A stretch of DNA of 64,000 nucleotides from Microbacterium sp. Leaf288. Lineage in GTDB: Bacteria; Actinomycetota; Actinomycetes; Actinomycetales; Microbacteriaceae. Numbering within the stretch: the stretch's first letter is position 1; each line of letters begins with the position of its first letter. A program made the position numbers and the translations under genes. The notes beneath the pieces are model-generated. The model did not search any database and had not been told where the DNA came from. It saw only the letters and a program-made list of their open reading frames with translations. Shown here one piece after another: positions 1 to 64,000 of the stretch. The DNA lies in assembly GCF_001422925.1 (NCBI RefSeq), contig NZ_LMNI01000012.1:248345-312344 (forward strand). Direction: 5' to 3'.

Positions 1-178
1 GTCAGGACCCGCGAGGGTCGTCGAGAGACGGATGCCGCGATCATCGCCGAGACCGCCCGTTTGCGCGGCGGCCGCTTCCTCCCCGGGGGTGTGGCGGGTC
101 GTCCTCATCCCCAGGAGCATCTCCGGCGGAACAACCGTGCGCGTGGGCGGCGATCATGGCTTCGTGACGTCCTGGCAG

Positions 179-586
179 ATGGCGATGGCGCGCTCGGGTC
201 ACGTCGCGTCCACCCGCGACCTGCACCGCATCGGACTCTCGGACGTCGACATCCGGATGTTCGTGTCCTACGGGCGGCTGGTGCGGGTGCGGATCGGCTG
301 GTACGTCACGCCGGGTGTCGACGCTGCGGTCCGGGAGGCGGTGCGTCTCGGCGGACGGCTCGCTTGTTTCAGCGCGCTGCGCCTCCGCGGTGCGCCTGTG
401 GGCGACGATGGTCGCCTGCACATCGAGCTCCCCGCCCACGCTGTGCGGCGCCCCGGTGCCGGCGACCCCTCGGCAGTGAGGGTTCATCGGGCTCGCCGCC
501 CCTCGTCAGGTGACCGCGCCGCGGTCGACATCGCCGCTGCCTGGCGCGTCGCGCGCACGTGCGTCGGCAGCGCACCCTGTCGGTGA
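179..586 (+). pseudogene. N-terminal fragment of an AbiEi/DUF559-type protein
   Basis: About 135 residues resemble the N-terminal half of the AbiEi-like/DUF559 proteins common in Microbacteriaceae: a winged-helix start (HVASTRDLHRIGLS), then GRLVRVRIGWYVTP and GGRLACFSALRLRGAP. Full members are about 280-320 residues and end in a DUF559 nuclease-like domain. Here the frame stops soon after the first domain, 20 nt before the M4 protease start, and no DUF559 segment follows in any frame. The likely start is the ATG at 179, although the frame is open from at least position 32. It could be a decayed gene or an intact short antitoxin-like protein. Frame 1 is also open from position 1 to 513, but its translation looks like a shadow. 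The family assignment is from memory of the motif pattern. Confidence 0.45.
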
Positions 587-593
587 CGGCCAG

Positions 594-599
594 TAGGTT
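594..599 (+). promoter_or_regulatory. -10 box TAGGTT, leaderless start of the M4 protease
   Basis: TAGGTT ends 6 nt before the ATG at 606, the spacing expected when transcription begins at the start codon. A GGAG lies in the same 6 nt, so a very short leader is also possible. Confidence 0.5.
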
Positions 600-605
600 C
601 GGAGC

Positions 606-1676
606 ATGAGCCCCGGAATCGTCCCCCCGTACCTGCTCGCCCGCATCGCCGCCGTGCAGGAGGAGAACTGGGCTCGTGCGGCCGACGCGGCGCACCGCAC
701 CCTCGCGGCGCCGCGCGAATACCGTCCGGTGCGCTCTCGCCTGCGCCTGTCGATCCAGGAGCCGGGAACGCTCGTCGCCGAGGCGACGCCCGCACCCGAC
801 CGCGAGATCTCCGACGCGAAGCACCGAGAAGTGCTGCCGGGTACCCGGGTGCGCGGCGAGGACGACCCGGCGACGGGCGACGCCTCCGTCGACGAAGCGT
901 ACGACGGGCTCGGCGCGACGTACGACTTCTGGTGGGACTCCTACGCCCGCGACAGCATCGACGGCTCGGGCAGCTCGCTCCTGGCGACCGTGCACTACGG
1001 CCGCGACTACGACAACGCGTTCTGGAACGGTGAGCGCATGGTCTTCGGCGACGGCGACGACGAGGTGTTCCGCGGGTTCACCCGGTCGCTCAGCGTGATC
1101 GCGCACGAGCTCGCGCACGGCGTGATCGAAGACGAGGGAGGCCTCCTGTACCGCGGCCAATCCGGCGCGCTCAACGAGTCGATCGCCGACGTCTTCGGCG
1201 CCCTGGCCGAGCAGCACCGCGATGGGGAGACGGTCGCCGAGGCGACGTGGCTCATCGGCGAGGGGATCTTCACCGACGCCGTGCAGGGCGTCGCGCTGCG
1301 GTCGCTCAAGGCCCCCGGCACGGCGTACGACGACGACGTGCTCGGCAAGGACCCGCAGCCCGCGCACATGCGCGACTACGTCGAGACCCGCGACGACAAC
1401 GGCGGAGTGCACATCAACTCGGGCATCCCCAATCACGCGTTCTACCTCACGGCGAAGGCGCTCGGCGGCCATGCGTGGGAGCGCGCCGGGCTCATCTGGT
1501 ACCGCGCCCTGACGTCGGGGACGCTCCCGTCCACGGCCGATTTCACCACCTTCGCACGCGCCACCCTCGCCGCGGCCGCTGCGGAGTACGGTGAGGAGTC
1601 GGAGGAGGTCGCCGCCGTCCGCGCCGGGTGGACGGGCGTCGGCGTGATCCCGAATGACCGAGAAGCCGAGTCCTGA
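606..1676 (+). CDS. Protealysin-like M4 metallopeptidase
   Basis: A 356-residue zinc metalloprotease of the thermolysin family (M4), protealysin subgroup. The zinc site HELAH is at residues 167-171. The third ligand is Glu191 in the NESIADVFGAL motif, and the catalytic His lies in a later HINSGIPNHAF segment. The N-terminus carries a short PPSA-type propeptide with the conserved VPPYLL (residues 6-11). There is no signal peptide, so the enzyme probably folds in the cytoplasm, as reported for protealysins. Its 3' end overlaps the next gene, an emfourin inhibitor, by 23 nt, so protease and inhibitor are probably made together. The start at ATG 606 is supported by the -10 box TAGGTT 6 nt upstream. 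Confidence 0.9.
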   Translation: MSPGIVPPYLLARIAAVQEENWARAADAAHRTLAAPREYRPVRSRLRLSIQEPGTLVAEATPAPDREISDAKHREVLPGTRVRGEDDPATGDASVDEAYDGLGATYDFWWDSYARDSIDGSGSSLLATVHYGRDYDNAFWNGERMVFGDGDDEVFRGFTRSLSVIAHELAHGVIEDEGGLLYRGQSGALNESIADVFGALAEQHRDGETVAEATWLIGEGIFTDAVQGVALRSLKAPGTAYDDDVLGKDPQPAHMRDYVETRDDNGGVHINSGIPNHAFYLTAKALGGHAWERAGLIWYRALTSGTLPSTADFTTFARATLAAAAAEYGEESEEVAAVRAGWTGVGVIPNDREAES

Positions 1677-2013
1677 CCCGACCGCACCTTCCGCGGCGCC
1701 GCCCGCGGTCGAGATCGACGTCGCGCGCACCGGTGGCATCGCCGGCATGACGCGACGGTGGTCGGCGCAGCCGCCCGAGGCGGAGGCGTCCGAGTGGATC
1801 ACCCTCATCGACCGCTGCCCGTGGAGCGAAGCGGGCAACCGCGAACCGATGCCCGACGGTTTCGTGTGGTTCATCCGCGCGACGTGGTCGGGGACCGGCC
1901 CCCTCGAGGCGGAGCTGCCCGACGACGAGGTCGTGGGCGCCTGGCGCGAACTCGTCGACGCCGTGCGCGACTGGAGCCGGCAGAGTGCCGACCCCGATCG
2001 GCCGAGCCGTTGA
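1654..2013 (+). CDS. Emfourin, inhibitor of protealysin-type M4 protease
   Basis: This 119-residue acidic protein starts inside the protease gene (23 nt overlap), the arrangement known for protealysin-emfourin pairs. After a Pro/Ala-rich leader of about 18 residues, the strand VEIDVARTGGIAGMTRRW fits the emfourin family start, followed by a central region with WFIRATWSG and a C-terminal amphipathic helix (VVGAWRELVDAVRDW). Emfourin binds the active site of the cognate M4 protease and blocks it. No membrane segment or signal peptide is visible. The assignment rests on the family-like start and on the gene pairing; direct inhibition is inferred. Confidence 0.75.
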   Translation: MTEKPSPDPTAPSAAPPAVEIDVARTGGIAGMTRRWSAQPPEAEASEWITLIDRCPWSEAGNREPMPDGFVWFIRATWSGTGPLEAELPDDEVVGAWRELVDAVRDWSRQSADPDRPSR

Positions 2014-2016
2014 CGC

Positions 2017-2628
2017 TCAGCGCGTGAAGAGGCCCTTCTTCTTCGCCGGCTTGAGCGCCTTCTGCATGTAGATCGTCCCGAGCCACCTGCCGAACTTGAA
2101 GCCGACGCGGCCCATGCGGCCGACCTCGACGAAGCCCATCCTCTCGTGCAGGGCGACCGATCCTTCGGCGCCCTTGTCGCTGATCACCGCGACCATCTGC
2201 CGGATCCCGGCTGCCTCGCACGCCTCGATGAGGGCTTCGAGCAACGCGCGACCGAGCCCCTTGCCGGTCGCGGCCTGGCCGAGGTAGATCGAGTTCTCGA
2301 CCGAGAACCGGTACGCGGACTTGCTCGACATGGGCTGCACGAGCGCATAGCCGAGGACCTGACCCGACGGTGACTCCGCCACGAGGAAGGGCAGCCCCTG
2401 CTTGGCGAGGCCGTCGCGCTTCTTGCGCCACTGGGCCACCGACCACACGTCTTCGTCGAAGGTCACGACCGAGTTGGTGACGTAGTAGTTGTAGATCTCG
2501 CGGATGTCGGGGATGTCCCGGTCCTCGACAGGACGGATCGTGAACGAGAACGGACGCTCGGGCTCGGGCTGCCGCTGCAGATGGCGCGGCAGCTTGCGGC
2601 GGTCCTTGTCGTATTCCTCTTCGAGCAT
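2017..2628 (-). CDS. GNAT acetyltransferase, phosphinothricin N-acetyltransferase-like
   Basis: A 203-residue acetyl-CoA-dependent N-acetyltransferase. From about residue 28 the protein has the PAT/Bar-like pattern FTIRPVEDRDIPDIREIYN, and then the acetyl-CoA loop as GQAATGKGLGRALL, followed by the C-terminal HERMGFVEVGRMGRVGFKFGRW seen in phosphinothricin/methionine-sulfoximine acetyltransferases. The natural substrate cannot be read from sequence. I chose ATG 2628 because GAGGAGGAG lies just upstream as a strong ribosome binding site; the frame stays open further but is low-complexity Arg-rich. An N-terminal extension of about 25 charged residues (EEEYDKDRRK) is unusual. The gene sits tail-to-tail with the emfourin gene. 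Confidence 0.8.
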   Translation of the reverse strand: MLEEEYDKDRRKLPRHLQRQPEPERPFSFTIRPVEDRDIPDIREIYNYYVTNSVVTFDEDVWSVAQWRKKRDGLAKQGLPFLVAESPSGQVLGYALVQPMSSKSAYRFSVENSIYLGQAATGKGLGRALLEALIEACEAAGIRQMVAVISDKGAEGSVALHERMGFVEVGRMGRVGFKFGRWLGTIYMQKALKPAKKKGLFTR

Positions 2629-2665
2629 GAACTCCTCCTCGATGTCTGCGATCGGCCGGCGGCCC

Positions 2666-3358
2666 CTACGCGGGCACTCGCCAGTCGACGGGGTCGGCGC
2701 CCTGCTGGGCGAGCAGCTCGTTCGACCGCGAGAACGGCCGCGAGCCGAAGAACCCACGGCTCGCCGACAGCGGCGACGGGTGCGGCGATTCGATGATCGG
2801 CGTCGTGCCGAGGAGCGGTCGGAGGTTCGCGGCATCCCGTCCCCACAGGATCGCCACGAGCGGCCTGTCGCGCGCGACGAGCGTGCGGATGGCGTGCTCG
2901 GTCACCTTCTCCCAGCCCCAGCCGCGATGGGATGCCGGCGCGCCCGGCGCGACCGTGAGCACGCGGTTCAGCAGCATGACCCCCTGGTCGCTCCACGCCG
3001 ACAGGTCGCCGTGCGGCGCGCGCGGGATGCCGAGGTCGGTCTCCAGCTCCTGGTAGATGTTCCCGAGGCTGCGCGGCAGCGGTCGCACATGCGCGTCGAC
3101 CGCGAACGAGAGCCCGATCGGATGCCCCGGCGTGGGGTACGGGTCCTGCCCGACGATGAGCACCTTCACGTCGGGAAGCGGGCGCTGGAACGCCCGCAGC
3201 ACGAGGTCGCCGGCCGGCAGATACTGGCGTCCGGCGGCGACCTCGGCGCGGAGGCGTTCGCCGAGCGCCGCGATGTCCGCAGCGACGGGTGCGAGCGCCG
3301 CCGACCACTCCGGGTCGATGAGTCCGGCGTCGGCGAGCTCGGGCAGGGTCATCGCCAT
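2666..3358 (-). CDS. ung: Uracil-DNA glycosylase, family 1
   Basis: A 230-residue enzyme that removes uracil from DNA as the first step of base excision repair. The catalytic water-activating motif GQDPYP places Asp72. [10 protein letters not shown] and the leucine-loop motif [14 protein letters not shown] (His near residue 193) complete the family-1 signature. Length matches bacterial Ung. The start codons ATG 3358 and ATG 3352 are adjacent; the first lies within 2 nt of the stop of the upstream AlaX-like gene (3360), so translation is probably coupled. It is the last gene of a three-gene operon (SDR, AlaX-like, ung). Confidence 0.95.
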
Positions 3359-3359
3359 C

Positions 3360-4229
3360 TCAGGCGCGCTCCACCGTCGTGGTCATGACGAGCTCGAGGC
3401 CGCCCTCGACCGGCGCGGACGTGAACGCCACGGTCGCCGCCGTGAGCTCGTGGAGAGAGGCGACGTGAGTACCGCCGCAGGGGATCCTCGCTTCGGCGCC
3501 CGGCAGCTCGCACACCCACGTGCGCCGATCGGCGAGCGTGTCGCCGTCGCGCTCGATGCGCACCGCGCCGCCCGCGGCGATCCAGTCCGCGAGCTGCGCG
3601 TCCACCCGTGCCGCAAGGGCGTCGAGGTCGCCGAGCGCGTCGGGGTCGAACCCCTTGCGCCGCAGAGACTTGCCGATGCGGTAGACGTCGCAAGAGCCGT
3701 CCGGCAGGATCCGCGACTCCTGGATCGCGAGGGCGTCGAAGGCCGGGGCGCCGAGCGCATCGGTGGGCGCGTCCTTGCGCCACGCGTCGGCGAGTGCCGC
3801 GTCGAGGGCGAGAGAGGCCAGGTGGCAGGCGGTGTGCCCTGCCGAGAGCGCGGCGCGGTAGGCGGCATCCACCGTCACGTCCACCGTGTCGCCCGCCGCA
3901 ACCGCGGCGCCGTTCTCGACGAGGTGGGCGACGACGAAGGTCCAGCCCTCGGTGCCCGTGCGCACGGGGACGTCGGGGCCGAGCAGCAGCCCGTCACCCT
4001 GCGTCGCGCCGACGACGGCGTCGACCACGACGAGCTCGGCGCCGCCCACGCCCAGCGTGCCGCGGTCGGCGGGCTGATCGGGCCACGCGGTGTCGACCGG
4101 GTGGAACGCGGTCTCGTCGAGGACGACGGCGGTTCGGCCGTCGCCGGCATCGGTGACGTGGACGACCGTGCCGCGGGAGGAGGTGGCGCCGGCCGGATAG
4201 GTGACGACGATGCCGTCGGCGAGGGTCAC
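3360..4229 (-). CDS. AlaX-like alanyl-tRNA editing protein / metal-dependent hydrolase
   Basis: A 289-residue free-standing relative of the AlaRS editing domain, expected to hydrolyse mischarged aminoacyl-tRNA. Zinc ligands are visible as HTACH (His132, His136) and a downstream CGGTH. The N-terminal TAFHPVD..PADRG is a variant of the usual FYPxGGGQPxDxG motif. The editing substrate (Ser, Gly or another) cannot be told. The GTG start at 4229 overlaps the upstream SDR stop by 4 nt (GTGA), with GGAGGAG just upstream as ribosome binding site, so the two genes are translationally coupled. Confidence 0.85.
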
Positions 4230-5014
4230 AGCTCCTCCGTGCCGCGCGGGCGCAGCGGGCCGCGCGCGAGGAGGAACTGCGCCGACTGCGCGACCGGGCG
4301 CATGGTGATGAGGTCGAGGTTGACGTGGCCGGGTGCATTGAGCGCGTACGCGATGACGTCGGCCACGTCGTCGGCAGTGAGCGGCTTCTCGACGCCGTCG
4401 TACACGCGCTCGGCCGCCGCACTGTCGCCGCCGAGGCGGTTGAGGGTGAACTCCGGCGTCTGCACCATGCCCGGAGCGACCTCGATCACGCGGATCGGCT
4501 CGCCGTTCAGCTCGAGCCGCAGCGCGTGCGCGATCATCGCCTCGCCGGCCTTGGCGGCGTTGTAGCCGGCGCCGCCGGCGTACGCGGTCTGCGCGGCGGT
4601 GGAGGTGACGAAGAGGGTGTCGGCGTGACCGTCGGATGCCGCAGCCCGGCGCAGCTGCGGCAGCAGCGCTGCGACCAGCCGCTGTGCCGACAGCACGTTG
4701 ACGTCGAACATCCACTGCCAGTCTTCGACGCGGCCGTCCTCGACGCGGTCGGTGCCGCGTGCGCCGCCGGCGACGTGGACGAGGGCGTGCACCGGGCCGG
4801 AGTCCGCCAGGAAGGCGGCGAGCGCCTCGACGTCGGCGTCGGCCGTGAGATCTGCCGCGAACGCGACGGCACCCGTCTCGGCCTCCAGGGCGGCGAGCCG
4901 ATCGGCGCGCCGGGCGACGCCGACCACATCCCATCCGCTCGCCCGCAGCGCCCGCACCGCCGCTTCGCCGATCCCCGAGCTCGCCCCGGTCACCACTGCA
5001 CGTCTGTTCGCCAT
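4226..5014 (-). CDS. Short-chain dehydrogenase/reductase
   Basis: A 262-residue classical SDR. It has the cofactor motif VVTGASSGIGEAA near the N-terminus and an acidic/basic arrangement after the second strand (VARRADRL) that suggests NADP(H). An AG-type motif (HVAGG) and the YNAAKAG catalytic Tyr-Lys pair also fit, and the Ser lies in VTSTAAQT. Clan YdfG-like serine/3-hydroxy acid dehydrogenases are the nearest type I recognise, but the substrate is unknown. ATG 5014 is chosen over the upstream ATG at 5032 because TAGCGT lies 7 nt before it, giving a leaderless start. First gene of the SDR, AlaX-like, ung operon. Confidence 0.85.
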   Translation of the reverse strand: MANRRAVVTGASSGIGEAAVRALRASGWDVVGVARRADRLAALEAETGAVAFAADLTADADVEALAAFLADSGPVHALVHVAGGARGTDRVEDGRVEDWQWMFDVNVLSAQRLVAALLPQLRRAAASDGHADTLFVTSTAAQTAYAGGAGYNAAKAGEAMIAHALRLELNGEPIRVIEVAPGMVQTPEFTLNRLGGDSAAAERVYDGVEKPLTADDVADVIAYALNAPGHVNLDLITMRPVAQSAQFLLARGPLRPRGTEEL

Positions 5015-5021
5015 GACCACA

Positions 5022-5027
5022 ACGCTA
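5022..5027 (-). promoter_or_regulatory. -10 box TAGCGT of the SDR operon
   Basis: On the minus strand TAGCGT ends 7 nt before ATG 5014. This fits a leaderless transcript covering SDR, AlaX-like gene and ung. Confidence 0.45.
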
Positions 5028-5105
5028 CCCACGTCGCGCCCGGAGGCACTCCCCGACAGGGATTGCTGGGACCCGACCGCGTTACGTCACATTTCCCCCA
5101 CGTTG

Positions 5106-5132
5106 TTGACAACCCGGGGTTCTCCGTACTCT
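5106..5132 (+). promoter_or_regulatory. Possible metY promoter (TTGACA and TACTCT)
   Basis: TTGACA at 5106-5111 is followed after a short 15 nt spacer by TACTCT at 5127-5132, about 50 nt upstream of the metY ATG. The -35 is perfect but the spacing is short. I see no recognisable SAM riboswitch in the leader. Confidence 0.35.
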
Positions 5133-5184
5133 CGAACCCGGCTGGGGGGCACGCTCCCGGCATCCGATCCCGCAGGAGCAGGCC

Positions 5185-6507
5185 ATGTCCGCACCCGAGA
5201 ACTGGCGTTTCGAGACCAAGCAGATCCACTCGGGGGCCCAGCCCGACCCGGTGACCAAGGCTCGCGCGACGCCGATCTACCAGACCACGTCGTACGTCTT
5301 CGACAACGCGGACCACGCGGCCAACCTCTTCGCGCTCGCCGAGTTCGGCAACATCTACACGCGCATCCAGAACCCGACGCAGGCCGTCGTCGAGGAGCGC
5401 CTTGCCGCGCTCGAGGGGGGCACCGGCGCCCTGCTGCTCGCGAGCGGCCAGGCCGCGGCGACGTTCGCGGTGCTCAACATCGCCGAGGCGGGCGACCACA
5501 TCGTGTCGTCGAGCTCCATCTACGGCGGCACCTACAACCTCTTCAAGTACACGCTCGCCAAGCTCGGCATCGAGGTCACGTTCGTCGAGAACCAGGACGA
5601 CCTCGAGGAGTGGCGCCGCGCGGTCCGCCCGAACACGAAGCTGTTCTTCGCCGAGACCATCGGCAACCCGAAGATCAACGTGCTCGACATCCGCGGTGTC
5701 GCCGACGTCGCCCACGAGAACGGCGTGCCGCTCATCGTCGACAACACGATCGCGACCCCGTACCTCATCAAGCCGTTCGAGCACGGCGCGGACATCATCG
5801 TCCACTCGGCCACGAAGTTCCTCGGCGGCCACGGCACGACCATCGGCGGCGTGATCGTCGACGGCGGCACGTTCGAGTGGTCGAAGAACGTCGACAAGTT
5901 CCCGGGCCTCACGGTTCCGGACCCGTCGTACCACGGCGCGTCCTACACGGCCGCGGTCGGCGACGGCCTCGCCTACATCATCAAGGCGCGCGTGCAGCTG
6001 CTCCGCGACCTCGGCTCGGCCATCTCGCCGAACAGCGCGTGGCTGCTGATCCAGGGCATCGAGACGCTGTCGCTGCGCGTCGAGCGCCACGTGCAGAACG
6101 CGCAGGAGATCGCGGAGTGGCTCGAGAACCACTCCGACGTCGCCTCGGTCAACTACTCGGGCCTGCCGACGTCGCCGTGGTACGCGGCCGCCAACGCGTA
6201 CGCCCCGAAGGGCGTCGGCGCGGTGCTGTCGTTCGAGCTCAAGGGCGGCGTCGAGGCGGGCCGCGAGTTCGTCAACTCGCTGACGCTCTTCAGCCACCTC
6301 GCCAACATCGGCGACGTGCGCTCGCTCGTCATCCACCCCGCGTCGACGACGCACTCGCAGCTCACGCCCGAGCAGCAGCTCACGACCGGTGTCACGCCGG
6401 GCCTCGTGCGCCTCTCGGTGGGTCTCGAGAACATCGACGACCTCAAGGCCGACCTCGAGCAGGCACTCGCCGCGGCACGCCGCGTGTCGGAGGCCGCTCG
6501 CGCCTGA
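5185..6507 (+). CDS. metY: O-acetylhomoserine sulfhydrylase
   Basis: A 440-residue PLP enzyme of the Cys/Met metabolism family that makes homocysteine from O-acetylhomoserine and sulfide (direct sulfhydrylation); some members also use O-acetylserine. Motifs are the N-terminal ETKQIHSG and TPIYQTTSYVF, ASGQAAATFA, the Asp of VDNTIATP, and the PLP lysine in HSATKFLGGHG. Length and the long EFGNIYTRIQNPT segment separate it from cystathionine gamma-synthase. The ATG is preceded by GCAGGAGCAG. It lies directly upstream of metX, which makes its substrate, separated by a perfect hairpin. Confidence 0.93.
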   Translation: MSAPENWRFETKQIHSGAQPDPVTKARATPIYQTTSYVFDNADHAANLFALAEFGNIYTRIQNPTQAVVEERLAALEGGTGALLLASGQAAATFAVLNIAEAGDHIVSSSSIYGGTYNLFKYTLAKLGIEVTFVENQDDLEEWRRAVRPNTKLFFAETIGNPKINVLDIRGVADVAHENGVPLIVDNTIATPYLIKPFEHGADIIVHSATKFLGGHGTTIGGVIVDGGTFEWSKNVDKFPGLTVPDPSYHGASYTAAVGDGLAYIIKARVQLLRDLGSAISPNSAWLLIQGIETLSLRVERHVQNAQEIAEWLENHSDVASVNYSGLPTSPWYAAANAYAPKGVGAVLSFELKGGVEAGREFVNSLTLFSHLANIGDVRSLVIHPASTTHSQLTPEQQLTTGVTPGLVRLSVGLENIDDLKADLEQALAAARRVSEAARA

Positions 6508-6523
6508 TCCCCCTCCTCGGGAC

Positions 6524-6568
6524 ACGGATGCCGTGTGCCTGCGCACTGCGCCGGCACACGGCATCCGT
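6524..6568. terminator. 16-bp perfect inverted repeat after metY
   Basis: Arms 6524-6539 and 6553-6568 are perfect reverse complements around a 13 nt loop. Each arm contains the GGATGCC word. It probably terminates metY transcription and separates it from metX. No U-tract follows. Confidence 0.6.
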
Positions 6569-6613
6569 CATTCCCGTACCCGTAACAGACAGCATGCAGG
6601 CGCATGCTCAGGC

Positions 6614-6619
6614 GAGAAT
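6614..6619 (+). promoter_or_regulatory. Possible -10 box GAGAAT of metX
   Basis: GAGAAT ends 6 nt before ATG 6626. The spacing matches the other leaderless starts in this window, although the hexamer lacks the usual TA. Confidence 0.3.
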
Positions 6620-6625
6620 GGACGG

Positions 6626-7831
6626 ATGGACTGGCAGACCTCCGAAGACACGGTGCCGAGCGCACCTGTGACGGAGGCCGACGCGCGCCTGCTGCTGGGC
6701 CGCCCTCCGGCGACCGGCGCGTGGCGCGACGGCGATCCCGTGGGCGAGCGCCACTTCGCCGCGTTCGGGGCGTTCCGCACCGAGGGAGGCCGCGAGCTTC
6801 CCGCGTACCGCCTCGCCTACGAGACATGGGGCGAGCTCAACGCCGCGCGCGACAACGCCGTGCTCGTGCTGCACGCCCTCACCGGCGACAGCCACGTGCG
6901 CGGGCCGGCCGGCGCGGGGCATCCGACCTCGGGCTGGTGGGACGACATCGTCGGCCCCGGCGCGCCCATCGACACCGACCGCTGGTTCGTCGTCGCCCCG
7001 AACATGCTCGGCGGATGCCAGGGATCGACCGGCCCCGCATCCATCGGACCCGACGGCTATGAGTGGGCGTCGCGCTTCCCGTACCTGACGATCCGCGACC
7101 AGGTCGCCGCGCAGGTGCGCCTGGCCGACGCCCTGGGCATCGACGTGTGGGCCGCCGTCGTCGGCGGATCGATGGGCGGCATGCATGCGCTCGAGTGGTC
7201 GGTCATGCTCCCCGACCGCGTGGAGCGGGTCGGCATCCTGTCGTCGCCGCCCGTCAACACGGCCGACCAGGTCGCGCTCAACTCGGTGCAGCTCGAGGCG
7301 ATCCGCATCGATCCGCGGTTCCAGGGCGGCGAGTACTACGACGCGGGTGACGGCGACGGTCCGAACCGCGGGCTCGCGCTCGCCCGGCGGATGGCGCTGC
7401 TCAACTACCGGTCCCCCACCGAGCTCAACCAGCGCTTCCAGCGCACGTGGCAATCCGGGGTGAGCCCGCTCGGGCATGGCGGGCGCTTCGCCGTCGAGTC
7501 CTACCTCGACTTCCACGGCAACAAGTTCACGCGCCGCTTCGACGCCAACTCGTACATCACACTCGTCGAGGCGATGAACTCGCACGACGTCGGCCGCGAT
7601 CGCGGCGGCGTCGAGGACGCCCTGTCCCTGGTCACCGCCAAGGCCCTGGTGCTCGGCATCGACAGCGACCGTCTCTTCCCCATCGACGGTCAGCACCGCA
7701 TCGCGCGCGGCATCCGCAACACGCTCGACGGCGATCGCGCCGTGGTGCTGTCGAGCGACTTCGGCCACGACGGGTTCCTCATCGAGACGAACGCCGTCGG
7801 GGCGCACCTGCGGCGGCTGCTCGAAGCCTGA
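6626..7831 (+). CDS. metX: Homoserine O-acetyltransferase
   Basis: A 401-residue alpha/beta-hydrolase fold enzyme that acetylates homoserine for methionine synthesis and supplies MetY encoded just upstream. Family motifs are YETWGELN, HALTGDSH, the GGCQGSTGPAS loop, and the nucleophile elbow GGSMGGM with the catalytic Ser. The Asp lies in LGIDSDRLFP and the His in GHDGFL near the C-terminus. The start ATG 6626 is chosen because the upstream part of the frame is Arg-rich non-coding DNA covering the metY hairpin and the metX promoter. It converges with the Nudix gene. Confidence 0.92.
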   Translation: MDWQTSEDTVPSAPVTEADARLLLGRPPATGAWRDGDPVGERHFAAFGAFRTEGGRELPAYRLAYETWGELNAARDNAVLVLHALTGDSHVRGPAGAGHPTSGWWDDIVGPGAPIDTDRWFVVAPNMLGGCQGSTGPASIGPDGYEWASRFPYLTIRDQVAAQVRLADALGIDVWAAVVGGSMGGMHALEWSVMLPDRVERVGILSSPPVNTADQVALNSVQLEAIRIDPRFQGGEYYDAGDGDGPNRGLALARRMALLNYRSPTELNQRFQRTWQSGVSPLGHGGRFAVESYLDFHGNKFTRRFDANSYITLVEAMNSHDVGRDRGGVEDALSLVTAKALVLGIDSDRLFPIDGQHRIARGIRNTLDGDRAVVLSSDFGHDGFLIETNAVGAHLRRLLEA

Positions 7832-7843
7832 CCCCTCGGGGTC
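7830..7843. terminator. Small GACCCC/GGGGTC hairpin between convergent genes
   Basis: GACCCC and GGGGTC are separated by 2 nt. The hairpin overlaps the metX stop and abuts the Nudix stop at 7844, so it could serve both strands. It is short, so confidence is modest. Confidence 0.35.
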
Positions 7844-8602
7844 TCAGTCCGTGCGCTCGTAGCGCCACGGCAGGGCGCCGATCTCGAGGCGATGACGGGA
7901 TCCGGATGCTGCGCCCTCGGCGTCCGCCTCCCATTCGTCGTCTCCCTGCCACATGAGGAGGGGTCCCTCGCCACCACGGCGCGCGACCGTCTCGAAGCGC
8001 TCGACGCCGCGGAGGCGCACGGCCCCGACCACGGAGTCGACGTCGGCGTGCTCGGCCAGCCCGTGCAGGGTCACCCACGTCGGCGGATACAGCGTCAACC
8101 CGCCACGCCCGTGTCGCGCGAGCGCGTCGGCGGGGCGCAGCCACTCGGCGGCGACAGCCTCGTCGGCCGACAGCGTGATGGCGCCCGCCGCGGCCGGTGC
8201 GACGAAGAACCACGTGCGGATGCGCAGCGCGAGGCCTGGCGGCGGGTCCCAGCACGACAGCGTCACGAGCGCGTCCATGTCGAGTGCGAGCCCGGTCTCC
8301 TCGTGCGTCTCGCGCACGCCGGCGCGACGGGCGACGGCCTCCTCCGGGTCGCCCTCGGCGCCCCGGTCGGCGTCTTCGAGCTTGCCGCCGGGGAACACCC
8401 ACGCACCGGCGAAAGATCCACGGTCCGGCCGCTCGATCATCAGCACCTCAAGCCCCTCGCCGGCGTCGCGCAGCAGCACGACGGTCGCGGCGACGGGGAT
8501 GGCCGGGTCTGTGGCGTCCTCGGGGCGGCGCGTGCGAGCGCCGCCGATCGAGTCGCTCAGCGCCTGCAGAGCGCGGTCGGAGGACGGCGTCGGTTCCGGC
8601 AT
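7844..8602 (-). CDS. Nudix hydrolase (NUDT19-like)
   Basis: A 252-residue Nudix hydrolase. The Nudix box begins at FPGGKLED, carries an insertion, and ends as RETHEETGL, which gives the metal-binding Glu residues. The stretched spacing between GG and RE is typical of the NUDT7/NUDT19 CoA-diphosphatase-like branch. The substrate remains unknown. The N-terminal strand AATVVLLRD..LEVLMIERP and a C-terminal helical region are intact. ATG 8602 is preferred to GTG 8608 because TAGAGT lies 6 nt before it. Convergent with metX. Confidence 0.8.
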   Translation of the reverse strand: MPEPTPSSDRALQALSDSIGGARTRRPEDATDPAIPVAATVVLLRDAGEGLEVLMIERPDRGSFAGAWVFPGGKLEDADRGAEGDPEEAVARRAGVRETHEETGLALDMDALVTLSCWDPPPGLALRIRTWFFVAPAAAGAITLSADEAVAAEWLRPADALARHGRGGLTLYPPTWVTLHGLAEHADVDSVVGAVRLRGVERFETVARRGGEGPLLMWQGDDEWEADAEGAASGSRHRLEIGALPWRYERTD

Positions 8603-8608
8603 CCGCAC

Positions 8609-8614
8609 ACTCTA
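8609..8614 (-). promoter_or_regulatory. -10 box TAGAGT of the Nudix gene
   Basis: On the minus strand TAGAGT ends exactly 6 nt before ATG 8602, which fits a leaderless transcript. Confidence 0.5.
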
Positions 8615-8642
8615 TCCATGGCCGAAGCCCGCGGCGCGGAGC

Positions 8643-9860
8643 TCAGACAGCGACGGGCACCCTGCGGCGCTCGAGGATCAGGCTCGCCGACGCCAGCACC
8701 AGCCCGGCGAGAGCAAGGCCCACGCCCACCCACGCGGGTGCGCCGAACCCCCATCCGGCCGCGATGACGACGCCGCCGAGGAAGGCGCCCAGGCTGTTGC
8801 CGATGTTGAGGGCCGAGTGGTTCAGGGCCGCCGCGATCGACTGGTTGTCCTCGGCGACATCCATCAGCCGCGTCTGGATCGTGGGACTGAGCGCCGACGC
8901 CACGAACCCTACGGCGAACACGAAGAACGCGAGCGCCCAGATCCAGTGGGCGGTCAGCGCGAGCAGCGCGAGCACCGCCGCGAGCCCCACGAGGCCCCCA
9001 ATGAGCGTCCGCGTCAGGTCGACGTCGGCGAGGTGGCCGCCGACGAGGTTGCCGACGGTCATGCCGAGCCCGATGAGCACGAGCACGATCGGCACGACCC
9101 ACTCCGGCGATCCCGCGACCTCGGTCACCAGCGGCGCGACGTAGCTGTACACCGCGAAGAACCCGCCGAAGCCGATCGCGCCGACGCCGAGCGCCAGCCA
9201 GACCTGACCGATGCGGAACACCTTGAGCTCCGCACGCAGCGTGCGGGAGGGATCCCCCGGATGCTCGGGCACGAAGAACGCGATGAGCACGGTGGCCGCC
9301 GCGAAGATGGCCGCGACGACCATGAACGCCGCCCGCCATCCCAGCTGCTGGCCGAGGTAGGTGCCCAGTGGCACGCCGACGACGTTCGCGACCGTGAGGC
9401 CGGTGAGCACGAACGCGACGCCTTTCGCCCGCTTGCCCGGCCCGAGGACGTCGGCGGCGACGAGCGCCCCGATGCCGAAGTACGCGCCGTGCGGGAGCCC
9501 CGCGAGGAACCGGGATGCCGCGACCCACTCGAACGTCGGCGCCAGGAAGGTGAGCGCGTTGAAGACCGTGAGGGCGAGCGCGAGCCCGATCATCACGCGG
9601 TGGCGCGGATACTTCGCCACCGCACCGGCGATGGTCGGGGCACCGACCACGACACCGAGGGCGTAGAGCGAGATGAGCCAGCCGGCCTGGTAGATGGCGT
9701 CCTCTTGGCGGAGCTGCCAGAGCGACGGGAGCAGGTCGGAGCCGATGTTCGGCAGCAGGCCCATGACGACGAACTCGGTCATGCCGATGCCGAAGCTGCC
9801 GACGGCGAGGGAAAGGAGCGCCCACGTCGCCGCCCCCCTCGTCAGATTCGAGGAGGTCAC
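8643..9860 (-). CDS. MFS exporter of the AraJ/DHA1 type
   Basis: A 405-residue integral membrane protein with about 12 transmembrane helices, resembling the AraJ/YdhP-like drug:H+ antiporter-1 family. The first helix has GIGMTEFVVMGLLP, characteristic of this group. The loop 2-3 motif is degenerate (AVAKYPRHRV), and motif C-like GxxxGVPLGTYLGQ follows helix 5. It probably exports sugars or small drugs across the cytoplasmic membrane; the substrate cannot be read. The GTG start at 9860 is supported by TAGCAT 6 nt upstream. It stands alone 34 nt after the divergent-free Nudix start. Confidence 0.85.
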   Translation of the reverse strand: MTSSNLTRGAATWALLSLAVGSFGIGMTEFVVMGLLPNIGSDLLPSLWQLRQEDAIYQAGWLISLYALGVVVGAPTIAGAVAKYPRHRVMIGLALALTVFNALTFLAPTFEWVAASRFLAGLPHGAYFGIGALVAADVLGPGKRAKGVAFVLTGLTVANVVGVPLGTYLGQQLGWRAAFMVVAAIFAAATVLIAFFVPEHPGDPSRTLRAELKVFRIGQVWLALGVGAIGFGGFFAVYSYVAPLVTEVAGSPEWVVPIVLVLIGLGMTVGNLVGGHLADVDLTRTLIGGLVGLAAVLALLALTAHWIWALAFFVFAVGFVASALSPTIQTRLMDVAEDNQSIAAALNHSALNIGNSLGAFLGGVVIAAGWGFGAPAWVGVGLALAGLVLASASLILERRRVPVAV

Positions 9861-9866
9861 GGCGTC

Positions 9867-9872
9867 ATGCTA
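9867..9872 (-). promoter_or_regulatory. -10 box TAGCAT of the MFS gene
   Basis: TAGCAT on the minus strand ends 6 nt before GTG 9860, a leaderless arrangement. Confidence 0.5.
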
Positions 9873-9950
9873 CCGGCGGCCGGATGATCCTGTCGAATCG
9901 ATTCGGGCGCCCTCGTCGCGGAGTGTCATGAGTGCTCGGCAGGAGGAGTC

Positions 9951-10277
9951 TCACTCGGCGCCGGCGTCGCCCTCCTGGCGGTCGATCGCGGCCTCGAGGC
10001 GCTCGATCTTGCCGTCGAGCTCGCCCGCGTAGCCCGGCCGGATGTCGGCCTTGAGCACGAGCGAGACGCGGGAGCCGTACGGCGCGACGGCGTCGGTCGC
10101 GCGCTTGACGACGTCGAAGACCTCGTCCCACTCCCCCTCGATCTCGGTGAACATCGAGGTCGTGCGGTGCGGCAGACCGCTGTCGCGCACGACTCGCACG
10201 GCGGCAGCCACGGCGTCGTGCACCGAGCCGTCGGCGCGGCCGGTTCCGCTGGGGGCGACAGAGAAGGCGACGAGCAT
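9951..10277 (-). CDS. MTH1187-family thiamine-binding protein
   Basis: This 108-residue ferredoxin-like-fold protein belongs to the MTH1187/YkoF-type thiamine-binding family. It starts MLVAFSVAPSGTG and has SVHDAVAAAVRVVRDSGLPHR and the TSMFTEIEGEWDEVF segment typical of the family. Such proteins bind thiamine and form dimers or tetramers; the physiological role is unclear. A strong ribosome binding site (CCGGAGG) precedes the ATG. No thiamine transporter gene lies next to it; the upstream neighbour is the GT87-like membrane protein 32 nt away on the same strand. Confidence 0.85.
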   Translation of the reverse strand: MLVAFSVAPSGTGRADGSVHDAVAAAVRVVRDSGLPHRTTSMFTEIEGEWDEVFDVVKRATDAVAPYGSRVSLVLKADIRPGYAGELDGKIERLEAAIDRQEGDAGAE

Positions 10278-10308
10278 GGGGACCTCCGGGTCTCGAGGGG
10301 GACGGGGT

Positions 10309-11520
10309 CTACTCTGACACGCGCAGCGCCACCGGCTGCCGCACCGGGAGCCGCACCAGCCTCACGACGACCCACGCGAACAGCGCGACGAGCATCACGT
10401 TGCGCAGGACGACGAGCCAGACTGCCGCGGGCCACAGCACGAGCAGCCAGTCGTAGGCGAACGGGAAGAGCCACTGGGTGAGGGCGAGGATCACCACGGT
10501 CAGGACTGCGGGGCGCAGCCACCGCCGCCGATCGATCGCGAGACCCACGACGACCGGCGCGATCAGCCACGTCATGTACTGCGGCGACCCCACTTTGTTG
10601 AGGACGATGAAGCCGAGCACCAGCGCGAGGGCCAGCGGCGGGAAGAGCGCGACGAACGACGCCCCGCGCCACGCCTTGACGGCGCCGATCACCGCGATGG
10701 CGAGCATCCCGAGCATGAGGACGGGGGTCATCAGCATGATGACGGTGTCGACCGACGGGCCGGTGATCTGGAAAGTGATCAGGTCGGGGTCGTAGAAGAT
10801 CCGCGCATCGGGCACATCCGCCAGCGCGAGCAGCAGGTAGGCGCTGCTCACCGGCGCTTCGATCTGCAGGCCCCGCGAGGTCTGGTCGCCCACGAAGCCG
10901 AGCAGGTGCGGGCCGCCGCCGGCGAGCAGGACGACCCCCACGACGACCGCCGAGACGGCGGCAGCGCCGCCGACGACCGCGAGCCGGCGACGCACCGCGA
11001 TCACCGCCGCGGCGAGCAGTGCCGCCGGCCACACCTTGATCCACGTGGCCACGGCGAGGAGCACGGAGCCCAGCCACGGTCGGCCGACGAGAAACAGCGA
11101 ACCGGCGACCGCGATCGGCACCGTCACGCCGTCGAGCCGGAACATGCCCACGCCGCCGAGCGCGAGGATCGCCGCCAGCCAGAACCACGCCGCGATCATG
11201 CGGCCGCGCGAGCGCCCGCGGCCGACGAGCACCGCGAAGGCCGCGGCATCGAGCGCCGTCACGAGCAGTCCCCAGCCCAGGGTGTAGTCCACGACACCGC
11301 GCAGCGCCCCGACGAGAAGGATCGGCAGGTGCGCCAGCGGCGGATAGATCCAGTCCTCGGTGATGCCCGGCACGACATCGCCGCCGAGCGTGAGCCCGGC
11401 CCACCAGCGGTACAGCTGATCGACGTCCCACGAGGCGGCGTGGTCGCCGGCGAAGCCGAGCCAGATGACGACCGCGTGGACGAGGACGAACGCGATCCAC
11501 ACCCACATCCGCCGCAACAC
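10309..11520 (-). CDS. GT87-type membrane glycosyltransferase
   Basis: A 403-residue integral membrane protein with roughly ten hydrophobic helices. It resembles the polyprenol-phosphate-mannose-dependent GT-C transferases (GT87, DUF2029). An acidic pair sits in the first outside loop (AASWDVDQLYRWW), and DWIYPPLAHLP is the family-like conserved loop. It would add a sugar, probably mannose, to a cell-envelope glycolipid on the outer face of the membrane; the acceptor is unknown. GTG 11520 is chosen because TAGGAT lies 6 nt upstream, though an ATG at 11508 is possible. It could be co-transcribed with the thiamine-binding protein gene. Confidence 0.75.
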   Translation of the reverse strand: MLRRMWVWIAFVLVHAVVIWLGFAGDHAASWDVDQLYRWWAGLTLGGDVVPGITEDWIYPPLAHLPILLVGALRGVVDYTLGWGLLVTALDAAAFAVLVGRGRSRGRMIAAWFWLAAILALGGVGMFRLDGVTVPIAVAGSLFLVGRPWLGSVLLAVATWIKVWPAALLAAAVIAVRRRLAVVGGAAAVSAVVVGVVLLAGGGPHLLGFVGDQTSRGLQIEAPVSSAYLLLALADVPDARIFYDPDLITFQITGPSVDTVIMLMTPVLMLGMLAIAVIGAVKAWRGASFVALFPPLALALVLGFIVLNKVGSPQYMTWLIAPVVVGLAIDRRRWLRPAVLTVVILALTQWLFPFAYDWLLVLWPAAVWLVVLRNVMLVALFAWVVVRLVRLPVRQPVALRVSE

Positions 11521-11526
11521 CCCTTC

Positions 11527-11532
11527 ATCCTA
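11527..11532 (-). promoter_or_regulatory. -10 box TAGGAT of the GT87-type gene
   Basis: TAGGAT on the minus strand ends 6 nt before GTG 11520. Confidence 0.5.
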
Positions 11533-11560
11533 GGGAGCGCCCGCGGAACGTCCTGGACGC

Positions 11561-11642
11561 GCACAGAATCGGAGATGATGCCCGACGCGCCGGAAACGGA
11601 TGCCGCGACACGGCGCGTCGCGCGCGACCTCCGATTCTGTGC
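11561..11642. terminator. Nested hairpin downstream of nnrD
   Basis: Outer arms 11561-11574 and 11629-11642 are perfect 14-bp complements. Inner arms GACGCGCC (11584-11591) and GGCGCGTC (11612-11619) are also perfect. A single GGATGCC word sits in the central loop. It follows the nnrD stop (11659, minus strand), so it is probably its terminator. It shares its architecture with the element at 54738-54822. Confidence 0.55.
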
Positions 11643-11658
11643 CCGCAGTGGGGCTGGT

Positions 11659-12585
11659 TCAGGAGTGCGCGAGAGCCTCGGCGACGGCGCGGGGCAGGGC
11701 GTCCGCGACATCCAGAGCCGTGATCGGCCCGTCGCCGAACGGTGGGGAGCTCGACGCCCCCGCGATGCTCGCGCCCTGCGCGGCGATCGCCCCCGCCCGC
11801 CCGTGCAGCCATGCGCCGGAGGCGGCGAGGGCGGCGAGGGTCGCGGCTGGGCCCACGCGCCCCGAGGCTCCGCGCGGCGCGCCAGCGCCGTGTGGAGAGG
11901 GCGTGGGGACCGTGCGTCCTTCGTGCGCCATCGCTCCGGCGACCAGGGCTCCGATGACGCCGGCGAGCACATCCCCCGTGCCCGCGGTGGCGAGCCAGGG
12001 CGTGCCGGCCTCGACCGTCGCCGCCCATCCGTCGGGCGCCACGACGACGGTGACGGCGCCTTTGAGCAGGACGACGGCGCCAGTGGCCTCGGCGGTCTCG
12101 CGGGCGGCGGCGACGCGGTCGGCCGGCGCATGCCCGAGTCCGAGCGCCGAGCGCAGGCGTGCGTGCTCGCGGTCGTGCGGCGTGAGGATGCGGGGGGCCG
12201 TGGCCTCCGCGGCGAGGTCGAGCGCCCCGGCGTCGACGACGACCGGGTCGGTGTCGGAGAGGATCGCCCGCAGCGCCGCGGTTTCGGACGGCGTGCGGGC
12301 CGAGGCATCCGTTCCCGATCCGATCACCCACGCCTGCACGCGCCCGTCGGCGGTCACCGTCTCGGGCCGGCGTGCCAGCACCAGGTCGGTGGAACGGGCG
12401 GGTCCGAGGTAGCGCACCATGCCGAGGCCGGTGCGCCACGCGGCCTCGACACCGAGGACCGCTGCCCCCGGGTAGGCCTCGGAGCCCGTCCGCATGCCGA
12501 GCACGCCTCGGGAATACTTGTCGTCGCCGGCGGTTGGCCTCCGCAGGGCGCGAGCGGCATCGGCGCGCGTCCACGTCCTCACCAT
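11659..12585 (-). CDS. nnrD: ADP-dependent NAD(P)H-hydrate dehydratase
   Basis: A 308-residue ribokinase-like repair enzyme that restores NAD(P)H from its hydrated form at the cost of ADP. KYSRGVLGMRTGS near the N-terminus, VVDAGALDL, ILTPHDREHARL, VVLLKGAVTVV and the anion-hole motif TAGTGDVLAG identify the family. Only the dehydratase domain is present; the NnrE epimerase domain fused in many bacteria is missing and is not in this window. The protein has a Pro/Gly-rich insertion before the last helices (PTPSPHGAGAPRG). ATG 12585 has TACTGT 6 nt upstream. Divergent from the OYE gene. Confidence 0.9.
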   Translation of the reverse strand: MVRTWTRADAARALRRPTAGDDKYSRGVLGMRTGSEAYPGAAVLGVEAAWRTGLGMVRYLGPARSTDLVLARRPETVTADGRVQAWVIGSGTDASARTPSETAALRAILSDTDPVVVDAGALDLAAEATAPRILTPHDREHARLRSALGLGHAPADRVAAARETAEATGAVVLLKGAVTVVVAPDGWAATVEAGTPWLATAGTGDVLAGVIGALVAGAMAHEGRTVPTPSPHGAGAPRGASGRVGPAATLAALAASGAWLHGRAGAIAAQGASIAGASSSPPFGDGPITALDVADALPRAVAEALAHS

Positions 12586-12591
12586 GCGGCC

Positions 12592-12597
12592 ACAGTA
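12592..12597 (-). promoter_or_regulatory. -10 box TACTGT of nnrD
   Basis: TACTGT on the minus strand ends 6 nt before ATG 12585, a leaderless start. Confidence 0.5.
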
Positions 12598-12626
12598 CCG
12601 CCCACCCGATCCGATCCGGAGACCAG

Positions 12627-13691
12627 ATGAGCCGCCTGTTCACCCCCCTCACCCTGCGCGACCTCACGGTGCGCAACCGCCTCTGGGTCTCGCCGATGTG
12701 CCAGTACAGCGCGGTGGACGGGGTGCCGCAGGAGTGGCACCACACGCACCTCGCGCAGTTTGCCTCGGGTGGCGCCGGGCTCGTCATGGCGGAGGCGACG
12801 GCGGTGTCGCCCGAGGGCCGGATCTCACCCGAGGACACCGGGCTGTGGAACGACGCGCAGCAGGGCGCGTGGGCGCCGATCGTCGCCGCGATCCGCAGCC
12901 GCGGCGCCGTCGCGGGCGTGCAGCTCGCCCACGCGGGCCGCAAGGCCTCCACCTGGTCGCCGTTCTCCGGCCGCCGCGGCTCGGTCGCCGCAGCTGACGG
13001 CGGCTGGGCCACCGTCGCCCCGTCGGCGATCGCGTTCGACGGCTACGCCGAGCCCGTCGCCCTCGATCTCGCGGGCATCGACCGCATCGTGGCGGACTTC
13101 GCGGCGGCCGCGCGCCGCGCCGTCGCCGCCGGATTCCAGGTGCTCGAGCTGCACGGTGCGCACGGGTACCTGCTGCACCAGTTCCTGTCGCCGCTGTCGA
13201 ACCTGCGCGACGACGAATACGGCGGTCCGCTCGAGAATCGGGCGCGTCTGCTGCTGCGCGTGCTGGAGGCGGTGACCGAGGCCGCCCCCGGCGTTCCGGT
13301 CATCGTGCGGTTCTCCGCCACCGACTGGGCCGACGGCGGCTGGAACCCCGACGAGACCGCGACGGTCGCCCGCTGGGCGGCGGAGCGCGGCGCGGACTTC
13401 TTCGACATCTCCAGCGGCGGACTCGTCGCCCACCAGAAGCTCACGACGGGCCCGGGGTACCAGGTCGAGCTCGCGGCGCGCGTGCGGCGCGAGGCGGGGG
13501 TTCCGGTCAACGCCGTCGGCATGATCGACGACGCCGCCCACGCGGAGCGCGTGCTCGCCGAAGACCTCGCCGACGCGGTGATGGCCGGCCGCGAGTGGCT
13601 GCGCGACCCGCACTACGGCCTGCGTGCCGCCGCCGAGCTGGGGGCCGACATCGACTACTGGCCGGCGCAGTACCTCCGCGCCCGCCTCTGA
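12627..13691 (+). CDS. Old Yellow Enzyme, YqjM-type NADH:flavin oxidoreductase
   Basis: A 354-residue FMN-dependent ene-reductase with a TIM barrel. VSPMCQYSAVDG carries the Cys that marks the YqjM (thermophilic-like) class. QLAHAGRKAS gives the flavin-binding loop, the active-site pair is in LHGAHGYLLHQFLSP, and ISSGG and MAGREWLRDPHY complete the phosphate-binding end. It would reduce activated C=C bonds of enones; the cellular substrate is not known. The ATG at 12627 has GGAGA upstream. It converges with the CorC-like gene, with a bidirectional hairpin between them. Confidence 0.88.
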   Translation: MSRLFTPLTLRDLTVRNRLWVSPMCQYSAVDGVPQEWHHTHLAQFASGGAGLVMAEATAVSPEGRISPEDTGLWNDAQQGAWAPIVAAIRSRGAVAGVQLAHAGRKASTWSPFSGRRGSVAAADGGWATVAPSAIAFDGYAEPVALDLAGIDRIVADFAAAARRAVAAGFQVLELHGAHGYLLHQFLSPLSNLRDDEYGGPLENRARLLLRVLEAVTEAAPGVPVIVRFSATDWADGGWNPDETATVARWAAERGADFFDISSGGLVAHQKLTTGPGYQVELAARVRREAGVPVNAVGMIDDAAHAERVLAEDLADAVMAGREWLRDPHYGLRAAAELGADIDYWPAQYLRARL

Positions 13692-13699
13692 CACGAAAG

Positions 13700-13742
13700 G
13701 CGATGAGCGGATGCCGCGGCCCGGGGCCGCAGCATCCGCTCA
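13700..13742. terminator. 20-bp inverted repeat with paired GGATGC words between convergent genes
   Basis: Arms 13700-13719 and 13723-13742 pair with one C/T mismatch and a 3 nt loop. GGATGCC is in the left arm and AGCATCC in the right. It lies between the convergent OYE and CNNM genes, so it can terminate both. Confidence 0.65.
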
Positions 13743-13751
13743 TCTCGTTCG

Positions 13752-14810
13752 TCAGAAGCCGCGACGGCGCGTGGCGTCCTGCACCTCGCCGATGAGCTCC
13801 TCGATGATGTCCTCGAGGAACAGCACCGCGGTGATCTCACCGGACTCGTTGCGCACCTGCGCGAGGTGGCGTCCGGCGCGGCGCATCACGGCGAGCGCGT
13901 CCTCCAGATCGGTCGACTCGAGCACGGGCACCATGTGGTGGATGCGCTTCGTCGCGATCGGGAGGGCGACATCGGTCGCGGCATCCGGCCCCTCGGCCGC
14001 CCGGAGGATGTCCTTCAGGTGCACGTAGCCGAGCGGCAGGCCCGCCTCGTCGACGATCACGTAGCGCGAGAAGCCGTGCTTGGCGACCGCGCGCTCGATC
14101 TCGTCGGGAGTCGTGATCTCGGGGAGCGTCACGAGCTGCGACAGCGGCACCGCGACGTCCGCGGCCTTCTTGTCGGTGAACTCGACAGCCGCGGCCACCG
14201 TGCCCGAGGCGTCGTGGAGCACGCCCTCGATGCGGGACTGGTTGACGATCGTGGCGACCTCTTCGAGCGTGAAGGTCGAGGCGGCCTCGTCCTTCGGCTC
14301 GACGCGGAACAGCCGCACGATGTGGTTGGCGATCCAGTTCAGGGTCACGATCACCGGGTGGAAGATCTTCGACACCCACACCAGCGGCGTCGCGAGCATG
14401 AGCACGGCGCGGTCGGGCACCGAGAACGCGAGGTTCTTCGGCACCATCTCGCCGAACACGACGTGCAGGTAGGACACCACGATGAGCGCCACCGCGAAGG
14501 CGACGCCGTCGACGACGGCCTCCGACCAGCCGGTGAGCCCCAGCGGCTCGGCCAGCAGGTGGTGGATGGCGGGCTCCGACACGTTCAGGATCAGCAGCGA
14601 GCAGATCGTGATGCCGAGCTGGCTCGTCGCCAGCATGAGCGTCGCGTGCTCCATCGCGTACAGCGCCGTCTTGGCCGCGCGCGATCCCTTCTCGGCGAGG
14701 GGCTCGATCTGCGAGCGTCGTGCCGAGATGACGGCGAACTCGGCGCCGACGAAGAAGGCGTTGGCGATGAGGAGCACCACCAGCCAGGCGATTCCTGCCC
14801 AGTCGTTCAT
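13752..14810 (-). CDS. CNNM/CorC-type membrane protein (DUF21 + CBS)
   Basis: A 352-residue membrane protein. The N-terminal DUF21/CNNM domain has about four membrane segments (residues about 5-150), with NAFFVGAEFAVI and FGEMVPKNLAFS. Two CBS domains follow (about 215-345). The C-terminal CorC_HlyC domain found in longer relatives is absent. Members are linked to Mg/Co efflux or to divalent-ion homeostasis. The ATG overlaps the stop of the upstream paralogue by 4 nt (ATGA), so the two are co-translated and may form a hetero-oligomer. This tandem of a long and a short copy is common in actinobacteria. Confidence 0.85.
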   Translation of the reverse strand: MNDWAGIAWLVVLLIANAFFVGAEFAVISARRSQIEPLAEKGSRAAKTALYAMEHATLMLATSQLGITICSLLILNVSEPAIHHLLAEPLGLTGWSEAVVDGVAFAVALIVVSYLHVVFGEMVPKNLAFSVPDRAVLMLATPLVWVSKIFHPVIVTLNWIANHIVRLFRVEPKDEAASTFTLEEVATIVNQSRIEGVLHDASGTVAAAVEFTDKKAADVAVPLSQLVTLPEITTPDEIERAVAKHGFSRYVIVDEAGLPLGYVHLKDILRAAEGPDAATDVALPIATKRIHHMVPVLESTDLEDALAVMRRAGRHLAQVRNESGEITAVLFLEDIIEELIGEVQDATRRRGF

Positions 14811-16135
14811 CGGCGATCACCCCCCTCGTTCGCGCCTTCGTGGGGCATCGGCGTGGGTGTGAACCTCACGCGGTCGACGCGGCGGCCCTCCATGCGCTGC
14901 ACTTCGATGGTGCCGTCCTCGATCTCGACGCTGTCGCCGACGACCGGGATGCGCTCGAGCACGCTCATGATGTACCCGCCGACGGTGTCGTAGACGTCGC
15001 CCTCGGGGATGCGGATGCCCGTGCGGTCGCGCACCTCGTCGGGGCGGAGCTCGCCGGGGAAGATCACGGTGTCCTCCACCCGGACGATGCCCGCGCGACG
15101 GCGGTCGTGCTCGTCGAGCACCTCGCCGACGATCTCCTCGACGAGGTCCTCGAGGGTGACGACGCCGGCCGTGCCGCCGTACTCGTCGACGACGACGGCC
15201 ATCTGGTACCCGCGGGCACGCAGCTCGGCGACCAGCACGTCGAGGTGGACCGCCTCGGGGAAGCGCAGCGGCTCGGTCGCGAGCGCGGCGGCGGGCACGT
15301 CGGCCCGACGCTCACGGGGAACGCCGACCGCGGCCTTCAGGTGCACGATGCCGGTGATGTCGTCCATGTCCTCGCCGTAGACGGGGAACCGGCTGTGGCC
15401 GGTGCGCCGGGCGAGCTGGATGACGTCCTCCGCGGAGTCGTCGGCCGCGAGGGCGTGGATGCTCGGGCGCGGCGTCATGACGTCGGCTGCCGAGAGCCGC
15501 GCGAAGGTGAGACTGCGGTCGAGGAGCGACGCGGTGTCCTCCTCGAGCACGCCGGCGCTCGCCGAGCGGCGGACGAGGCTCGAGAGCTCCTCGGCGGTGC
15601 GGGCGCCGGAGAGCTCCTCCTTCGGCTCGATGCCGACGGAGCGCAGCACGCCGTTGGCGCTGCCGTTGAGCACGACGATCGCGGGGCGGAACACCGTCGT
15701 GAACGCCACCTGGAACGGCATGACGAGCTTGGCGGTCTGACGTGGGACCGCGAGTGCGAAGTTCTTGGGCACGAGCTCGCCGATGATCATCGAGAAGACG
15801 GTCGCGATCGAGACGCCGATGATGGCGGCGAGGGGTCGTGACACCCCGCTCGGGATGCCCCACGCGTCGAACACCGGCGCGAGCAGGTTCGAGATCGCCG
15901 GCTCCATCGTGTAACCGGTGAGCAGGGTGGTGAGGGTGATGCCGAGCTGCGCGCTCGACAGGTGGGTCGAGGTGATGCGCAACGCGCTGATCGTGAGCGA
16001 GAGCCGGTTTTCACCGGCGGCCTGGCGGGCCTCGAGGTCCGCCCGGTCGAGGTTCACGAGCGCGAACTCGCTGGCGACGAACAGGCCGGTGCCGATTGTG
16101 AGAAGAAGCCCCACGCCCAACATGACGTAATCCAT
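14807..16135 (-). CDS. CNNM/CorC-type membrane protein with CorC_HlyC domain
   Basis: A 442-residue paralogue of the next gene. It has DUF21 with about four membrane helices (residues 1-190, including [13 protein letters not shown]), a CBS pair (about 215-335, with [19 protein letters not shown]) and a C-terminal CorC_HlyC domain (about 350-430, with PGELRPDEV and TVGGYIMS). It is probably a divalent-cation transporter or regulator in the cytoplasmic membrane. ATG 16135 or the GTG one codon earlier (16138) may be used; GGGGGTGAT lies upstream as a weak ribosome binding site. First gene of a two-gene operon. Confidence 0.87.
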
Positions 16136-16269
16136 CACGCATCACCCCCGTTCATCGGGGTGGAGGGTCGGTGGGGCGATTGTCTGCAACTAGGAGGGTC
16201 GTCCATCGTGCCGACAAGTCTACGGCAGGCATCTCCGCACGATCCTGGGATGGGTGCCACCATGGCGCT

Positions 16270-17145
16270 ATGGCACTGGACAGGATCAGCCTCGTGGTTC
16301 CGCCGGTCGGATCGTGGCGCGAACAGGAGCGGTGGTACCGGTGGGCCGAGCAGGTCGGGTACGACGTCGTGTACACCTACGACCACCTCACGCACGCGAC
16401 GGCGCCCGGCCTGTGGCTGAGCGAGGCCTTCACCACGCTCACCGCGGCGGCCGCCGTCACCGAGCGCATCCGCCTCGGCACGCTCGTGGCATCGGCCGTG
16501 TTCCGCACGCCGGTCACGCTCGCCCGCGTGGCGATGACCGTGCAGGACATCTCGGGCGGTCGCCTCGTCCTCGGCCTCGGCATGGGTGCGCCGACGTGCG
16601 CACTGGCCGATCACGGCACCCGCGAGAGCCCTGCCGAGATGTCGGCGCGCTTCGCGGACGTGGTGCGGGGTTACCGGGCGGTGCTCGACGGGACGACCGA
16701 GTGGGAAGGTCGCACGACCTCGTTCCGCGGTCTCGAGACCCTGCCGGCACCCGAGGGGGTCGCCCGCCCGGAGCTGCTGCTCGCCGCACACGGGCCCCGT
16801 GCGCTGGCGCTCGCCGCCGCGTATGCCGACACCTGGAACTCGTACGGCGGCCCCGGGTCGACCCAGCTCGACGCCGAGGAGTACTGGGCGCTGCTCGCAC
16901 AGCAGGCGCGGGGATTCGACGAGGCGTGCCGGAGCGCCGGCCGGGATCCGTCGGCGGTGCGTCGCTCGCTGCTGCTGGGGTTCGGCCGCGTGCGCCCCAC
17001 GACGAGCGTCGACGCGTACCTCGCGGCCGCCGAGCACGCCGCGTCGCTCGGGTTCACCGAGCTCGTCGTGTACGCCCCAGAGTCACCAGCCGGAATGGAT
17101 TCCGACCCGGCCGTGCACGAGCAGGCACTCGCCCGCCTGCGCTGA
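16270..17145 (+). CDS. LLM-class flavin-dependent oxidoreductase
   Basis: A 291-residue luciferase-like TIM-barrel protein expected to use FMN or coenzyme F420. Features are WAEQVGYDVVYTYDHL, ERIRLGTLV, the ISGGRLVLGLGMG loop, and AAYADTWNSYGG. It may oxidise an aldehyde or alkane or act as an F420-dependent reductase; nothing nearby decides. ATG 16270 was chosen because the sequence before it is not family-like, though no clear ribosome binding site is visible. It is transcribed away from the CNNM operon and converges with guaB1. Confidence 0.8.
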   Translation: MALDRISLVVPPVGSWREQERWYRWAEQVGYDVVYTYDHLTHATAPGLWLSEAFTTLTAAAAVTERIRLGTLVASAVFRTPVTLARVAMTVQDISGGRLVLGLGMGAPTCALADHGTRESPAEMSARFADVVRGYRAVLDGTTEWEGRTTSFRGLETLPAPEGVARPELLLAAHGPRALALAAAYADTWNSYGGPGSTQLDAEEYWALLAQQARGFDEACRSAGRDPSAVRRSLLLGFGRVRPTTSVDAYLAAAEHAASLGFTELVVYAPESPAGMDSDPAVHEQALARLR

Positions 17146-17162
17146 CGAAGCCTTCGGCATCA

Positions 17163-17187
17163 CGGATGCCGCGGGCCGCAGCATCCG
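17163..17187. terminator. Hairpin with paired GGATGC words between convergent genes
   Basis: CGGATGCCGCGG (17163-17174) pairs with CCGCAGCATCCG (17176-17187) with one mismatch. It lies between the LLM gene and guaB1, which converge. A further AGCATCC follows at about 17189. Confidence 0.6.
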
Positions 17188-17195
17188 GAGCATCC

Positions 17196-18653
17196 TCACC
17201 AGCTGACCGGCAGCGCCTTGCCCTCTTCGTAACCGGCCGCCGACTGCAGGCCGACGCGCGCGCGGTCATGGAACTCGGCGACCGTCGACGCGCCCGCGTA
17301 CGTGAAGGAGGACCGCACGCCCGACGTGATCATGTCGAGCAGGTCCTCGAGGCCGGGGCGGAGCGGGTCGAGGTAGATCTTCGACGACGAGATGCCCTCG
17401 GCGAAGAGCTCCTTGCGGGCGAGCTCGTAAGGATCGAGACGCCCGAAGCGCTCGTGCACGGCCTTCGTCGAGGCCATGCCCCACGATTCCTTGTAGGCCC
17501 GGCCGGCGTCGTCGATCTGCAGCTCGCCGGGCGCCTCGATGGTCCCCGCGAACCACGAGCCGATCATGACGGATGCCGCACCCGCCGCCAGCGCCAGCGC
17601 GACGTCGCGCGGGTAGCGCACACCGCCGTCCGCCCACACGTGCGCCCCCATGATGCGGGCGGCCTCGGCCGTCTCGAGGACGGCGGAGAACTGCGGACGG
17701 CCGACCGCGGTCATCATGCGCGTCGTGCACATGGCGCCGGGGCCCACGCCGACCTTGAGGATGGTGGCGCCGGCGGTGACGAGGTCGTGCACGCCCTCGG
17801 CGCTGACGATGTTGCCGGCTGCGATCGGAATGCCGAGGTCGAGGTCGGCGACGGCCCGCAGCGCGCGGAGCATGCCCTCCTGGTGCCCGTGGGCGGTGTC
17901 GACGACGAGGACGTCGACGCCCGCGCCGGCAAGGGCCTTCGCCTTCGACGCGACGTCTCCGTTGATGCCGACGGCCGCGGCGACGATGAGGCGACCCGAT
18001 GCGTCGACGGCCGGGCGGTACAGCGTCGAGCGCAGTGCGCTGCGGCGCGAGAGGGTGCCGACGAGGTGCCCGTGGTGCAGCACGCACACGGTCTCGGCTT
18101 CCGCGGCGACGATCACGTCGAACGCGTGGCGCGCGCTCTCGATGTCATCGGCATCGACGGATGCTGCGCGCCCACGCGCGAGGTCACCCAGGCGTGCGTC
18201 GGGCAGGGCGGTGCCGAGCCGGGCGGCCGGGACGATGCCGAGGATCTCATCGGCGTCGACGTGACCGGACGAGGCGTCGGCGACCACGATGCCGTGCCCC
18301 TCGGTCGCGGGGAGCAGCCGCGCGGCGTCGGCGACGGTCGCATCGGGCGGCAGCACGAGCGGGGTGTCCCACGCGACCGGCTGCGCCTTGACCCAGCGGA
18401 TCGCGGCGTCGAGCTCCTGCAGCGGCATGTCCTGCGGGAGGACTCCGAGGCCGCCGCGGCGCGCCAGCGTGGCCGCGAGGCGCGCCCCCGTGACCGAGTT
18501 CATATTCGCCGAGACCAGAGGAAGGGTGGCCGTCGTGCCGTCGCCAGGAGCGAGGTCGACATCGAGGCGGCTCGTGATCGCCGAGCGCCGCGGGACGAGG
18601 AAGACGTCAGAGTAGGTCAGGTCGACGTCGGGTGTTTCGCCGTAGAACTCCAT
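17196..18653 (-). CDS. guaB1: GuaB1-family GMP reductase (IMPDH-related)
   Basis: A 485-residue TIM-barrel enzyme of the IMPDH/GMPR family with an inserted CBS pair (about residues 95-205). The active-site Cys is in GPGAMCTTRM, GGVRYPRD binds the phosphate, and the flap region follows GTIEAPGEL. The actinobacterial GuaB1 branch was long annotated as IMP dehydrogenase-related; the mycobacterial member has been shown to be a GMP reductase controlled through its CBS domains. I infer the same here. ATG 18653 is chosen over TTG 18662 because TAACCT lies 8 nt upstream. Divergent from kgd. Confidence 0.85.
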   Translation of the reverse strand: MEFYGETPDVDLTYSDVFLVPRRSAITSRLDVDLAPGDGTTATLPLVSANMNSVTGARLAATLARRGGLGVLPQDMPLQELDAAIRWVKAQPVAWDTPLVLPPDATVADAARLLPATEGHGIVVADASSGHVDADEILGIVPAARLGTALPDARLGDLARGRAASVDADDIESARHAFDVIVAAEAETVCVLHHGHLVGTLSRRSALRSTLYRPAVDASGRLIVAAAVGINGDVASKAKALAGAGVDVLVVDTAHGHQEGMLRALRAVADLDLGIPIAAGNIVSAEGVHDLVTAGATILKVGVGPGAMCTTRMMTAVGRPQFSAVLETAEAARIMGAHVWADGGVRYPRDVALALAAGAASVMIGSWFAGTIEAPGELQIDDAGRAYKESWGMASTKAVHERFGRLDPYELARKELFAEGISSSKIYLDPLRPGLEDLLDMITSGVRSSFTYAGASTVAEFHDRARVGLQSAAGYEEGKALPVSW

Positions 18654-18661
18654 GACCGCCA

Positions 18662-18667
18662 AGGTTA
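18662..18667 (-). promoter_or_regulatory. -10 box TAACCT of guaB1
   Basis: TAACCT on the minus strand ends 8 nt before ATG 18653. The spacing is slightly longer than in most other starts here. Confidence 0.4.
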
Positions 18668-18705
18668 GTGACAGTTCCTGTGCGGATAATCATGCGGGTT
18701 CTTTC

Positions 18706-18734
18706 AGGTTCGCGGCCCCGGAGGGCCCGAACCT
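18706..18734. promoter_or_regulatory. Inverted repeat between guaB1 and kgd
   Basis: AGGTTCG (18706-18712) and CGAACCT (18728-18734) are perfect arms, with a second GGCCC/GGGCC pairing inside. It lies just upstream of the kgd -10 box and could be an operator or a hairpin. Confidence 0.4.
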
Positions 18735-18750
18735 CCCGCGCAGACTGGGC

Positions 18751-18756
18751 TAGGCT
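18751..18756 (+). promoter_or_regulatory. -10 box TAGGCT of kgd
   Basis: TAGGCT lies about 75 nt upstream of the kgd GTG, so this transcript should have a leader of roughly 65-70 nt. No -35 match was seen. Confidence 0.4.
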
Positions 18757-18831
18757 TAACCGTCGTGTGTGAGGGCGGTTCGCGCCCCCCGCGCATCCCA
18801 GAACTTCACCGATGAAAGCAGGCGATTCAGC

Positions 18832-21800
18832 GTGTCGAGCCAGGTGACGGGCGTCGGGGTTTCGAACGAGGGAGAGTTCGGAGCCAACGAGTGGCTCGTC
18901 GAGGAGCTGTACGAACAGTTCAAGATCGACCGGAACTCCGTCGACAAGGCGTGGTGGCCCGTTCTCGAGGCCTACCACCCCGTCGACGGAGCAGCACCGA
19001 CCCAGGCCGCGCCCGCGGCGGCCGCGCCCGCCGCGCCCCCGGCGACGACCCCGCCGACGGCATCCGAGCCGCGTCCGGTGACGGCGCCGATCCCGGTGAT
19101 CGGCACGCAGCCGGTGGCGCGCACCACCGCGCGCCCGGCCGCGCCGCAGCCGATCCCGGCGCAGGCGCCGAAGGCACAGCCGTCGGCAGCCGACGGCGAG
19201 GCCGACGCCGATGTCGTCACGACGCTGCGCGGCATGCCGAAGGCCCTCGCCGCCAACATGGACGAGTCGCTGACCGTGCCGACGGCGACGAGCGTGCGCA
19301 CGGTGCCGGCGAAGCTGATGATCGACAACCGCATCGTCATCAACAACCACATGTCGCGCACGCGCGGCGGCAAGGTGAGCTTCACGCACCTCATCGGGTG
19401 GGCGATCATCCAGGCGCTCAAGGAGTTCCCGAGCCAGAACGTGTTCTACGCCGAGGTCGACGGCAAGCCGTCGCTCGTCGCGCCCGCGCACATCAACCTC
19501 GGCATCGCGATCGACCTCCCGAAGCCCGACGGCACCCGCGCTCTCCTCGTTCCGAGCATCAAGCGCGCCGAGCAGCTGACGTTCAACGAGTACCTCACCA
19601 CTTACGAGGACCTGGTCACGCGTGCACGCGGCAACAAGCTCACCGCGGCCGACTTCCAGGGCACCACGATCTCGCTGACCAACCCCGGCGGCATCGGCAC
19701 GGTGCACTCCGTGCCGCGGCTCATGAAGGGCCAGGGCTGCATCGTCGGCGCCGGCGCCCTCGAGTACCCCGCCGAGTTCCAGGGCGCGAGCGACAAGACG
19801 CTCAACGAGCTCGCGATCGGCAAGACGATCACGCTGACGAGCACCTACGACCACCGCGTCATCCAGGGTGCCGGGTCGGGCGAGTTCCTCAAGAAGGTGC
19901 ACGAGCTGCTCATCGGGCAGCGCAGCTTCTACGAGGACATCTTCGCCGCGCTGCGCATCCCGTATGCGCCGATCCACTGGGCGTCCGACATCAACGTCGA
20001 CCTCGCCGAGCGCGTCGACAAGACCGCGCGCGTGCAGGAGCTCATCAACTCGTTCCGGGTGCGCGGTCACCTCATGGCCGACATCGACCCGCTCCAGTAC
20101 CAGCAGCGCACGCACCCCGACCTCGAGATCGAGCAGCACGGCCTCACGTTCTGGGACCTCGACCGCGAGTTCGTCACCGGCGGCTTCGGCGGCAAGCGCC
20201 AGATGAAGCTCCGCGACATCCTCGGCGTGCTGCGCGACTCGTACTGCCGCACCATCGGCATCGAGTACATGCACATCCAGGACCCGACGCAGCGCGCGTG
20301 GTTCCAGGAGAACGTCGAGGTCAAGTACCAGAAGCCCGGGCACGACGAGCAGCTGCGCATCCTCGACAAGCTGAACCAGGCCGAGGCGTTCGAGACGTTC
20401 CTGCAGACGAAGTACGTCGGCCAGAAGCGCTTCAGCCTCGAGGGTGGCGAGTCGCTGATCCCCCTCCTCGACGAGATCCTGCAGGGCGCGGCCCAGGCGG
20501 GCCTCGACGGTGCTGCGATCGGCATGGCGCACCGCGGTCGCCTCAATGTGCTGACGAACATCGCCGGCAAGACGTACGGCCAGGTGTTCCGCGAGTTCGA
20601 GGGCTCCGTCGCGATCGGCTCGAAGAGCGGGTCGGGCGACGTCAAGTACCACCTCGGCACCGAGGGCACGTTCGTCGCCGACAACGAGTCCGAGCTGCCG
20701 GTGTACCTCGCCGCGAACCCGTCGCACCTCGAGACCGTCGACGGCGTGCTCGAGGGCATCGTCCGCGCGAAGCAGGACCGCAAGCCCATCGGCACGTTCA
20801 CATGGCTGCCGATCCTCGTCCACGGCGACGCGGCCTTCTCCGGCCAGGGCGTCGTCGTCGAGACGCTGCAGATGTCGCAGCTGCGCGGTTACCGCACCGG
20901 CGGCACCGTCCACGTGGTCGTCAACAACCAGGTCGGCTTCACCACGACGCCGACCGACGCCCGCACCTCGGTGTACGCGACCGACGTCGCCAAGACGATC
21001 CAAGCGCCGATCTTCCACGTGAACGGCGACGACCCGGAGGCCGTCACGCGCGTGGCGCAGCTGGCCTTCGCCTACCGCGAGCGGTTCCACCGCGATGTCG
21101 TCGTAGACGTCGTCTGCTACCGCCGCCGCGGTCACAACGAGGGCGACGACCCGTCGATGACCCAGCCCCTCATGACGAACCTCATCGAGGCGAAGCGCTC
21201 CGTGCGCCGCCTCTACACCGAGGCTCTCGTCGGTCGCGGCGACATCACCGAAGAAGAGTACGAGAAGGCGAAGCAGGACTTCCAGAGCCGCCTCGAGATC
21301 GCGTTCGCCGAGACCCACGCGGCCGAGACCGGCTCCTCGCCGATCCTCGTGCCCGAAGCGGGCGACGTGCCGGCCGCCGGAGAGCCGGCGACCACGGGCG
21401 TCTCCCGCGAGATGGTGAACCTGATCGGCGACACGTTCGTGAACAAGCCGAACGGCTTCACGGTCCACGCCAAGCTGCAGCAGCTGCTCGACAAGCGGCT
21501 CGACATGAGCCGCAACGGCTCGATCGACTGGGGCTTCGGCGAGCTGCTGGCCTTCGGCTCGCTGCTGCTCGAGAAGACCAACGTGCGTCTCGCGGGTCAG
21601 GACTCGCGTCGCGGCACCTTCGTGCAGCGCCACGCCGTGCTGCACGATCGCGCGAACGGCCAGGAGTGGATCCCGCTCACGAACCTCAGCGAGGACCAGG
21701 GGCGCTTCTACGTCTACGACTCGCTGCTGAGCGAGTACGCGGCGATGGCGTTCGAGTACGGCTACTCGGTCGAGCGCGCCGACTCGCTCGTGCTGTGGGA

Positions 21801-22545
21801 GGCCCAGTTCGGCGACTTCGCCAACGGCGCCCAGTCGGTCATCGATGAGTACATCTCGGCTGCCGACCAGAAGTGGGGCCAGCAGTCGAGCGTCGTGCTG
21901 CTGCTCCCCCACGGCTACGAGGGTCAGGGACCCGACCACTCGTCGGCACGCATCGAGCGGTACCTGCAGATGTGCGCGCAGGACAACATGACCGTCGCGC
22001 GCCCGTCGACCCCGGCGTCGTACTTCCACCTGCTGCGCCGCCAGGCGTACGCGCGTCCGCGCCGCCCGCTGATCGTCTTCACCCCGAAGGCGATGCTGCG
22101 CCTGCGCGGCGCGACGAGCCCGGTCGAGGACTTCCTCACCGGCCGCTTCGAACCGGTGATCGACGACAACCGCGGTCTCGACAAGTCGGCGGTCAAGCGC
22201 GTGCTGCTGCACGCCGGCAAGATCCACTGGGATCTGCGCGCCGAGCTCGACAAGAACCCGAACCCCGAGATCGCCCTGGTGCGCCTGGAGCAGTACTACC
22301 CGGCCCCCATCGACGAGCTCAACGCCGTCATCGACGCCTACCCGAACGCCGAACTGGTGTGGGTGCAGGACGAGCCCGAGAACCAGGGCGCATGGCCCTT
22401 CATCGCCCTCGAGGTCGTGAAGAACCTCAACGGTCGCACCATCAGCCGCGTCTCGCGCGCGTCGGCGGCGTCGACCGCGACCGGTTCGCCGAAGGTGCAC
22501 GCCGCCGAGCAGGCTGCGATCATGCAGCAGGCGCTCACGCTGTAA
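18832..22545 (+). CDS. kgd: Multifunctional 2-oxoglutarate decarboxylase/dehydrogenase (E1-E2 fusion)
   Basis: A 1237-residue TCA-cycle enzyme of the actinobacterial Kgd/OdhA/SucA type. The N-terminal 40 residues (ANEWLVEELYEQFKI) are the E1 N-terminal helix. A Pro/Ala-rich linker (about 50-120) replaces any lipoyl domain. An E2-type succinyltransferase core spans about 125-360 and ends at YDHRVIQGAGSGE, with Gln where E2 enzymes usually have Asp in HxxxDG. The thiamine-diphosphate E1 part follows (about 375-1237) with GDAAFSGQG, NNQVGFTT and CYRRRGHNEGDDPS. In relatives, activity is restrained by an FHA protein (GarA/OdhI), not encoded here. GTG 18832 is the family-like start. Confidence 0.95.
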   Translation: MSSQVTGVGVSNEGEFGANEWLVEELYEQFKIDRNSVDKAWWPVLEAYHPVDGAAPTQAAPAAAAPAAPPATTPPTASEPRPVTAPIPVIGTQPVARTTARPAAPQPIPAQAPKAQPSAADGEADADVVTTLRGMPKALAANMDESLTVPTATSVRTVPAKLMIDNRIVINNHMSRTRGGKVSFTHLIGWAIIQALKEFPSQNVFYAEVDGKPSLVAPAHINLGIAIDLPKPDGTRALLVPSIKRAEQLTFNEYLTTYEDLVTRARGNKLTAADFQGTTISLTNPGGIGTVHSVPRLMKGQGCIVGAGALEYPAEFQGASDKTLNELAIGKTITLTSTYDHRVIQGAGSGEFLKKVHELLIGQRSFYEDIFAALRIPYAPIHWASDINVDLAERVDKTARVQELINSFRVRGHLMADIDPLQYQQRTHPDLEIEQHGLTFWDLDREFVTGGFGGKRQMKLRDILGVLRDSYCRTIGIEYMHIQDPTQRAWFQENVEVKYQKPGHDEQLRILDKLNQAEAFETFLQTKYVGQKRFSLEGGESLIPLLDEILQGAAQAGLDGAAIGMAHRGRLNVLTNIAGKTYGQVFREFEGSVAIGSKSGSGDVKYHLGTEGTFVADNESELPVYLAANPSHLETVDGVLEGIVRAKQDRKPIGTFTWLPILVHGDAAFSGQGVVVETLQMSQLRGYRTGGTVHVVVNNQVGFTTTPTDARTSVYATDVAKTIQAPIFHVNGDDPEAVTRVAQLAFAYRERFHRDVVVDVVCYRRRGHNEGDDPSMTQPLMTNLIEAKRSVRRLYTEALVGRGDITEEEYEKAKQDFQSRLEIAFAETHAAETGSSPILVPEAGDVPAAGEPATTGVSREMVNLIGDTFVNKPNGFTVHAKLQQLLDKRLDMSRNGSIDWGFGELLAFGSLLLEKTNVRLAGQDSRRGTFVQRHAVLHDRANGQEWIPLTNLSEDQGRFYVYDSLLSEYAAMAFEYGYSVERADSLVLWEAQFGDFANGAQSVIDEYISAADQKWGQQSSVVLLLPHGYEGQGPDHSSARIERYLQMCAQDNMTVARPSTPASYFHLLRRQAYARPRRPLIVFTPKAMLRLRGATSPVEDFLTGRFEPVIDDNRGLDKSAVKRVLLHAGKIHWDLRAELDKNPNPEIALVRLEQYYPAPIDELNAVIDAYPNAELVWVQDEPENQGAWPFIALEVVKNLNGRTISRVSRASAASTATGSPKVHAAEQAAIMQQALTL

Positions 22546-22564
22546 GCGGAGCGCTCCGCCGGTC

Positions 22565-22607
22565 CGGCCCTGGAGGACTCAGCCCTGCGCTGAGGATTCC
22601 AGGGCCG
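22565..22607. terminator. Hairpin between convergent kgd and APC permease
   Basis: CGGCCCTGGA (22565-22574) pairs with TCCAGGGCCG (22598-22607), and CTCAGC/GCTGAG pairs inside. It includes the APC stop codon and follows the kgd stop, so it can act on both strands. Confidence 0.55.
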
Positions 22608-23970
22608 AACTGCGTTCTGCCGGGACCGCCGTCGTCTTCACCTCGACGATGGACCCGGGGTCTGCGGCTTCTGCTGCCACGGTCTCGCCGCCGAGCGCGA
22701 CCGCCTGCCGCGACGAGCGCCGCAGCCGCTTCCCGACCGTCACGAGGATCGCGGCGAGCGCGAGCGCGGCGGCGGGGAGCAGATTCGCTCCGGCCAGGAG
22801 CAGCAGGCCCACCGACAGGACGGCCGCGACGACCGCCATGAACCAGCCCGCCGTGAAGCGCGGCAGGATCAGCGTCGCCGCGATCATGCCGGCGGCGTAG
22901 ATCGACACCATGTTGCTGGTGTGGATGAGGATGAACGTCTGCAGGTCGCCGCCGGTCGCGAGCGCGATCGTGCAGTAGACCATCGCGATCACGAACGTCA
23001 GCATCAGGGCGCGCCGAGGCACTCCACCCGACTCGGCACCGGGCGCGAGCACCCGGGGCAGATCGCCCGACGACGCGAGCGACGCGCCCAGCTTGCCGAA
23101 CGCGGCGAGGTAGGCGTTCATCACGCCCAGCACCACGATCGCGGCGACGGCGCCGATCGCCGTCGGACCGAATCCGGGCGCCACCGCCTCGGCGAGCGAG
23201 AGCAGCGGCACGGCACCGGCGCCCGCGTCCTCGCCGAGCACGCCCACGGTCACGACCTGCAGCAGCAGGTACGCGAGCCCGGTCACGACGAGCGCGATGG
23301 CGGTGGCGATCGGGATGCTGCGGCGCGGGTCGCGGAACTCCCCCGAGATGTGCGTGCCGACCTCCCAGCCCGCGAACGCCCAGACGAAGAGGCTGATCGC
23401 CGTGCCGACGCCCGACCAGCCGTGGGGCAGGAACGGCGTGAAGCTCGACCCCTCGACGGCGGGGAAGGCCGTGGCGACGACGAAGACGACGATGCCGACG
23501 AGGAGGCCGGTGAGGACGAACTGCACCCAGCCGGCGACCCGCACACCCAGCATGTTGACGGCGAACGGCGGGATGAGGATCGCGAACACCAGGATGGGCA
23601 CGGCGACGCGGTCGATGTGCAGGATCGCGCTCAGGTACTCGGCGCCGAGGACCGCCAGCACCGGGAACCCCGCGGCCACGCCGAAGTAGAACCAGTAGCC
23701 GGTCGCGCGGGCGGCCGTGCGACCGAGCGCGCGGCGCACGTAGCTGGCGACGCCGCCCGGATCGGGGTAGCGCGCGGCCAGGGCGGCGAAGGTGCCCGCC
23801 AGCGGCACGGCGAGCACGATGACCGCCAGCACCGAGACGATGGACGCCGGACCCGCCACGTCGGCCGCGAGGCCGGGAAGCACGAGGAGCCCGGTTCCGA
23901 GCACCGACGCGATGTAGAGCGCCGTGCCCTGGACGACGCCGAGTCCGCCGTGGGTTCCGCTGTGAGTCAC
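22579..23970 (-). CDS. APC-family amino acid permease
   Basis: A 463-residue membrane transporter with about 12 transmembrane helices. The first helix has the APC substrate-loop pattern YIASVLGTGLLVLPGLAA, and FAGWEVGTHISGEFRDPRR after helix 6 is typical of APC amino acid permeases (YjeH-like branch). The substrate is unknown. The last 50 residues are a hydrophilic cytosolic tail (VAAEAADPGSIVEVKTTAV). I take GTG 23970 (VTHSGTHGG) as the start; an upstream ATG at 24042 would add 24 low-complexity residues. No neighbour suggests a pathway. Confidence 0.8.
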   Translation of the reverse strand: MTHSGTHGGLGVVQGTALYIASVLGTGLLVLPGLAADVAGPASIVSVLAVIVLAVPLAGTFAALAARYPDPGGVASYVRRALGRTAARATGYWFYFGVAAGFPVLAVLGAEYLSAILHIDRVAVPILVFAILIPPFAVNMLGVRVAGWVQFVLTGLLVGIVVFVVATAFPAVEGSSFTPFLPHGWSGVGTAISLFVWAFAGWEVGTHISGEFRDPRRSIPIATAIALVVTGLAYLLLQVVTVGVLGEDAGAGAVPLLSLAEAVAPGFGPTAIGAVAAIVVLGVMNAYLAAFGKLGASLASSGDLPRVLAPGAESGGVPRRALMLTFVIAMVYCTIALATGGDLQTFILIHTSNMVSIYAAGMIAATLILPRFTAGWFMAVVAAVLSVGLLLLAGANLLPAAALALAAILVTVGKRLRRSSRQAVALGGETVAAEAADPGSIVEVKTTAVPAERSSALESSAQG

Positions 23971-24158
23971 CGTTCCAGTGTGAGGGGGACGTGCGACACC
24001 CCGACCCGCCTGCGCCGCCGTCCTGGAGCGGATTCCTGCCAACCCGCGTACGGACGTTCCTCACACGAGGTTCTGCTCCGAGATGCGGACCGAATCAGGG
24101 CATGTCGCCCCTCACATCGGCAATGCTCCTCAACCGAGGATCGGTTGCGAGCTGCGGC

Positions 24159-25718
24159 TCAGGCCTCGATCGGCTCGACACCCGCGCGCGCGAAGGCGGC
24201 GGTGGCGGCATCCGTCGACTGCTCACGGTCGGTCTCGACGAGACCGAGGCGGGTACGCCGGTCGAGGAGGTCGGCGACGCTCAGGGCGCCCTCGACCGCG
24301 ACCCCCCACTGCAGCTCCTGGGCCGTCACGCCGCACGCGGCGGCCGGACCCTTCGGGAGGGCGGCGGCGTAGGGCGCCTCGGCACCGAACCGGCGCACCA
24401 GACGCGGCGCCGCGGCGATCTCGCCGAGACGGTGCCGCGGCCACGCGCCGACGAGCGGGATCGAACGCGTTCGCGACGGGCGGGAGGCGAACCCGGGGTC
24501 GCGCCGGATCACGGCATCGACGGCGTCCTCCGCCATCCGCCGGTACGTCGTGAGCTTGCCCCCGACGATGCTGAGCACGCCGCTGGAGGACTCGATGATC
24601 GCGTGACGGCGCGACAGGTCGCTGGTGTCGTGGTCGTCGCCGCCGGCGAGCAGCGGCCGCAGGCCGGCGAAGGTGGAGAGCACGTCGGCGCGGACGAGGG
24701 GCTCCTCCAGCACGGTGTTGACCGTGCCGAGGAGCATGTCGATCTCGGCCTCGGTCGCGTGCGCGACGTCGGGGATCGGCCCGTCGGCGGGCACGTCCGT
24801 GAGGCCGATGTAGGTGCGACCGTGCTGCGCCGGCAGAGTGAAGACGAAGCGGCTCGACGACCCGGGGACCGGCACGGTGAGCGACACGTCCGAACCGCCG
24901 AGGCGGGCCGTCGACACCACGAGGTGCGTGCCGCGGCTCGGCCGCAGGCGGACGTCGCGGTCGAGATCTCCCGCCCACACACCCGTCGCGCTCACGACGG
25001 CGCGCGCGTGCACATGGAGCGTCTCGCCCGTCACGAGGTCGCGCAGGGTCGCCTCGCGTCCGGTGACCGAGACGGCCTCGACACGGGTGAGGACGGATGC
25101 CCCGTACCCGGCGGCCGTCCGCGCGACGGCGACGACGAGCCGGGCGTCGTCGATGAGCTGTCCGTCCCAGCCCCGCACCCCGCCGCGGAGCCCCTCGGCG
25201 CGAACGGCGGGCGCGAGCGCGAGGGTGGCGTCGCGGCCGATCGGGCCGGGCGGCCGCAGCAGCGACCCGGGGGTTCCGACCGCGCGGCGCAGGCCGTCGC
25301 CGAGCTCGTAGCCCATGCCGATGTACGCACCGCGCGCGAGGTGCCCGGGGTCGTGCAGTGGCACGACCTGCGCCAGCGCGCGCGTGAGGTGCGGCGCCGT
25401 CCGGGTGAGGAGGATGTGACGCTCTGTCGCACTCTCGTGCGCGATCCCGATCTGGCCCGACGCGAGGTACCGCAGGCCGCCGTGCACGAGCTTGGAGCTG
25501 AAGCGGCTGGTGCCGTGCGCGAGGTCGTGCCGTTCGACCAGAACCGTGCGCAGGCCCCGGCTCGCGGCATCCAGCGCGATCCCGGCTCCGGTGATGCCGC
25601 CGCCGATGACGAGCACGTCGATCTCGCCGCGGTCGGCGAGTGCGTCGAGCTCGCGCGAGCGCCGGCCCGCCGAGAGCGCGGACGATCCGGGCGTGCGTCC
25701 CACGATGCGCGTCGTCAT
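24159..25718 (-). CDS. glpD: Glycerol-3-phosphate dehydrogenase, FAD-dependent
   Basis: A 519-residue flavoprotein oxidising sn-glycerol-3-phosphate to dihydroxyacetone phosphate at the membrane. The FAD-binding GGGITGAGIALDAASRGL is at about residues 38-56, followed by HDLAHGTSRFSSKLVHGGLRYL, which is diagnostic for GlpD. STFAGLRPLL and IVGGKLTTYRRMA mark the C-terminal half. The ATG overlaps the TetR stop by 4 nt, so the regulator and enzyme are co-translated. In this cluster its product, or the reverse reaction, may connect with the ADPS-like enzyme across the divergent promoter. The same gene order is found around mycobacterial glpD1. Confidence 0.92.
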   Translation of the reverse strand: MTTRIVGRTPGSSALSAGRRSRELDALADRGEIDVLVIGGGITGAGIALDAASRGLRTVLVERHDLAHGTSRFSSKLVHGGLRYLASGQIGIAHESATERHILLTRTAPHLTRALAQVVPLHDPGHLARGAYIGMGYELGDGLRRAVGTPGSLLRPPGPIGRDATLALAPAVRAEGLRGGVRGWDGQLIDDARLVVAVARTAAGYGASVLTRVEAVSVTGREATLRDLVTGETLHVHARAVVSATGVWAGDLDRDVRLRPSRGTHLVVSTARLGGSDVSLTVPVPGSSSRFVFTLPAQHGRTYIGLTDVPADGPIPDVAHATEAEIDMLLGTVNTVLEEPLVRADVLSTFAGLRPLLAGGDDHDTSDLSRRHAIIESSSGVLSIVGGKLTTYRRMAEDAVDAVIRRDPGFASRPSRTRSIPLVGAWPRHRLGEIAAAPRLVRRFGAEAPYAAALPKGPAAACGVTAQELQWGVAVEGALSVADLLDRRTRLGLVETDREQSTDAATAAFARAGVEPIEA

Positions 25719-26302
25719 CGCTGCTCCCCCACGGCCGGTGCGAGGTAGCCGCGCAGCGCGTGCACGAGTTCGGCGCGCCACGCGCCCTCGGGCAGCCACT
25801 CGGCGACGAGCGGCGCCGACTGCACCGCCGACTGCGCCACGAGCAGCACCATGGCCGCCAGCTGCGGCGGCTCGCCCGCGCGTACGAAGCCGGCACGCTG
25901 GCCCGCGGCGATGCGCCGGGCGGTCTCGGCGTGGATCGCCCGCTGGCTCGTGCCGAGCCGATCGAGGATGTACCGGGCGAACAGCTCGGGATCGGTGTCG
26001 CGGAGCCGGTCGACGAGGGGAAGACGTCGCACGCGGTCGGCGGTCTCGACGAGCAGTGCGACGAGCTCGCCGAGGTCGGCGGAATCCCCGGCCTCGGCGG
26101 GAAGCGCCGCGACGAGCTCGCGCGTCACGAGCGCGGCGAACACCGCCTGCGCGTCGGGCCAGTAGCGATAGAGCGTCTGGCGGGCGATCCCGCAGCGCCG
26201 TGCGATGTCGGAGGCCGTCGTCCGGCGGATGCCGTGCGCCAGCACCTCGGCGAGCGCGGCGTCGAGGATCGCGGTCTCGGTATCGGGCACTCCATCGGCC
26301 AT
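25715..26302 (-). CDS. TetR-family repressor of the glpD/ADPS-like cluster
   Basis: A 195-residue TetR/AcrR regulator. The N-terminal HTH is ILDAALAEVLAHGIRRTTASDIARRCGIARQTLYRYW (in parts), the usual three-helix DNA-binding domain; the C-terminal ligand-binding half is family-specific. It lies head-to-head with the ADPS-like gene across 34 nt that contain an inverted repeat overlapping both -10 boxes, so it probably represses both its own operon with glpD and the divergent operon. The inducer is unknown; a lipid or acyl-CoA would suit the neighbours. Confidence 0.85.
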   Translation of the reverse strand: MADGVPDTETAILDAALAEVLAHGIRRTTASDIARRCGIARQTLYRYWPDAQAVFAALVTRELVAALPAEAGDSADLGELVALLVETADRVRRLPLVDRLRDTDPELFARYILDRLGTSQRAIHAETARRIAAGQRAGFVRAGEPPQLAAMVLLVAQSAVQSAPLVAEWLPEGAWRAELVHALRGYLAPAVGEQR

Positions 26303-26303
26303 G

Positions 26304-26326
26304 TGACAACCATACAGAATGTGTCA
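26304..26326. promoter_or_regulatory. TetR operator overlapping divergent leaderless promoters
   Basis: TGACA (26304-26308) and TGTCA (26322-26326) form an inverted repeat in the 34 nt between the two start codons. The leftward -10 TATGGT (26309-26314, minus strand) ends 6 nt from ATG 26302. The rightward -10 CATACT (26325-26330) ends 6 nt from ATG 26337. A repressor bound here would cover both promoters. Confidence 0.6.
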
Positions 26327-26336
26327 TACTGTCGCC

Positions 26337-28001
26337 ATGGCTGCGACGGTGCCCACCGATCCCTCGAGCGACCCGGTGCGTCCGCTCGCCGTCCCGACGC
26401 CCCGCCCCCGCGGCGAGTGGGACGCCTGGGGGTCGGAGCCCGCGCGTCTGCCTACGGCCGCGAAGGCGATCGTCGCGACGCTGCTGCCGGGCAAGGCGCA
26501 CCCCGTTGCGCGCCGCACCGCGCCCGTCCTCACGCCCTCGCTGCTGCCCGACGGCGACCTCGCGGCACTGGCCGGCGTGGTCGGCGCCGACGCGGCGACG
26601 CGTGACGATGCGGTGCGCATGATGCACCTCGGGGGCAAGAGCACGCCCGACCTGCTGCGCCGCCGGCTCGACGACCTGCAGGCCGCTCCCGACGCGGTGG
26701 TCTCGCCCGCGGATCACTCCGAGGTCGCCGCCGTGCTCCGCGTGTGCGGCGAGCGCGGCATCGCCGTCGTGCCCTTCGGCGGGGGCACGTCGGTCGTAGG
26801 CGGCGTCGACCCCGTGCGCGGCGCGCAGCGCGCCGTGATCGCCCTCGACCTCAGCCGCACCGCGGCGCTCCTCGCGCTCGACGAGGTGGCGCTTCTCGCG
26901 ACGTTCGGCGCCGGCACGACCGGTCCTCAGGCCGAGGAGCTTCTCGGCACCCGCGGCTACACGCTCGGGCACTTCCCGCAGAGCTTCCTGTACGCCTCCC
27001 TCGGCGGGTACGCGGCGACGCGGTCGAGCGGCCAGGCCTCGCGCGGCTACGGCCGCTTCGACGACCTCGTCCACGCGCTGCGCGTCGCCACTCCGGCGGG
27101 AGACCTCGACCTCGGGCGCTCCCCCGCGAGCGCCGCCGGCCCCGACCTGCGCGAGCTGTTCCTGGGCTCGGAGGGCGCCTTCGGCGTCCTCACCGAGGTG
27201 ACCGTGCGGATCCGCCCGGTCCCCGCGGCGACCGCGTACCGCGCCTGGTCGTTCCCCGATTTCGCCGCGGGGGCGTCGGCGTTCCGCGAAGCCACGCAGC
27301 GCGGCATCCGTCCCACCGTCCTGCGGCTGAGCGACGAGACCGAGACGCGGGTGAACGCAGCGATGGGCGGGCACCTCACGCGGATGCGCGGATGCCTCGC
27401 CGTCGCCACCTTCGAGGGCGCGACGTCCGCCGAGGCCGAGGCGACACGCGATGCGCTCGACGCGGTCTTCCGCGCGCACGGCGCGACGTCGCGAGGTGAG
27501 GACCCGGCGCGGTCGTGGGAGCGCGGCCGCTTCGCCTCGCCCGCGCTGCGCGACACCCTCATGGACATCGGCGTCCTCGCCGAGACCCTCGAGACCGCGA
27601 CGACGTGGGCGAACCTGCCCGCCCTCAAGGCCGCGGTCACCGCCGCGCTCACCGCGAGCCTCGCCGCCGCAGGCACGAAGCCCCTCGTGCTGTGCCACAT
27701 CTCGCACGTGTACCCGGCGGGCGCGTCGCTCTACTTCACGGTGGTCGCCGCGCTCACCGACGATCCAGAGACCCAGTGGATGAGGGCGAAGGATGCCGCG
27801 TCCCGCGCGATCGGCGACGCCCACGGCACGATCACCCACCATCACGCCGTGGGGCGCGATCATCGGCCGTATCTCGAGGCCGAGATCGGACCCCTCGGCG
27901 TGCAGGTGCTGCGCGCGGTGAAGAACGTGCTCGACCCGCGCGGGATCATGAACCCCGGCGCACTGGTCGAACCGGCCGCCTCTGCGACGGAGCGCCCATG
28001 A
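26337..28001 (+). CDS. Alkyldihydroxyacetonephosphate synthase-like FAD-binding oxidase
   Basis: A 554-residue VAO-type flavoprotein. The FAD-binding PP-loop is in the N-terminal half (VVPFGGGTSVVGGVDP, about residues 142-157), with the GHFPQSFLYASLGGYAATRSSGQ segment. The C-terminal half carries the HHHAVGRDH motif characteristic of ADPS. True ADPS exchanges the acyl chain of acyl-DHAP for a fatty alcohol in ether lipid synthesis. The bacterial homologues (mycobacterial Rv2251 type) have no proven role. It overlaps the next gene, a diacylglycerol kinase, by 4 nt. Function as ether-lipid synthase is inferred. Confidence 0.82.
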   Translation: MAATVPTDPSSDPVRPLAVPTPRPRGEWDAWGSEPARLPTAAKAIVATLLPGKAHPVARRTAPVLTPSLLPDGDLAALAGVVGADAATRDDAVRMMHLGGKSTPDLLRRRLDDLQAAPDAVVSPADHSEVAAVLRVCGERGIAVVPFGGGTSVVGGVDPVRGAQRAVIALDLSRTAALLALDEVALLATFGAGTTGPQAEELLGTRGYTLGHFPQSFLYASLGGYAATRSSGQASRGYGRFDDLVHALRVATPAGDLDLGRSPASAAGPDLRELFLGSEGAFGVLTEVTVRIRPVPAATAYRAWSFPDFAAGASAFREATQRGIRPTVLRLSDETETRVNAAMGGHLTRMRGCLAVATFEGATSAEAEATRDALDAVFRAHGATSRGEDPARSWERGRFASPALRDTLMDIGVLAETLETATTWANLPALKAAVTAALTASLAAAGTKPLVLCHISHVYPAGASLYFTVVAALTDDPETQWMRAKDAASRAIGDAHGTITHHHAVGRDHRPYLEAEIGPLGVQVLRAVKNVLDPRGIMNPGALVEPAASATERP

Positions 28002-28903
28002 AGGTCGCGCTGCTCGTCAACCCCGCGGCGCGGGCAGGCGCCCACACCGGTGCCGCGACCAGCGCCGCCGAGCGCCTTCGCGCGCACGGCGTCCAGACGT
28101 CGATCCTGAGCGGTGGCAGCGCGGCGGAGTCGTCCGCACTCCTGCGGACCGCGATCGGGGTGGGCGTGGACGCGGTCGTCGTCGCCGGCGGCGACGGCAC
28201 CGTGAACCTCGCGATCCAGGAGGTCGCCGGCACCGGCATCCCGCTCGGCATCGTGCCGTCGGGCACCGGCAACGACTTCGCGGCGACGCTGGGGCTGCGC
28301 GAGCTCGACGCCACCGCGGCGGCCGACGCCATCGCCGCGGGCGTCACCCGGGCGATCGACCTGGCTCGCGTCACCCGCGAGGACGGATCGACGCGGTACT
28401 TCGGATCGGTGCTCGCGAGCGGGTTCGACTCCAAGGTCAACGACCGCGCCAACGCGATGCGCTGGCCGCGCGGCGGCTCGCGCTACAACATCGCGATCCT
28501 CGTCGAGTTCCTGACGCTCGCCGGCATCCCGTACGAGGTCGAGCTCGAACTCGCCGACGGCACGCGCGAACACGTGGGCGGCGACCTCGTGATGGCGACC
28601 GTCGGCAACGGGCGCACGTATGGCGGCGGCATCCCGATCTGTCCCGATGCCGACCCGGCCGACGGCCTGCTCGACGTCGTGCTCGTGCGTCCCGCCGGGA
28701 GACTGCGCCTGCTGCGGCTCCTCCCCCGGGTGTACAAGGGCACGCACGCGGGCGTGTCGGAGGTCGCGATGCGACGTGTGCGCTCGGTGCGGTTGTCGTC
28801 ACCGGGGGTCACGGCGTACGCCGACGGCGACCCGATCGGCGCGCTGCCTGTGACCGTCGACGTGGCGCCCGGCGCGCTCACGATCTTCACGCCCGCGGGG
28901 TGA
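27998..28903 (+). CDS. Diacylglycerol kinase-family lipid kinase
   Basis: A 301-residue lipid kinase of the DagK/YegS/sphingosine-kinase family. The ATP loop is VVVAGGDGTVNLAIQE (about residues 61-76), and GIVPSGTGNDFA and YGGGIPICPDADPADGLLDVV are the other conserved blocks. It would phosphorylate diacylglycerol to phosphatidic acid. Its mycobacterial counterpart Rv2252 has been linked to phosphatidylinositol mannoside synthesis. The ATG lies within the stop of the ADPS-like gene (ATGA), giving translational coupling. It converges with rsrA with only 17 nt between stops. Confidence 0.9.
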   Translation: MKVALLVNPAARAGAHTGAATSAAERLRAHGVQTSILSGGSAAESSALLRTAIGVGVDAVVVAGGDGTVNLAIQEVAGTGIPLGIVPSGTGNDFAATLGLRELDATAAADAIAAGVTRAIDLARVTREDGSTRYFGSVLASGFDSKVNDRANAMRWPRGGSRYNIAILVEFLTLAGIPYEVELELADGTREHVGGDLVMATVGNGRTYGGGIPICPDADPADGLLDVVLVRPAGRLRLLRLLPRVYKGTHAGVSEVAMRRVRSVRLSSPGVTAYADGDPIGALPVTVDVAPGALTIFTPAG

Positions 28904-28920
28904 CCCGGCGGGCAGCGGCG

Positions 28921-29163
28921 TCAGTGCGCCGCCTGGACCGCCCGCAGCTTGGCCAGCACCTGATCCCGCAGCTCTTCGGGCGCGCTCTCCTTGCACGCCC
29001 GGGCGAGCACCTCGGTCAGCGTGGTCGCGACGAGCGCCTCGTCGCGGCAGCCCTCGCAGTTGGCCAGGTGCTCGGCGATGTCGCTCTGCTCGGTCTTGCA
29101 GACCTCGTGGCGCAGGTACTCCTCCAGGTCGCGCCGCGCCTTCTCACAGCCGCAGTCGGTCAT
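28921..29163 (-). CDS. rsrA: Zinc-binding redox anti-sigma factor RsrA
   Basis: An 80-residue ZAS anti-sigma factor that holds SigR inactive under reducing conditions and releases it when its thiols are oxidised. Zinc ligands Cys6, His32, Cys36 and Cys39 keep exactly the spacing of Streptomyces RsrA (Cys11, His37, Cys41, Cys44). Its ATG overlaps the sigR stop by 4 nt, so sigma factor and anti-sigma factor are made in a coupled way. Actinobacteria of this type control mycothiol and thioredoxin genes with the pair. Confidence 0.93.
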
Positions 29164-29777
29164 TTCGTGCTCCTCGTGGCGGCGGGGGTGATGCCGCGCT
29201 CTTTTGCGTAGTCGGCCAGCAGTTCACGCAGCATCCGCCTGCCACGATGCAGACGGCTCATGACCGTGCCGATGGGGGTCTTCATGATGTCGGCGATCTC
29301 CTGGTAGGCGAAGCCCTCGACGTCGGCGAGGTACACCGCCAGCCGGAAGTCCTCCGGGATGGACTGCAGCGCGTCCTTCACGACCGACGCGGGCATGTGG
29401 TCGATCGCCTCGGCCTCGGCCGAGCGGGTGCTCGTCGCGGTGGTCGACTCGGCACCGCCGAGCTGCCAGTCCTCGAGGTCGTCGATCGTGCCCTGATACG
29501 GCTCGCGCTGCTTCTTGCGGTAGGTGTTGATATAGGTGTTCGTCAGGATGCGGTACAGCCACGCCTTGAGGTTGGTGCCCTGCGTGAAGGTCTTCCACGA
29601 GGCGAACGCCTTGACGAAGGTCTCCTGCACGAGATCAGCCGCATCGGCGGGGTTGCGGGTCATGCGCATGGCCGCGGCGTACAGCTGGTCCATGAAGGGC
29701 AGCGCCTGCTCTTCGAACTGCGCGCGGGGATCCTGATCGCGGTCCGCCTCGGCAGCCTGGTCGGTCGAGTCGCTCAT
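29160..29777 (-). CDS. sigR: ECF sigma factor SigR/SigH
   Basis: A 205-residue group IV sigma factor of the disulfide-stress type (SigR in Streptomyces, SigH in Mycobacterium). Region 2 contains [15 protein letters not shown] and [21 protein letters not shown]; region 4 has [33 protein letters not shown]. The acidic linker between them is family-like. ATG 29777 or the GTG at 29780 could be the start. TAGACT lies just upstream. I do not see a convincing SigR-type GGAAT/GTT promoter in front of the gene, so autoregulation cannot be claimed from this sequence. Confidence 0.92.
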
Positions 29778-29785
29778 CACGCGCC

Positions 29786-29813
29786 AGTCTACGGCGGCCT
29801 GTTCCAGGCCGCC
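29786..29813 (-). promoter_or_regulatory. sigR promoter region: -10 TAGACT and a 9-bp inverted repeat
   Basis: On the minus strand TAGACT (29786-29791) ends 5 nt before GTG 29780 or 8 nt before ATG 29777. Directly upstream a perfect repeat pairs GGCGGCCTG (29793-29801) with CAGGCCGCC (29805-29813), sitting where RNA polymerase would bind between -10 and -35. It may be an operator. Confidence 0.4.
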
Positions 29814-29930
29814 TGAAAGAGGCGCGTCGCGCTCTGCGAGGAGGGGCGCCTCACGATCGAGACGCTCGAGGGTGGCGAACATCCGGCTCCGCTCAGTAGG
29901 TTGCTCCCGGCTCGTGCCCACCGGGTTCAG

Positions 29931-29936
29931 TAGGGT
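29931..29936 (+). promoter_or_regulatory. -10 box TAGGGT of aroA
   Basis: TAGGGT ends 8 nt before ATG 29945, close to the leaderless spacing seen elsewhere in the window. Confidence 0.4.
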
Positions 29937-29944
29937 AGAACCCG

Positions 29945-31318
29945 ATGACAGCCGACGCGTATTCCCCGCCCTCCGCGCCGATCGAGCGCGGCCCCTGGCC
30001 CGCGCCTGTCGCGGACGGAGCACTGCACGCCACGGTGACCGTCCCCGGGTCGAAATCGCTGACGAACCGGGAGCTGATCCTGGCCGCCCTCGCGGACGCC
30101 CCGAGCCGCCTGATCGCGCCGCTGCACTCCGACGACTCCGCCCGCATGATCGACGCGCTGCGCTCGCTCGGCGTCGGCATCGAGCTCGTCGAAGGCAACG
30201 GACTGTACGGCGACGACATCGAGGTGACACCGGTGTGGCCGCTGCGCGGCGACACCGTCGTGGACTGCGGGCAGGCGGGCACCGTCATGCGGTTCGTGGC
30301 CGGCCTCGGGGGCTTCGCCCGCGGCGACGTCACCCTCACGGCGCACGAGAGCGCGCTGCACCGCCCGATGGGCGCCATGATCACGGCGCTCCGCGACGTC
30401 GGCGTCGACATCGACGACGGCGGCCACTGGGCGCTCCCGTTCATCATCCGCGGCCACGGCCACGTCCGCGGCGGCGAGGTGACGATCGACGCCAGCGCGT
30501 CGAGCCAGTTCGTCTCCGGTCTCCTGCTCGCGGCGCCGCGCTTCGACGTCGGGCTGCAGCTGCGTCACGCCGGCGAGCGGCTGCCGAGCATCCCGCACAT
30601 CGACATGACCGTCGAAGCCCTCGGGCACCGCGGCGTGCACGTCGAGCGCCCAGGCGTGGGCGAGTGGATCGTGCCGGCCGGTCCGATCCGCGGCAAGGAC
30701 GTCGCGATCGAGCCCGACCTCTCGAACGCAGCGCCGTTCCTGGCTGCGGCCATGGTGGCCGGCGGTGCGGTGTCGGTCACCGGCTGGCCCGCGCACTCCA
30801 CCCAGCCGGGCGCGATGCTCACCGAGATCCTGTCGCTCATGGGCGCCCGCGTGGTGCGCCGCGGCGGCGCGCTCACCGTGACCGCCGGAGCCGGCATCCA
30901 GGGGGTCGATCTCGATCTGTCGGCCGCCGGCGAGCTGACGCCCACCATCTTCGCGCTCGCCGCCTTCGCGGACTCCCCCTCGACCCTGCACGGCATCGGT
31001 CACATCCGCGGCCACGAGACCGACCGCATCGCGGCGCTCGTCGCCGAGCTGCGCGGCCTCGGCGGCGAGGCCGAGGAGCTGCCCGACGGCATCCGCATCG
31101 TCCCCCGCCCTCTCCACGGCGGAACCTGGCACGCGTACCACGACCACCGCATGGCGACCACGGGCGCCCTGATCGGCCTGGCCGTGCCCGGGGTCGAGGT
31201 CGACGACATCGGCACGACCGCGAAGACCATGCCCGAGTTCCCGCAGATCTGGCAGCGGATGCTCGACGGCGAGCACGCCGACGGCGGGGTCTCCGAGGAG
31301 ACGATGCGCGTCTCGTGA
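29945..31318 (+). CDS. aroA: 3-phosphoshikimate 1-carboxyvinyltransferase (EPSP synthase)
   Basis: A 457-residue cytoplasmic enzyme joining PEP to shikimate-3-phosphate in the chorismate pathway. The N-terminal [18 protein letters not shown] binds shikimate-3-phosphate, [10 protein letters not shown] is the PEP loop, and [14 protein letters not shown] with the C-terminal [14 protein letters not shown] complete the two inverse domains. In CGQAGT the residue after the glycine-alanine loop start differs from the common GNAGT (Gln replaces Asn). Directly followed by rsgA, as in most actinobacteria. Confidence 0.95.
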
Positions 31319-31401
31319 GAGGGCGCGTGGACACCTTCGCGGAGCGATCGGGATGACCAGCGTGAACCGATCCGGGATGACTCGATGAGCGGGACGACAC
31401 C

Positions 31402-32460
31402 GTGAGCTGGCTCGACGACCTCGACGACGACGAGCCGGAGTTCGACGAGGCCGACGTGCGCGTGCGGCCCAATCCGAAGGCCAACCGCCCCCGGACGAAA
31501 CGCCGCCCGGCCCACAGCGACGCCGAGATCGCGCGCGTGCTGGGCGTCGACCGCGGCCGGTACACCGTGCTGGTCGACGAGGACCTGCCGACCGAGCGCA
31601 CGGCGCTCGCCGCCCGGGCGCGCGAACTGCGCAAGACGCCGATCGTGACGGGCGACCGCGCTCGCGTCGTCGGCGACGCGTCGGGCGACGACGGCACACT
31701 GGGGCGCATCGTCGGCATCGAGGAGCGCACCTCGCTGCTCAGACGCAGCGCCGATGACACCGACCAGGTCGAGCGCGTGGTCGTCGCCAACGCCGACCAG
31801 ATGCTCGTCGTGGTCGCCGCGGCGGACCCCGAGCCGCGCCCGCGGCTCGTCGACCGCTACCTCGTCGCGGCGCTGGATGCCGGCATCCGCCCTCTCCTCG
31901 TCGTCACCAAGACCGACCTCGCCGACCCGGCGGAGTTCCTCGCGCACTTCGAAGGCCTCGACCTCGAGGTGTTCACGAGCGGGCGGGAGGAGATGCCGCT
32001 CGAGCGCGTCGGCGCGGCGCTCGTCGGCCACTCGACGGTCTTCGTCGGACACTCGGGCGTCGGCAAGTCGACGCTCGTCAACGCGCTCGTGCCCGATGCG
32101 AAGCGCGCCACCGGCCACGTCAACGTCGTGACCGGTCGTGGGCGGCACACATCCAGCTCGACCGTGTCGCTGCGCTACCGCGGCGAAGGCGGCAACGGCT
32201 GGGTCATCGACACCCCCGGCGTGCGTTCGTTCGGCCTCGGCCACGTCGATCCCGCGAACATCCTGCGGGCCTTCTCCGACCTCGACGCGATCGCCGAGGA
32301 GTGCCCTCGCGGGTGCACGCACCTCCCCGACGCGCCGGATTGCGCCATCGTCGAGGCCGTCGAGGAGGGCCGGCTGGGCCCCGGCGGCGCCGCCCGACTC
32401 GACTCACTGCAGCGACTGCTCGAGACGTTCGCCAAGAAGGGCCAGGAGCACGGCGCCTAG
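31402..32460 (+). CDS. rsgA: Ribosome small subunit-dependent GTPase A
   Basis: A 352-residue circularly permuted GTPase that checks late 30S maturation. An OB-fold is N-terminal. The GTPase motifs follow in permuted order: G4 TKTDL, G1 GHSGVGKS (about residues 215-222), and G3 DTPG. A C-terminal zinc finger has the CPRGCTH pattern with a further Cys in DAPDC. The N-terminal 30 residues are rich in Asp and then Arg/Lys. The GTG start at 31402 opens MSWLDDLDDDE. It lies 83 nt after aroA on the same strand and is probably co-transcribed. Its stop codon is part of the bcp -10 box. Confidence 0.93.
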   Translation: MSWLDDLDDDEPEFDEADVRVRPNPKANRPRTKRRPAHSDAEIARVLGVDRGRYTVLVDEDLPTERTALAARARELRKTPIVTGDRARVVGDASGDDGTLGRIVGIEERTSLLRRSADDTDQVERVVVANADQMLVVVAAADPEPRPRLVDRYLVAALDAGIRPLLVVTKTDLADPAEFLAHFEGLDLEVFTSGREEMPLERVGAALVGHSTVFVGHSGVGKSTLVNALVPDAKRATGHVNVVTGRGRHTSSSTVSLRYRGEGGNGWVIDTPGVRSFGLGHVDPANILRAFSDLDAIAEECPRGCTHLPDAPDCAIVEAVEEGRLGPGGAARLDSLQRLLETFAKKGQEHGA

Positions 32461-32463
32461 AGT
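32458..32463 (+). promoter_or_regulatory. -10 box TAGAGT of bcp inside the rsgA stop
   Basis: TAGAGT starts with the rsgA stop TAG and ends 6 nt before GTG 32470, so bcp can have its own leaderless transcript. Confidence 0.5.
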
Positions 32464-32469
32464 GGGACG

Positions 32470-32940
32470 GTGACCACGACACGCCTCGAACCCGGCTCCC
32501 TCGCCCCCGCCTTCACCCTCGTCGACCAGGACGAGCGGGCCGTGACGCTGAAGGACCTGCGGGGCGGGCGCGTGATCCTGTTCTTCTATCCGGCGGCGAT
32601 GACGCCCGGCTGCACCAAGGAGGCGTGCGACTTCCGCGACAGCCTCGCCCCGCTGCAGGCGGCCGGGTACACGGTGCTGGGCATCTCTCCCGACGAGCCC
32701 GAGAAGCTCCGCCGGTTCCGGGAGCGCGACGGCCTGACGTACGACCTGCTGAGCGATCCCGGCCACAAGGTGCTCGAGAAGTACGGCGCATGGGGCGAGA
32801 AGATGAACTACGGCAAGACCTTCATGGGCGTCATCCGCTCCACCTTCGTCATCGACGAGAAGGGCCGTCTCACGCACGCGCTGTACAACGTGCGCGCCAC
32901 CGGCCACGTCGCGCGCGTGCGGACGCTCCTGGGCGTCTAA
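32470..32940 (+). CDS. bcp: Thioredoxin-dependent thiol peroxidase (BCP/PrxQ)
   Basis: A 156-residue peroxiredoxin that reduces hydroperoxides with electrons from thioredoxin. The active site PGCTKEACDFRD carries both peroxidatic and resolving Cys five residues apart, the atypical two-Cys PrxQ arrangement. YPAAMTPG is a slight variant of the usual YPKxxTPG. The gene lies near the sigR/rsrA thiol-stress pair, but its own leaderless promoter is of the housekeeping type. It overlaps the convergent membrane protein gene by 4 nt at the stop codons. Confidence 0.93.
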   Translation: MTTTRLEPGSLAPAFTLVDQDERAVTLKDLRGGRVILFFYPAAMTPGCTKEACDFRDSLAPLQAAGYTVLGISPDEPEKLRRFRERDGLTYDLLSDPGHKVLEKYGAWGEKMNYGKTFMGVIRSTFVIDEKGRLTHALYNVRATGHVARVRTLLGV

Positions 32941-33362
32941 GCGCTGCCCGAAGCCTGCCCGTCGGCCTCCTCGTCGCGCTGCCGGCGCGCCGCCCGGCCG
33001 GCGTCGCGTACGGCGAGCACCAGGAGCACCAGGACGACCACGGCCGGGGCGGCGAGCGCGAGCGCCGCTGCGGGATCGGCGAACGCGCCCGTCGCCGCTC
33101 CGAGGGCCACCGCGAGGATCAGCAGCTGCGTGACGATGCCGCCCGAACGCCCCCACGACTGGCCGCGCCAGATGGCGAACGCGAAGGCGATGACCGCGGC
33201 AGCGGCGACGAGGGTCAGCACCGCCAGCGCGATCGCGCTCTCGATCGCGCCAGTGTCGCCCGAGGCGATCGCGACGATCTCGCGCACCGTGAGCGCGGCG
33301 AGCCCGAGTCCCTCGAGCCCGACCAGCACGGCGGCGATCCTTCCGGACAGGTTTGTCCGCAT
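32937..33362 (-). CDS. Four-helix membrane protein of unknown function
   Basis: A 141-residue protein with four clear hydrophobic helices (about residues 8-32, 44-66, 76-95 and 100-122) and a charged C-terminal tail (RRQRDEEADGQ). I do not recognise a named family beyond conserved actinobacterial membrane proteins often found next to bcp-type genes. ATG 33362 (MRTNLSGRI) is chosen because the frame upstream is Arg/Gly-rich and overlaps the whiB1 leader. Convergent with bcp, overlapping by 4 nt, and divergent from whiB1. Confidence 0.65.
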   Translation of the reverse strand: MRTNLSGRIAAVLVGLEGLGLAALTVREIVAIASGDTGAIESAIALAVLTLVAAAAVIAFAFAIWRGQSWGRSGGIVTQLLILAVALGAATGAFADPAAALALAAPAVVVLVLLVLAVRDAGRAARRQRDEEADGQASGSA

Positions 33363-33519
33363 TCTCCGTCGACTCCTTCTTCCACCGACAGCGGTTTGTG
33401 CGAACCCTCCACACCCCCTGGGGAACACTCAGCAAGTCCTACACAAACCCGCCGATGAACCCTTGATTCAGGTAAACCGCTATGGGACGATTGGTGAAGC
33501 CGTGTGCTCCCACAGCGAC

Positions 33520-33549
33520 GTGGGGCGAGATTCTTCTCGCACATCCCAC
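33520..33549 (+). promoter_or_regulatory. Hairpin in the whiB1 leader
   Basis: The 247 nt between the divergent membrane-protein gene and whiB1 hold no gene. GTGGG-GCGAGA (33520-33530) pairs with TCTCGC (33535-33540) and CCCAC (33545-33549). It lies 60 nt upstream of the whiB1 ATG and could be a leader hairpin or operator. I could not place a convincing -10/-35 pair. Confidence 0.4.
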
Positions 33550-33609
33550 AGGGTACCGGACCCGAACCGGGCCCTTATTCCCCACCCCTCTGTCACAAGG
33601 AGCACCACC

Positions 33610-33858
33610 ATGGACTGGCGCGACAAGGCCGCCTGCCTGACCGTCGACCCCGAACTGTTCTTCCCCGTCGGGAACACCGGTCCGGCCGTCGATCAGATCG
33701 AGAAGGCCAAGTCGGTGTGCGCACGCTGCACCGTCACCGAGATCTGCCTGCAGTACGCCCTCGAGACCGGTCAGGACTCGGGCGTGTGGGGCGGTCTCTC
33801 CGAGGACGAGCGCCGCGCGCTCAAGCGCCGCGCCGCCCGCGCGCGCCGCGCCTCATAG
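33610..33858 (+). CDS. whiB1: WhiB1-type iron-sulfur transcriptional regulator
   Basis: An 82-residue WhiB protein. Cys9, Cys37, Cys40 and Cys46 are at the same positions as in mycobacterial WhiB1 and bind a [4Fe-4S] cluster. The GVWGG turn and a basic C-terminus (RRALKRRAARARR) contact DNA. PELFFPVGN is shared with WhiB1. In mycobacteria the protein is essential, reacts with nitric oxide and binds the housekeeping sigma factor. A ribosome binding site (AAGGAG) precedes the ATG. Its convergent neighbour pdtaS is also the neighbour in Mycobacterium (Rv3219/Rv3220c), which supports the assignment. Confidence 0.92.
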   Translation: MDWRDKAACLTVDPELFFPVGNTGPAVDQIEKAKSVCARCTVTEICLQYALETGQDSGVWGGLSEDERRALKRRAARARRAS

Positions 33859-33871
33859 CGAGAACCTGCAG

Positions 33872-33904
33872 AGAACGGATGCCGCATCCCGCGGCATCCG
33901 TTCT
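33872..33904. terminator. 14-bp perfect hairpin between whiB1 and pdtaS
   Basis: Arms 33872-33885 and 33891-33904 are perfect with a 5 nt loop. Each arm has one GGATGCC word, head to head. Both flanking genes end here, so it is probably a two-way terminator. Confidence 0.65.
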
Positions 33905-33931
33905 GCATGTCGCAGGATGAGCGCGTGAGAC

Positions 33932-35416
33932 TCAGTTCTTGGCGCGCTCGATGTAGCGCAGCGGGATGTCGATCGTGACCTCCGTGCCGCTGCCCATGAT
34001 GGTGTGCCAGTCGATGGTGCCGCCGAGCTCGCCCTGGATGAGGGTGCGCACGATCTGCGTGCCGAGGCCGCGACCGACCTGACCCTCGGGGAGGCCGGAG
34101 CCGGTGTCGCGCACGCGCACCTCGAGGCGGTCGTCGGTGCGCTCGGCGATGATCTCGACGTCGCCCTCCTGCCCCGCCAGCCCGTGCTCGACGGCGTTCG
34201 TGACGAGTTCGGTGAGGGCGAGCGCGAGCGGCGTCGCGTATTCGCTGGGCAGGGTGCCGAAGCGGCCCGTTGAGTGCGTCTTGGCGCGTGTGTTCGGCGC
34301 CGCGGCGACCTCGGCCACGAGCTTGAGCACGCGGGCGAACACCTCGTCGAAGTCGACGTTCTGCGCGAGGCCTTCCGAGAGCGTGTCGTGCACCACCGCG
34401 ATGGCCGAGACCCGGCGCATGGCCTGCGTGAGCGCTTCACGGGCCTCGTCGGTGTGCGAGCGGCGGGCCTGGATGCGCAGCAGCGACGCGACCGTCTGGA
34501 GGTTGTTCTTGACGCGGTGGTGGATCTCGCGGATCGTCGCGTCCTTGGTGATGAGTTCCTGCTCCTGATGACGGATCTCGGTGACGTCGCGGCAGAGCAC
34601 GATGGCGCCGATGCGCGTGCCGTGGTCGCGCAGCGGAATGGTCCGCAGCGAGACGGTCACGCCGCGGGCCTCCAGGTCGGCACGCCACGGCGCCCGGCCG
34701 GTGACGACGACCGGCAGCGACTCGTCGAACTGGCGCTTCGCAGGGAGGATGCCGGTGACGACCTCCACCAGCGACTCCCCCTCGAGCTCGTCGTCGAACC
34801 CGAGGCGGTTGAACGCCGACAGTGCATTGGGGCTCGCGAACGTCGTCACCCCGTCGACGTCCAGCCGCACCAGTCCATCCGACGCACGGGGCGCGCCACG
34901 GCGCGGCGAGGTGGGTGCGGTGAGGTCGGGGAAGTCCCCCGACGCGATCATCCCGAAGAGGTCGTCGGCGCAGTCGTTGAAGGTGATCTGCTGCCGAGAG
35001 GGGATGCGCGCCTCGCCGAGGTTGGTGTGGCGGGTGAGCACCCCGATGATCGTCGCGTCCTTGCCGTGCTTGCGCGCGACCGGCACCGCACGCACGCGTG
35101 TGGGCGTCTCCTCGAACCAGTCGGGCGAGGCCGAGTCGACGATGCCGCCCGTCTGGAACGCCTCGCGCACCTGCGTGCGCCACTGCGGCCGCACGCGGTC
35201 GCCGACGATGTCGCGGTAGAAGAGCGTCGCCGCACCGCCGGGTCGGGTGTGGGCGACGGCGACGAAGGAATCGTCGGAGGTGGGCACCCAGAGCACGATG
35301 TCGGCGAACGCCAGATCGGCGAGGAGCTGGCCGTCTCCTGCGAGACGGTGCAGCCACTCCACGTCCTCTTCACTGGAGCGGCCCTGGGCGTAAACGAGAT
35401 CGCTGAGGGTCGACAC
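33932..35416 (-). CDS. pdtaS: Sensor histidine kinase PdtaS
   Basis: A 494-residue soluble sensor kinase of the HisKA_2/HWE-like class. The N-terminal part (about 5-150) is a GAF domain, followed by a PAS domain (about 180-280). The phosphoacceptor motif EIHHRVKNNLQ has His299/His300. A HATPase domain is C-terminal with ELVTNAVEHGL, DTGSGLPEG and GRGLGTQIV. In Mycobacterium the kinase phosphorylates PdtaR, an ANTAR RNA-binding antiterminator, and is held off by metals or nitric oxide; the PdtaR gene is not in this window. GTG 35416 has TAGGCT 6 nt upstream. Confidence 0.9.
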   Translation of the reverse strand: MSTLSDLVYAQGRSSEEDVEWLHRLAGDGQLLADLAFADIVLWVPTSDDSFVAVAHTRPGGAATLFYRDIVGDRVRPQWRTQVREAFQTGGIVDSASPDWFEETPTRVRAVPVARKHGKDATIIGVLTRHTNLGEARIPSRQQITFNDCADDLFGMIASGDFPDLTAPTSPRRGAPRASDGLVRLDVDGVTTFASPNALSAFNRLGFDDELEGESLVEVVTGILPAKRQFDESLPVVVTGRAPWRADLEARGVTVSLRTIPLRDHGTRIGAIVLCRDVTEIRHQEQELITKDATIREIHHRVKNNLQTVASLLRIQARRSHTDEAREALTQAMRRVSAIAVVHDTLSEGLAQNVDFDEVFARVLKLVAEVAAAPNTRAKTHSTGRFGTLPSEYATPLALALTELVTNAVEHGLAGQEGDVEIIAERTDDRLEVRVRDTGSGLPEGQVGRGLGTQIVRTLIQGELGGTIDWHTIMGSGTEVTIDIPLRYIERAKN

Positions 35417-35422
35417 GGACCT

Positions 35423-35428
35423 AGCCTA
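35423..35428 (-). promoter_or_regulatory. -10 box TAGGCT of pdtaS
   Basis: TAGGCT on the minus strand ends 6 nt before GTG 35416, a leaderless start. Confidence 0.5.
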
Positions 35429-35439
35429 GAGCGCGATGA

Positions 35440-36753
35440 TCACACGACTCGTTCGCCGACACGTGCCATGTCGTCGGCGTCGGTGTGCACGGGTCGCCCG
35501 GCGCCGGTGAGGTGGACGCCCCGGCGCCGCGGCTTCGCGGCGCGCTGCGGGGCAGGAGCGGGCACGATCGCCTCGCCCACGAATCGGCGGAGCGCGAGCG
35601 TGAAGGGCGATCGGGGCGCCACATCGGCGATGGGCTGAGACGCGAGGATCGCGGCATCCGCGGATCTCGGGTCCTGCGGGAGGAACCAGACGTCCTCGAT
35701 GCCGCCGAAGCGGTCGAGGGTGCGGCGCACCTGCCCGCGGGCGTCGACGCCGAGGGTTCCGGGGCGGAGCCGGTTGGCGACGACGGCCACCCGGGTCGCA
35801 CCGACGGTGGCGCGGAGGTCGGCGTGCCCGCGCAGGAATCGCGCGACGCCCACCGGATCGGCCGCCACCACCGCGACCACGAGGTCTGCGGCGCGCAGCG
35901 CGGCGAGGGTGGCGGCATTGCGTCGCGGCCCGTCGAGGTCGCTCATGATCTCTTCGTCGCGCTCGAGCGACGACGAGACGTCGACGACCGTATAGTCGGC
36001 CCACTCGCGGCAGGCGGCGAGGGCGGCGCCCACACGCCGCTCGCTCAGCTCGGGCCAGCGGGAGGGCCGGTTGATGCCCGTGAGAACGTCGACACCGGTG
36101 CGGCCGAGCGGCACCGCGATGCGGGTGAGCTCGCGCGCGTCGAGACCGCCGAACTCGGCCTGCCGGCACGCGGCGGCGAATCCGGGGCCCTCGTCGGCGA
36201 GCCCGAGGGTCAGGGCGAGCGACGGCGCGTGCGAGTCGGCGTCGACCAGAGCGACGTGGCGTCCGCCGCGCGCGAGCTCGACGGCGAGCTCTGTCGCGAC
36301 GGTGGACCGCCCGGGGGCGCCGGCAGGACCCCACACCGCGATCACGCGCGGCTGCGGGCGCGCGGGCGTCGTCGGCGTCGACGGCCGCGGCGTCGCTGCG
36401 AGGGCCGCGGCGATCCGCCAGGGCTCGGTGTGGAGATCCAGCGGGGCCTCCAGGCCGCACGACGCCGCGATCCGCTCCCCCGCCGCGTCCTCGACGAGCG
36501 GCACGACGCGCGTGCCGGCACGGTCGCAGAGGGCGACGACGGTCGGCGACATCGTGGCCCGCGACACCGCGACCACCAGCGCGTCGGCGTCGGCGAGGGC
36601 CCGGAGCATCGTCTCGGCGTCGGCGCCCAGCATCCCGTCCGCGGCGGCGAGGGCGGGAGCGGATGCCGCGACCTCGAGGATCACGTCGATCCCCTCGCGC
36701 CGCAGCCCCTCGACGAGGAGCCGGGCGTCGTCGACGGCGACGACGACCCTCAC
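35440..36753 (-). CDS. CpaE/MinD-like P-loop ATPase with Arg in the Walker A motif
   Basis: A 437-residue protein. The first 120 residues look like a degenerate receiver-type domain (VVVAVDDARLLVEGLRREGID). After a Pro-rich linker a MinD/ParA-like ATPase follows (about 135-400), with GPAGAPGRST as Walker A, VALVDADSHAPSLA and VVDVSSSLERDEE. The P-loop lysine is replaced by Arg149, a feature I associate with this actinobacterial subgroup. CpaE proteins localise Flp/Tad pilus machinery, but no pilus gene is in the window. The GTG start overlaps the SAF gene stop by 4 nt. Confidence 0.72.
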   Translation of the reverse strand: MRVVVAVDDARLLVEGLRREGIDVILEVAASAPALAAADGMLGADAETMLRALADADALVVAVSRATMSPTVVALCDRAGTRVVPLVEDAAGERIAASCGLEAPLDLHTEPWRIAAALAATPRPSTPTTPARPQPRVIAVWGPAGAPGRSTVATELAVELARGGRHVALVDADSHAPSLALTLGLADEGPGFAAACRQAEFGGLDARELTRIAVPLGRTGVDVLTGINRPSRWPELSERRVGAALAACREWADYTVVDVSSSLERDEEIMSDLDGPRRNAATLAALRAADLVVAVVAADPVGVARFLRGHADLRATVGATRVAVVANRLRPGTLGVDARGQVRRTLDRFGGIEDVWFLPQDPRSADAAILASQPIADVAPRSPFTLALRRFVGEAIVPAPAPQRAAKPRRRGVHLTGAGRPVHTDADDMARVGERVV

Positions 36754-37382
36754 GAGCCGGAACCCGTCGTCGGGACGATGGAGAGCGCGGACTCGTCGGC
36801 CATCGCGGCGAGGGTCGCCGGCACGTCCGCCCGCGGGATCACGAGTTCGAGGGCGGCCGCACCGCCGCCGATCATGGAGTCGTCCCGCGTCACCGAGACC
36901 ACGGTGGCGTCGGCGACCAGGACGCGCGGCTCGTCGTACGCCCCCTGCTCGAGCAGCGGGGCCGACCAGACCTCGACGACGCTGCCCGCCTCGACCGACG
37001 CCGGCACGTCGACGGCGCTGCGGACGACGACGCTGGTGGTGCGCGCGGAGGAGGGATCGCTGACGGATGCTGCGGGCACGAGCTCGCCCGCCTCGATCGT
37101 GCGGGTCGCGACGACGGGCTCGTCGAGGTCGTCCGCGGTGAGGTAGGTGCCGGCAAGCGTCCCGAGTGCGACGTCGACGACCTTCAGGTCGCCGCTCCCG
37201 ATCGCCTCTCCGGGGACGATCGTGTGGGCGGCGGCGTACACCGGGACGGTCTGGCGCGCGGCCGACACGACGAGCCACACGCCGACGACGGATGCTGCCA
37301 CGAGGAGCACGCCGAGGAAGAACCGCGCATCGCCCCAGAAGGCTCGGCGCGGGGTGCGGACGGGGTCGTGGGCGGCTGTCAT
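36750..37382 (-). CDS. SAF-domain membrane protein (CpaB-like)
   Basis: A 210-residue protein with one N-terminal membrane segment (about residues 20-42, FFLGVLLVAASVVGVWLVV) and an extracytoplasmic SAF domain (about 48-115) with VPVYAAAHTIVPGEAIGSGDL, the pattern found in CpaB/RcpC pilus assembly proteins and flagellar FlgA. The C-terminal 100 residues have no motif I recognise. It overlaps the CpaE-like gene by 4 nt, so the two form an operon. Without the other tad genes nearby, its role in envelope or pilus biology is inferred only. Confidence 0.75.
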   Translation of the reverse strand: MTAAHDPVRTPRRAFWGDARFFLGVLLVAASVVGVWLVVSAARQTVPVYAAAHTIVPGEAIGSGDLKVVDVALGTLAGTYLTADDLDEPVVATRTIEAGELVPAASVSDPSSARTTSVVVRSAVDVPASVEAGSVVEVWSAPLLEQGAYDEPRVLVADATVVSVTRDDSMIGGGAAALELVIPRADVPATLAAMADESALSIVPTTGSGS

Positions 37383-37421
37383 GCGTCCATCGTCGCCGAC
37401 TCGGCGTGAGGCCGTCGGGCG

Positions 37422-37430
37422 TTATCCACA
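37422..37430. promoter_or_regulatory. Consensus DnaA box TTATCCACA
   Basis: A perfect match to the strong DnaA box, in the intergenic region between the divergent SAF and HTH genes. Such an AT-rich 9-mer is unlikely by chance in this GC-rich DNA. Confidence 0.55.
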
Positions 37431-37468
37431 GGGGTGAGGGGGCCCAGCCCGCACTGGGGAGGCAGGTC

Positions 37469-37474
37469 CATAAT
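37469..37474 (+). promoter_or_regulatory. -10 box CATAAT of the HTH gene
   Basis: CATAAT ends 6 nt before ATG 37481, again a leaderless spacing. Confidence 0.5.
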
Positions 37475-37480
37475 GGGGGC

Positions 37481-37762
37481 ATGTCAGATGACCCGACGTC
37501 CGACGTGCGGCTCTACGCACCCGCCCAGGTGGGCGAGGTGCTCGGCGTCTCGGTCGACGAGGTCATGGCTCTGGTCCACGAAGGACGGCTCCGGGGCCTG
37601 CGTGTCGGCGCGCCCGCGCGCTGGCGGATCGACGCCGCGAGCGTCGGGGACTACCTCGACGACCAGGCCGAGGAGGCTCGGCGCATGGCGCTCTGGCGTC
37701 AGTCCCAGACCGCCAGCTTCCCCGAGCTGTGGGGTGGAAGCATCGTCCGCCACCCGGACTGA
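37481..37762 (+). CDS. Helix-turn-helix (excisionase/BldC-like) DNA-binding protein
   Basis: A 93-residue protein with a MerR/excisionase-type HTH. LYAPAQVGEVLGVSVDEVMALVHEGRLRGLRVG (residues about 10-42, shown in parts) is followed by RWRIDAASVGDYLDDQ, the wing and last helix. This resembles BldC and other small actinobacterial regulators, not a phage excisionase in context, since no integrase is near. The 30-residue tail (WRQSQTASFPELWGG) is conserved-looking. It faces the SAF gene across a promoter region with a DnaA box. Confidence 0.75.
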   Translation: MSDDPTSDVRLYAPAQVGEVLGVSVDEVMALVHEGRLRGLRVGAPARWRIDAASVGDYLDDQAEEARRMALWRQSQTASFPELWGGSIVRHPD

Positions 37763-37793
37763 GCACGGCATCCCTCGCGCGGCGACCCGGCGG

Positions 37794-38402
37794 TCAGGGG
37801 ATCGCCGGCGCCTCGTCGGCGCGGATCCACGCGATGGCCCCGAACGGCACCAGCCGGTAGCCCGATACCGCGTCGGCGCGCCGCGGCGCGCCCTGGTCGT
37901 GCACCGCGAGATCGAGATGGTCGGCACCGGCGCGATCGATCGTGCCGGTGAGGACCCGCCCCGAGACCAGGTGCACGGCGACCCCCGCCCGGCGGCGCAC
38001 GAGGTCGCGCAGCACGAAGCCGAAGGTGAGCCGTTCGGCCAGGGGCGATCGAGGCGGCGCAGGGCGCGCGGTGCGCAGGAGGTCGGCGTGCGGGAGGCCG
38101 ATGGCCCCCATCGAGGCGAACGGCACGACCACCGCACCCCCCGGTCCGTCGGCGAGGGCCAGAGCGACCCAGTCCGCGCCCACGCCGGTCACCGACGCTC
38201 GCACCGTCGTACCATCGGCGAGGTCGAACGACGCCACGGTCGGCGACGCTCCCTCGCGGGCGGCGAGCAGCGTCAGACGCTCGGACAGCTGCACCCGCGA
38301 GAGCCGCAGGCGCTCGGCCTCGGTGTCGAGCGCGGCACGCTCGGCCTCCCATTCGGAGGCGAGCTGATCCTCGAGGTCGTCGAAGAAGCGGTCCCAGCGC
38401 AC
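37794..38402 (-). CDS. Conserved hypothetical protein, possible double small-beta-barrel
   Basis: A 202-residue actinobacterial protein without a named family that I recall. The first 45 residues are a charged helix (FFDDLEDQLASEWEAER). Two segments with similar strand patterns follow: about 55-100 (FDLADGTTVRASVTGVGADWVALAL..VVPFASMGAIG) and about 140-195 (VHLVSGRVLTGTIDRAGADHLDLAV..LVPFGAIAWI). Both read as small Sm-like or PRC-like barrels ending in a VPF..AI strand. This duplication is my inference from the pattern. GTG 38402 has TACTCT 6 nt upstream. Convergent with the HTH gene. Confidence 0.6.
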   Translation of the reverse strand: MRWDRFFDDLEDQLASEWEAERAALDTEAERLRLSRVQLSERLTLLAAREGASPTVASFDLADGTTVRASVTGVGADWVALALADGPGGAVVVPFASMGAIGLPHADLLRTARPAPPRSPLAERLTFGFVLRDLVRRRAGVAVHLVSGRVLTGTIDRAGADHLDLAVHDQGAPRRADAVSGYRLVPFGAIAWIRADEAPAIP

Positions 38403-38408
38403 TCAGCG

Positions 38409-38414
38409 AGAGTA
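38409..38414 (-). promoter_or_regulatory. -10 box TACTCT of the hypothetical gene
   Basis: TACTCT on the minus strand ends 6 nt before GTG 38402. Confidence 0.5.
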
Positions 38415-38441
38415 GGGCACCGCGGCCCATCGGCCGGCGAG

Positions 38442-38450
38442 TTATCCACA
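38442..38450. promoter_or_regulatory. Second consensus DnaA box TTATCCACA
   Basis: Identical to the box at 37422-37430 and 1020 bp away, in the promoter region shared by the hypothetical gene (minus) and the Rv3235-family gene (plus). Confidence 0.55.
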
Positions 38451-38531
38451 GCCGACCAGGCCGGATTTTCCTGAGAGTTCGCTGTGTGGTCTACTGTCCG
38501 GGAAGACATCCCCCTGTCGAGATTGGCACCC

Positions 38532-38972
38532 ATGGCAACGACGCCCGCGGGCACCGCCCGCGTACCCTATGCGTCCCGCAGCAGCGCGCAGGTCGCAGAG
38601 TTCTTCGCGCCGCAGCGGACGCCGTCCATAGCGCTCCCCGCTCCGGAGCCGTTCCTGCGCAACCTCACGGTCGGCGTGCTCGAGGTCTTCGCGGGTGTCC
38701 GCGAGGTCGACCAGCTCGCCCGCTGGCTCACCGAGGACGCCTACCGCAAGCTCGTCACGCGCACGAACCTCGCGACGCGGGCGCGCAGCGCCCGCGGTGT
38801 GGCAGCGAAGCGCCCCGTGCACACGATCATGTCGGTGCACGAGTCCTCCCCCGCCGACGGCATCATCGAGGCGGTCGTCGTCGTCCGAGGGCCTGCCCGC
38901 ACGCGAGCCCTCGCCGTGCGGATCGAGGGTATGGACGGCCGCTGGCGCGCCACCTCGCTCGCGCTGCTCTGA
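38532..38972 (+). CDS. Rv3235-family protein
   Basis: A 146-residue member of the Rv3235/DUF6459 family, named for its place near secA1 in Mycobacterium. The conserved core is FLRNLTVGVLEVFAGVREVDQLARWLTEDAYRKL (in parts), followed by a beta-rich end (IIEAVVVVRGPARTRALAVRIEG and W..TSLALL). The biochemical role is unknown. A TACTGT box at 38492-38497 may be its -10, giving a leader of about 28 nt; the downstream ATG 38532 fits the family start. The gene is followed by a hairpin at 39049-39084. Confidence 0.85.
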   Translation: MATTPAGTARVPYASRSSAQVAEFFAPQRTPSIALPAPEPFLRNLTVGVLEVFAGVREVDQLARWLTEDAYRKLVTRTNLATRARSARGVAAKRPVHTIMSVHESSPADGIIEAVVVVRGPARTRALAVRIEGMDGRWRATSLALL

Positions 38973-39048
38973 CCGACGCCCTGACGCAGCCGCCGTCGCA
39001 CGCGAACGTCTGACGGCGCCGCGGCATGCGAGGCCCCCACGACCCGGC

Positions 39049-39084
39049 GACGGAACCGGCCCCGACGATGCGGCCGGTCCCGTC
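39049..39084. terminator. 13-bp hairpin between convergent genes
   Basis: GACGGAACCGGCC (39049-39061) pairs with GGCCGGTCCCGTC (39072-39084) with one mismatch and a 10 nt loop. It separates the Rv3235-family gene from the convergent hypothetical gene. Confidence 0.6.
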
Positions 39085-39085
39085 G

Positions 39086-39442
39086 TCAGCTCTTGTCGTC
39101 TGTGTCGATGAGTTCGAGCAGAGATCTCAGCGCGTCGCGGATCTCGTAGTGGTCGTGCTGTCCGGCGCGGCTCTCGGCCGAGATCACCCCGGACCGGTGG
39201 ACCTTCGTGAAGTCGCCCACCGGGAACGAGTACGCCTGTTTCGTCTCCTCGTTCTCACGATGGTCGATGCCGATGTGCCAGTGGGAGTACTCGGTCCATC
39301 CTTCTCGCTCGATGTAGGAGTTCTCCTCGTCAGCCGTCGGCGCGGCCTCCGACCAATCGTCGCGTTCATCGCGCACGACCTTGCCGTCCCGGATGAGCGC
39401 ACGCGCATGGCGCAGCGCCGGCTGGTTCAGTTCGATGGACAT
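39086..39442 (-). CDS. Conserved hypothetical protein
   Basis: A 118-residue soluble, acidic protein. I recognise it only as a conserved actinobacterial hypothetical. Visible features are a helical start (LNQPALRHARALIRDGKVV), an aromatic His/Trp-rich centre (GWTEYSHWHIGID) and a C-terminal segment with GVISAESRAGQHDHYEIRDALRSLL. The many His/Tyr/Asp residues could bind metal, but no known site is seen. ATG 39442 is chosen because TACTTT lies 7 nt before it; the frame continues upstream only as a shadow of the aminotransferase gene. Confidence 0.7.
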   Translation of the reverse strand: MSIELNQPALRHARALIRDGKVVRDERDDWSEAAPTADEENSYIEREGWTEYSHWHIGIDHRENEETKQAYSFPVGDFTKVHRSGVISAESRAGQHDHYEIRDALRSLLELIDTDDKS

Positions 39443-39449
39443 GGGGGAG

Positions 39450-39455
39450 AAAGTA
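39450..39455 (-). promoter_or_regulatory. -10 box TACTTT of the hypothetical gene
   Basis: TACTTT on the minus strand ends 7 nt before ATG 39442. Confidence 0.45.
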
Positions 39456-39516
39456 CGACGCGATCCCCCGTCACACGAGGGGGTTGACGTACGCCGCGAC
39501 CCGCCGACGTCGTCTG

Positions 39517-40743
39517 TTACTGCTTGTACGACGCGAGGAAGTTGCCGAGCCGCTCGACGGCTTCCGAGAGGACGCGCGCCTCGGGCAGCGTGACGATGCG
39601 CAGGTGGTCGGGGGTCGGCCAGTTGAAGCCTGTGCCCTGCACCAGCAGCACGTGCTCGGCGACGAGGAAGTCGTAGACGAGCTTGGCGTCGTCGCGGATC
39701 TCGTACACGTCCGGGTCGAGCCGTGGGAACGCGTAGAGCGCACCCTTGGGCTTCAGGCACGTCACGCCAGGGATGCGCTCGAGGCCCTCCCACGCCGCAT
39801 CCCTCTGCTCATGGAGGCGTCCCTCGGGCGCGATGAGCGCGTCGATCGACTGGACGCCGGACAGCGCGGCCTGCACGGCGTACTGCGCCGGCACGTTGGG
39901 GCACAGACGCGTGGACGCGAGCAGCTGGATGCCCTCCAGGAAACCCGCCGCATGCTTCTTCGGTCCGGTGATGACGAGCCACCCCGAGCGATAGCCCGCG
40001 ACGCGGTACGTCTTCGACAGGCCGTTGAATGTGAGGCACAGCAGGTCGGGCGCGAGCGTCGCGAGCGGGATGTGCTGCTCCTCGTCGTAGAGGATGCGGT
40101 CGTAGATCTCGTCCGAGAGCAGCAGCAGCGAGTTCTCGCGCGCGATCTCGACGATCCCCTGGAGGACCTCGCGGCTGTAGACGGCGCCGGTCGGGTTGTT
40201 GGGATTGATGACGACGATCGCCTTGGTGCGCGGCGTGACCTTCTCGCGGATGTCTTCCAGCGAGGGCTGCCACTCGGCGTCAGGGTCGCAGCGGTAGTGC
40301 ACGGGCGTGCCGCCCGCGAGGCTCGTCATCGCCGTCCACAGCGGATAGTCGGGTGCGGGGATGAGCACCTCGTCGCCCTCGTCGAGGAGCGCCTGCATGG
40401 TCATGGTGATGAGCTCGGACACTCCGTTGCCGAGATAGACGTCGTCGGGGTCGAACTGCGGGAACCCGGCCACCTGCTCGTACCGCGACACGACGGCGCG
40501 CCGCGCCGACATGATGCCCTTGCTGTCGCTGTACCCGTGCGCGTGCGGCACGGCCTCGATCATGTCGCGCACGATCTGGAACGGCGCCTCGAACCCGAAC
40601 ACCGCGGGGTTGCCCGTGTTCAGCTTCAGGATCGTGTGGCCGTCGTCCTCCAGCCGGTCTGCCTCTGCCAGTGCCTGCCCGCGGATCTCGTAGAGAACGT
40701 TCTGGAGCTTGCTCGACTGATCGAGGGGGCGGAGGGGACTCAT
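39517..40743 (-). CDS. Alanine-type PLP-dependent aminotransferase
   Basis: A 408-residue class I aminotransferase of the AlaA/mycobacterial AspC (Rv0337c) type, expected to interconvert pyruvate and alanine with glutamate. The sequence has KLNTGNPAVFGF, GNGVSELI for the phosphate pocket, NPNNPTGAVYS, SDEIYDRILYD, and the PLP lysine in NGLSKTYRVAGYRSGW. Length and the N-terminal SSKLQNVLYEIRG are family-like. ATG 40743 has TATCCT 6 nt upstream, so the upstream ATG at 40776 is not needed. A strong hairpin separates it from secA. Confidence 0.88.
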   Translation of the reverse strand: MSPLRPLDQSSKLQNVLYEIRGQALAEADRLEDDGHTILKLNTGNPAVFGFEAPFQIVRDMIEAVPHAHGYSDSKGIMSARRAVVSRYEQVAGFPQFDPDDVYLGNGVSELITMTMQALLDEGDEVLIPAPDYPLWTAMTSLAGGTPVHYRCDPDAEWQPSLEDIREKVTPRTKAIVVINPNNPTGAVYSREVLQGIVEIARENSLLLLSDEIYDRILYDEEQHIPLATLAPDLLCLTFNGLSKTYRVAGYRSGWLVITGPKKHAAGFLEGIQLLASTRLCPNVPAQYAVQAALSGVQSIDALIAPEGRLHEQRDAAWEGLERIPGVTCLKPKGALYAFPRLDPDVYEIRDDAKLVYDFLVAEHVLLVQGTGFNWPTPDHLRIVTLPEARVLSEAVERLGNFLASYKQ

Positions 40744-40749
40744 CGCTTC

Positions 40750-40755
40750 AGGATA
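40750..40755 (-). promoter_or_regulatory. -10 box TATCCT of the aminotransferase
   Basis: TATCCT on the minus strand ends 6 nt before ATG 40743. Confidence 0.5.
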
Positions 40756-40811
40756 TCCGCGGCCGACCGGTGCCAATCGCCGCCAGGTGGCCCGCCCCGT
40801 GAAACACCAAT

Positions 40812-40854
40812 CGGCGGACGAGACCCCGGGGAAACCCCAAGGTCTCGTCCGCCG
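40812..40854 (-). terminator. 14-bp perfect hairpin downstream of secA
   Basis: CGGCGGACGAGACC (40812-40825) pairs perfectly with 40841-40854 around a 15 nt loop. It is the second hairpin after the secA stop and lies before the aminotransferase promoter. Confidence 0.6.
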
Positions 40855-40884
40855 GCTGTGGTCTCACGGACGAAGACGGAGGAT

Positions 40885-40907
40885 GGATGCCGCGGGTCGC
40901 GGCATCC
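40885..40907 (-). terminator. GGATGCC hairpin at the secA stop
   Basis: GGATGCCGCG (40885-40894) pairs with CGCGGCATCC (40898-40907) with a 3 nt loop, only 3 nt after the secA stop codon. Tandem with the hairpin at 40812-40854. Confidence 0.6.
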
Positions 40908-40910
40908 GCG

Positions 40911-43745
<2,835 letters not shown>

Positions 43746-43914
43746 GGAATGTCTCCATCTTCTGGCTTTCGGGAGCGGCGCAACGGCGCCAGTGCCGCCG
43801 GGGTGCATGACCCCAGGCATACCTGCCCATGTTATCCACCCGTGACCTTGGTGTGCGCTGGGTGTGCACTCATCCATAGGGACTGGGGAGAGGATGCCGC
43901 TCCCCGCGATTCCC

Positions 43915-43953
43915 GGTATGCATATACTCGGTGACTACATACTGGGTATACCC
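43915..43953 (+). promoter_or_regulatory. Palindromic AT-rich operator region, probably for PadR
   Basis: TATGCATA (43917-43924) and GGGTATACCC (43944-43953) are both perfect palindromes, framed by GGTAT...ATACC, 18 nt before the exporter operon ATG. This is by far the most AT-rich patch nearby. The operon encodes a PadR regulator, so this is its likely binding site and promoter. Ribosome binding site GGAGAGG follows. Confidence 0.55.
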
Positions 43954-43970
43954 CGACGGAGAGGTGCGAC

Positions 43971-44900
43971 ATGGTGGTCTGGCGTCGATGGATCTTCCCG
44001 ATCCTGCTGGTGCTCGTGCTGGGGGCCGCGGCCCTCGCCCTGGTGAAGATCGCGTTCTTCCCCGACACCGCGCCCACCGCCGCGCTGCAGCCGTCGGCGC
44101 AGATCGCCGATCCGGTCGTCGCCGTCGAGCGCGCCCAGGTCGCCAACGCGCTGAGCCTCCCGGGGACGATCGCGAGGGATGCGGCCTATCCCCTCCGCTC
44201 CGAGATCGACGGCACCGTCACCGCCGTGCACGTCGGCGAGGGCCAGGCGGTCGCGGCCGGGCAGAAGCTCTTCACGATCAAGCAGGCCGACCCGGTCAAG
44301 AACATCGACGTGCTGGCGCCCGAGGCCGGCGACATCACCGAGCTCGCCGTCGTGAAGGGGCAGCCGGCGTCGATCGGCGCGGAGCTCGCGAAGCTGACAC
44401 CGGCGCGCTACCACGTGCGGGCGACCGTCGAGCCGGTGCAGCTCTACCGTCTGCAGGGCGCGCCGACGGAGGGCTCGGTCACGATCCAGGGCGGCCCGGC
44501 GCCGTTCACGTGCACCGGCCTCAAGGTCGAGGTCGCCGAGGACGGCACGACCTCGGTCACCTGCGCGGTGCCCGCCGACCAGGTCGTGTTCGCGGGTCTG
44601 CAAGCCCAGCTCGACATCGACCTCGGCACGGTCACCGATGTGCTCGTCGTGCCGACCACCGCCGTCAAGGGCGGCGCGGGCTCGGGCGTCGTCTGGATCG
44701 ACGGCGGCGACGGCGAGCTCGAGGAGCGCACCATCGCGCTCGGCGTCAGCGACGGCACGATCGTCGAGGTGACCAGCGGCGTCGAGGAGGGCGAGCAGGT
44801 GCGCCAGTACGTGCCCGGCGTCGCCGCGGCCGACGAGCCGGTCTGCTACGACGACGGCATGGGCGGCGAGTACTGCGAGCCCGCGGGGTGGAACTGGTGA
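43971..44900 (+). CDS. MacA-like periplasmic adaptor (HlyD family)
   Basis: A 309-residue membrane-anchored adaptor. One N-terminal transmembrane helix (about residues 7-29) precedes the lipoyl-like half-motifs (LPGTIARDAAYPLRSEIDGTVTAVHVGEGQAV and DVLAPEAGDITELAVVKGQPASIGAELAKL, in parts), a beta-barrel region, and a membrane-proximal end (VLVVPTTAVKGG). The long alpha-hairpin of Gram-negative MacA is missing, as expected for a monoderm. The C-terminus has a CYDDGMGGEYCEP pair of Cys. First gene of a six-gene operon; the stop overlaps the ATPase start. Confidence 0.82.
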   Translation: MVVWRRWIFPILLVLVLGAAALALVKIAFFPDTAPTAALQPSAQIADPVVAVERAQVANALSLPGTIARDAAYPLRSEIDGTVTAVHVGEGQAVAAGQKLFTIKQADPVKNIDVLAPEAGDITELAVVKGQPASIGAELAKLTPARYHVRATVEPVQLYRLQGAPTEGSVTIQGGPAPFTCTGLKVEVAEDGTTSVTCAVPADQVVFAGLQAQLDIDLGTVTDVLVVPTTAVKGGAGSGVVWIDGGDGELEERTIALGVSDGTIVEVTSGVEEGEQVRQYVPGVAAADEPVCYDDGMGGEYCEPAGWNW

Positions 44901-45751
44901 CCCTCGTCCGGCTGGAGGGCGTGGCCAAGCACGTGCTGCTGCCCGATGACACGCGCCTCGACATCCTGCGCAGCGTCGACCTCGCCGTCGCGGCGGGCGA
45001 CCACGTCGCCATCGTCGGGCGCAGCGGGTCGGGCAAGTCGACGCTCCTGAACCTGCTCGGCATGCTCGACTCCCCCTCGGAGGGGGCCGTCTGGTTCCAC
45101 GGCGAGCCGGTGCGGAAGATGCGCCGCGGCAAGCTCGATCGCCTGCGCGGCCGCAACGTCGGCTTCGTGTTCCAGCAGTTCAATCTGCTGGCCGGGCGCA
45201 CCGCCCTCGAGAACGTCGAGATGCCGCTCGGCTACGCCTCGGGCCGCGCCTTCTGGACCCGGCGGGCGGCGGCGACCCGCATGCTGGAGCGCGTCGGGCT
45301 CGGGCACCGCCTCGAGTCGACGCCCGAGCAGCTGTCGGGCGGCGAGCAGCAGCGCGTCGCGATCGCGCGCGCCCTGGTGCGCCGGCCGGCGCTGATCCTG
45401 GCCGACGAGCCCACCGGCGCACTCGACGTCGAGACCGGCGGCAGCGTCATGGAACTGCTCGACGACATCGCCTCCGAGGCCGACGCCGCGCTCGTCACGA
45501 TCACCCACGACCTCCACGTCGCCGCGCGCGCCCGTCGCCACTACCGGCTCGAGGCGGGCGTGCTCACGGAGTTCGACCTCGGCGCGACCGCGGGCGAGAC
45601 CGCCGGCGCACCCGAGCTCGCTGAGAGCGTGGACGAACCCACCGCCGAGGGCGCGGCGCTCGCCGACGCCCGAGCAGACGCGGGGGACGCAGCATCCGTC
45701 CGTCCCTCATCCCGGGCCGAGCACGCCGAGCCGGCGGAGGTGGCCTCATGA
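44897..45751 (+). CDS. MacB-type ABC transporter ATP-binding protein
   Basis: A 284-residue ABC ATPase of the MacB/LolD group. Walker A GRSGSGKST, Q-loop FVFQQFNLL, signature LSGGEQQRVAIARAL, Walker B LILADEPTGALD and H-loop THD are intact. After the domain (about residue 220) an Ala/Glu-rich tail of about 60 residues continues (LAESVDEPTAEG), unusual for the family and probably disordered. GTG 44897 overlaps the adaptor stop by 4 nt and its own stop overlaps the permease start, so the three are a coupled set. Confidence 0.9.
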   Translation: MTLVRLEGVAKHVLLPDDTRLDILRSVDLAVAAGDHVAIVGRSGSGKSTLLNLLGMLDSPSEGAVWFHGEPVRKMRRGKLDRLRGRNVGFVFQQFNLLAGRTALENVEMPLGYASGRAFWTRRAAATRMLERVGLGHRLESTPEQLSGGEQQRVAIARALVRRPALILADEPTGALDVETGGSVMELLDDIASEADAALVTITHDLHVAARARRHYRLEAGVLTEFDLGATAGETAGAPELAESVDEPTAEGAALADARADAGDAASVRPSSRAEHAEPAEVAS

Positions 45752-46959
45752 GCGGGCTCGTCGGCGCGCTGGGCGAAGCGTGGTCGGAGCTGCGCCACCA
45801 CAAGCTGCGGGTGCTGCTCAGCCTCATCGGCATCGCGGTGTCGGTCGGCGCCCTCACCGCGGTGGTGGCGCTCAGCGAGTATCAGCAGCAGCAGATGGAG
45901 GAGCAGTCCGACCAGAGCGGCGGGCGGCCCGCGACGGTGTCGATCTCGGTGTCGCGCACCGACGGCGCCCCGATGGACTGGGACGCGTTCGACGCCCACG
46001 TCGCCCAGGTGTCGGAGCGGTACTCCTTCGACTACCTCACGCGCATCGTCGACCCGGTGCCGCTGCAGGTGCAGACGCCGGAGCAGGTGCGCCCCGTCAA
46101 CGCGCGGCTCGTCGACCCGGCGTACCCGGTCATCCACCGCACTCCCCTGCTCGAAGGGCGCTGGTTCCAGGAGGCGGACGCCGAGCTGCTCGCGCCGCCC
46201 GTGGTGATCAGCGAGGCGCTGTGGGACGTCTACGGACGCCCCGACCTCGGCGCGGGCTTCGCCCTCCGCACGACCGGCGACACGGCGGGCACGTACCCCG
46301 TGATCGGCGTGACGCCGCGGCAGTACAACGGCGACGAGGAGAAGCGCATCACCATGATGTTCGACTCGTACGCGGCGCGGCTGGATGCACTGCCGGCCGA
46401 CGTGATGGTCATGTACGAGGTGTGGGTGCCCGAGGACGGCGTCGCCGAGCTCGGCCCGGTGCTCGCGGCCGACCTGCGCGCGGGGCTCGACGACAGCACC
46501 GAGGTCTCGGTCATGCGCACCGATTGGGCGTCGCGGCCCGATGCGCAGAGCTCGATGGCGGTGTTCGAGCTCGTCACCGGCGGCATCGCGGCCCTCGTGC
46601 TGCTGCTCGGCGGCCTCGGTCTGGTGAACATCCAGCTCGTGGCGATGCGCCAGCGCATCCGCGAGATCGGCGTGCGCCGCAGCTTCGGCGCCACGCAGGG
46701 CCGCATCTTCACGTCGGTGCTGCTCGAGAGCGTCGTGGCGACCGCGGTCGCGGGGGTCGTCGGCATCGCGATCGCGGTGGCCGTGCTCAAGGCGCCGTTC
46801 GTCATGGACATGTTCTCCGCGATGCAGGACATCCCGCCCTTCCCGGTGCGCGCCGCCGTCACCGGACTCGTCGCCGCCGTCGCGATCGGCGCGCTGGCCG
46901 GCTTCATCCCGGCGCTCATGGCGGTGCGCTCGAACGTCATCGACGCACTCCGCTTCTAG
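45748..46959 (+). CDS. MacB-type ABC permease (FtsX domain)
   Basis: A 403-residue permease with the four-helix MacB/FtsX topology. TM1 lies at about residues 19-42 (LLSLIGIAVSVGALTAVVAL), a MacB_PCD extracytoplasmic domain spans about 45-270, and three helices follow. The sequence after TM2, RQRIREIGVRRSFGATQGRI, is the FtsX-family coupling segment. With the preceding ATPase and adaptor it forms a complete MacAB-like exporter, which may carry peptides, antibiotics or lipids out. The substrate is not predictable. Confidence 0.87.
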   Translation: MSGLVGALGEAWSELRHHKLRVLLSLIGIAVSVGALTAVVALSEYQQQQMEEQSDQSGGRPATVSISVSRTDGAPMDWDAFDAHVAQVSERYSFDYLTRIVDPVPLQVQTPEQVRPVNARLVDPAYPVIHRTPLLEGRWFQEADAELLAPPVVISEALWDVYGRPDLGAGFALRTTGDTAGTYPVIGVTPRQYNGDEEKRITMMFDSYAARLDALPADVMVMYEVWVPEDGVAELGPVLAADLRAGLDDSTEVSVMRTDWASRPDAQSSMAVFELVTGGIAALVLLLGGLGLVNIQLVAMRQRIREIGVRRSFGATQGRIFTSVLLESVVATAVAGVVGIAIAVAVLKAPFVMDMFSAMQDIPPFPVRAAVTGLVAAVAIGALAGFIPALMAVRSNVIDALRF

Positions 46960-46999
46960 CTGTTCAGGGCTTCTGACCCTCCACCCGAAGGAGAACCCC

Positions 47000-47617
47000 A
47001 TGTCCGTTCGTCAGAGTCTGCTCGCGATCCTCGATCAGGGCCCGTGCTACGGCTACCAGCTGCGCGCCGAGTTCGACCGGCGCACCGGGTCGACCTGGCC
47101 GCTCAACGTGGGCCAGATCTACAACACGCTCGACCGCCTCGAACGCGACGGACTCGTCGAGAAGGGCGCCGTCGACGAGCACGGTCACGTCTACTGGGAG
47201 ATCACGGATGCCGGAGCCGCCGAGGTGCGCGACTGGCTGGCCTCGCCGGTGCAGCGCGCGCAGGGCACCCGCGACGAGCTCGCGATCAAGCTCGCGGTCG
47301 CCGCGACCCTGCCGGGTGTGGACGTGGCGGACATCATCCAGACACAGCGCCGCTCGTCGCTCGCGCAGCTGCAGGAGCTGAACCGGGCGAAGTACGCCGG
47401 CGCGAACCCCGACGGTCCGGAGGAGCTCGCGTGGTCGCTCGTCGTCGACTCCATGATCTTCTCGGCCGAAGCCGAGGTGCGCTGGCTCGACCACTCCGAG
47501 CAGCGCCTGGCGCTGCACCCGCATCACGCCATGGCGCTCGAGCTCTCGACCGACAAGCCCAAGCGCGGGCGCCCGGCGAAAGCCGAGGTATCCGTCGCCC
47601 CCGAGAAGGCGCGATGA
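47000..47617 (+). CDS. PadR-family transcriptional regulator
   Basis: A 205-residue PadR regulator. The winged HTH (residues 1-75) begins SVRQSLLAILDQGPCYGYQL and continues with VGQIYNTLDRLERDGLV, the recognition helix and wing; the C-terminal Vir helix region (about 95-175) mediates dimerisation. It lies inside the operon between the two ABC sets, 40 nt after the first permease with GAAGGAG before its ATG, and overlaps the second ATPase gene by 4 nt. It probably represses the operon from the AT-rich palindromes at 43915-43953 and is released by an exporter substrate. The ligand is unknown. Confidence 0.87.
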   Translation: MSVRQSLLAILDQGPCYGYQLRAEFDRRTGSTWPLNVGQIYNTLDRLERDGLVEKGAVDEHGHVYWEITDAGAAEVRDWLASPVQRAQGTRDELAIKLAVAATLPGVDVADIIQTQRRSSLAQLQELNRAKYAGANPDGPEELAWSLVVDSMIFSAEAEVRWLDHSEQRLALHPHHAMALELSTDKPKRGRPAKAEVSVAPEKAR

Positions 47618-48330
47618 CCGGTACCGTGCTGCGTCTCATCGGCGTGACGCAGCAGTACGGCAGCGGCTCGACGGCCGTCTCGGCGCTGTCGGGCGTCGAC
47701 TTCGACGTGAGTCAGGGCGAGCTCGTCGCCGTGATGGGTCCGTCGGGCTCGGGCAAGTCGACCCTGCTGTCGATCGCCGGCGGTCTGGCGATCCCGACGT
47801 CCGGCGAGGTGGTCGTCGAGGGGCAGCACCTCAGCGAGCAGACGCCGGCACAGCTCGCGCGCCTCCGGCGGCGCTCGCTCGGCTTCGTGTTCCAGGACTT
47901 CAACCTCATTCCGACGCTCACCGCGCTCGAGAACGTCACGCTGCCGCTCGAGCTCGACGGCTTCCGGTCCCGGGTTGCACGTCGCGCCGGACGGGACGCG
48001 CTCTCCTCGGTCGGCCTGGAGGACAAGTCCGGCTCCTATCCCGACGATCTGTCAGGCGGCCAGCAGCAGCGCGTCGCGATCGCCCGCGCCGTCGTCGGCG
48101 GGCGCCGGCTGATCCTCGCCGACGAGCCGACCGGCGCTCTGGACTCGGTGACGGGCGAGATGGTGCTGAAGATGCTGCGTGCGCGAGTGGATGCCGGAGC
48201 CGCCGGCATCCTCGTCACCCACGAGGCGCGCCATGCCGCCTTCGCCGACCGCATCGTGTTCCTCCGCGACGGCCGCATCGTCGACGAGTCGCGGCGCGCG
48301 GGCGCGGACTCGCTGCTGGCGGCGCGATGA
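47614..48330 (+). CDS. Second MacB-type ABC ATP-binding protein
   Basis: A 238-residue ABC ATPase. It has Walker A GPSGSGKST, Q-loop FVFQDFNLIP, signature LSGGQQQRVAIARAV, Walker B LILADEPTGALD and H-loop THE, with Glu where the first ATPase has Asp after the His. It lacks the long tail of the first ATPase, so the two are not recent duplicates. ATG 47614 overlaps the PadR stop, and its stop overlaps the next permease (ATGA). It pairs with that 952-residue permease. Confidence 0.9.
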   Translation: MTGTVLRLIGVTQQYGSGSTAVSALSGVDFDVSQGELVAVMGPSGSGKSTLLSIAGGLAIPTSGEVVVEGQHLSEQTPAQLARLRRRSLGFVFQDFNLIPTLTALENVTLPLELDGFRSRVARRAGRDALSSVGLEDKSGSYPDDLSGGQQQRVAIARAVVGGRRLILADEPTGALDSVTGEMVLKMLRARVDAGAAGILVTHEARHAAFADRIVFLRDGRIVDESRRAGADSLLAAR

Positions 48331-51185
48331 CCGACACCCTCGAGCGGAGCGTCGACGCGCCCCCTTCCGCCGCCCCGCGCAGCCGCCGTCCGCTCTCGCG
48401 GGCGGCCCGCTGGAGGGTCGCCGTCCGGATGGCACAGCGGCAGCTGCGACGCGCGTGGGTGTCGAGCCTGCTCGTGACGACGCTGGTGGCGCTTCCCATC
48501 GCGGGCATGACGGGATTCCTCATCTTCACCGCGAGCGCGATCGCAACCCCCGAGGAGCGCACGGCGGCCGAACTCGGCGACATGGAGGCGTGGATCGCGC
48601 CGTCCGGCGTCCCCGGCGAGGGGTTCTGGCAGGTGCCCACCGAGCCCGAGTGGAACGGGTACCCGATCGACGCGGACGGGGTCATGACGATGCCGGACGG
48701 CGAGCCGCTGGACGATCCGACCGGGCTGCTGGCGGCCGGCACCGAGATCCTGCCCATCTCGAAGGGCATGGTCTCCGTCGCCACCGATGACGGCTCCGTG
48801 GTCCTGCCTGCGTGGGCCGGGACGACGTGGGATCCGCGCTTCGGCGAAGCGTTCGTCCTGGTGGCGGGCGATCGCCCGGTGGCGGCTCGCGACGCGATGG
48901 TCAGCACCGCCGCGTTGGAACGGCTCGGGCTCGAGATCGGCGGCACGCTCCGGCTGTCGGGCGGGCCGTCCTTCACGGTGACCGGCACGCTCGACGCGGC
49001 GACCATCGCCGACGGCGCCGCGGCCGTGTTCCTTCCCGAGCACGCACGAGGAGCCGTCGGGGGCACCCAGAAGTGGTACCTCCCGGAGCTCCGGCTCTCG
49101 TGGGCGGACGTGCAGCGACTCAACGACGACGGCGGTGTCGTCGCCTATTCGCGCACCGTGGCGCTCGATCCGCCCGAGTTCTCGAATCGCTACTACTCGT
49201 CAGCCTCGACGGACCGGTGGGCGAAGATGTGGCCGCTCGTGCTCATGCTGTCGGTCGCGGCGCTGTTCGCGGGCTACGTGGTGGTGATGCTCGCCGGGGC
49301 CGCGTTCGCCGTCGCGGCACGCCGTCAGCAGCGCGCGCTGGCGGTGGCCGCGAGCGTCGGGGCGAACCGCCGGGATCTGTCGCGCGTGGTGCTGCTGCAG
49401 GGGACCGCACTGGGTCTCGTGGGCGGGGCCGTCGGAATCGCCGGCGGGATCGGCATCGCCGCGCTGGTGATCCTGCTGGGCAGCGGCGGCACGACGATGT
49501 TCTGGGGCTTCCACGTGCCGTGGGAACTCATCGCCGTGGTGCTCGTCTTCGCCGTGATCGTCGGCACCGTGTCGGCCTGGATGCCGGCCCGCACGGTCGG
49601 GCGCACCGACGCGATCCGCGCGCTGCGCGGCGCGCGCCGCCCGCAGCGGCCCGTCGTCGCGCGTCCCATCTGGGGGTCGGTGCTGATCGTGAGCGGGGTG
49701 GCGATCACCCTGCTGAGCGCGTTCGCGGTCGCCGCGATCAACGCCACGAACTTCTTCGGCTACGACTCGCTCATGCGCTACCTGCCCGCCTACGGCATCG
49801 TGGTCGGGCCGATCGTCGCGCAGTTCGGCATCCTTCTGTCTGGCCGGTGGCTGCTGTGGACCGCCTCGCGCGGGCTCTCCCGCACCGGCATGGCGGCGAA
49901 GCTCGCCTCGAGGGACGCCGCCGCCAACGCCTCACGGACCGTTCCGGCGTTCGCCGCCATCGCCGCGACGGTGTTCATCGGCGTCTTCGCGCTCTCCCAG
50001 TCCTCGATGCAGACGGCCCAGACCGCCCGGCTGTGGTACTACGACGCGCCGCCGGGGAGCATCGCCATCCCGATCTGGCCCGGTTCCTCGTCCTCCGGCG
50101 TGCTCGATGCCGAAGACGCCGAGGCCGGCACCGCCGCCGCCCTCCAGATCGCACACGACGCGGGCGCAGACCGAGCGGCCGTCGTGTCCCGCCAGTTGAG
50201 CACCGTCTGGGCGTACCCGTCCGCCGACGAGGTGCCCGACGACGTGACCTTCACCATCGCGCTTCTCGGCGAGCAGCACCTGCTGGACCCCGATGTGCAG
50301 GACTCCTCCTCCTTCGGCCAGGACCCGAGCAATCCGATCTCCGTCGTGGCCGCCGAGGACGTGGCGGTGGTGATGGGAGTGGAGCTGACGGCATCCGCCC
50401 TCGCCGCATACCGGGACGGCGCCGCACTCGTCGCCGACGATCGGTTCGTCTCGGACGGGGCGATCGACATCGCGACGTTCGCGGGCACCGACGTCTACGA
50501 GGGGCGCGTCCCCGACAACATCTGGGAGCGCCGGCCGGACGCTCCCATCGTCGCCGAGCCGCAGCGCACCGAGCGGTTGGAGGCGATCGTCGTGGACGCC
50601 CCGCTGCAGCCGGTGGCGATCGCCGTCGCGCCGAGCACCGGTGAGCGCCTGGACATGGTGCTGATGCCGGAACGCGTCGTCGCGACGACACCCGCACCGC
50701 CCACGTGGGCGGAGCGGGACCGCATGCAGGCGCAGGCGGAGCTCCTGAGCGGCGCCTCGTTCACTCTCGCGCCGGGCGTCGAGGAAGGTCCCCCGAGCGA
50801 TGCCGCGTGGATGGTGCCTCTCCTCGCCGCCGTGGCCGTCCTCGTGCTCGGCGCGAGTGCGGTCGCCCTGGGCCTCGCGCGATTCGAGCGCCGCCCCGAC
50901 GACGCGACCATCGCCGCCGTCGGCGGCACGAGGTCGCTCCGACGCGGGATCGGCTTCTGGCAGGGGCTCATCATCGCGGGCCTCGGCACCCTCGCCGGGG
51001 CGGCCGTCGGCGTGCTCCCGCCGATCGGCTTCTCGATCCAGTCCGGAGGCGCTCAGCAGGTCTCGGACATCCCGTGGTGGCTCATCGCCACGCTGGTCGT
51101 CGCTCTTCCCCTCGCGATCGCGGTGACCAACTGGCTCGTGCCGCCGCGGACCCCCGATCTGACCCGCCGCACCGCCATCACCTGA
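48327..51185 (+). CDS. Large FtsX-type ABC permease
   Basis: A 952-residue permease with two FtsX blocks. TM1 is at about residues 47-73, a large extracytoplasmic domain spans about 75-290, three helices follow at about 295-430 with RQQRALAVAASVGANRRDL, then central helices (about 450-560), a second extracytoplasmic domain (about 570-825) and three final helices (about 830-945) with TIAAVGGTRSLRRG. This ten-helix layout is typical of antimicrobial-peptide or lipoprotein exporters in Gram-positives. No adaptor accompanies it, unlike the first set. Last gene of the operon. Confidence 0.85.
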   Translation: MTDTLERSVDAPPSAAPRSRRPLSRAARWRVAVRMAQRQLRRAWVSSLLVTTLVALPIAGMTGFLIFTASAIATPEERTAAELGDMEAWIAPSGVPGEGFWQVPTEPEWNGYPIDADGVMTMPDGEPLDDPTGLLAAGTEILPISKGMVSVATDDGSVVLPAWAGTTWDPRFGEAFVLVAGDRPVAARDAMVSTAALERLGLEIGGTLRLSGGPSFTVTGTLDAATIADGAAAVFLPEHARGAVGGTQKWYLPELRLSWADVQRLNDDGGVVAYSRTVALDPPEFSNRYYSSASTDRWAKMWPLVLMLSVAALFAGYVVVMLAGAAFAVAARRQQRALAVAASVGANRRDLSRVVLLQGTALGLVGGAVGIAGGIGIAALVILLGSGGTTMFWGFHVPWELIAVVLVFAVIVGTVSAWMPARTVGRTDAIRALRGARRPQRPVVARPIWGSVLIVSGVAITLLSAFAVAAINATNFFGYDSLMRYLPAYGIVVGPIVAQFGILLSGRWLLWTASRGLSRTGMAAKLASRDAAANASRTVPAFAAIAATVFIGVFALSQSSMQTAQTARLWYYDAPPGSIAIPIWPGSSSSGVLDAEDAEAGTAAALQIAHDAGADRAAVVSRQLSTVWAYPSADEVPDDVTFTIALLGEQHLLDPDVQDSSSFGQDPSNPISVVAAEDVAVVMGVELTASALAAYRDGAALVADDRFVSDGAIDIATFAGTDVYEGRVPDNIWERRPDAPIVAEPQRTERLEAIVVDAPLQPVAIAVAPSTGERLDMVLMPERVVATTPAPPTWAERDRMQAQAELLSGASFTLAPGVEEGPPSDAAWMVPLLAAVAVLVLGASAVALGLARFERRPDDATIAAVGGTRSLRRGIGFWQGLIIAGLGTLAGAAVGVLPPIGFSIQSGGAQQVSDIPWWLIATLVVALPLAIAVTNWLVPPRTPDLTRRTAIT

Positions 51186-51239
51186 CGTCTCCACGTGCGC
51201 GGGGAAGCGGCATCCTGTCGCCTCACAGGCGCGCCGCGC

Positions 51240-51245
51240 TACGGT
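51240..51245 (+). promoter_or_regulatory. -10 box TACGGT of the DEAD-box helicase
   Basis: TACGGT ends 5 nt before GTG 51251, placing transcription start at the initiation codon. Confidence 0.45.
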
Positions 51246-51250
51246 TGACT

Positions 51251-53116
51251 GTGCACACGAACGCCGACCAGATCGAAGCCGAGGCTCAGACCGAGCCCGC
51301 AGCGATGACTTTCTCCGACCTCGGGCTGAGCCAGCCCGTCCTCAAGGCGCTGAAGGACATCGGCTACGAGACCCCGTCGGCGATCCAGGCGGCCACCATC
51401 CCGACGCTGCTCGGCGGCCGTGACGTCGTGGGCATGGCGCAGACCGGAACCGGCAAGACCGCCGCGTTCGCGCTGCCGATCATCGACCGGCTCGATCTGT
51501 CGCAGAAGACCCCGCAGGCCCTTGTGCTGGCTCCGACGCGCGAGCTGGCGCTCCAGGTCTGCGAGGCGTTCGAGAAGTACGCCGGCCACCTGAAGGACGT
51601 ACACGTCCTTCCCGTCTACGGCGGACAGGGCTACGGCGTGCAGCTGTCGGCCCTCCGACGCGGCGTGCACATCGTCGTCGGAACCCCTGGCCGCATCATC
51701 GACCACCTCGAGAAGGGCACGCTCGACCTCTCGGCGCTGCAGTACCTCGTGCTCGACGAGGCCGACGAGATGCTCAAGATGGGCTTCGCCGAGGACGTCG
51801 AGACCATCCTCGCCGAGACGCCCGAGACCAAGCAGGTCGCGCTCTTCTCGGCCACGATGCCGGCCACGATCCGACGGATGTCGCAGCAGTACCTGCACGA
51901 CCCCGAAGAGATCACCGTCAAGTCCAAGACGCAGACCTCGGCGAACATCTCCCAGCGTTACCTGATCACCGCGTGGCAGCAGAAGATGGACGCCCTCACG
52001 CGCATCCTCGAGGTCGAGAACTTCGACGGCATGATCGTGTTCGGCCGCACCCGCTCGATCACCGAGGAGATCGCCGAGAAGCTCCGCGCCCGCGGGTACT
52101 CCGCCGCCGCGATCAACGGCGACATCGCCCAGCCGCAGCGCGAGAAGACGGTCAACCAGCTGAAGTCGGGCAAGCTCGACATCCTGGTGGCGACCGACGT
52201 CGCCGCGCGCGGTCTCGACGTCGAGCGCGTCTCGCACGTCGTCAACTACGACATCCCGACGGATGCCGAGTCCTACGTCCACCGCATCGGCCGCACCGGT
52301 CGCGCCGGGCGTTCGGGCGACGCGATCAGCTTCGTGACGCCCCGCGAGCGCGGACTGGTCAAGATGATCGAGCGCGCCACCCGCCAGGAGCTCACCGAGA
52401 TCCCGCTGCCGAGCGTCGACGAGGTCAACGTGACGCGCCTGTCGCGCTTCGACGACCGCATCACCGCGGCCCTCGGCGAAGCCGAGCGCATCGAAGCCTT
52501 CCGCGACATCGTGGCTCACTACGTGCGCAACCACGACGTGCCCGAGGCGGATGTCGCCGCAGCCCTCGCCGTCGTCGCGCAGGGCGACACCCCTCTGCTC
52601 CTCGAGGCCGACCCCGAGCCGGCCCCGCGGCGCGAGCGCACGGAGCGGACCGATCGTGGCGACCGGCCCGCGTACGGCGACCGGCCCGAGCGCGGCGAGC
52701 GCCGCACGCCCCGCGAGGGCTTCGCGACCTACCGCATCAACGTCGGCAAGCGTCACCGCGTCGAGCCGCGTCAGATCGTGGGCGCGCTCGCGAACGAGGG
52801 GGGCCTCCGCCGCGACGACTTCGGCGCGATCAAGATCATGCCCGACTTCTCGCTCGTCGAGCTGCCGGCGAACCTCCCCGCCGGCGCGCTGGACCGACTC
52901 GCCGACACGCGCATCTCGGGTCAGCTCATCGAGCTGCGTCCCGACACCGGGCGTCCGCAGCGACGCAAGGATGCCGCGAGCGGGTCGTACCGCGACAACC
53001 GCGGCTCCGGCGACCGCTCGGAGAGCCGCGGGTCGTACCGCGACTCCGGTTCGCGCGGCTCGTACGGCGACGACCGTGCGGCGCGCAAGCCCCGCCACAA
53101 GCGCAGCGACGGCTGA
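51251..53116 (+). CDS. DEAD-box RNA helicase with DbpA-type RNA-binding domain (DeaD/CsdA-like)
   Basis: A 621-residue helicase that unwinds RNA, probably in ribosome assembly and cold or stress adaptation. The core shows the Q motif (TFSDLGLSQ), motif I AQTGTGKT, II DEAD, III SAT, IV-VI including ARGLDV and HRIGRTGRAGR. A DbpA RNA-binding fold lies at about residues 485-560 (YRINVGKRHRVEPRQIVGAL). The linker before it and the tail (RDNRGSGDRSESRGSYRDSGSRGSYGDDR, in parts) are Arg/Gly/Asp-rich and probably disordered. GTG 51251 is chosen from the TACGGT box 5 nt before; a TTG at 51245 is the alternative. Confidence 0.9.
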   Translation: MHTNADQIEAEAQTEPAAMTFSDLGLSQPVLKALKDIGYETPSAIQAATIPTLLGGRDVVGMAQTGTGKTAAFALPIIDRLDLSQKTPQALVLAPTRELALQVCEAFEKYAGHLKDVHVLPVYGGQGYGVQLSALRRGVHIVVGTPGRIIDHLEKGTLDLSALQYLVLDEADEMLKMGFAEDVETILAETPETKQVALFSATMPATIRRMSQQYLHDPEEITVKSKTQTSANISQRYLITAWQQKMDALTRILEVENFDGMIVFGRTRSITEEIAEKLRARGYSAAAINGDIAQPQREKTVNQLKSGKLDILVATDVAARGLDVERVSHVVNYDIPTDAESYVHRIGRTGRAGRSGDAISFVTPRERGLVKMIERATRQELTEIPLPSVDEVNVTRLSRFDDRITAALGEAERIEAFRDIVAHYVRNHDVPEADVAAALAVVAQGDTPLLLEADPEPAPRRERTERTDRGDRPAYGDRPERGERRTPREGFATYRINVGKRHRVEPRQIVGALANEGGLRRDDFGAIKIMPDFSLVELPANLPAGALDRLADTRISGQLIELRPDTGRPQRRKDAASGSYRDNRGSGDRSESRGSYRDSGSRGSYGDDRAARKPRHKRSDG

Positions 53117-53155
53117 CCCGGCCGCCGCGCCGGGGCGCGGCATCCGTGTCCCGCT

Positions 53156-53217
53156 GTTCAGGTGCGTCTCGACACGCGGGATCGCCTCACGGACCCCGCG
53201 TGCTGCGCCGCCTGAAC
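53156..53217. terminator. Nested hairpin after the DEAD-box helicase gene
   Basis: Outer arms GTTCAGG (53156-53162) and CCTGAAC (53211-53217) enclose CACGCGGG (53173-53180) and CCCGCGTG (53195-53202). A GGCATCC word lies just upstream at about 53139. It is in the 223 nt between the helicase gene and the coiled-coil gene, where I see no other gene. Confidence 0.45.
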
Positions 53218-53327
53218 GGGAACCCCGGCGGACTGGGGCACCGGGGCGCGCGTGCGCCAGAGCCACGCTCTGCGCGAACACCCCCCGCGGTCGGCCCCTC
53301 GCCTCAGCCTGCTCCCAGCGGCCCCCG

Positions 53328-53333
53328 TAGGAT
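53328..53333 (+). promoter_or_regulatory. -10 box TAGGAT of the coiled-coil gene
   Basis: TAGGAT ends 6 nt before ATG 53340, a leaderless start. Confidence 0.5.
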
Positions 53334-53339
53334 CGATTC

Positions 53340-54698
53340 ATGGCCGGATTCTGGGGCAGACGCAAGCGCGAGCAGGAAGAACTGAACACGCAGGACGCCG
53401 ACCTGGCGCGCCGCGCGCAGCAGGCGCTGGTGGCGGCCGACGAGCGCATCCGCCTCACGACAGACGAGCTGGCGTTCGCCGACGCCGAGCTGGGCCCGGG
53501 CCCCACCACGGAGCTGCGCGACGCGCTCGGGTCGGTGCGGACGCACCTGCAGGAGGCGTTCCACCTCCACCAGCTCAACCACGACGAGATCCCCGACACC
53601 CCCGAAGAGCTGCGGACCCGGAACGCCCGCATCGTGCAGCTGTGCGAGTGGGCCGAGGACCTCCTCGACGACCGTACCGAGGCGCTCGCGGCGCCGATCG
53701 AGCGCGCGCGGCGGGCTCCCGAGATCATCGCGAAGGTGCGGGCGGATGCTGCGCGCCTGCGCCTGCGGCTTCCCGACGCGCGCTCCACCGTCGACCGGCT
53801 GGCGATCCGCTACTCGTCGCACGCGCTGTCCCAGATCGACGCGAACCCCGCCGAGGCGGAGCAGCTGCTGGGCTTTGCGGAGCACAGCGCCGGCGTTGCC
53901 GAGCGCCGCCGCGAAGCGGGCCAGCGCGAGCAGGCCAACATGGCGCTCGAGGCCTCGACCGAGTCCGTGCGGCGCGCCGAGACGCTGCTCGACGCGGTCG
54001 AGACGTTCGAGGTCGAGGCGCTGCGCGCCGAGTCCACGCTCGCCGCGATCGTCGAGGACTCCCGCGGCGACCTCGTCGTCGCCCTCAAGGAGCCGCACTC
54101 CCCCGCGGTGCAGACCGCGATCGAGGACCTGCAGGCGGCCCTGGCGGCTCTTCCCGCCGCGGGCGTGAACACGGACCCCTTCGAGCAGCTCTCGCGACTG
54201 CGCGAGGCGAATGCAGGACTGGATGCCGCGATCGCGGCCGCGCGCGAGCGCGCCGCCCGACCCATCCCGCCCCTCGAGCACGTGCGTCACGCCATCGACG
54301 ACGCCGACCGGCAGCTCGCCGTCTCGCGCGACGTGATCGCCGGGCACCGCGGGTGGATCGGCGCCGACGCGCGCACCCGGTTCGCCGAGGCCGAGCGCGT
54401 GCGCCTCGACCTCGACCGGTACCTCGGCTCATCGGCCGCCGCGGTCACCGCGATCGACGAGGACCACCGCGAGCAGGCGTTCGCGATGGCCCGCCGTGCG
54501 GCGTTCCTGGCGAGCGAGGCGCTGCAGCTGGCGCAACGCGACATCGACGCCGCACGCCCGCAGCCCGACCAGTGGGGCGGGCCCGGATACGGTCAGCAGG
54601 GATGGGGCGGCGGTCGCCGAAGCGGCGGCAGCGACCTCATGGGCGGCATCCTCGGCGGCCTCGTGATCGGCAGCATCCTGGACGGCTTCATCGACTGA
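53340..54698 (+). CDS. Coiled-coil protein resembling the C-terminal part of TPM-domain proteins
   Basis: A 452-residue protein, almost all helical and charged (many Ala, Glu, Arg) from residue 8 to about 400, then a Gly-rich tail (GGPGYGQQGWGGGRRSGGSD) and a hydrophobic end (LMGGILGGLVIGSILDGFID). Actinobacterial TPM-domain proteins of about 650-700 residues end in a similar coiled coil and Gly-rich tail, but here the N-terminal TPM domain and signal peptide are missing. The start at MAGFWGRRK is supported by TAGGAT 6 nt upstream, so the gene was not simply cut by mis-annotation. Function unknown. It has some flavour of PspA-like proteins but no clear motif. Confidence 0.7.
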   Translation: MAGFWGRRKREQEELNTQDADLARRAQQALVAADERIRLTTDELAFADAELGPGPTTELRDALGSVRTHLQEAFHLHQLNHDEIPDTPEELRTRNARIVQLCEWAEDLLDDRTEALAAPIERARRAPEIIAKVRADAARLRLRLPDARSTVDRLAIRYSSHALSQIDANPAEAEQLLGFAEHSAGVAERRREAGQREQANMALEASTESVRRAETLLDAVETFEVEALRAESTLAAIVEDSRGDLVVALKEPHSPAVQTAIEDLQAALAALPAAGVNTDPFEQLSRLREANAGLDAAIAAARERAARPIPPLEHVRHAIDDADRQLAVSRDVIAGHRGWIGADARTRFAEAERVRLDLDRYLGSSAAAVTAIDEDHREQAFAMARRAAFLASEALQLAQRDIDAARPQPDQWGGPGYGQQGWGGGRRSGGSDLMGGILGGLVIGSILDGFID

Positions 54699-54737
54699 CC
54701 GCGGCACCACCGGCTCGGGTTCTGACCCAGGCCTGAT

Positions 54738-54822
54738 TGCCGAAACACGGGCTGGTCACGACGACACGCCGGGGCGCAGCATCCGTTCCCGGCGTGTCGT
54801 GTCGCCGACCCGTGTTTCGGCA
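54738..54822. terminator. Large nested hairpin between convergent genes
   Basis: Outer arms TGCCGAAACACGGG (54738-54751) and 54809-54822 are perfect over 14 bp. Inner arms 54761-54773 and 54788-54800 are perfect over 13 bp. The loop holds one AGCATCC word. It lies between the convergent coiled-coil and amidohydrolase genes. Confidence 0.6.
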
Positions 54823-54836
54823 GAGGAACCGAGGGC

Positions 54837-56048
54837 TCAGACGGTGAGAACCTGGAGCGCGTCGGCCACAACCCGGCCGTCGTGGATCACCGTGCGGTCG
54901 ACGCCGCGGTCCATGACCGCGCTCGCCGGCGTCTCGCCGTCGACGAGCACGAGGTCGGCGCGGTCGCCGGCGGCCAGACCCGGGCGATCGCCCACGCCTG
55001 CGACACGCGGCGAGGCGTGGCTCATGATCGAGGCTCCGCCCATCGTGGCGACGGCGAGCGCGAGCTCGATGTGGTCGTCGCGGCGGAAGCCGTTGACGAA
55101 GGCGAGCTGCCACGTGCGGTCGAGCATGTCGCAGTTGCCGTACGGGCTCCAGTAGTCGCGCTGCCCGTCTTCTCCGAGACCGACGCGCACGCCGGCATCG
55201 ACGAGATCGACGAGTCGCAGATGACCGGTGGTCGACGGCGCGACCGTGGCCATGGCGATGTCGAGTTCGGCGAACTCGTCGATGAGGCGGCGGCTCACCG
55301 CCTCCGACACCGAGCCGAGGTCGTACGCGTGCGACATGGTGACCTTGCCCTGCATGCCCAGCGCGCGGGTGCGCTCCAGCACGAGCTCGGTGCTGAACAC
55401 ACCCAAGGCGCCGGGCTCGTGGAGGTGGATGTCGATCTCGACCTGATACTTCTCGGCGAGGCCGAACACGATGTCGAGGTGCTTGACCGGGTTGCGGTCG
55501 AGCTGGCTCGGGTCGATCCCGCCCATCACGTCGGCGCCCTGCTTCAGCGATTCCTCGAGGTACTCGACGGTGCCCGCCTCACGCAGGATGCCGGCCTGCG
55601 GGAACGTCATGATCTGCACGTCCGCGTGCTTGCGGAACTTCTCCTTCGCGGCGAGCACGGAGTCGAACTTCTCGAGCTTGCAGTCGACGTCGACCTGCGC
55701 GTAGGTGCGCACGCGCGTCGTGCCCTTGGCGATCATCTGCTCGAGGGTGCCCGCGACGATCTCGGCGTGCGGCACGTCGGTGTTCCGCCAGTTGTTGCGG
55801 TCGTTGAGCATCATGCCCCACACGCCGGGCGCGCCCGTGTGAGGGCGGAACGGCAGGCCGATGCGCGAGGAGTCGAGGTGCACGTGCACGTCACTGAACG
55901 ACGGCAGCAGAAGCCGGCCACGACCGTCGACGTCGACCGCGCCCGCCGGCGCAGAGGCGTCGTGCGACCGGATCTCGGCGATGCGGTCGCCCTCGAGAAC
56001 GATATCGGCGGACTCGGCGCCCCACGGGCGCGCGTTGCGGATGATCAC
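54837..56048 (-). CDS. Amidohydrolase, cytosine deaminase-like
   Basis: A 403-residue metal-dependent hydrolase of the CodA branch of the amidohydrolase superfamily. The metal motif HVHLD is near residue 57, HLHEPG near residue 192, SHAYDLGS follows, and the active-site Asp region reads GEDGQRDYWSPYGNCDML, comparable to the DNxRDPWxPxG region of cytosine deaminase. The substrate could be cytosine, another pyrimidine or an N-acyl/cyclic amide. The GTG at 56048 (VIIRNARPWG) has GAGAGG upstream; the longer frame is not needed. The promoter region carries a 23-bp operator-like repeat, so expression is probably induced. No transporter is linked. Confidence 0.78.
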   Translation of the reverse strand: MIIRNARPWGAESADIVLEGDRIAEIRSHDASAPAGAVDVDGRGRLLLPSFSDVHVHLDSSRIGLPFRPHTGAPGVWGMMLNDRNNWRNTDVPHAEIVAGTLEQMIAKGTTRVRTYAQVDVDCKLEKFDSVLAAKEKFRKHADVQIMTFPQAGILREAGTVEYLEESLKQGADVMGGIDPSQLDRNPVKHLDIVFGLAEKYQVEIDIHLHEPGALGVFSTELVLERTRALGMQGKVTMSHAYDLGSVSEAVSRRLIDEFAELDIAMATVAPSTTGHLRLVDLVDAGVRVGLGEDGQRDYWSPYGNCDMLDRTWQLAFVNGFRRDDHIELALAVATMGGASIMSHASPRVAGVGDRPGLAAGDRADLVLVDGETPASAVMDRGVDRTVIHDGRVVADALQVLTV

Positions 56049-56072
56049 GTGGGGTGCCTCTCGACGAATGAG

Positions 56073-56154
56073 CGGATGCCGCGACCGGAGCGGCGTCGCA
56101 TTGTCGATGGTATACCGAATACCATCGGCACTCCGGCCGGGTCGCGGCATCCGG
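56073..56154. repeat. Inverted GGATGCC pair enclosing the amidohydrolase promoter
   Basis: CGGATGCCGCGACC (56073-56086) is matched by GGTCGCGGCATCCG (56140-56153), with further GGAG/CTCC pairing inside. Unlike the other pairs it is 54 nt apart and encloses an operator-like repeat rather than being a tight hairpin. Confidence 0.5.
56105..56127 (-). promoter_or_regulatory. Operator-like inverted repeat CGATGGTAT-N5-ATACCATCG
   Basis: Two perfect 9-nt arms (56105-56113 and 56119-56127) with a 5 nt centre, about 57 nt upstream of the amidohydrolase GTG. TGGTATNC-type half-sites resemble GntR-family operators. The AT-rich arms also supply possible -10 sequence. No regulator gene is adjacent. Confidence 0.55.
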
Positions 56155-56172
56155 TCTCGTCCGGAGATGCAC

Positions 56173-56206
56173 GAGGGGTGCGGCTGCCGGAGCAGCCGCA
56201 CCCCTC
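56173..56206 (-). terminator. 14-bp perfect hairpin downstream of hpf
   Basis: GAGGGGTGCGGCTG (56173-56186) pairs perfectly with 56193-56206 around 6 nt, 10 nt past the hpf stop on the minus strand. Confidence 0.65.
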
Positions 56207-56216
56207 GGAGTACGTG

Positions 56217-56876
56217 TCAGGACGCCAGTTCGTCCGGCTGCGCCTGCGTGGTCAGCGAGATCACGCCGTAGTCCCAGCCCTTGCGGCGGTATACGACGCT
56301 GGGGTGGTCGGTGCGGGCGTCGATGAACAGGAAGAAGTCATGGCCGACCAGCTCCATGCGGTCGACGGCCTCCTCCACCGACATCCATTCGGGGTGGAAC
56401 TCCTTCGTGCGGATGACGACGGGTGTGTAGCCCTCTTCCTCCTCGTTGCCCGTGATGATCGGGATCTCGCCGGTGGCGACGGCGCGGAGCACGTCGACGG
56501 ATGCCGGCTGCAGATCGATCCCCTGGAGCGCACCGCTGCCCTTCTCGAACTTGGCGCCGCGGGGGTGGTTGCGCGCGTCGACGCGCTTGTCCTTCGCGCG
56601 GCGCAGCTGTTCGCACAGCTTGTCGACCGCGAGGTCGAGGGCGGTGAACTTGTCGCCGTCCGTCGCCTCGGCCCGGATGACAGGGCCCTTGCCGTTGACG
56701 GTGAGCTCGACGGTCTCATCCTCCATGCGACCGTTGTGATACGCGCGATGCGTCACCTTGACCTCCACGCGTTGAGCGCGGGGCGCGAGGTTCTCGATGC
56801 GGAGGGCCTTCTCCTCGACGACACCGCGGAAGCGATCTGTGATCCCCACTCCCACGCCGACGATGCTGGTTTCCAT
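56217..56876 (-). CDS. hpf: Long-form ribosome hibernation promoting factor
   Basis: A 219-residue HPF. The N-terminal S30AE domain (about 1-105, ETSIVGVGVGITDRFRGVVEEK) blocks the 30S channel, and the C-terminal dimerisation domain (about 160-215, with VVIRTKEFHPEWMSVEEAVDRMELVGHDFFLF in parts and VVYRRKGWDYGVISL) joins two 70S ribosomes into 100S particles. The strong ribosome binding site AAGGAGG and the hairpin leader fix the ATG at 56876. The -35/-10 pair is good (GTGACA, 17 nt, TAGCGT), so this is one of the few genes here with a full housekeeping promoter and a structured leader. Confidence 0.94.
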   Translation of the reverse strand: METSIVGVGVGITDRFRGVVEEKALRIENLAPRAQRVEVKVTHRAYHNGRMEDETVELTVNGKGPVIRAEATDGDKFTALDLAVDKLCEQLRRAKDKRVDARNHPRGAKFEKGSGALQGIDLQPASVDVLRAVATGEIPIITGNEEEEGYTPVVIRTKEFHPEWMSVEEAVDRMELVGHDFFLFIDARTDHPSVVYRRKGWDYGVISLTTQAQPDELAS

Positions 56877-56894
56877 CCTTGACCTCCTTGTTCC

Positions 56895-56968
56895 GGTCCG
56901 CCCGGCCAAGGGCGGACCATCAGTCGCCTTGTCTCCCCCACGCTAGCCGGGCGTTCGGACTCTGTCAC
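56895..56968 (-). promoter_or_regulatory. hpf promoter and leader hairpin
   Basis: On the minus strand GTGACA (56963-56968), a 17 nt spacer and TAGCGT (56940-56945) form the best -35/-10 pair in the window. In the roughly 57 nt leader, GGTCCGCCC (56910-56918 on the minus strand) pairs with GGGCGGACC (56895-56903) just upstream of the ribosome binding site AAGGAGG. Confidence 0.55.
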
Positions 56969-56998
56969 CTGTGAGTTTCGATTGCGTCGGGAAGCCGT

Positions 56999-57658
56999 TC
57001 ACCGACGTGTTCCACGCCTCCGCGGAGTGGCTGCGACGGTGACCGCGGCCATCACCTCGGCGCCCCCCGCACGCAGTGCCCGCACCGCTTCGCTGAGACT
57101 CGCACCGGTCGTCACGACGTCGTCGACGACCACGACCCGCAGCCCCGCGCCGCCCGTGGCCACGAGGCTCTGCGCGACGTTCCGCGCCCGGGCGTCGCGG
57201 TCGAGCCCGCGCTGGTCCCCGGTGCGCCGGGCGTACCGGAGCAGGCGGCTCGGCCGCCGGCCGACGCGACGCACGAGCAGATCGGGCACTCGGTAGCCGC
57301 GCCGGCGATACGACCGGCGCGAGGTCGGCAGGGGCACCAGCACGGCGTCTCCGGCACCGGCGCGGGCCAGCGCCGCCGCGAGAGCGGGAGCGAGCGCGTC
57401 GGCGAGGCTCGTGCGCCCCTCCTCCTTGATCGCGCGCAGGACGCGCGCCGCAACCCCCTCGAAGGCCAGGCCGCTCCACACCGCGACGACGCCGCCCGGC
57501 GCCTCGATGAACTGCCTCCGGGGGTCGGGAGCCAGGGCGAGCGCGCAGCGCTCGCACAGGGCGACGTCGGGCTCGTCGCACCCCGCGCACGAGACGGGAA
57601 GCAGCAGCGCCAGCGCATCGGCGCACGCCTCCCGCACGGCGACGAGGATCTCAGGCAT
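56999..57658 (-). CDS. ComF-family phosphoribosyltransferase-like protein
   Basis: A 219-residue ComFC relative. An N-terminal zinc finger reads CAGCDEPDVALCERC (about residues 24-38). The phosphoribosyltransferase-like fold follows, with VPLPTSRRSYRRRGY and the PRPP-loop motif VVVVDDVVTTGASLSEA near the C-terminus. ComFC is needed for DNA uptake in competent bacteria and has been linked to genome repair in others. The gene is widespread in actinobacteria next to lpqB/hpf without other com genes, as here. ATG 57658 is used; a GTG precedes it by one codon. Confidence 0.88.
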   Translation of the reverse strand: MPEILVAVREACADALALLLPVSCAGCDEPDVALCERCALALAPDPRRQFIEAPGGVVAVWSGLAFEGVAARVLRAIKEEGRTSLADALAPALAAALARAGAGDAVLVPLPTSRRSYRRRGYRVPDLLVRRVGRRPSRLLRYARRTGDQRGLDRDARARNVAQSLVATGGAGLRVVVVDDVVTTGASLSEAVRALRAGGAEVMAAVTVAATPRRRGTRR

Positions 57659-57754
57659 CACCGCCCCAGCATCGCGGGCACGCGCGGTGGTCTCGGTGCC
57701 GGCATGTCGGATCGGTGGACCGCCGTCGCCGGCGCCGGCCTGGGGAGGAACCTC

Positions 57755-59464
57755 CTACTGCGGGGCGCCCTGCTGGGTCGCGAGGACCCCGATGCCCGTC
57801 GCGGTGGGCTGCCAGCTCGTGCCGCGCTTGACGTAGAGCGTGCCGTCCTCGGCCCGAAGCCGCAGACTCGAGATGCCACTGCCACCCGCGATCGAGGCCA
57901 TGCCCGAAGGTGCCGTCGACGTGGAGGTCGGCGCGCCGACCACCTGCTCGATGACCGTCGAGTCGGCGTCGGCGCCGCTGGTCAGCACGCCGACCGAGAC
58001 GTCGTCGATCCACGTGACGCCGATCCGTGTGACGCCGATCACCGCACCACCGGCGACGGCGAGCTGCATGGACGGACCGAGGCGCACCGGCGCGATGTCG
58101 TCACGGATGACGCCCGCCACCGACACCACCGAGCGCCCGCCCGCGCTCACCAGGGCGGCCAGGCGCGTGCCGTCGCGCGACAGCGCCATGCCGGCGATGG
58201 CCGTCCCTTCGCCCCACGCCTCGGCGACCTCGATCACATCGCCGTTGGGCAGGTACGCCCGCAGCGCGGCTGGGTCGTCCTGGGGGACGCTCCATACGAC
58301 TCCGTACGGGTCGATCACGGGATCGACCAATCCGGGCCGGGTGTCCAGCATCTCGGGCTCGGTCCCGGCCGAGTTCAGCCTCACCACCGCTCCCGAGGCG
58401 AGGCGTGCCGCGGCGAGGTCGCGCTCGGCCCCGACCTGCACGCTCAGCGGCGACGCGGCTTCGACGGCAGCCGAGAGCCCGGGGATCTTGTCGATCTCAT
58501 CGCCCGTGAGGAATCCGAATCCGGCCTCCGTCAGCACCAGGGGCGTGGCCGGCACGCGGGTGGAACGCACGGCGACGGGCTCCGCGTCGATCGGGGCGGA
58601 GTCCACGGTCATCACGACCTCGGCCACGCCGGCGGCCCGCAGGCTCTCTTCGAGCTGCGTCAGCATGCGGTTGCGGGCGTCACTGCTCGCGGCCAGCATC
58701 GCTTCGCCTGTGAGAGCGACGTCGGACACGCCCTCCTCGGCGGTAGGCACGACGGTGACCGCTGACACGCCATCGGGGAACGCGGTCTCGACCGATTCGG
58801 CCAGCCACTCGCTCTTCGGCTTGTTCACCAGCGCGAGAGCGATGCTCCCCGCCGCCTTCGTCACCGGGAACCAGCGCACGTCGGGCACGAGGTACTGGTA
58901 CGACGGGTCGAAGTACATGAGCGGGTAGCGGTGGAACACCTGTGGGAACTGCGCCTCGTCGAGCCAGACCCCGTCGGGGGCCTCGGTGATGCGCCACTCG
59001 CCATCGTCCTGCTGTGCGAGTTCGAACGTCCAGTTCCCGGGAGACAGGTCCGCCCGCTGGTAGGCGCCGCTGTCGTCGACCGTCCCTGCCACCTCCGAGG
59101 CGAAATCGACGATGCCCTCACCAGTCTCGACGTAGTCCCGCTCGGCTCGCTCGTCGACGATCACCCCCGCATCCGGATTCCATATCTCGGCGAGGGAAGG
59201 TGCCAGGAACTCGCGGGCGACCGCCCAGTTGCCACGCACGCCGGGACCCGAGCCTGCATCGATGAACCCCTCGACGATCTGCTGCGGCGTGGCGCCGGGC
59301 TGCGGCCGGTTCGAGATGAACACCACGTTCTGCGAGCCGTTGCCGGTGTTGCCGTTCTCCAGCCCGTACTCCGGCGGCCCGCTCGTGGGGAAGCCCGCGC
59401 AGCCGGTCACGACGACCGCGCACAGCGCCAGGACGAGGGCCAGGATGCCGCGAACCCGGGTCAT
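57755..59464 (-). CDS. lpqB: Lipoprotein LpqB
   Basis: A 569-residue lipoprotein that modulates the MtrAB two-component system. The signal peptide ends in a lipobox (VVVTGCAGFP, Cys about residue 22). A GerMN domain follows (about 190-330), then a C-terminal beta-propeller-like region (about 340-560). The ATG overlaps the mtrB stop by 4 nt, so sensor and lipoprotein are co-translated. In mycobacteria LpqB contacts the MtrB extracellular domain and affects cell division and envelope integrity. Confidence 0.93.
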   Translation of the reverse strand: MTRVRGILALVLALCAVVVTGCAGFPTSGPPEYGLENGNTGNGSQNVVFISNRPQPGATPQQIVEGFIDAGSGPGVRGNWAVAREFLAPSLAEIWNPDAGVIVDERAERDYVETGEGIVDFASEVAGTVDDSGAYQRADLSPGNWTFELAQQDDGEWRITEAPDGVWLDEAQFPQVFHRYPLMYFDPSYQYLVPDVRWFPVTKAAGSIALALVNKPKSEWLAESVETAFPDGVSAVTVVPTAEEGVSDVALTGEAMLAASSDARNRMLTQLEESLRAAGVAEVVMTVDSAPIDAEPVAVRSTRVPATPLVLTEAGFGFLTGDEIDKIPGLSAAVEAASPLSVQVGAERDLAAARLASGAVVRLNSAGTEPEMLDTRPGLVDPVIDPYGVVWSVPQDDPAALRAYLPNGDVIEVAEAWGEGTAIAGMALSRDGTRLAALVSAGGRSVVSVAGVIRDDIAPVRLGPSMQLAVAGGAVIGVTRIGVTWIDDVSVGVLTSGADADSTVIEQVVGAPTSTSTAPSGMASIAGGSGISSLRLRAEDGTLYVKRGTSWQPTATGIGVLATQQGAPQ

Positions 59465-61173
59465 GCGGATCCTCCTCGGGTGCCGGCATCCGTGTCGCTC
59501 GCGCCGTCGCGGGGCAGCTCGATCGGCGCGGTGAGGCCGAGGTCGTCGAGGGCGGCGACCGCGTCGTCGCCCGGATCGACCGGGATCGGCGACTCTCCCG
59601 CAAGCGGTATCGCCTGTCTCGGGAGGGTCAGGACGAAGTTCGTGCCGCGGCCGACCTCCGACCACACCGCCAGTTCGCCGCCGTGGAGCTTCGCGTCGCC
59701 GAGCGCGATCGACAGGCCAAGGCCGGTGCCGCCGATCGTGCGCTTGCGCGAGGGGTCCGCGCGCCAGAAGCGGTCGAAGACGTGCTCGACGTCCTCGGGC
59801 TTCATCCCCATGCCGTAGTCGCGCACGCCGATGGCGACGGCCTGCTGGTTGCTGTCGACGCTGACGACGATGGGGCGCCCCTCGCCGTGCTCGATCGCGT
59901 TGCCCAGCAGGTTGCGCACCACGCGCCGCACCCGCCGCGGGTCCATGTCGACCGGGGAATATCCCCCGGGAGCCACGAGACGCACGTCCGTGCCGTGCTG
60001 TTCGGCGAGCTGCTGCATAGACCCGATCACGTCTTCGGCGAGGTGGGCGAGGCTCGTCGGCTCCAGTTCGAGCTGCACCGAGCCCGCGTCGTACCGGCTG
60101 ATCTCGAGCAGGTCGGTGAGCAGGGTCTCGAAGCGCTGCACCTGCGCGTTCAGCAGCTCGGCCGCGCGCGCCGTGGCCGGATCGAAGTCCTCCCGCTGGT
60201 CGTTGATCATGTCGGCGGCGAGGCGGATCGTCGTCATCGGGGTGCGCAGCTCGTGCGACACGTCGGAGACGAAGCGCTGCTGCACCAGCGAAAGGTCGGC
60301 GAGCTCCTTGATCTGCGACTCCATGCTGTCGGCCATCGCGTTGAACGACCGGCCGAGGGTCGCCAGCTCGTCCTCGCCGCGCACCTCCAGACGCACGTCG
60401 AGACGACCCGCCGCGAGCTTCGCGCTCGTGTCGGCGGCCTCGCTGATCGGAGTGGTCACGGACCGCAGCACGAACCACGCGATGCCGCTGATCAGGAGCA
60501 CGAGGCCGATCCCGACGACCCACAGCGTGCGCTGCACGAAGGTGAGCGTCTCGGGTGCGTTCGCGAGGTCGTACGCGAGGTACAGCTCGTACGACGCGAC
60601 GCCCTCGATGGTGAGCTGCTGCCCGACCAGGATTCCCGGGACCGTCGTGTCGTCGCCGTCGGGAAGGGCGACCGGCTGCCAGATCTGCTGATCGGGGTTG
60701 GTGCGCACGAGCGCACGCATCGGCGTGGTGAGCAGCTCGTTCATCACCTCCTCGTTCGTGCTGAAGTCCTGCGGCGCGTTGGGCACCAGCGGCCCGATGC
60801 GGTAAGCGCCCACGATCACGGCCGAGGACTGATCGCGAAGCGCCGTGAATGCCAGAGCCATGACGTTCTGCAGCTGGATGGAGTCGTTCTGCACCGAGGC
60901 GTCGAGGGTCCGCTGCGCCGCGGCGCGCGCCTGCTCGGCGTCCAACAGCACCTGGTCCTTGCGCGAGGCGAAGAGATCGTTCTGGATGGCGAGGGTCATC
61001 CAGACGCAGGCGACCACGACGGCGAGCGCCGTGAGACCGATCGTGACGAGGAGGGTGCGGAACCGGAGGGAGCGCCGCCACAGGCCCGCGATGTCAGCCG
61101 GCCAGGCCCGCCAGAGGCGCCACCACCGCACGCGGGCGCGCGCCGGCGTCACGGCCGTGATGGGCGCGGTCAT
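59461..61173 (-). CDS. mtrB: Sensor histidine kinase MtrB
   Basis: A 570-residue membrane sensor kinase. TM1 is at about residues 41-63, an extracellular sensor domain spans about 65-215, TM2 is at about 218-240 and a HAMP domain follows. The H-box SDVSHELRTPMTTI and the N-, D- and G-boxes (NLLGNAIEHGEG, DYGMGM, GGTGLGLSIA) are intact. The C-terminal 45 residues are a Pro/Asp-rich tail (VDPGDDAVAALDDL). The kinase phosphorylates MtrA and in relatives localises at the septum. Six nt separate it from mtrA. Confidence 0.94.
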   Translation of the reverse strand: MTAPITAVTPARARVRWWRLWRAWPADIAGLWRRSLRFRTLLVTIGLTALAVVVACVWMTLAIQNDLFASRKDQVLLDAEQARAAAQRTLDASVQNDSIQLQNVMALAFTALRDQSSAVIVGAYRIGPLVPNAPQDFSTNEEVMNELLTTPMRALVRTNPDQQIWQPVALPDGDDTTVPGILVGQQLTIEGVASYELYLAYDLANAPETLTFVQRTLWVVGIGLVLLISGIAWFVLRSVTTPISEAADTSAKLAAGRLDVRLEVRGEDELATLGRSFNAMADSMESQIKELADLSLVQQRFVSDVSHELRTPMTTIRLAADMINDQREDFDPATARAAELLNAQVQRFETLLTDLLEISRYDAGSVQLELEPTSLAHLAEDVIGSMQQLAEQHGTDVRLVAPGGYSPVDMDPRRVRRVVRNLLGNAIEHGEGRPIVVSVDSNQQAVAIGVRDYGMGMKPEDVEHVFDRFWRADPSRKRTIGGTGLGLSIALGDAKLHGGELAVWSEVGRGTNFVLTLPRQAIPLAGESPIPVDPGDDAVAALDDLGLTAPIELPRDGASDTDAGTRGGSA

Positions 61174-61179
61174 GGCCGT

Positions 61180-61860
61180 CTAGACGACGGCGCCGGCGCG
61201 GTATCCGACACCGCGCACGGTCGTCACGATCTTGGGGTTGTCGGGGTCCATCTCGACCTTCGCCCGCAACCGCTGCACGTGGACGTTCACCAGGCGCGTG
61301 TCGGCCTTGTAGTGGTAGCCCCACACCTGCTCGAGCAGCATCTCGCGCGAGAACACCTGCTGCGGCTTGGATGCCAGGGCGACGAGCAGTTCGAATTCGA
61401 GGGGGGTCAGGGCGATCGGCCCGTCGCCGCGGCGCACCTCGTGCGCGGCGACGTCGACGGTGAGGTCGCCGATCCGCAGCGAGTCGTTCGCCGGCTGACT
61501 CGCCGGGCGCAGCCGGGTGCGGATGCGGGCGACGAGCTCCTTCGGGTTGAACGGCTTGACGATGTAGTCGTCGGCGCCCGACTCGAGGCCCTTCACGACG
61601 TCGGCGGTGTCGGTGCGGGCGGTGAGCATGATGATCGGGATGCCGGACTCCGCGCGGATCCGGGTGCAGATCTCGATGCCGTCCATGCCCGGCAGCATCA
61701 GGTCGAGGAGGATGAGATCAGGACGCTCGGTGCGCCACGCGTCGACAGCCTCTGCACCGTCCGCGCAGAAGACCGTCTCGAATCCCTCCGTGCGCAGCAC
61801 GATCCCGATCATCTCGGCAAGGGCGGTGTCATCGTCGACCACCAGGATGCGTGAAGTCAT
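61180..61860 (-). CDS. mtrA: Response regulator MtrA
   Basis: A 226-residue OmpR/PhoB-type regulator. The receiver domain (1-120) has the acidic pair DDD near residues 9-11, the phosphoacceptor Asp in LLDLMLPGMDG and the Lys of VKPFNPKEL. The winged-helix DNA-binding domain (about 130-225) has LTPLEFELLVALA and RLVNVHVQRLRAKVE. MtrA controls cell-wall, division and replication genes in actinobacteria. ATG 61860 has GAAGGAA upstream. First gene of mtrA-mtrB-lpqB; divergent from the repeat-tailed membrane protein across 243 nt in which I see no other gene. Confidence 0.96.
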   Translation of the reverse strand: MTSRILVVDDDTALAEMIGIVLRTEGFETVFCADGAEAVDAWRTERPDLILLDLMLPGMDGIEICTRIRAESGIPIIMLTARTDTADVVKGLESGADDYIVKPFNPKELVARIRTRLRPASQPANDSLRIGDLTVDVAAHEVRRGDGPIALTPLEFELLVALASKPQQVFSREMLLEQVWGYHYKADTRLVNVHVQRLRAKVEMDPDNPKIVTTVRGVGYRAGAVV

Positions 61861-62103
61861 CGCGCGCGTTCGTTCCTTCTGTCCAGGCGCAGAGGACGAC
61901 GTGCGCGTCCCCGTGCGCTTCCCACAGAGTAGTCGACCAGGGCTGTGGACCGGCCGAAGCTCGCCCGAACGCATACCGAGAAGCTCATCCACACAGCGGC
62001 TGCGGCATCCGTCCGATATGGAACGATAGGGGCAAGCGCCGTCCTGAAGGCGCGGCCGACGCGCCGCACAGCCCGCGACGCGCCGCCGACCGAGAGGGGA
62101 ATC

Positions 62104-63660
62104 GTGTCCGCATACCCGGCCTGGACGCCGGCGTCACGCCCCGGGATCATCCCGCTGCACCCGCTGTCGTTCGGCACGATCCTGGGCCGCTCGTTCTCGG
62201 CGCTGCGGCAGAACCCGCGCGTGCTGCTGGGCTTCGCGCTCGTCGTGCAGACGCTCGCGTACATCGTCGTCCTCGGCGGTGTGCTCGCCATCGGGTGGGC
62301 GTCGTTCTCGCGCCTTGACACACTGCGGCCGGGCACGGAGGAGTACGACACCGTCATGGCGGGGTCGATCGCGCTCACCGCCGTCGCCGGCATCGTGCTG
62401 TCGCTGGCCGCGGGCGCGCTCAGCGTCATCGTGCAGGGCATCGTCGTCGTCGAGGTGACACACGCCGCCGTCGCCGAGAAGCAGACCCTCGGCGCGCTCT
62501 GGCGTCAGGTCAAGCCGATCGCGTGGCGGCTCATCGGTTACTCGCTGCTCGTCGTCCTGGCGGTCATCGCGGTCGTCGCGGTGGTCGTGCTCGGGATCGT
62601 GGGCATCGCGATGGCGGCGCCGCCGGCGGCGATCCTGCTGACGATCCTCGTGATCCTCGCCGCGATCCCTCTCACGTGGTGGCTGATGATCAAGCTCCTG
62701 CTGGTGCCGGCCGCCATCATCATCGAGCACGCCACGATCCTCCAGGCGCTGTCGCGCTCGTGGACCCTCACGCGTCGGCGCTTCTGGCCGGCCCTGGGCA
62801 TCATCCTCGTGATCAGCGTCATCTTCGCGGCCGTCGCGCAGGTCGTGAGCCTGCCCATGAGCTTCCTCTCGATGGGGCTGACGACGATCATCGCCCCCAC
62901 GGGCGATCCCGAGCCGACGGCCATCATCGGCTTCATCGCCGCGACCCTGCTCACGCAGGTGCTCACGCTGCTCCTGCAGTCGGTCGCCGTCGTCGTGCAG
63001 TCCACCGCGACGGCGCTCATCTACATCGACTGCCGCATGCGCCGCGAAGGGCTCGACCTCGACCTGCTGGCCTACGTGGAGCGACGGGATGCCGGGGCCA
63101 CCGCTCTCGCCGATCCCTATCGCGAGCACATCGGGCGCGAGATCGCGCCGCGGGGTGTTCGCGGGGCATACCCGGTGCCCGGTCACGCACCGTACCCGCC
63201 CGGGTATGCGATCCCGGGGTACCCGCCCGCGCCGGCCGGCGCGGTGTTCTCCACGGCGCCGGCGCAGCCGGGCTACGGGCCACCCGCAGGATACGGACCG
63301 CAGCCGGGCCACGGCGTGCCGCCGGCGTACGGAGCACCTGGCCAGCAGGGCTACGGCGTGCCGCCCGGGTACGGCGCGCCGGCCCAGCCTGCGTACGGTG
63401 CCCCGGCACAGCCTGCCTACGGTGCGCCCGCGCAGCCGGCGTATGGTGCGCCCGCGCAGCCGGCGTATGGTGCGCCCGCGCAACCCGCCTACGGTGCGCC
63501 CGCCGACCGCCCCGCGGCCCCGGCGCCCGCGCAGCCGCCCGCGGCCACGGCCGACGCAGCCCCCGCACCGCCGGCGCCCGCGGACGAGCCCTCCCCCACC
63601 CGCTGGACCGCCCCCGGCGCCGCACCCGACGGCACCGACCGCGAGTCGCCGTGGGCCTGA
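62104..63660 (+). CDS. Polytopic membrane protein with Pro/Ala/Gly/Tyr repeat tail
   Basis: A 518-residue protein. About six transmembrane helices lie in residues 40-330, in an arrangement like the membrane domain of glycerophosphodiester phosphodiesterase-type proteins (YGAPxx-tailed actinobacterial members). The segment ILQALSRSWTLTRRRFWPALG is typical of that domain. From about residue 355 a low-complexity cytosolic tail follows, with the octapeptide GAPAQPAY repeated five times (63373-63492). The function is unknown; its place between mtrA and a DUF4129 gene is conserved in related genomes as I recall. GTG 62104 has GAGAGGGGA upstream. An upstream ATG (61945) is rejected as non-coding. 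Confidence 0.75.
   Translation: MSAYPAWTPASRPGIIPLHPLSFGTILGRSFSALRQNPRVLLGFALVVQTLAYIVVLGGVLAIGWASFSRLDTLRPGTEEYDTVMAGSIALTAVAGIVLSLAAGALSVIVQGIVVVEVTHAAVAEKQTLGALWRQVKPIAWRLIGYSLLVVLAVIAVVAVVVLGIVGIAMAAPPAAILLTILVILAAIPLTWWLMIKLLLVPAAIIIEHATILQALSRSWTLTRRRFWPALGIILVISVIFAAVAQVVSLPMSFLSMGLTTIIAPTGDPEPTAIIGFIAATLLTQVLTLLLQSVAVVVQSTATALIYIDCRMRREGLDLDLLAYVERRDAGATALADPYREHIGREIAPRGVRGAYPVPGHAPYPPGYAIPGYPPAPAGAVFSTAPAQPGYGPPAGYGPQPGHGVPPAYGAPGQQGYGVPPGYGAPAQPAYGAPAQPAYGAPAQPAYGAPAQPAYGAPAQPAYGAPADRPAAPAPAQPPAATADAAPAPPAPADEPSPTRWTAPGAAPDGTDRESPWA
63373..63492 (+). repeat. Five 24-bp tandem repeats encoding GAPAQPAY
   Basis: Five units in frame; the third and fourth (63421-63444 and 63445-63468) are identical at the base level and the others differ at a few third positions. 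A shorter sixth start follows. Copy number could vary by slippage without breaking the frame. Confidence 0.85.
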
Positions 63661-64000
63661 TCCCCGCCGCTGTGCGCGCGCTCGCGCGCGCGTACGACGC
63701 CGTCCCGCCGCTCACGCCGGACGGTGACGACGCGCGGCGGTGGGCGGAGCAGGAACTGTCGGACCCGGCGTACGACGTGGCCGAACCGACGCCGTTCGAC
63801 CGCATCGCGCGCGCCGTCGGCGACTTCATCGCGTCGCTGCTGAATCCGGACCTCTCCGGCGGATGGGGCTCGACGTTCGCGCTCGTCGCCGCGATCGTCG
63901 TCGCCGTCGTCATCATCGCGGCGTTCCTGCTGTGGGGCGTGCCGCGGGTGACCCGGCGTGCCGCGTCGCGGACGCCGCTCCTGTTCGGCGAGGCCGAGCA
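63651..64000 (+). CDS. DUF4129-family membrane protein, 5' part only
   Basis: Partial gene cut by the window end; about 116 codons are visible. Reading from GTG 63651 gives VGLIPAAVRALARAYDAV, then ARRWAEQELSDPAYD, and a single transmembrane helix near residues 83-103 (ALVAAIVVAVVIIAAFLLWGV). This matches the N-terminus of DUF4129 proteins found in the actinobacterial MoxR/DUF58/DUF4350 cluster. The start overlaps the previous stop by 10 nt, so the two are co-translated. I expect DUF4350, MoxR and DUF58 genes beyond the edge. Confidence 0.7.
   Translation, partial: MGLIPAAVRALARAYDAVPPLTPDGDDARRWAEQELSDPAYDVAEPTPFDRIARAVGDFIASLLNPDLSGGWGSTFALVAAIVVAVVIIAAFLLWGVPRVTRRAASRTPLLFGEAE

What the first reader, a model, noticed from the sequence alone, without database searches (positions are those of the whole stretch)
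24159..28903. Conserved glpD-tetR / ADPS-like-dagK cluster, a possible ether-lipid or envelope-lipid module
Gene order, orientation and overlaps match what I recall of mycobacterial Rv2249c-Rv2252. An ADPS-like enzyme with the HHH motif, a G3P dehydrogenase and a lipid kinase sharing one control region suggest a DHAP/G3P-based lipid branch. Ether lipids are not generally described in Microbacterium.
Basis: partly seen in the sequence, partly recalled or inferred. Interest (0 to 1): 0.5.

Follow-up and report, generated by a model that had tools for sequence, protein, structure and literature searches.

The report
Paired flavoenzymes acting on ether lipids
A four-gene bacterial cluster has at its core two enzymes, relatives of a glycerol-3-phosphate dehydrogenase and of the human ether-lipid enzyme AGPS, that come and go together as a switchable unit; they probably make or, more likely, break the ether bond of fat-like molecules, which has not been tested.

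Summary
In detail: glpD-like and tetR (- strand) face an AGPS-like gene and dagK (+ strand), with 4-bp overlaps and a 34-bp shared control region. The AGPS-like protein is AGPS-type by sequence, predicted fold and active site (R330, R405, Y466, HHH501-503).

The core is narrower than claimed. In 149 genomes of the genus, this AGPS and this GlpD occur in the same 62; 21 others keep dagK at the same site without the pair. TetR is dispensable: six genomes lack it, together with its putative operator. GlpD lies within 1.5 kb of AGPS in 54 of 64 named loci with enough flank, and in other arrangements in Chloroflexota, Acidobacteriota and Thermoplasmatota MAGs. The closest published system is the Pseudomonas aeruginosa GliR operon.

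Ether-lipid synthesis is not the best reading. The 62 genomes have no strong fatty-acyl reductase hit, whereas two genomes of the genus with another AGPS carry one beside it. A GMC oxidoreductase is co-inherited with the cassette in one lineage, and AGPS relatives sit in apparent polyether-degradation plasmid operons. I favour ether-lipid cleavage: GlpD oxidises C2, AGPS runs in reverse. Direction and substrate are inferred, not shown.

The parts
24159..25718 (-). GlpD-like FAD-dependent glycerol-3-phosphate dehydrogenase relative (GlpD1), 519 aa; residues aligned to E. coli GlpD R54, Y55, H233, R317, R332, K354 kept; GTTD motif changed to GLTD
   Evidence: present in the same 62 genomes as AGPS
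25715..26302 (-). TetR-family regulator, 195 aa, 4-bp overlap with glpD
   Evidence: present in 56 of the 62 cassette genomes
26303..26336 (.). 34-bp divergent control region: TGACA (26304-26308), 13 bases, TGTCA (26322-26326), putative operator, and ATACTG (-10-like) just before the agps start
   Evidence: element (pattern chosen after seeing the sequences) in 41 of 45 tetR+ loci, 0 of 7 tetR- loci
26337..28001 (+). AGPS-like (alkyldihydroxyacetonephosphate synthase-type) flavoenzyme, 554 aa; R330, R405, Y466, H501-H503 align with guinea-pig R419, R515, Y578, H615-H617
27998..28903 (+). DagK/YegS-type lipid kinase, 301 aa, 4-bp overlap with agps; also kept without the cassette in other genomes

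Best explanation
A TetR-switched lipid module whose core is two flavoenzymes sharing a 1-O-substituted DHAP intermediate. I think it most likely breaks ether glycerolipids: (1) DagK or another kinase, where needed, phosphorylates an alkylglycerol to 1-alkyl-G3P; (2) GlpD1 oxidises the C2 hydroxyl to the ketone, giving 1-alkyl-DHAP, with electrons to FAD and then probably quinone; (3) the ketone activates C1 so that the AGPS-type flavoenzyme exchanges the alkoxide for a carboxylate or water (AGPS chemistry in reverse), releasing a fatty alcohol and acyl-DHAP or DHAP; (4) in the type-B lineage a co-inherited GMC oxidoreductase may take up the alcohol. TetR represses both arms until a lipid ligand appears. 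Shown here: gene structure, AGPS-type fold and active site (predicted and aligned), GlpD-AGPS pairing in the genus, the triplet present or absent as a unit, joint absence of TetR and operator-like element. Inferred: substrate, reaction direction, electron acceptor, roles of DagK and GMC, repression, TetR ligand.
For: AGPS identity: best PDB sequence matches are AGPS (3.6e-75, 1.4e-58) before D-lactate dehydrogenase (2.4e-34); the model (pLDDT 84) ranks 37 AGPS chains before any other protein; R419/R515/Y578/HHH equivalents kept, whereas the two own-genome GlcD-like paralogues aligned have E, A/M, H/N and GEH. R515 is kept as in AGPS but is Met in three plasmid enzymes of polyether-type context, which fits a phosphate-bearing substrate (the role of R515 is my inference). 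Pairing: same 62 of 149 genomes; dagK at the same site without glpD-tetR-agps in 14 type-A and 7 type-B genomes; GlpD within 1.5 kb of AGPS in 54 of 64 named loci with 2.6 kb on both sides, and on the same strand as AGPS in L148, L216, L227, L243, L245, L253; the whole four-gene cluster also on a Tsukamurella plasmid. Direction: GlpD is an oxidising enzyme (established knowledge), while synthesis needs a reductase; no FAR-family hit of 160 bits or more in the 62 genomes versus FAR beside the other AGPS in G360, G410 and L249; GMC after dagK in 30 of 32 type-B genomes with the cassette versus 1 of 7 without; AGPS-like genes on plasmids of a PEG/PPG degrader, of a Xanthobacter named for dioxane and of an Aminobacter, beside GST and CoA-ligase-type genes; the P. 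aeruginosa GliR regulon joins a similarly annotated gene set to a phospholipase C (PMC8151288, passages).
Against: No substrate, product or phenotype is known. The FAR contrast is not significant by itself (0 of 62 vs 4 of 87, p 0.14); the family cut-off itself is passed in 146 of 149 genomes and in all 14 controls, so the 160-bit line was drawn after seeing the list; fatty alcohol could come from other enzymes or from outside. I know of no measured reverse reaction of AGPS. GMC occurs at the cluster only in one lineage, is cholesterol-oxidase-like below cut-off, and is barely similar to the GMC of the Aminobacter plasmid. DagK is inherited independently. Two GlpD-linked AGPS relatives, L148 and L149, lack the R515 equivalent (Q, F), against my use of that residue. 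Ten of 64 named loci have AGPS without adjacent GlpD, as do most of the more distant unnamed loci. Of the 8 plasmid loci opened (of 25), four have neither the polyether-type genes nor the cluster. Deletion of the P. aeruginosa operon gave no growth phenotype on the media tried, and its authors drew the pathway in the synthetic direction (PMC8151288).
Confidence: 0.42

Rival explanations
1. Ether-lipid synthesis, as the first reader and the GliR paper suggest: GlpD1 supplies DHAP (or oxidises 1-acyl-G3P straight to acyl-DHAP), AGPS swaps the acyl for an alkyl group, another reductase makes alkyl-G3P, and DagK feeds a phosphatidic-acid-type lipid.
For: AGPS active site complete; PMC8151288 maps PA3026-PA3024 to glycerol -> alkylglycerone phosphate; [quoted passage not shown] a FAR-linked AGPS exists in the same genus.
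Against: No FAR-family hit of 160 bits or more in the 62 cassette genomes; no SDR or acyltransferase among the four genes; an oxidative GlpD would run against the needed reduction; the FAR-linked AGPS is a separate branch (100/100) and its two genomes in the genus lack this GlpD.
Confidence: 0.28
2. Acyl-DHAP/lysophosphatidate handling without ethers: GlpD1 oxidises 1-acyl-G3P or G3P, and the AGPS-like enzyme exchanges or hydrolyses the acyl group, so the pair recycles membrane ester lipids through DHAP.
For: GlpD1 keeps the G3P-binding residues checked; a glycerol-kinase-like gene lies near the GlpD-AGPS pair in L148; phospholipase C is in the GliR regulon.
Against: Does not explain why an AGPS-type catalyst rather than an esterase is needed, nor the GMC oxidoreductase.
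Confidence: 0.17
3. The AGPS-like protein is a plain dehydrogenase of a hydroxy-acid or polyol (D-LDH/GlcD-like) and GlpD1 simply oxidises G3P; the cluster is a glycerol/hydroxy-acid catabolic unit.
For: Same superfamily; a cysteine-rich, GlcF-like gene follows the AGPS relative in L149; AGPS relatives lie beside oxidation genes on some plasmids.
Against: AGPS chains rank above all D-LDH in sequence and fold; R419, Y578 and HHH equivalents kept, whereas the two own-genome GlcD-like paralogues aligned have E, H/N and GEH.
Confidence: 0.1

Closest known systems
GliR regulon of Pseudomonas aeruginosa: PA3026 (FAD oxidoreductase), PA3025 (GlpD homologue), PA3024 (FGGY kinase), PA3023 (YegS lipid kinase), plus PA3464 phospholipase C (PMC8151288; abstract, outline and passages seen)
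   Same: Candidate for the AGPS step + GlpD homologue + DagK/YegS-type kinase next to a dedicated, divergently transcribed regulator; authors place it in glycerolipid metabolism.
   Different: AraC activator instead of TetR, extra FGGY kinase, phospholipase C in the regulon; its authors found the set in a very limited number of strains, whereas GlpD-AGPS pairing here is widespread in Actinomycetota. I did not see or compare the PA3026 sequence.
Mycobacterial Rv2249c (glpD1)-Rv2252 (diacylglycerol kinase) locus
   Same: Same order and orientation in the Mycobacterium loci read; Rv2249c = glpD1 (PMC4866775, passages); Rv2252 = diacylglycerol kinase (title of Owens et al. in a reference list). 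Rv2250c/Rv2251 identities are recalled.
   Different: AGPS 55-60% identical in the named Mycobacterium loci. Six papers mention Rv2251; I saw only that listing, so I cannot say whether a function is in print.
Eukaryotic AGPS/ADPS (EC 2.5.1.26), PDB 2uuu, 4bby; mechanism review PMC3509576 (passages)
   Same: Fold, FAD domains, R419/R515/Y578/HHH equivalents.
   Different: 24-27% identity in the structural alignments; separate branch; neighbours are GlpD, TetR and DagK.
Myxococcus MXAN_1676-1674 (AGPS, FAR1-GNPAT-like, NAD-dependent protein; PMC9131029, passages)
   Same: Bacterial AGPS homologue in an operon.
   Different: Has FAR and acyltransferase partners; resembles the FAR-linked clusters L109/L173/L249, not the window.
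PEG carboxylate dehydrogenase (PCDH) of Sphingopyxis (PMC7299911, passages)
   Same: Described as ether-cleaving; an HHH-bearing AGPS relative next to a GST gene lies on the S. macrogoltabida EY-1 plasmid. That this gene is PCDH is my inference.
   Different: R515 equivalent is Met; substrate lacks phosphate; no GlpD in the stretch read.

Membership tests
AGPS (alkylglycerone-phosphate synthase) | Best relatives are AGPS by sequence and fold | tested here: met
AGPS (alkylglycerone-phosphate synthase) | Active-site R419, R515, Y578, HHH 615-617 (guinea-pig numbering; Arg419His and Tyr578Phe mutants are titles, the rest recalled) | tested here: met
   window R330, R405, Y466, H501-503
AGPS (alkylglycerone-phosphate synthase) | Forms alkyl-DHAP from acyl-DHAP and fatty alcohol | not testable with these tools
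   needs enzymology
AGPS (alkylglycerone-phosphate synthase) | Clade with experimentally known AGPS | tested here: inconclusive
   window clade (37 rows, 98/92) is separate from the weakly supported group (92/45) holding the eukaryotic rows
Ether-lipid biosynthetic cluster (Myxococcus-type) | Fatty-acyl reductase in cluster or genome | tested here: not met
   no PF07993 hit of 160 bits or more in the 62 genomes; own best 8.6e-12; the line was drawn after seeing the list
Ether-lipid biosynthetic cluster (Myxococcus-type) | Alkyl-DHAP reductase and GNPAT-like acyltransferase in cluster | tested here: not met
   the four Pfam architectures include none; elsewhere in the genome not tested
GlpD (aerobic G3P dehydrogenase) | G3P-binding residues (R54, Y55, H233, R317, R332, K354; roles recalled) | tested here: met
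   kept in the 114 GlpD1 rows wherever a letter is aligned, but for one A at 233 and one R at 354
GlpD (aerobic G3P dehydrogenase) | NCBIfam GlpD equivalog score | tested here: not met
   243 vs cut-off 360
DagK/YegS lipid kinase | DAGK_cat + YegS_C and diacylglycerol-kinase equivalog score | tested here: met
GliR-type glycerolipid operon | AGPS-like + GlpD-like + lipid kinase beside one regulator | tested here: met
   regulator family differs (TetR, not AraC); orthology to PA3026-PA3023 not tested

The most novel reading that the evidence does not exclude
The GlpD-AGPS pair is an oxygenase-free ether-lipid cleavage pathway: oxidation of C2 of alkyl-G3P by a specialised GlpD, then an AGPS-type flavoenzyme run in reverse to free the alkyl chain; widespread in Actinomycetota (mycobacteria and streptomycetes included) and, with other regulators, in other phyla.
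Probability: 0.4. Interest if true: 0.82.

Novelty: new variant of a known kind. Interest (0 to 1): 0.58.

Why it matters
[quoted passage not shown] A bacterial two-flavoenzyme route would be a second solution, would give a function to an orphan locus shared by Microbacterium, Mycobacterium and Streptomyces, and would show AGPS chemistry used backwards. Even if the direction is synthetic, the GlpD-AGPS pairing defines a testable unit and warns against reading bacterial AGPS homologues as proof of ether-lipid synthesis, as environmental screens tend to do (PMC11868695, passages, which itself notes that genomic potential and lipid detection can differ).

Tried and rejected
Rejected: a strictly four-gene module (dagK and tetR are separable). 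Rejected as a discriminator: the HHH motif; it is also in the eight plasmid AGPS relatives read and in FAR-linked AGPS, so it cannot tell synthesis from cleavage. Tried: specificity positions in GlpD1; of the positions that differ, GTTD->GLTD is the one I judged nearest the active site (105 L and 5 I of 110 GlpD1 rows with letters there; the five AGPS-linked GlpD from other lineages keep T), and substrate cannot be read from it. Tried: other neighbours for clues; those scanned beside AGPS of other lineages were housekeeping or lineage-specific genes, no recurrent lipid partner. Tried: Pfam check of one of six 67-81-bit FAR-like hits in type-B genomes (G355): an SDR-alpha/beta-hydrolase fusion; the other five were not checked. 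Literature searches: in the listings and passages that I saw, the GliR paper is the only direct parallel; the library holds open-licence papers only, and most listed papers were not opened. A second structure prediction (GlpD1) was not run.
Full report
WHAT IS THERE. Four genes: glpD-like 24159-25718 (-), tetR 25715-26302 (-), AGPS-like 26337-28001 (+), dagK 27998-28903 (+), with ATGA overlaps inside each pair and 34 bp between the divergent pairs. The own genome has a second GlpD relative (37% identity over residues 13-425), two weaker DagK paralogues and five FAD-oxidase_C proteins, of which only the window's showed the HHH motif.

THE AGPS-LIKE PROTEIN. By sequence its best solved relatives are Dictyostelium and guinea-pig AGPS, then D-lactate dehydrogenase. 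An AlphaFold2 model from an alignment of 23 sequences (pLDDT 84.0, pTM 0.85) ranks 37 AGPS chains before the first D-LDH. Guinea-pig R419, R515, Y578 and H615-617 align with window R330, R405, Y466 and H501-503; the two GlcD-like paralogues that were aligned have other residues except the last His. So AGPS-type chemistry (oxidised flavin holding a DHAP adduct, ping-pong exchange of acyl for alkyl; PMC3509576, passages) is likely; direction and substrate are open.

THE CORE IS A PAIR. Among 149 genomes of the genus, 65 have an AGPS match at 1e-60, of which 62 are of the cluster type (30 type A, 71-100% identity; 32 type B, 52-56%) and three are distant (37-38%). GlpD1 at 1e-80 is in those same 62. 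DagK at 1e-35 is in the 62 and in 21 more. TetR at 1e-16 is in 56 of the 62. In the 21 genomes with dagK alone, dagK stands beside the same flanking genes as in cassette genomes and the glpD-tetR-agps triplet is not found: 14 type-A loci (upstream neighbour found in 14, the gene of the small protein on the other side in 13) and 7 type-B loci (both neighbours in 7). No genome has both types. The triplet is therefore a cassette present or absent as a unit beside a resident dagK.

WIDER CONSERVATION. Of the 64 with 2.6 kb on both sides, GlpD lies within 1.5 kb of AGPS in 54, TetR near it in 42 (never without GlpD), DagK in 27, all four in 25. GlpD and AGPS are also neighbours on the same strand in Planosporangium (L216), Solirubrobacteraceae (L227), a Chloroflexota MAG (L243), a Thermoplasmatota MAG (L245), a Thermoanaerobaculales MAG (L253) and, with a glycerol-kinase-like gene nearby, in unnamed L148. 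MAG assignments are the records' own. A Tsukamurella plasmid carries all four genes in the window's order. In the AGPS tree the actinobacterial cluster proteins fall in one clade (37 rows, 98/92), which also holds some members without adjacent GlpD; L148, L149, L243, L245 and L253 lie outside it (L253 and L148 are long or sparse rows), so pairing is either old or repeatedly formed. In the phylum sample 121 of 296 genomes have an AGPS match at 1e-30, and most of the less similar loci that I fetched (L121-L149) have no GlpD next door.

REGULATION. The region between tetR and agps holds TGACA-N13-TGTCA followed by ATACTG and the start codon. A pattern chosen after seeing these sequences matches 41 of 45 tetR+ loci (many of them close relatives) and none of 7 tetR- loci; mononucleotide shuffles match in 0.26%. 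Six Microbacterium genomes have no tetR hit and no such element but keep an ATACTG before agps, which fits loss of the repressor together with its operator.

WHICH DIRECTION. Synthesis by AGPS needs fatty alcohol. The family that holds fatty-acyl reductases, PF07993, passes its cut-off in 146 of 149 genomes and in all 14 controls because common epimerases match it; hits of 160 bits or more, a line I drew after seeing the list, are in four of 149 genomes and in none of the 62; own best E 8.6e-12. Two of the four, G360 and G410, are genomes with a distant AGPS. In G360 (L109) a FAR fused to a HAD domain, a 268-aa protein, an SDR, AGPS, a TetR and a DagK relative lie together; G410 (L173) has the same FAR, 268-aa protein, SDR and AGPS, and Phytoactinopolyspora (L249) has relatives of these beside its AGPS. 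These AGPS form a separate branch (100/100), and G360 and G410 lack GlpD1. The 0 of 62 versus 4 of 87 contrast alone is not significant (p 0.14). In type B a GMC oxidoreductase (cholesterol-oxidase-like, below cut-off) follows dagK in 30 of 32 genomes with the cassette and 1 of 7 without (p 6e-5 ignoring relatedness). Of 25 plasmid records with an AGPS relative I opened eight. Three, from Xanthobacter dioxanivorans, Aminobacter and the PEG/PPG degrader Sphingopyxis macrogoltabida EY-1, have it beside GST and CoA-ligase-type genes (aldehyde dehydrogenase too in the first two); one is the Tsukamurella cluster; four have other contexts. Passages in the literature describe a PEG-carboxylate dehydrogenase of S. 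macrogoltabida as ether-cleaving and tie GST to PEG metabolism (PMC7299911, PMC6987047, PMC12696187). I infer, but did not verify, that these are the same genes. The three plasmid enzymes of that type have Met where AGPS has R515, while the window enzyme keeps the Arg; against this, GlpD-linked L148 and L149 also lack it. The GlpD site for G3P is intact, so GlpD1 should oxidise a G3P-type C2 hydroxyl, the opposite of what a synthetic route needs after AGPS.

READING. Oxidation of C2 makes the ketone that AGPS chemistry requires; the pair as an ether-cleaving unit explains why GlpD and AGPS go together, why no FAR is seen, why the system looks repressed, and why a GMC oxidoreductase travels with it in one lineage. 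The same pieces can be drawn as synthesis, as Kotecka and colleagues did for P. aeruginosa PA3026-PA3024, where deletion had no growth phenotype on the media tried (PMC8151288, passages). I put cleavage at 0.42, synthesis at 0.28, ester-lipid recycling at 0.17, plain dehydrogenase at 0.10.

LIMITS. Presence/absence counts ignore relatedness, and the genome lists were compared by eye. Gene calls in fetched loci are ORF- and homology-based. DagK and TetR counts in distant loci may be low because the queries were few. Roles of E. coli GlpD residues, of AGPS R515 and the HHH motif, and the Rv2250c/Rv2251 labels are recalled. No biochemical evidence exists in this work.

Noticed in passing
L109, L173 (G360, G410) and L249: A FAR-HAD fusion, 268-aa protein and SDR beside AGPS in two genomes of the genus, with relatives in Phytoactinopolyspora: a likely true ether-lipid biosynthetic cluster in Actinomycetota.
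   Followed up: partly
L254, L255, L260 (plasmids): AGPS relatives with HHH but Met in place of R515 sit with GST and CoA-ligase-type genes on plasmids of a polyether degrader and two other bacteria; possibly the PEG-carboxylate dehydrogenase family.
   Followed up: partly
L259:4587-7392 and L255:12681-13625 (plasmids): A 'sterol desaturase family' gene lies next to, or near, the AGPS relative on a Rhodococcus and a Sphingopyxis plasmid; from memory, alkylglycerol monooxygenase belongs to that superfamily.
   Followed up: no
L258 (Tsukamurella tyrosinosolvens plasmid): The whole glpD-tetR/agps-dagK cluster is carried on a 148-kb plasmid, so it can move between strains.
   Followed up: no
L076, L077, L078, L080, L082, L096: Six genomes of the genus show neither tetR nor its putative operator but keep glpD1 and agps: probable constitutive expression.
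   Followed up: yes
window 28921-30230 (-): An 80-aa protein (no Pfam hit; RsrA-like anti-sigma by my guess from position) and a sigma-70-region-2/4 sigma factor directly downstream of dagK, kept at this site in most type-A loci with or without the cassette.
   Followed up: partly
L149 (unnamed, f69): AGPS relative followed by a GlcF-like cysteine-rich protein and a DagK, with GlpD nearby; suggests an electron-transfer partner in this lineage.
   Followed up: no
L098 (G385): The cassette is broken into several frames in this genome (68% complete assembly); may be sequencing error.
   Followed up: no
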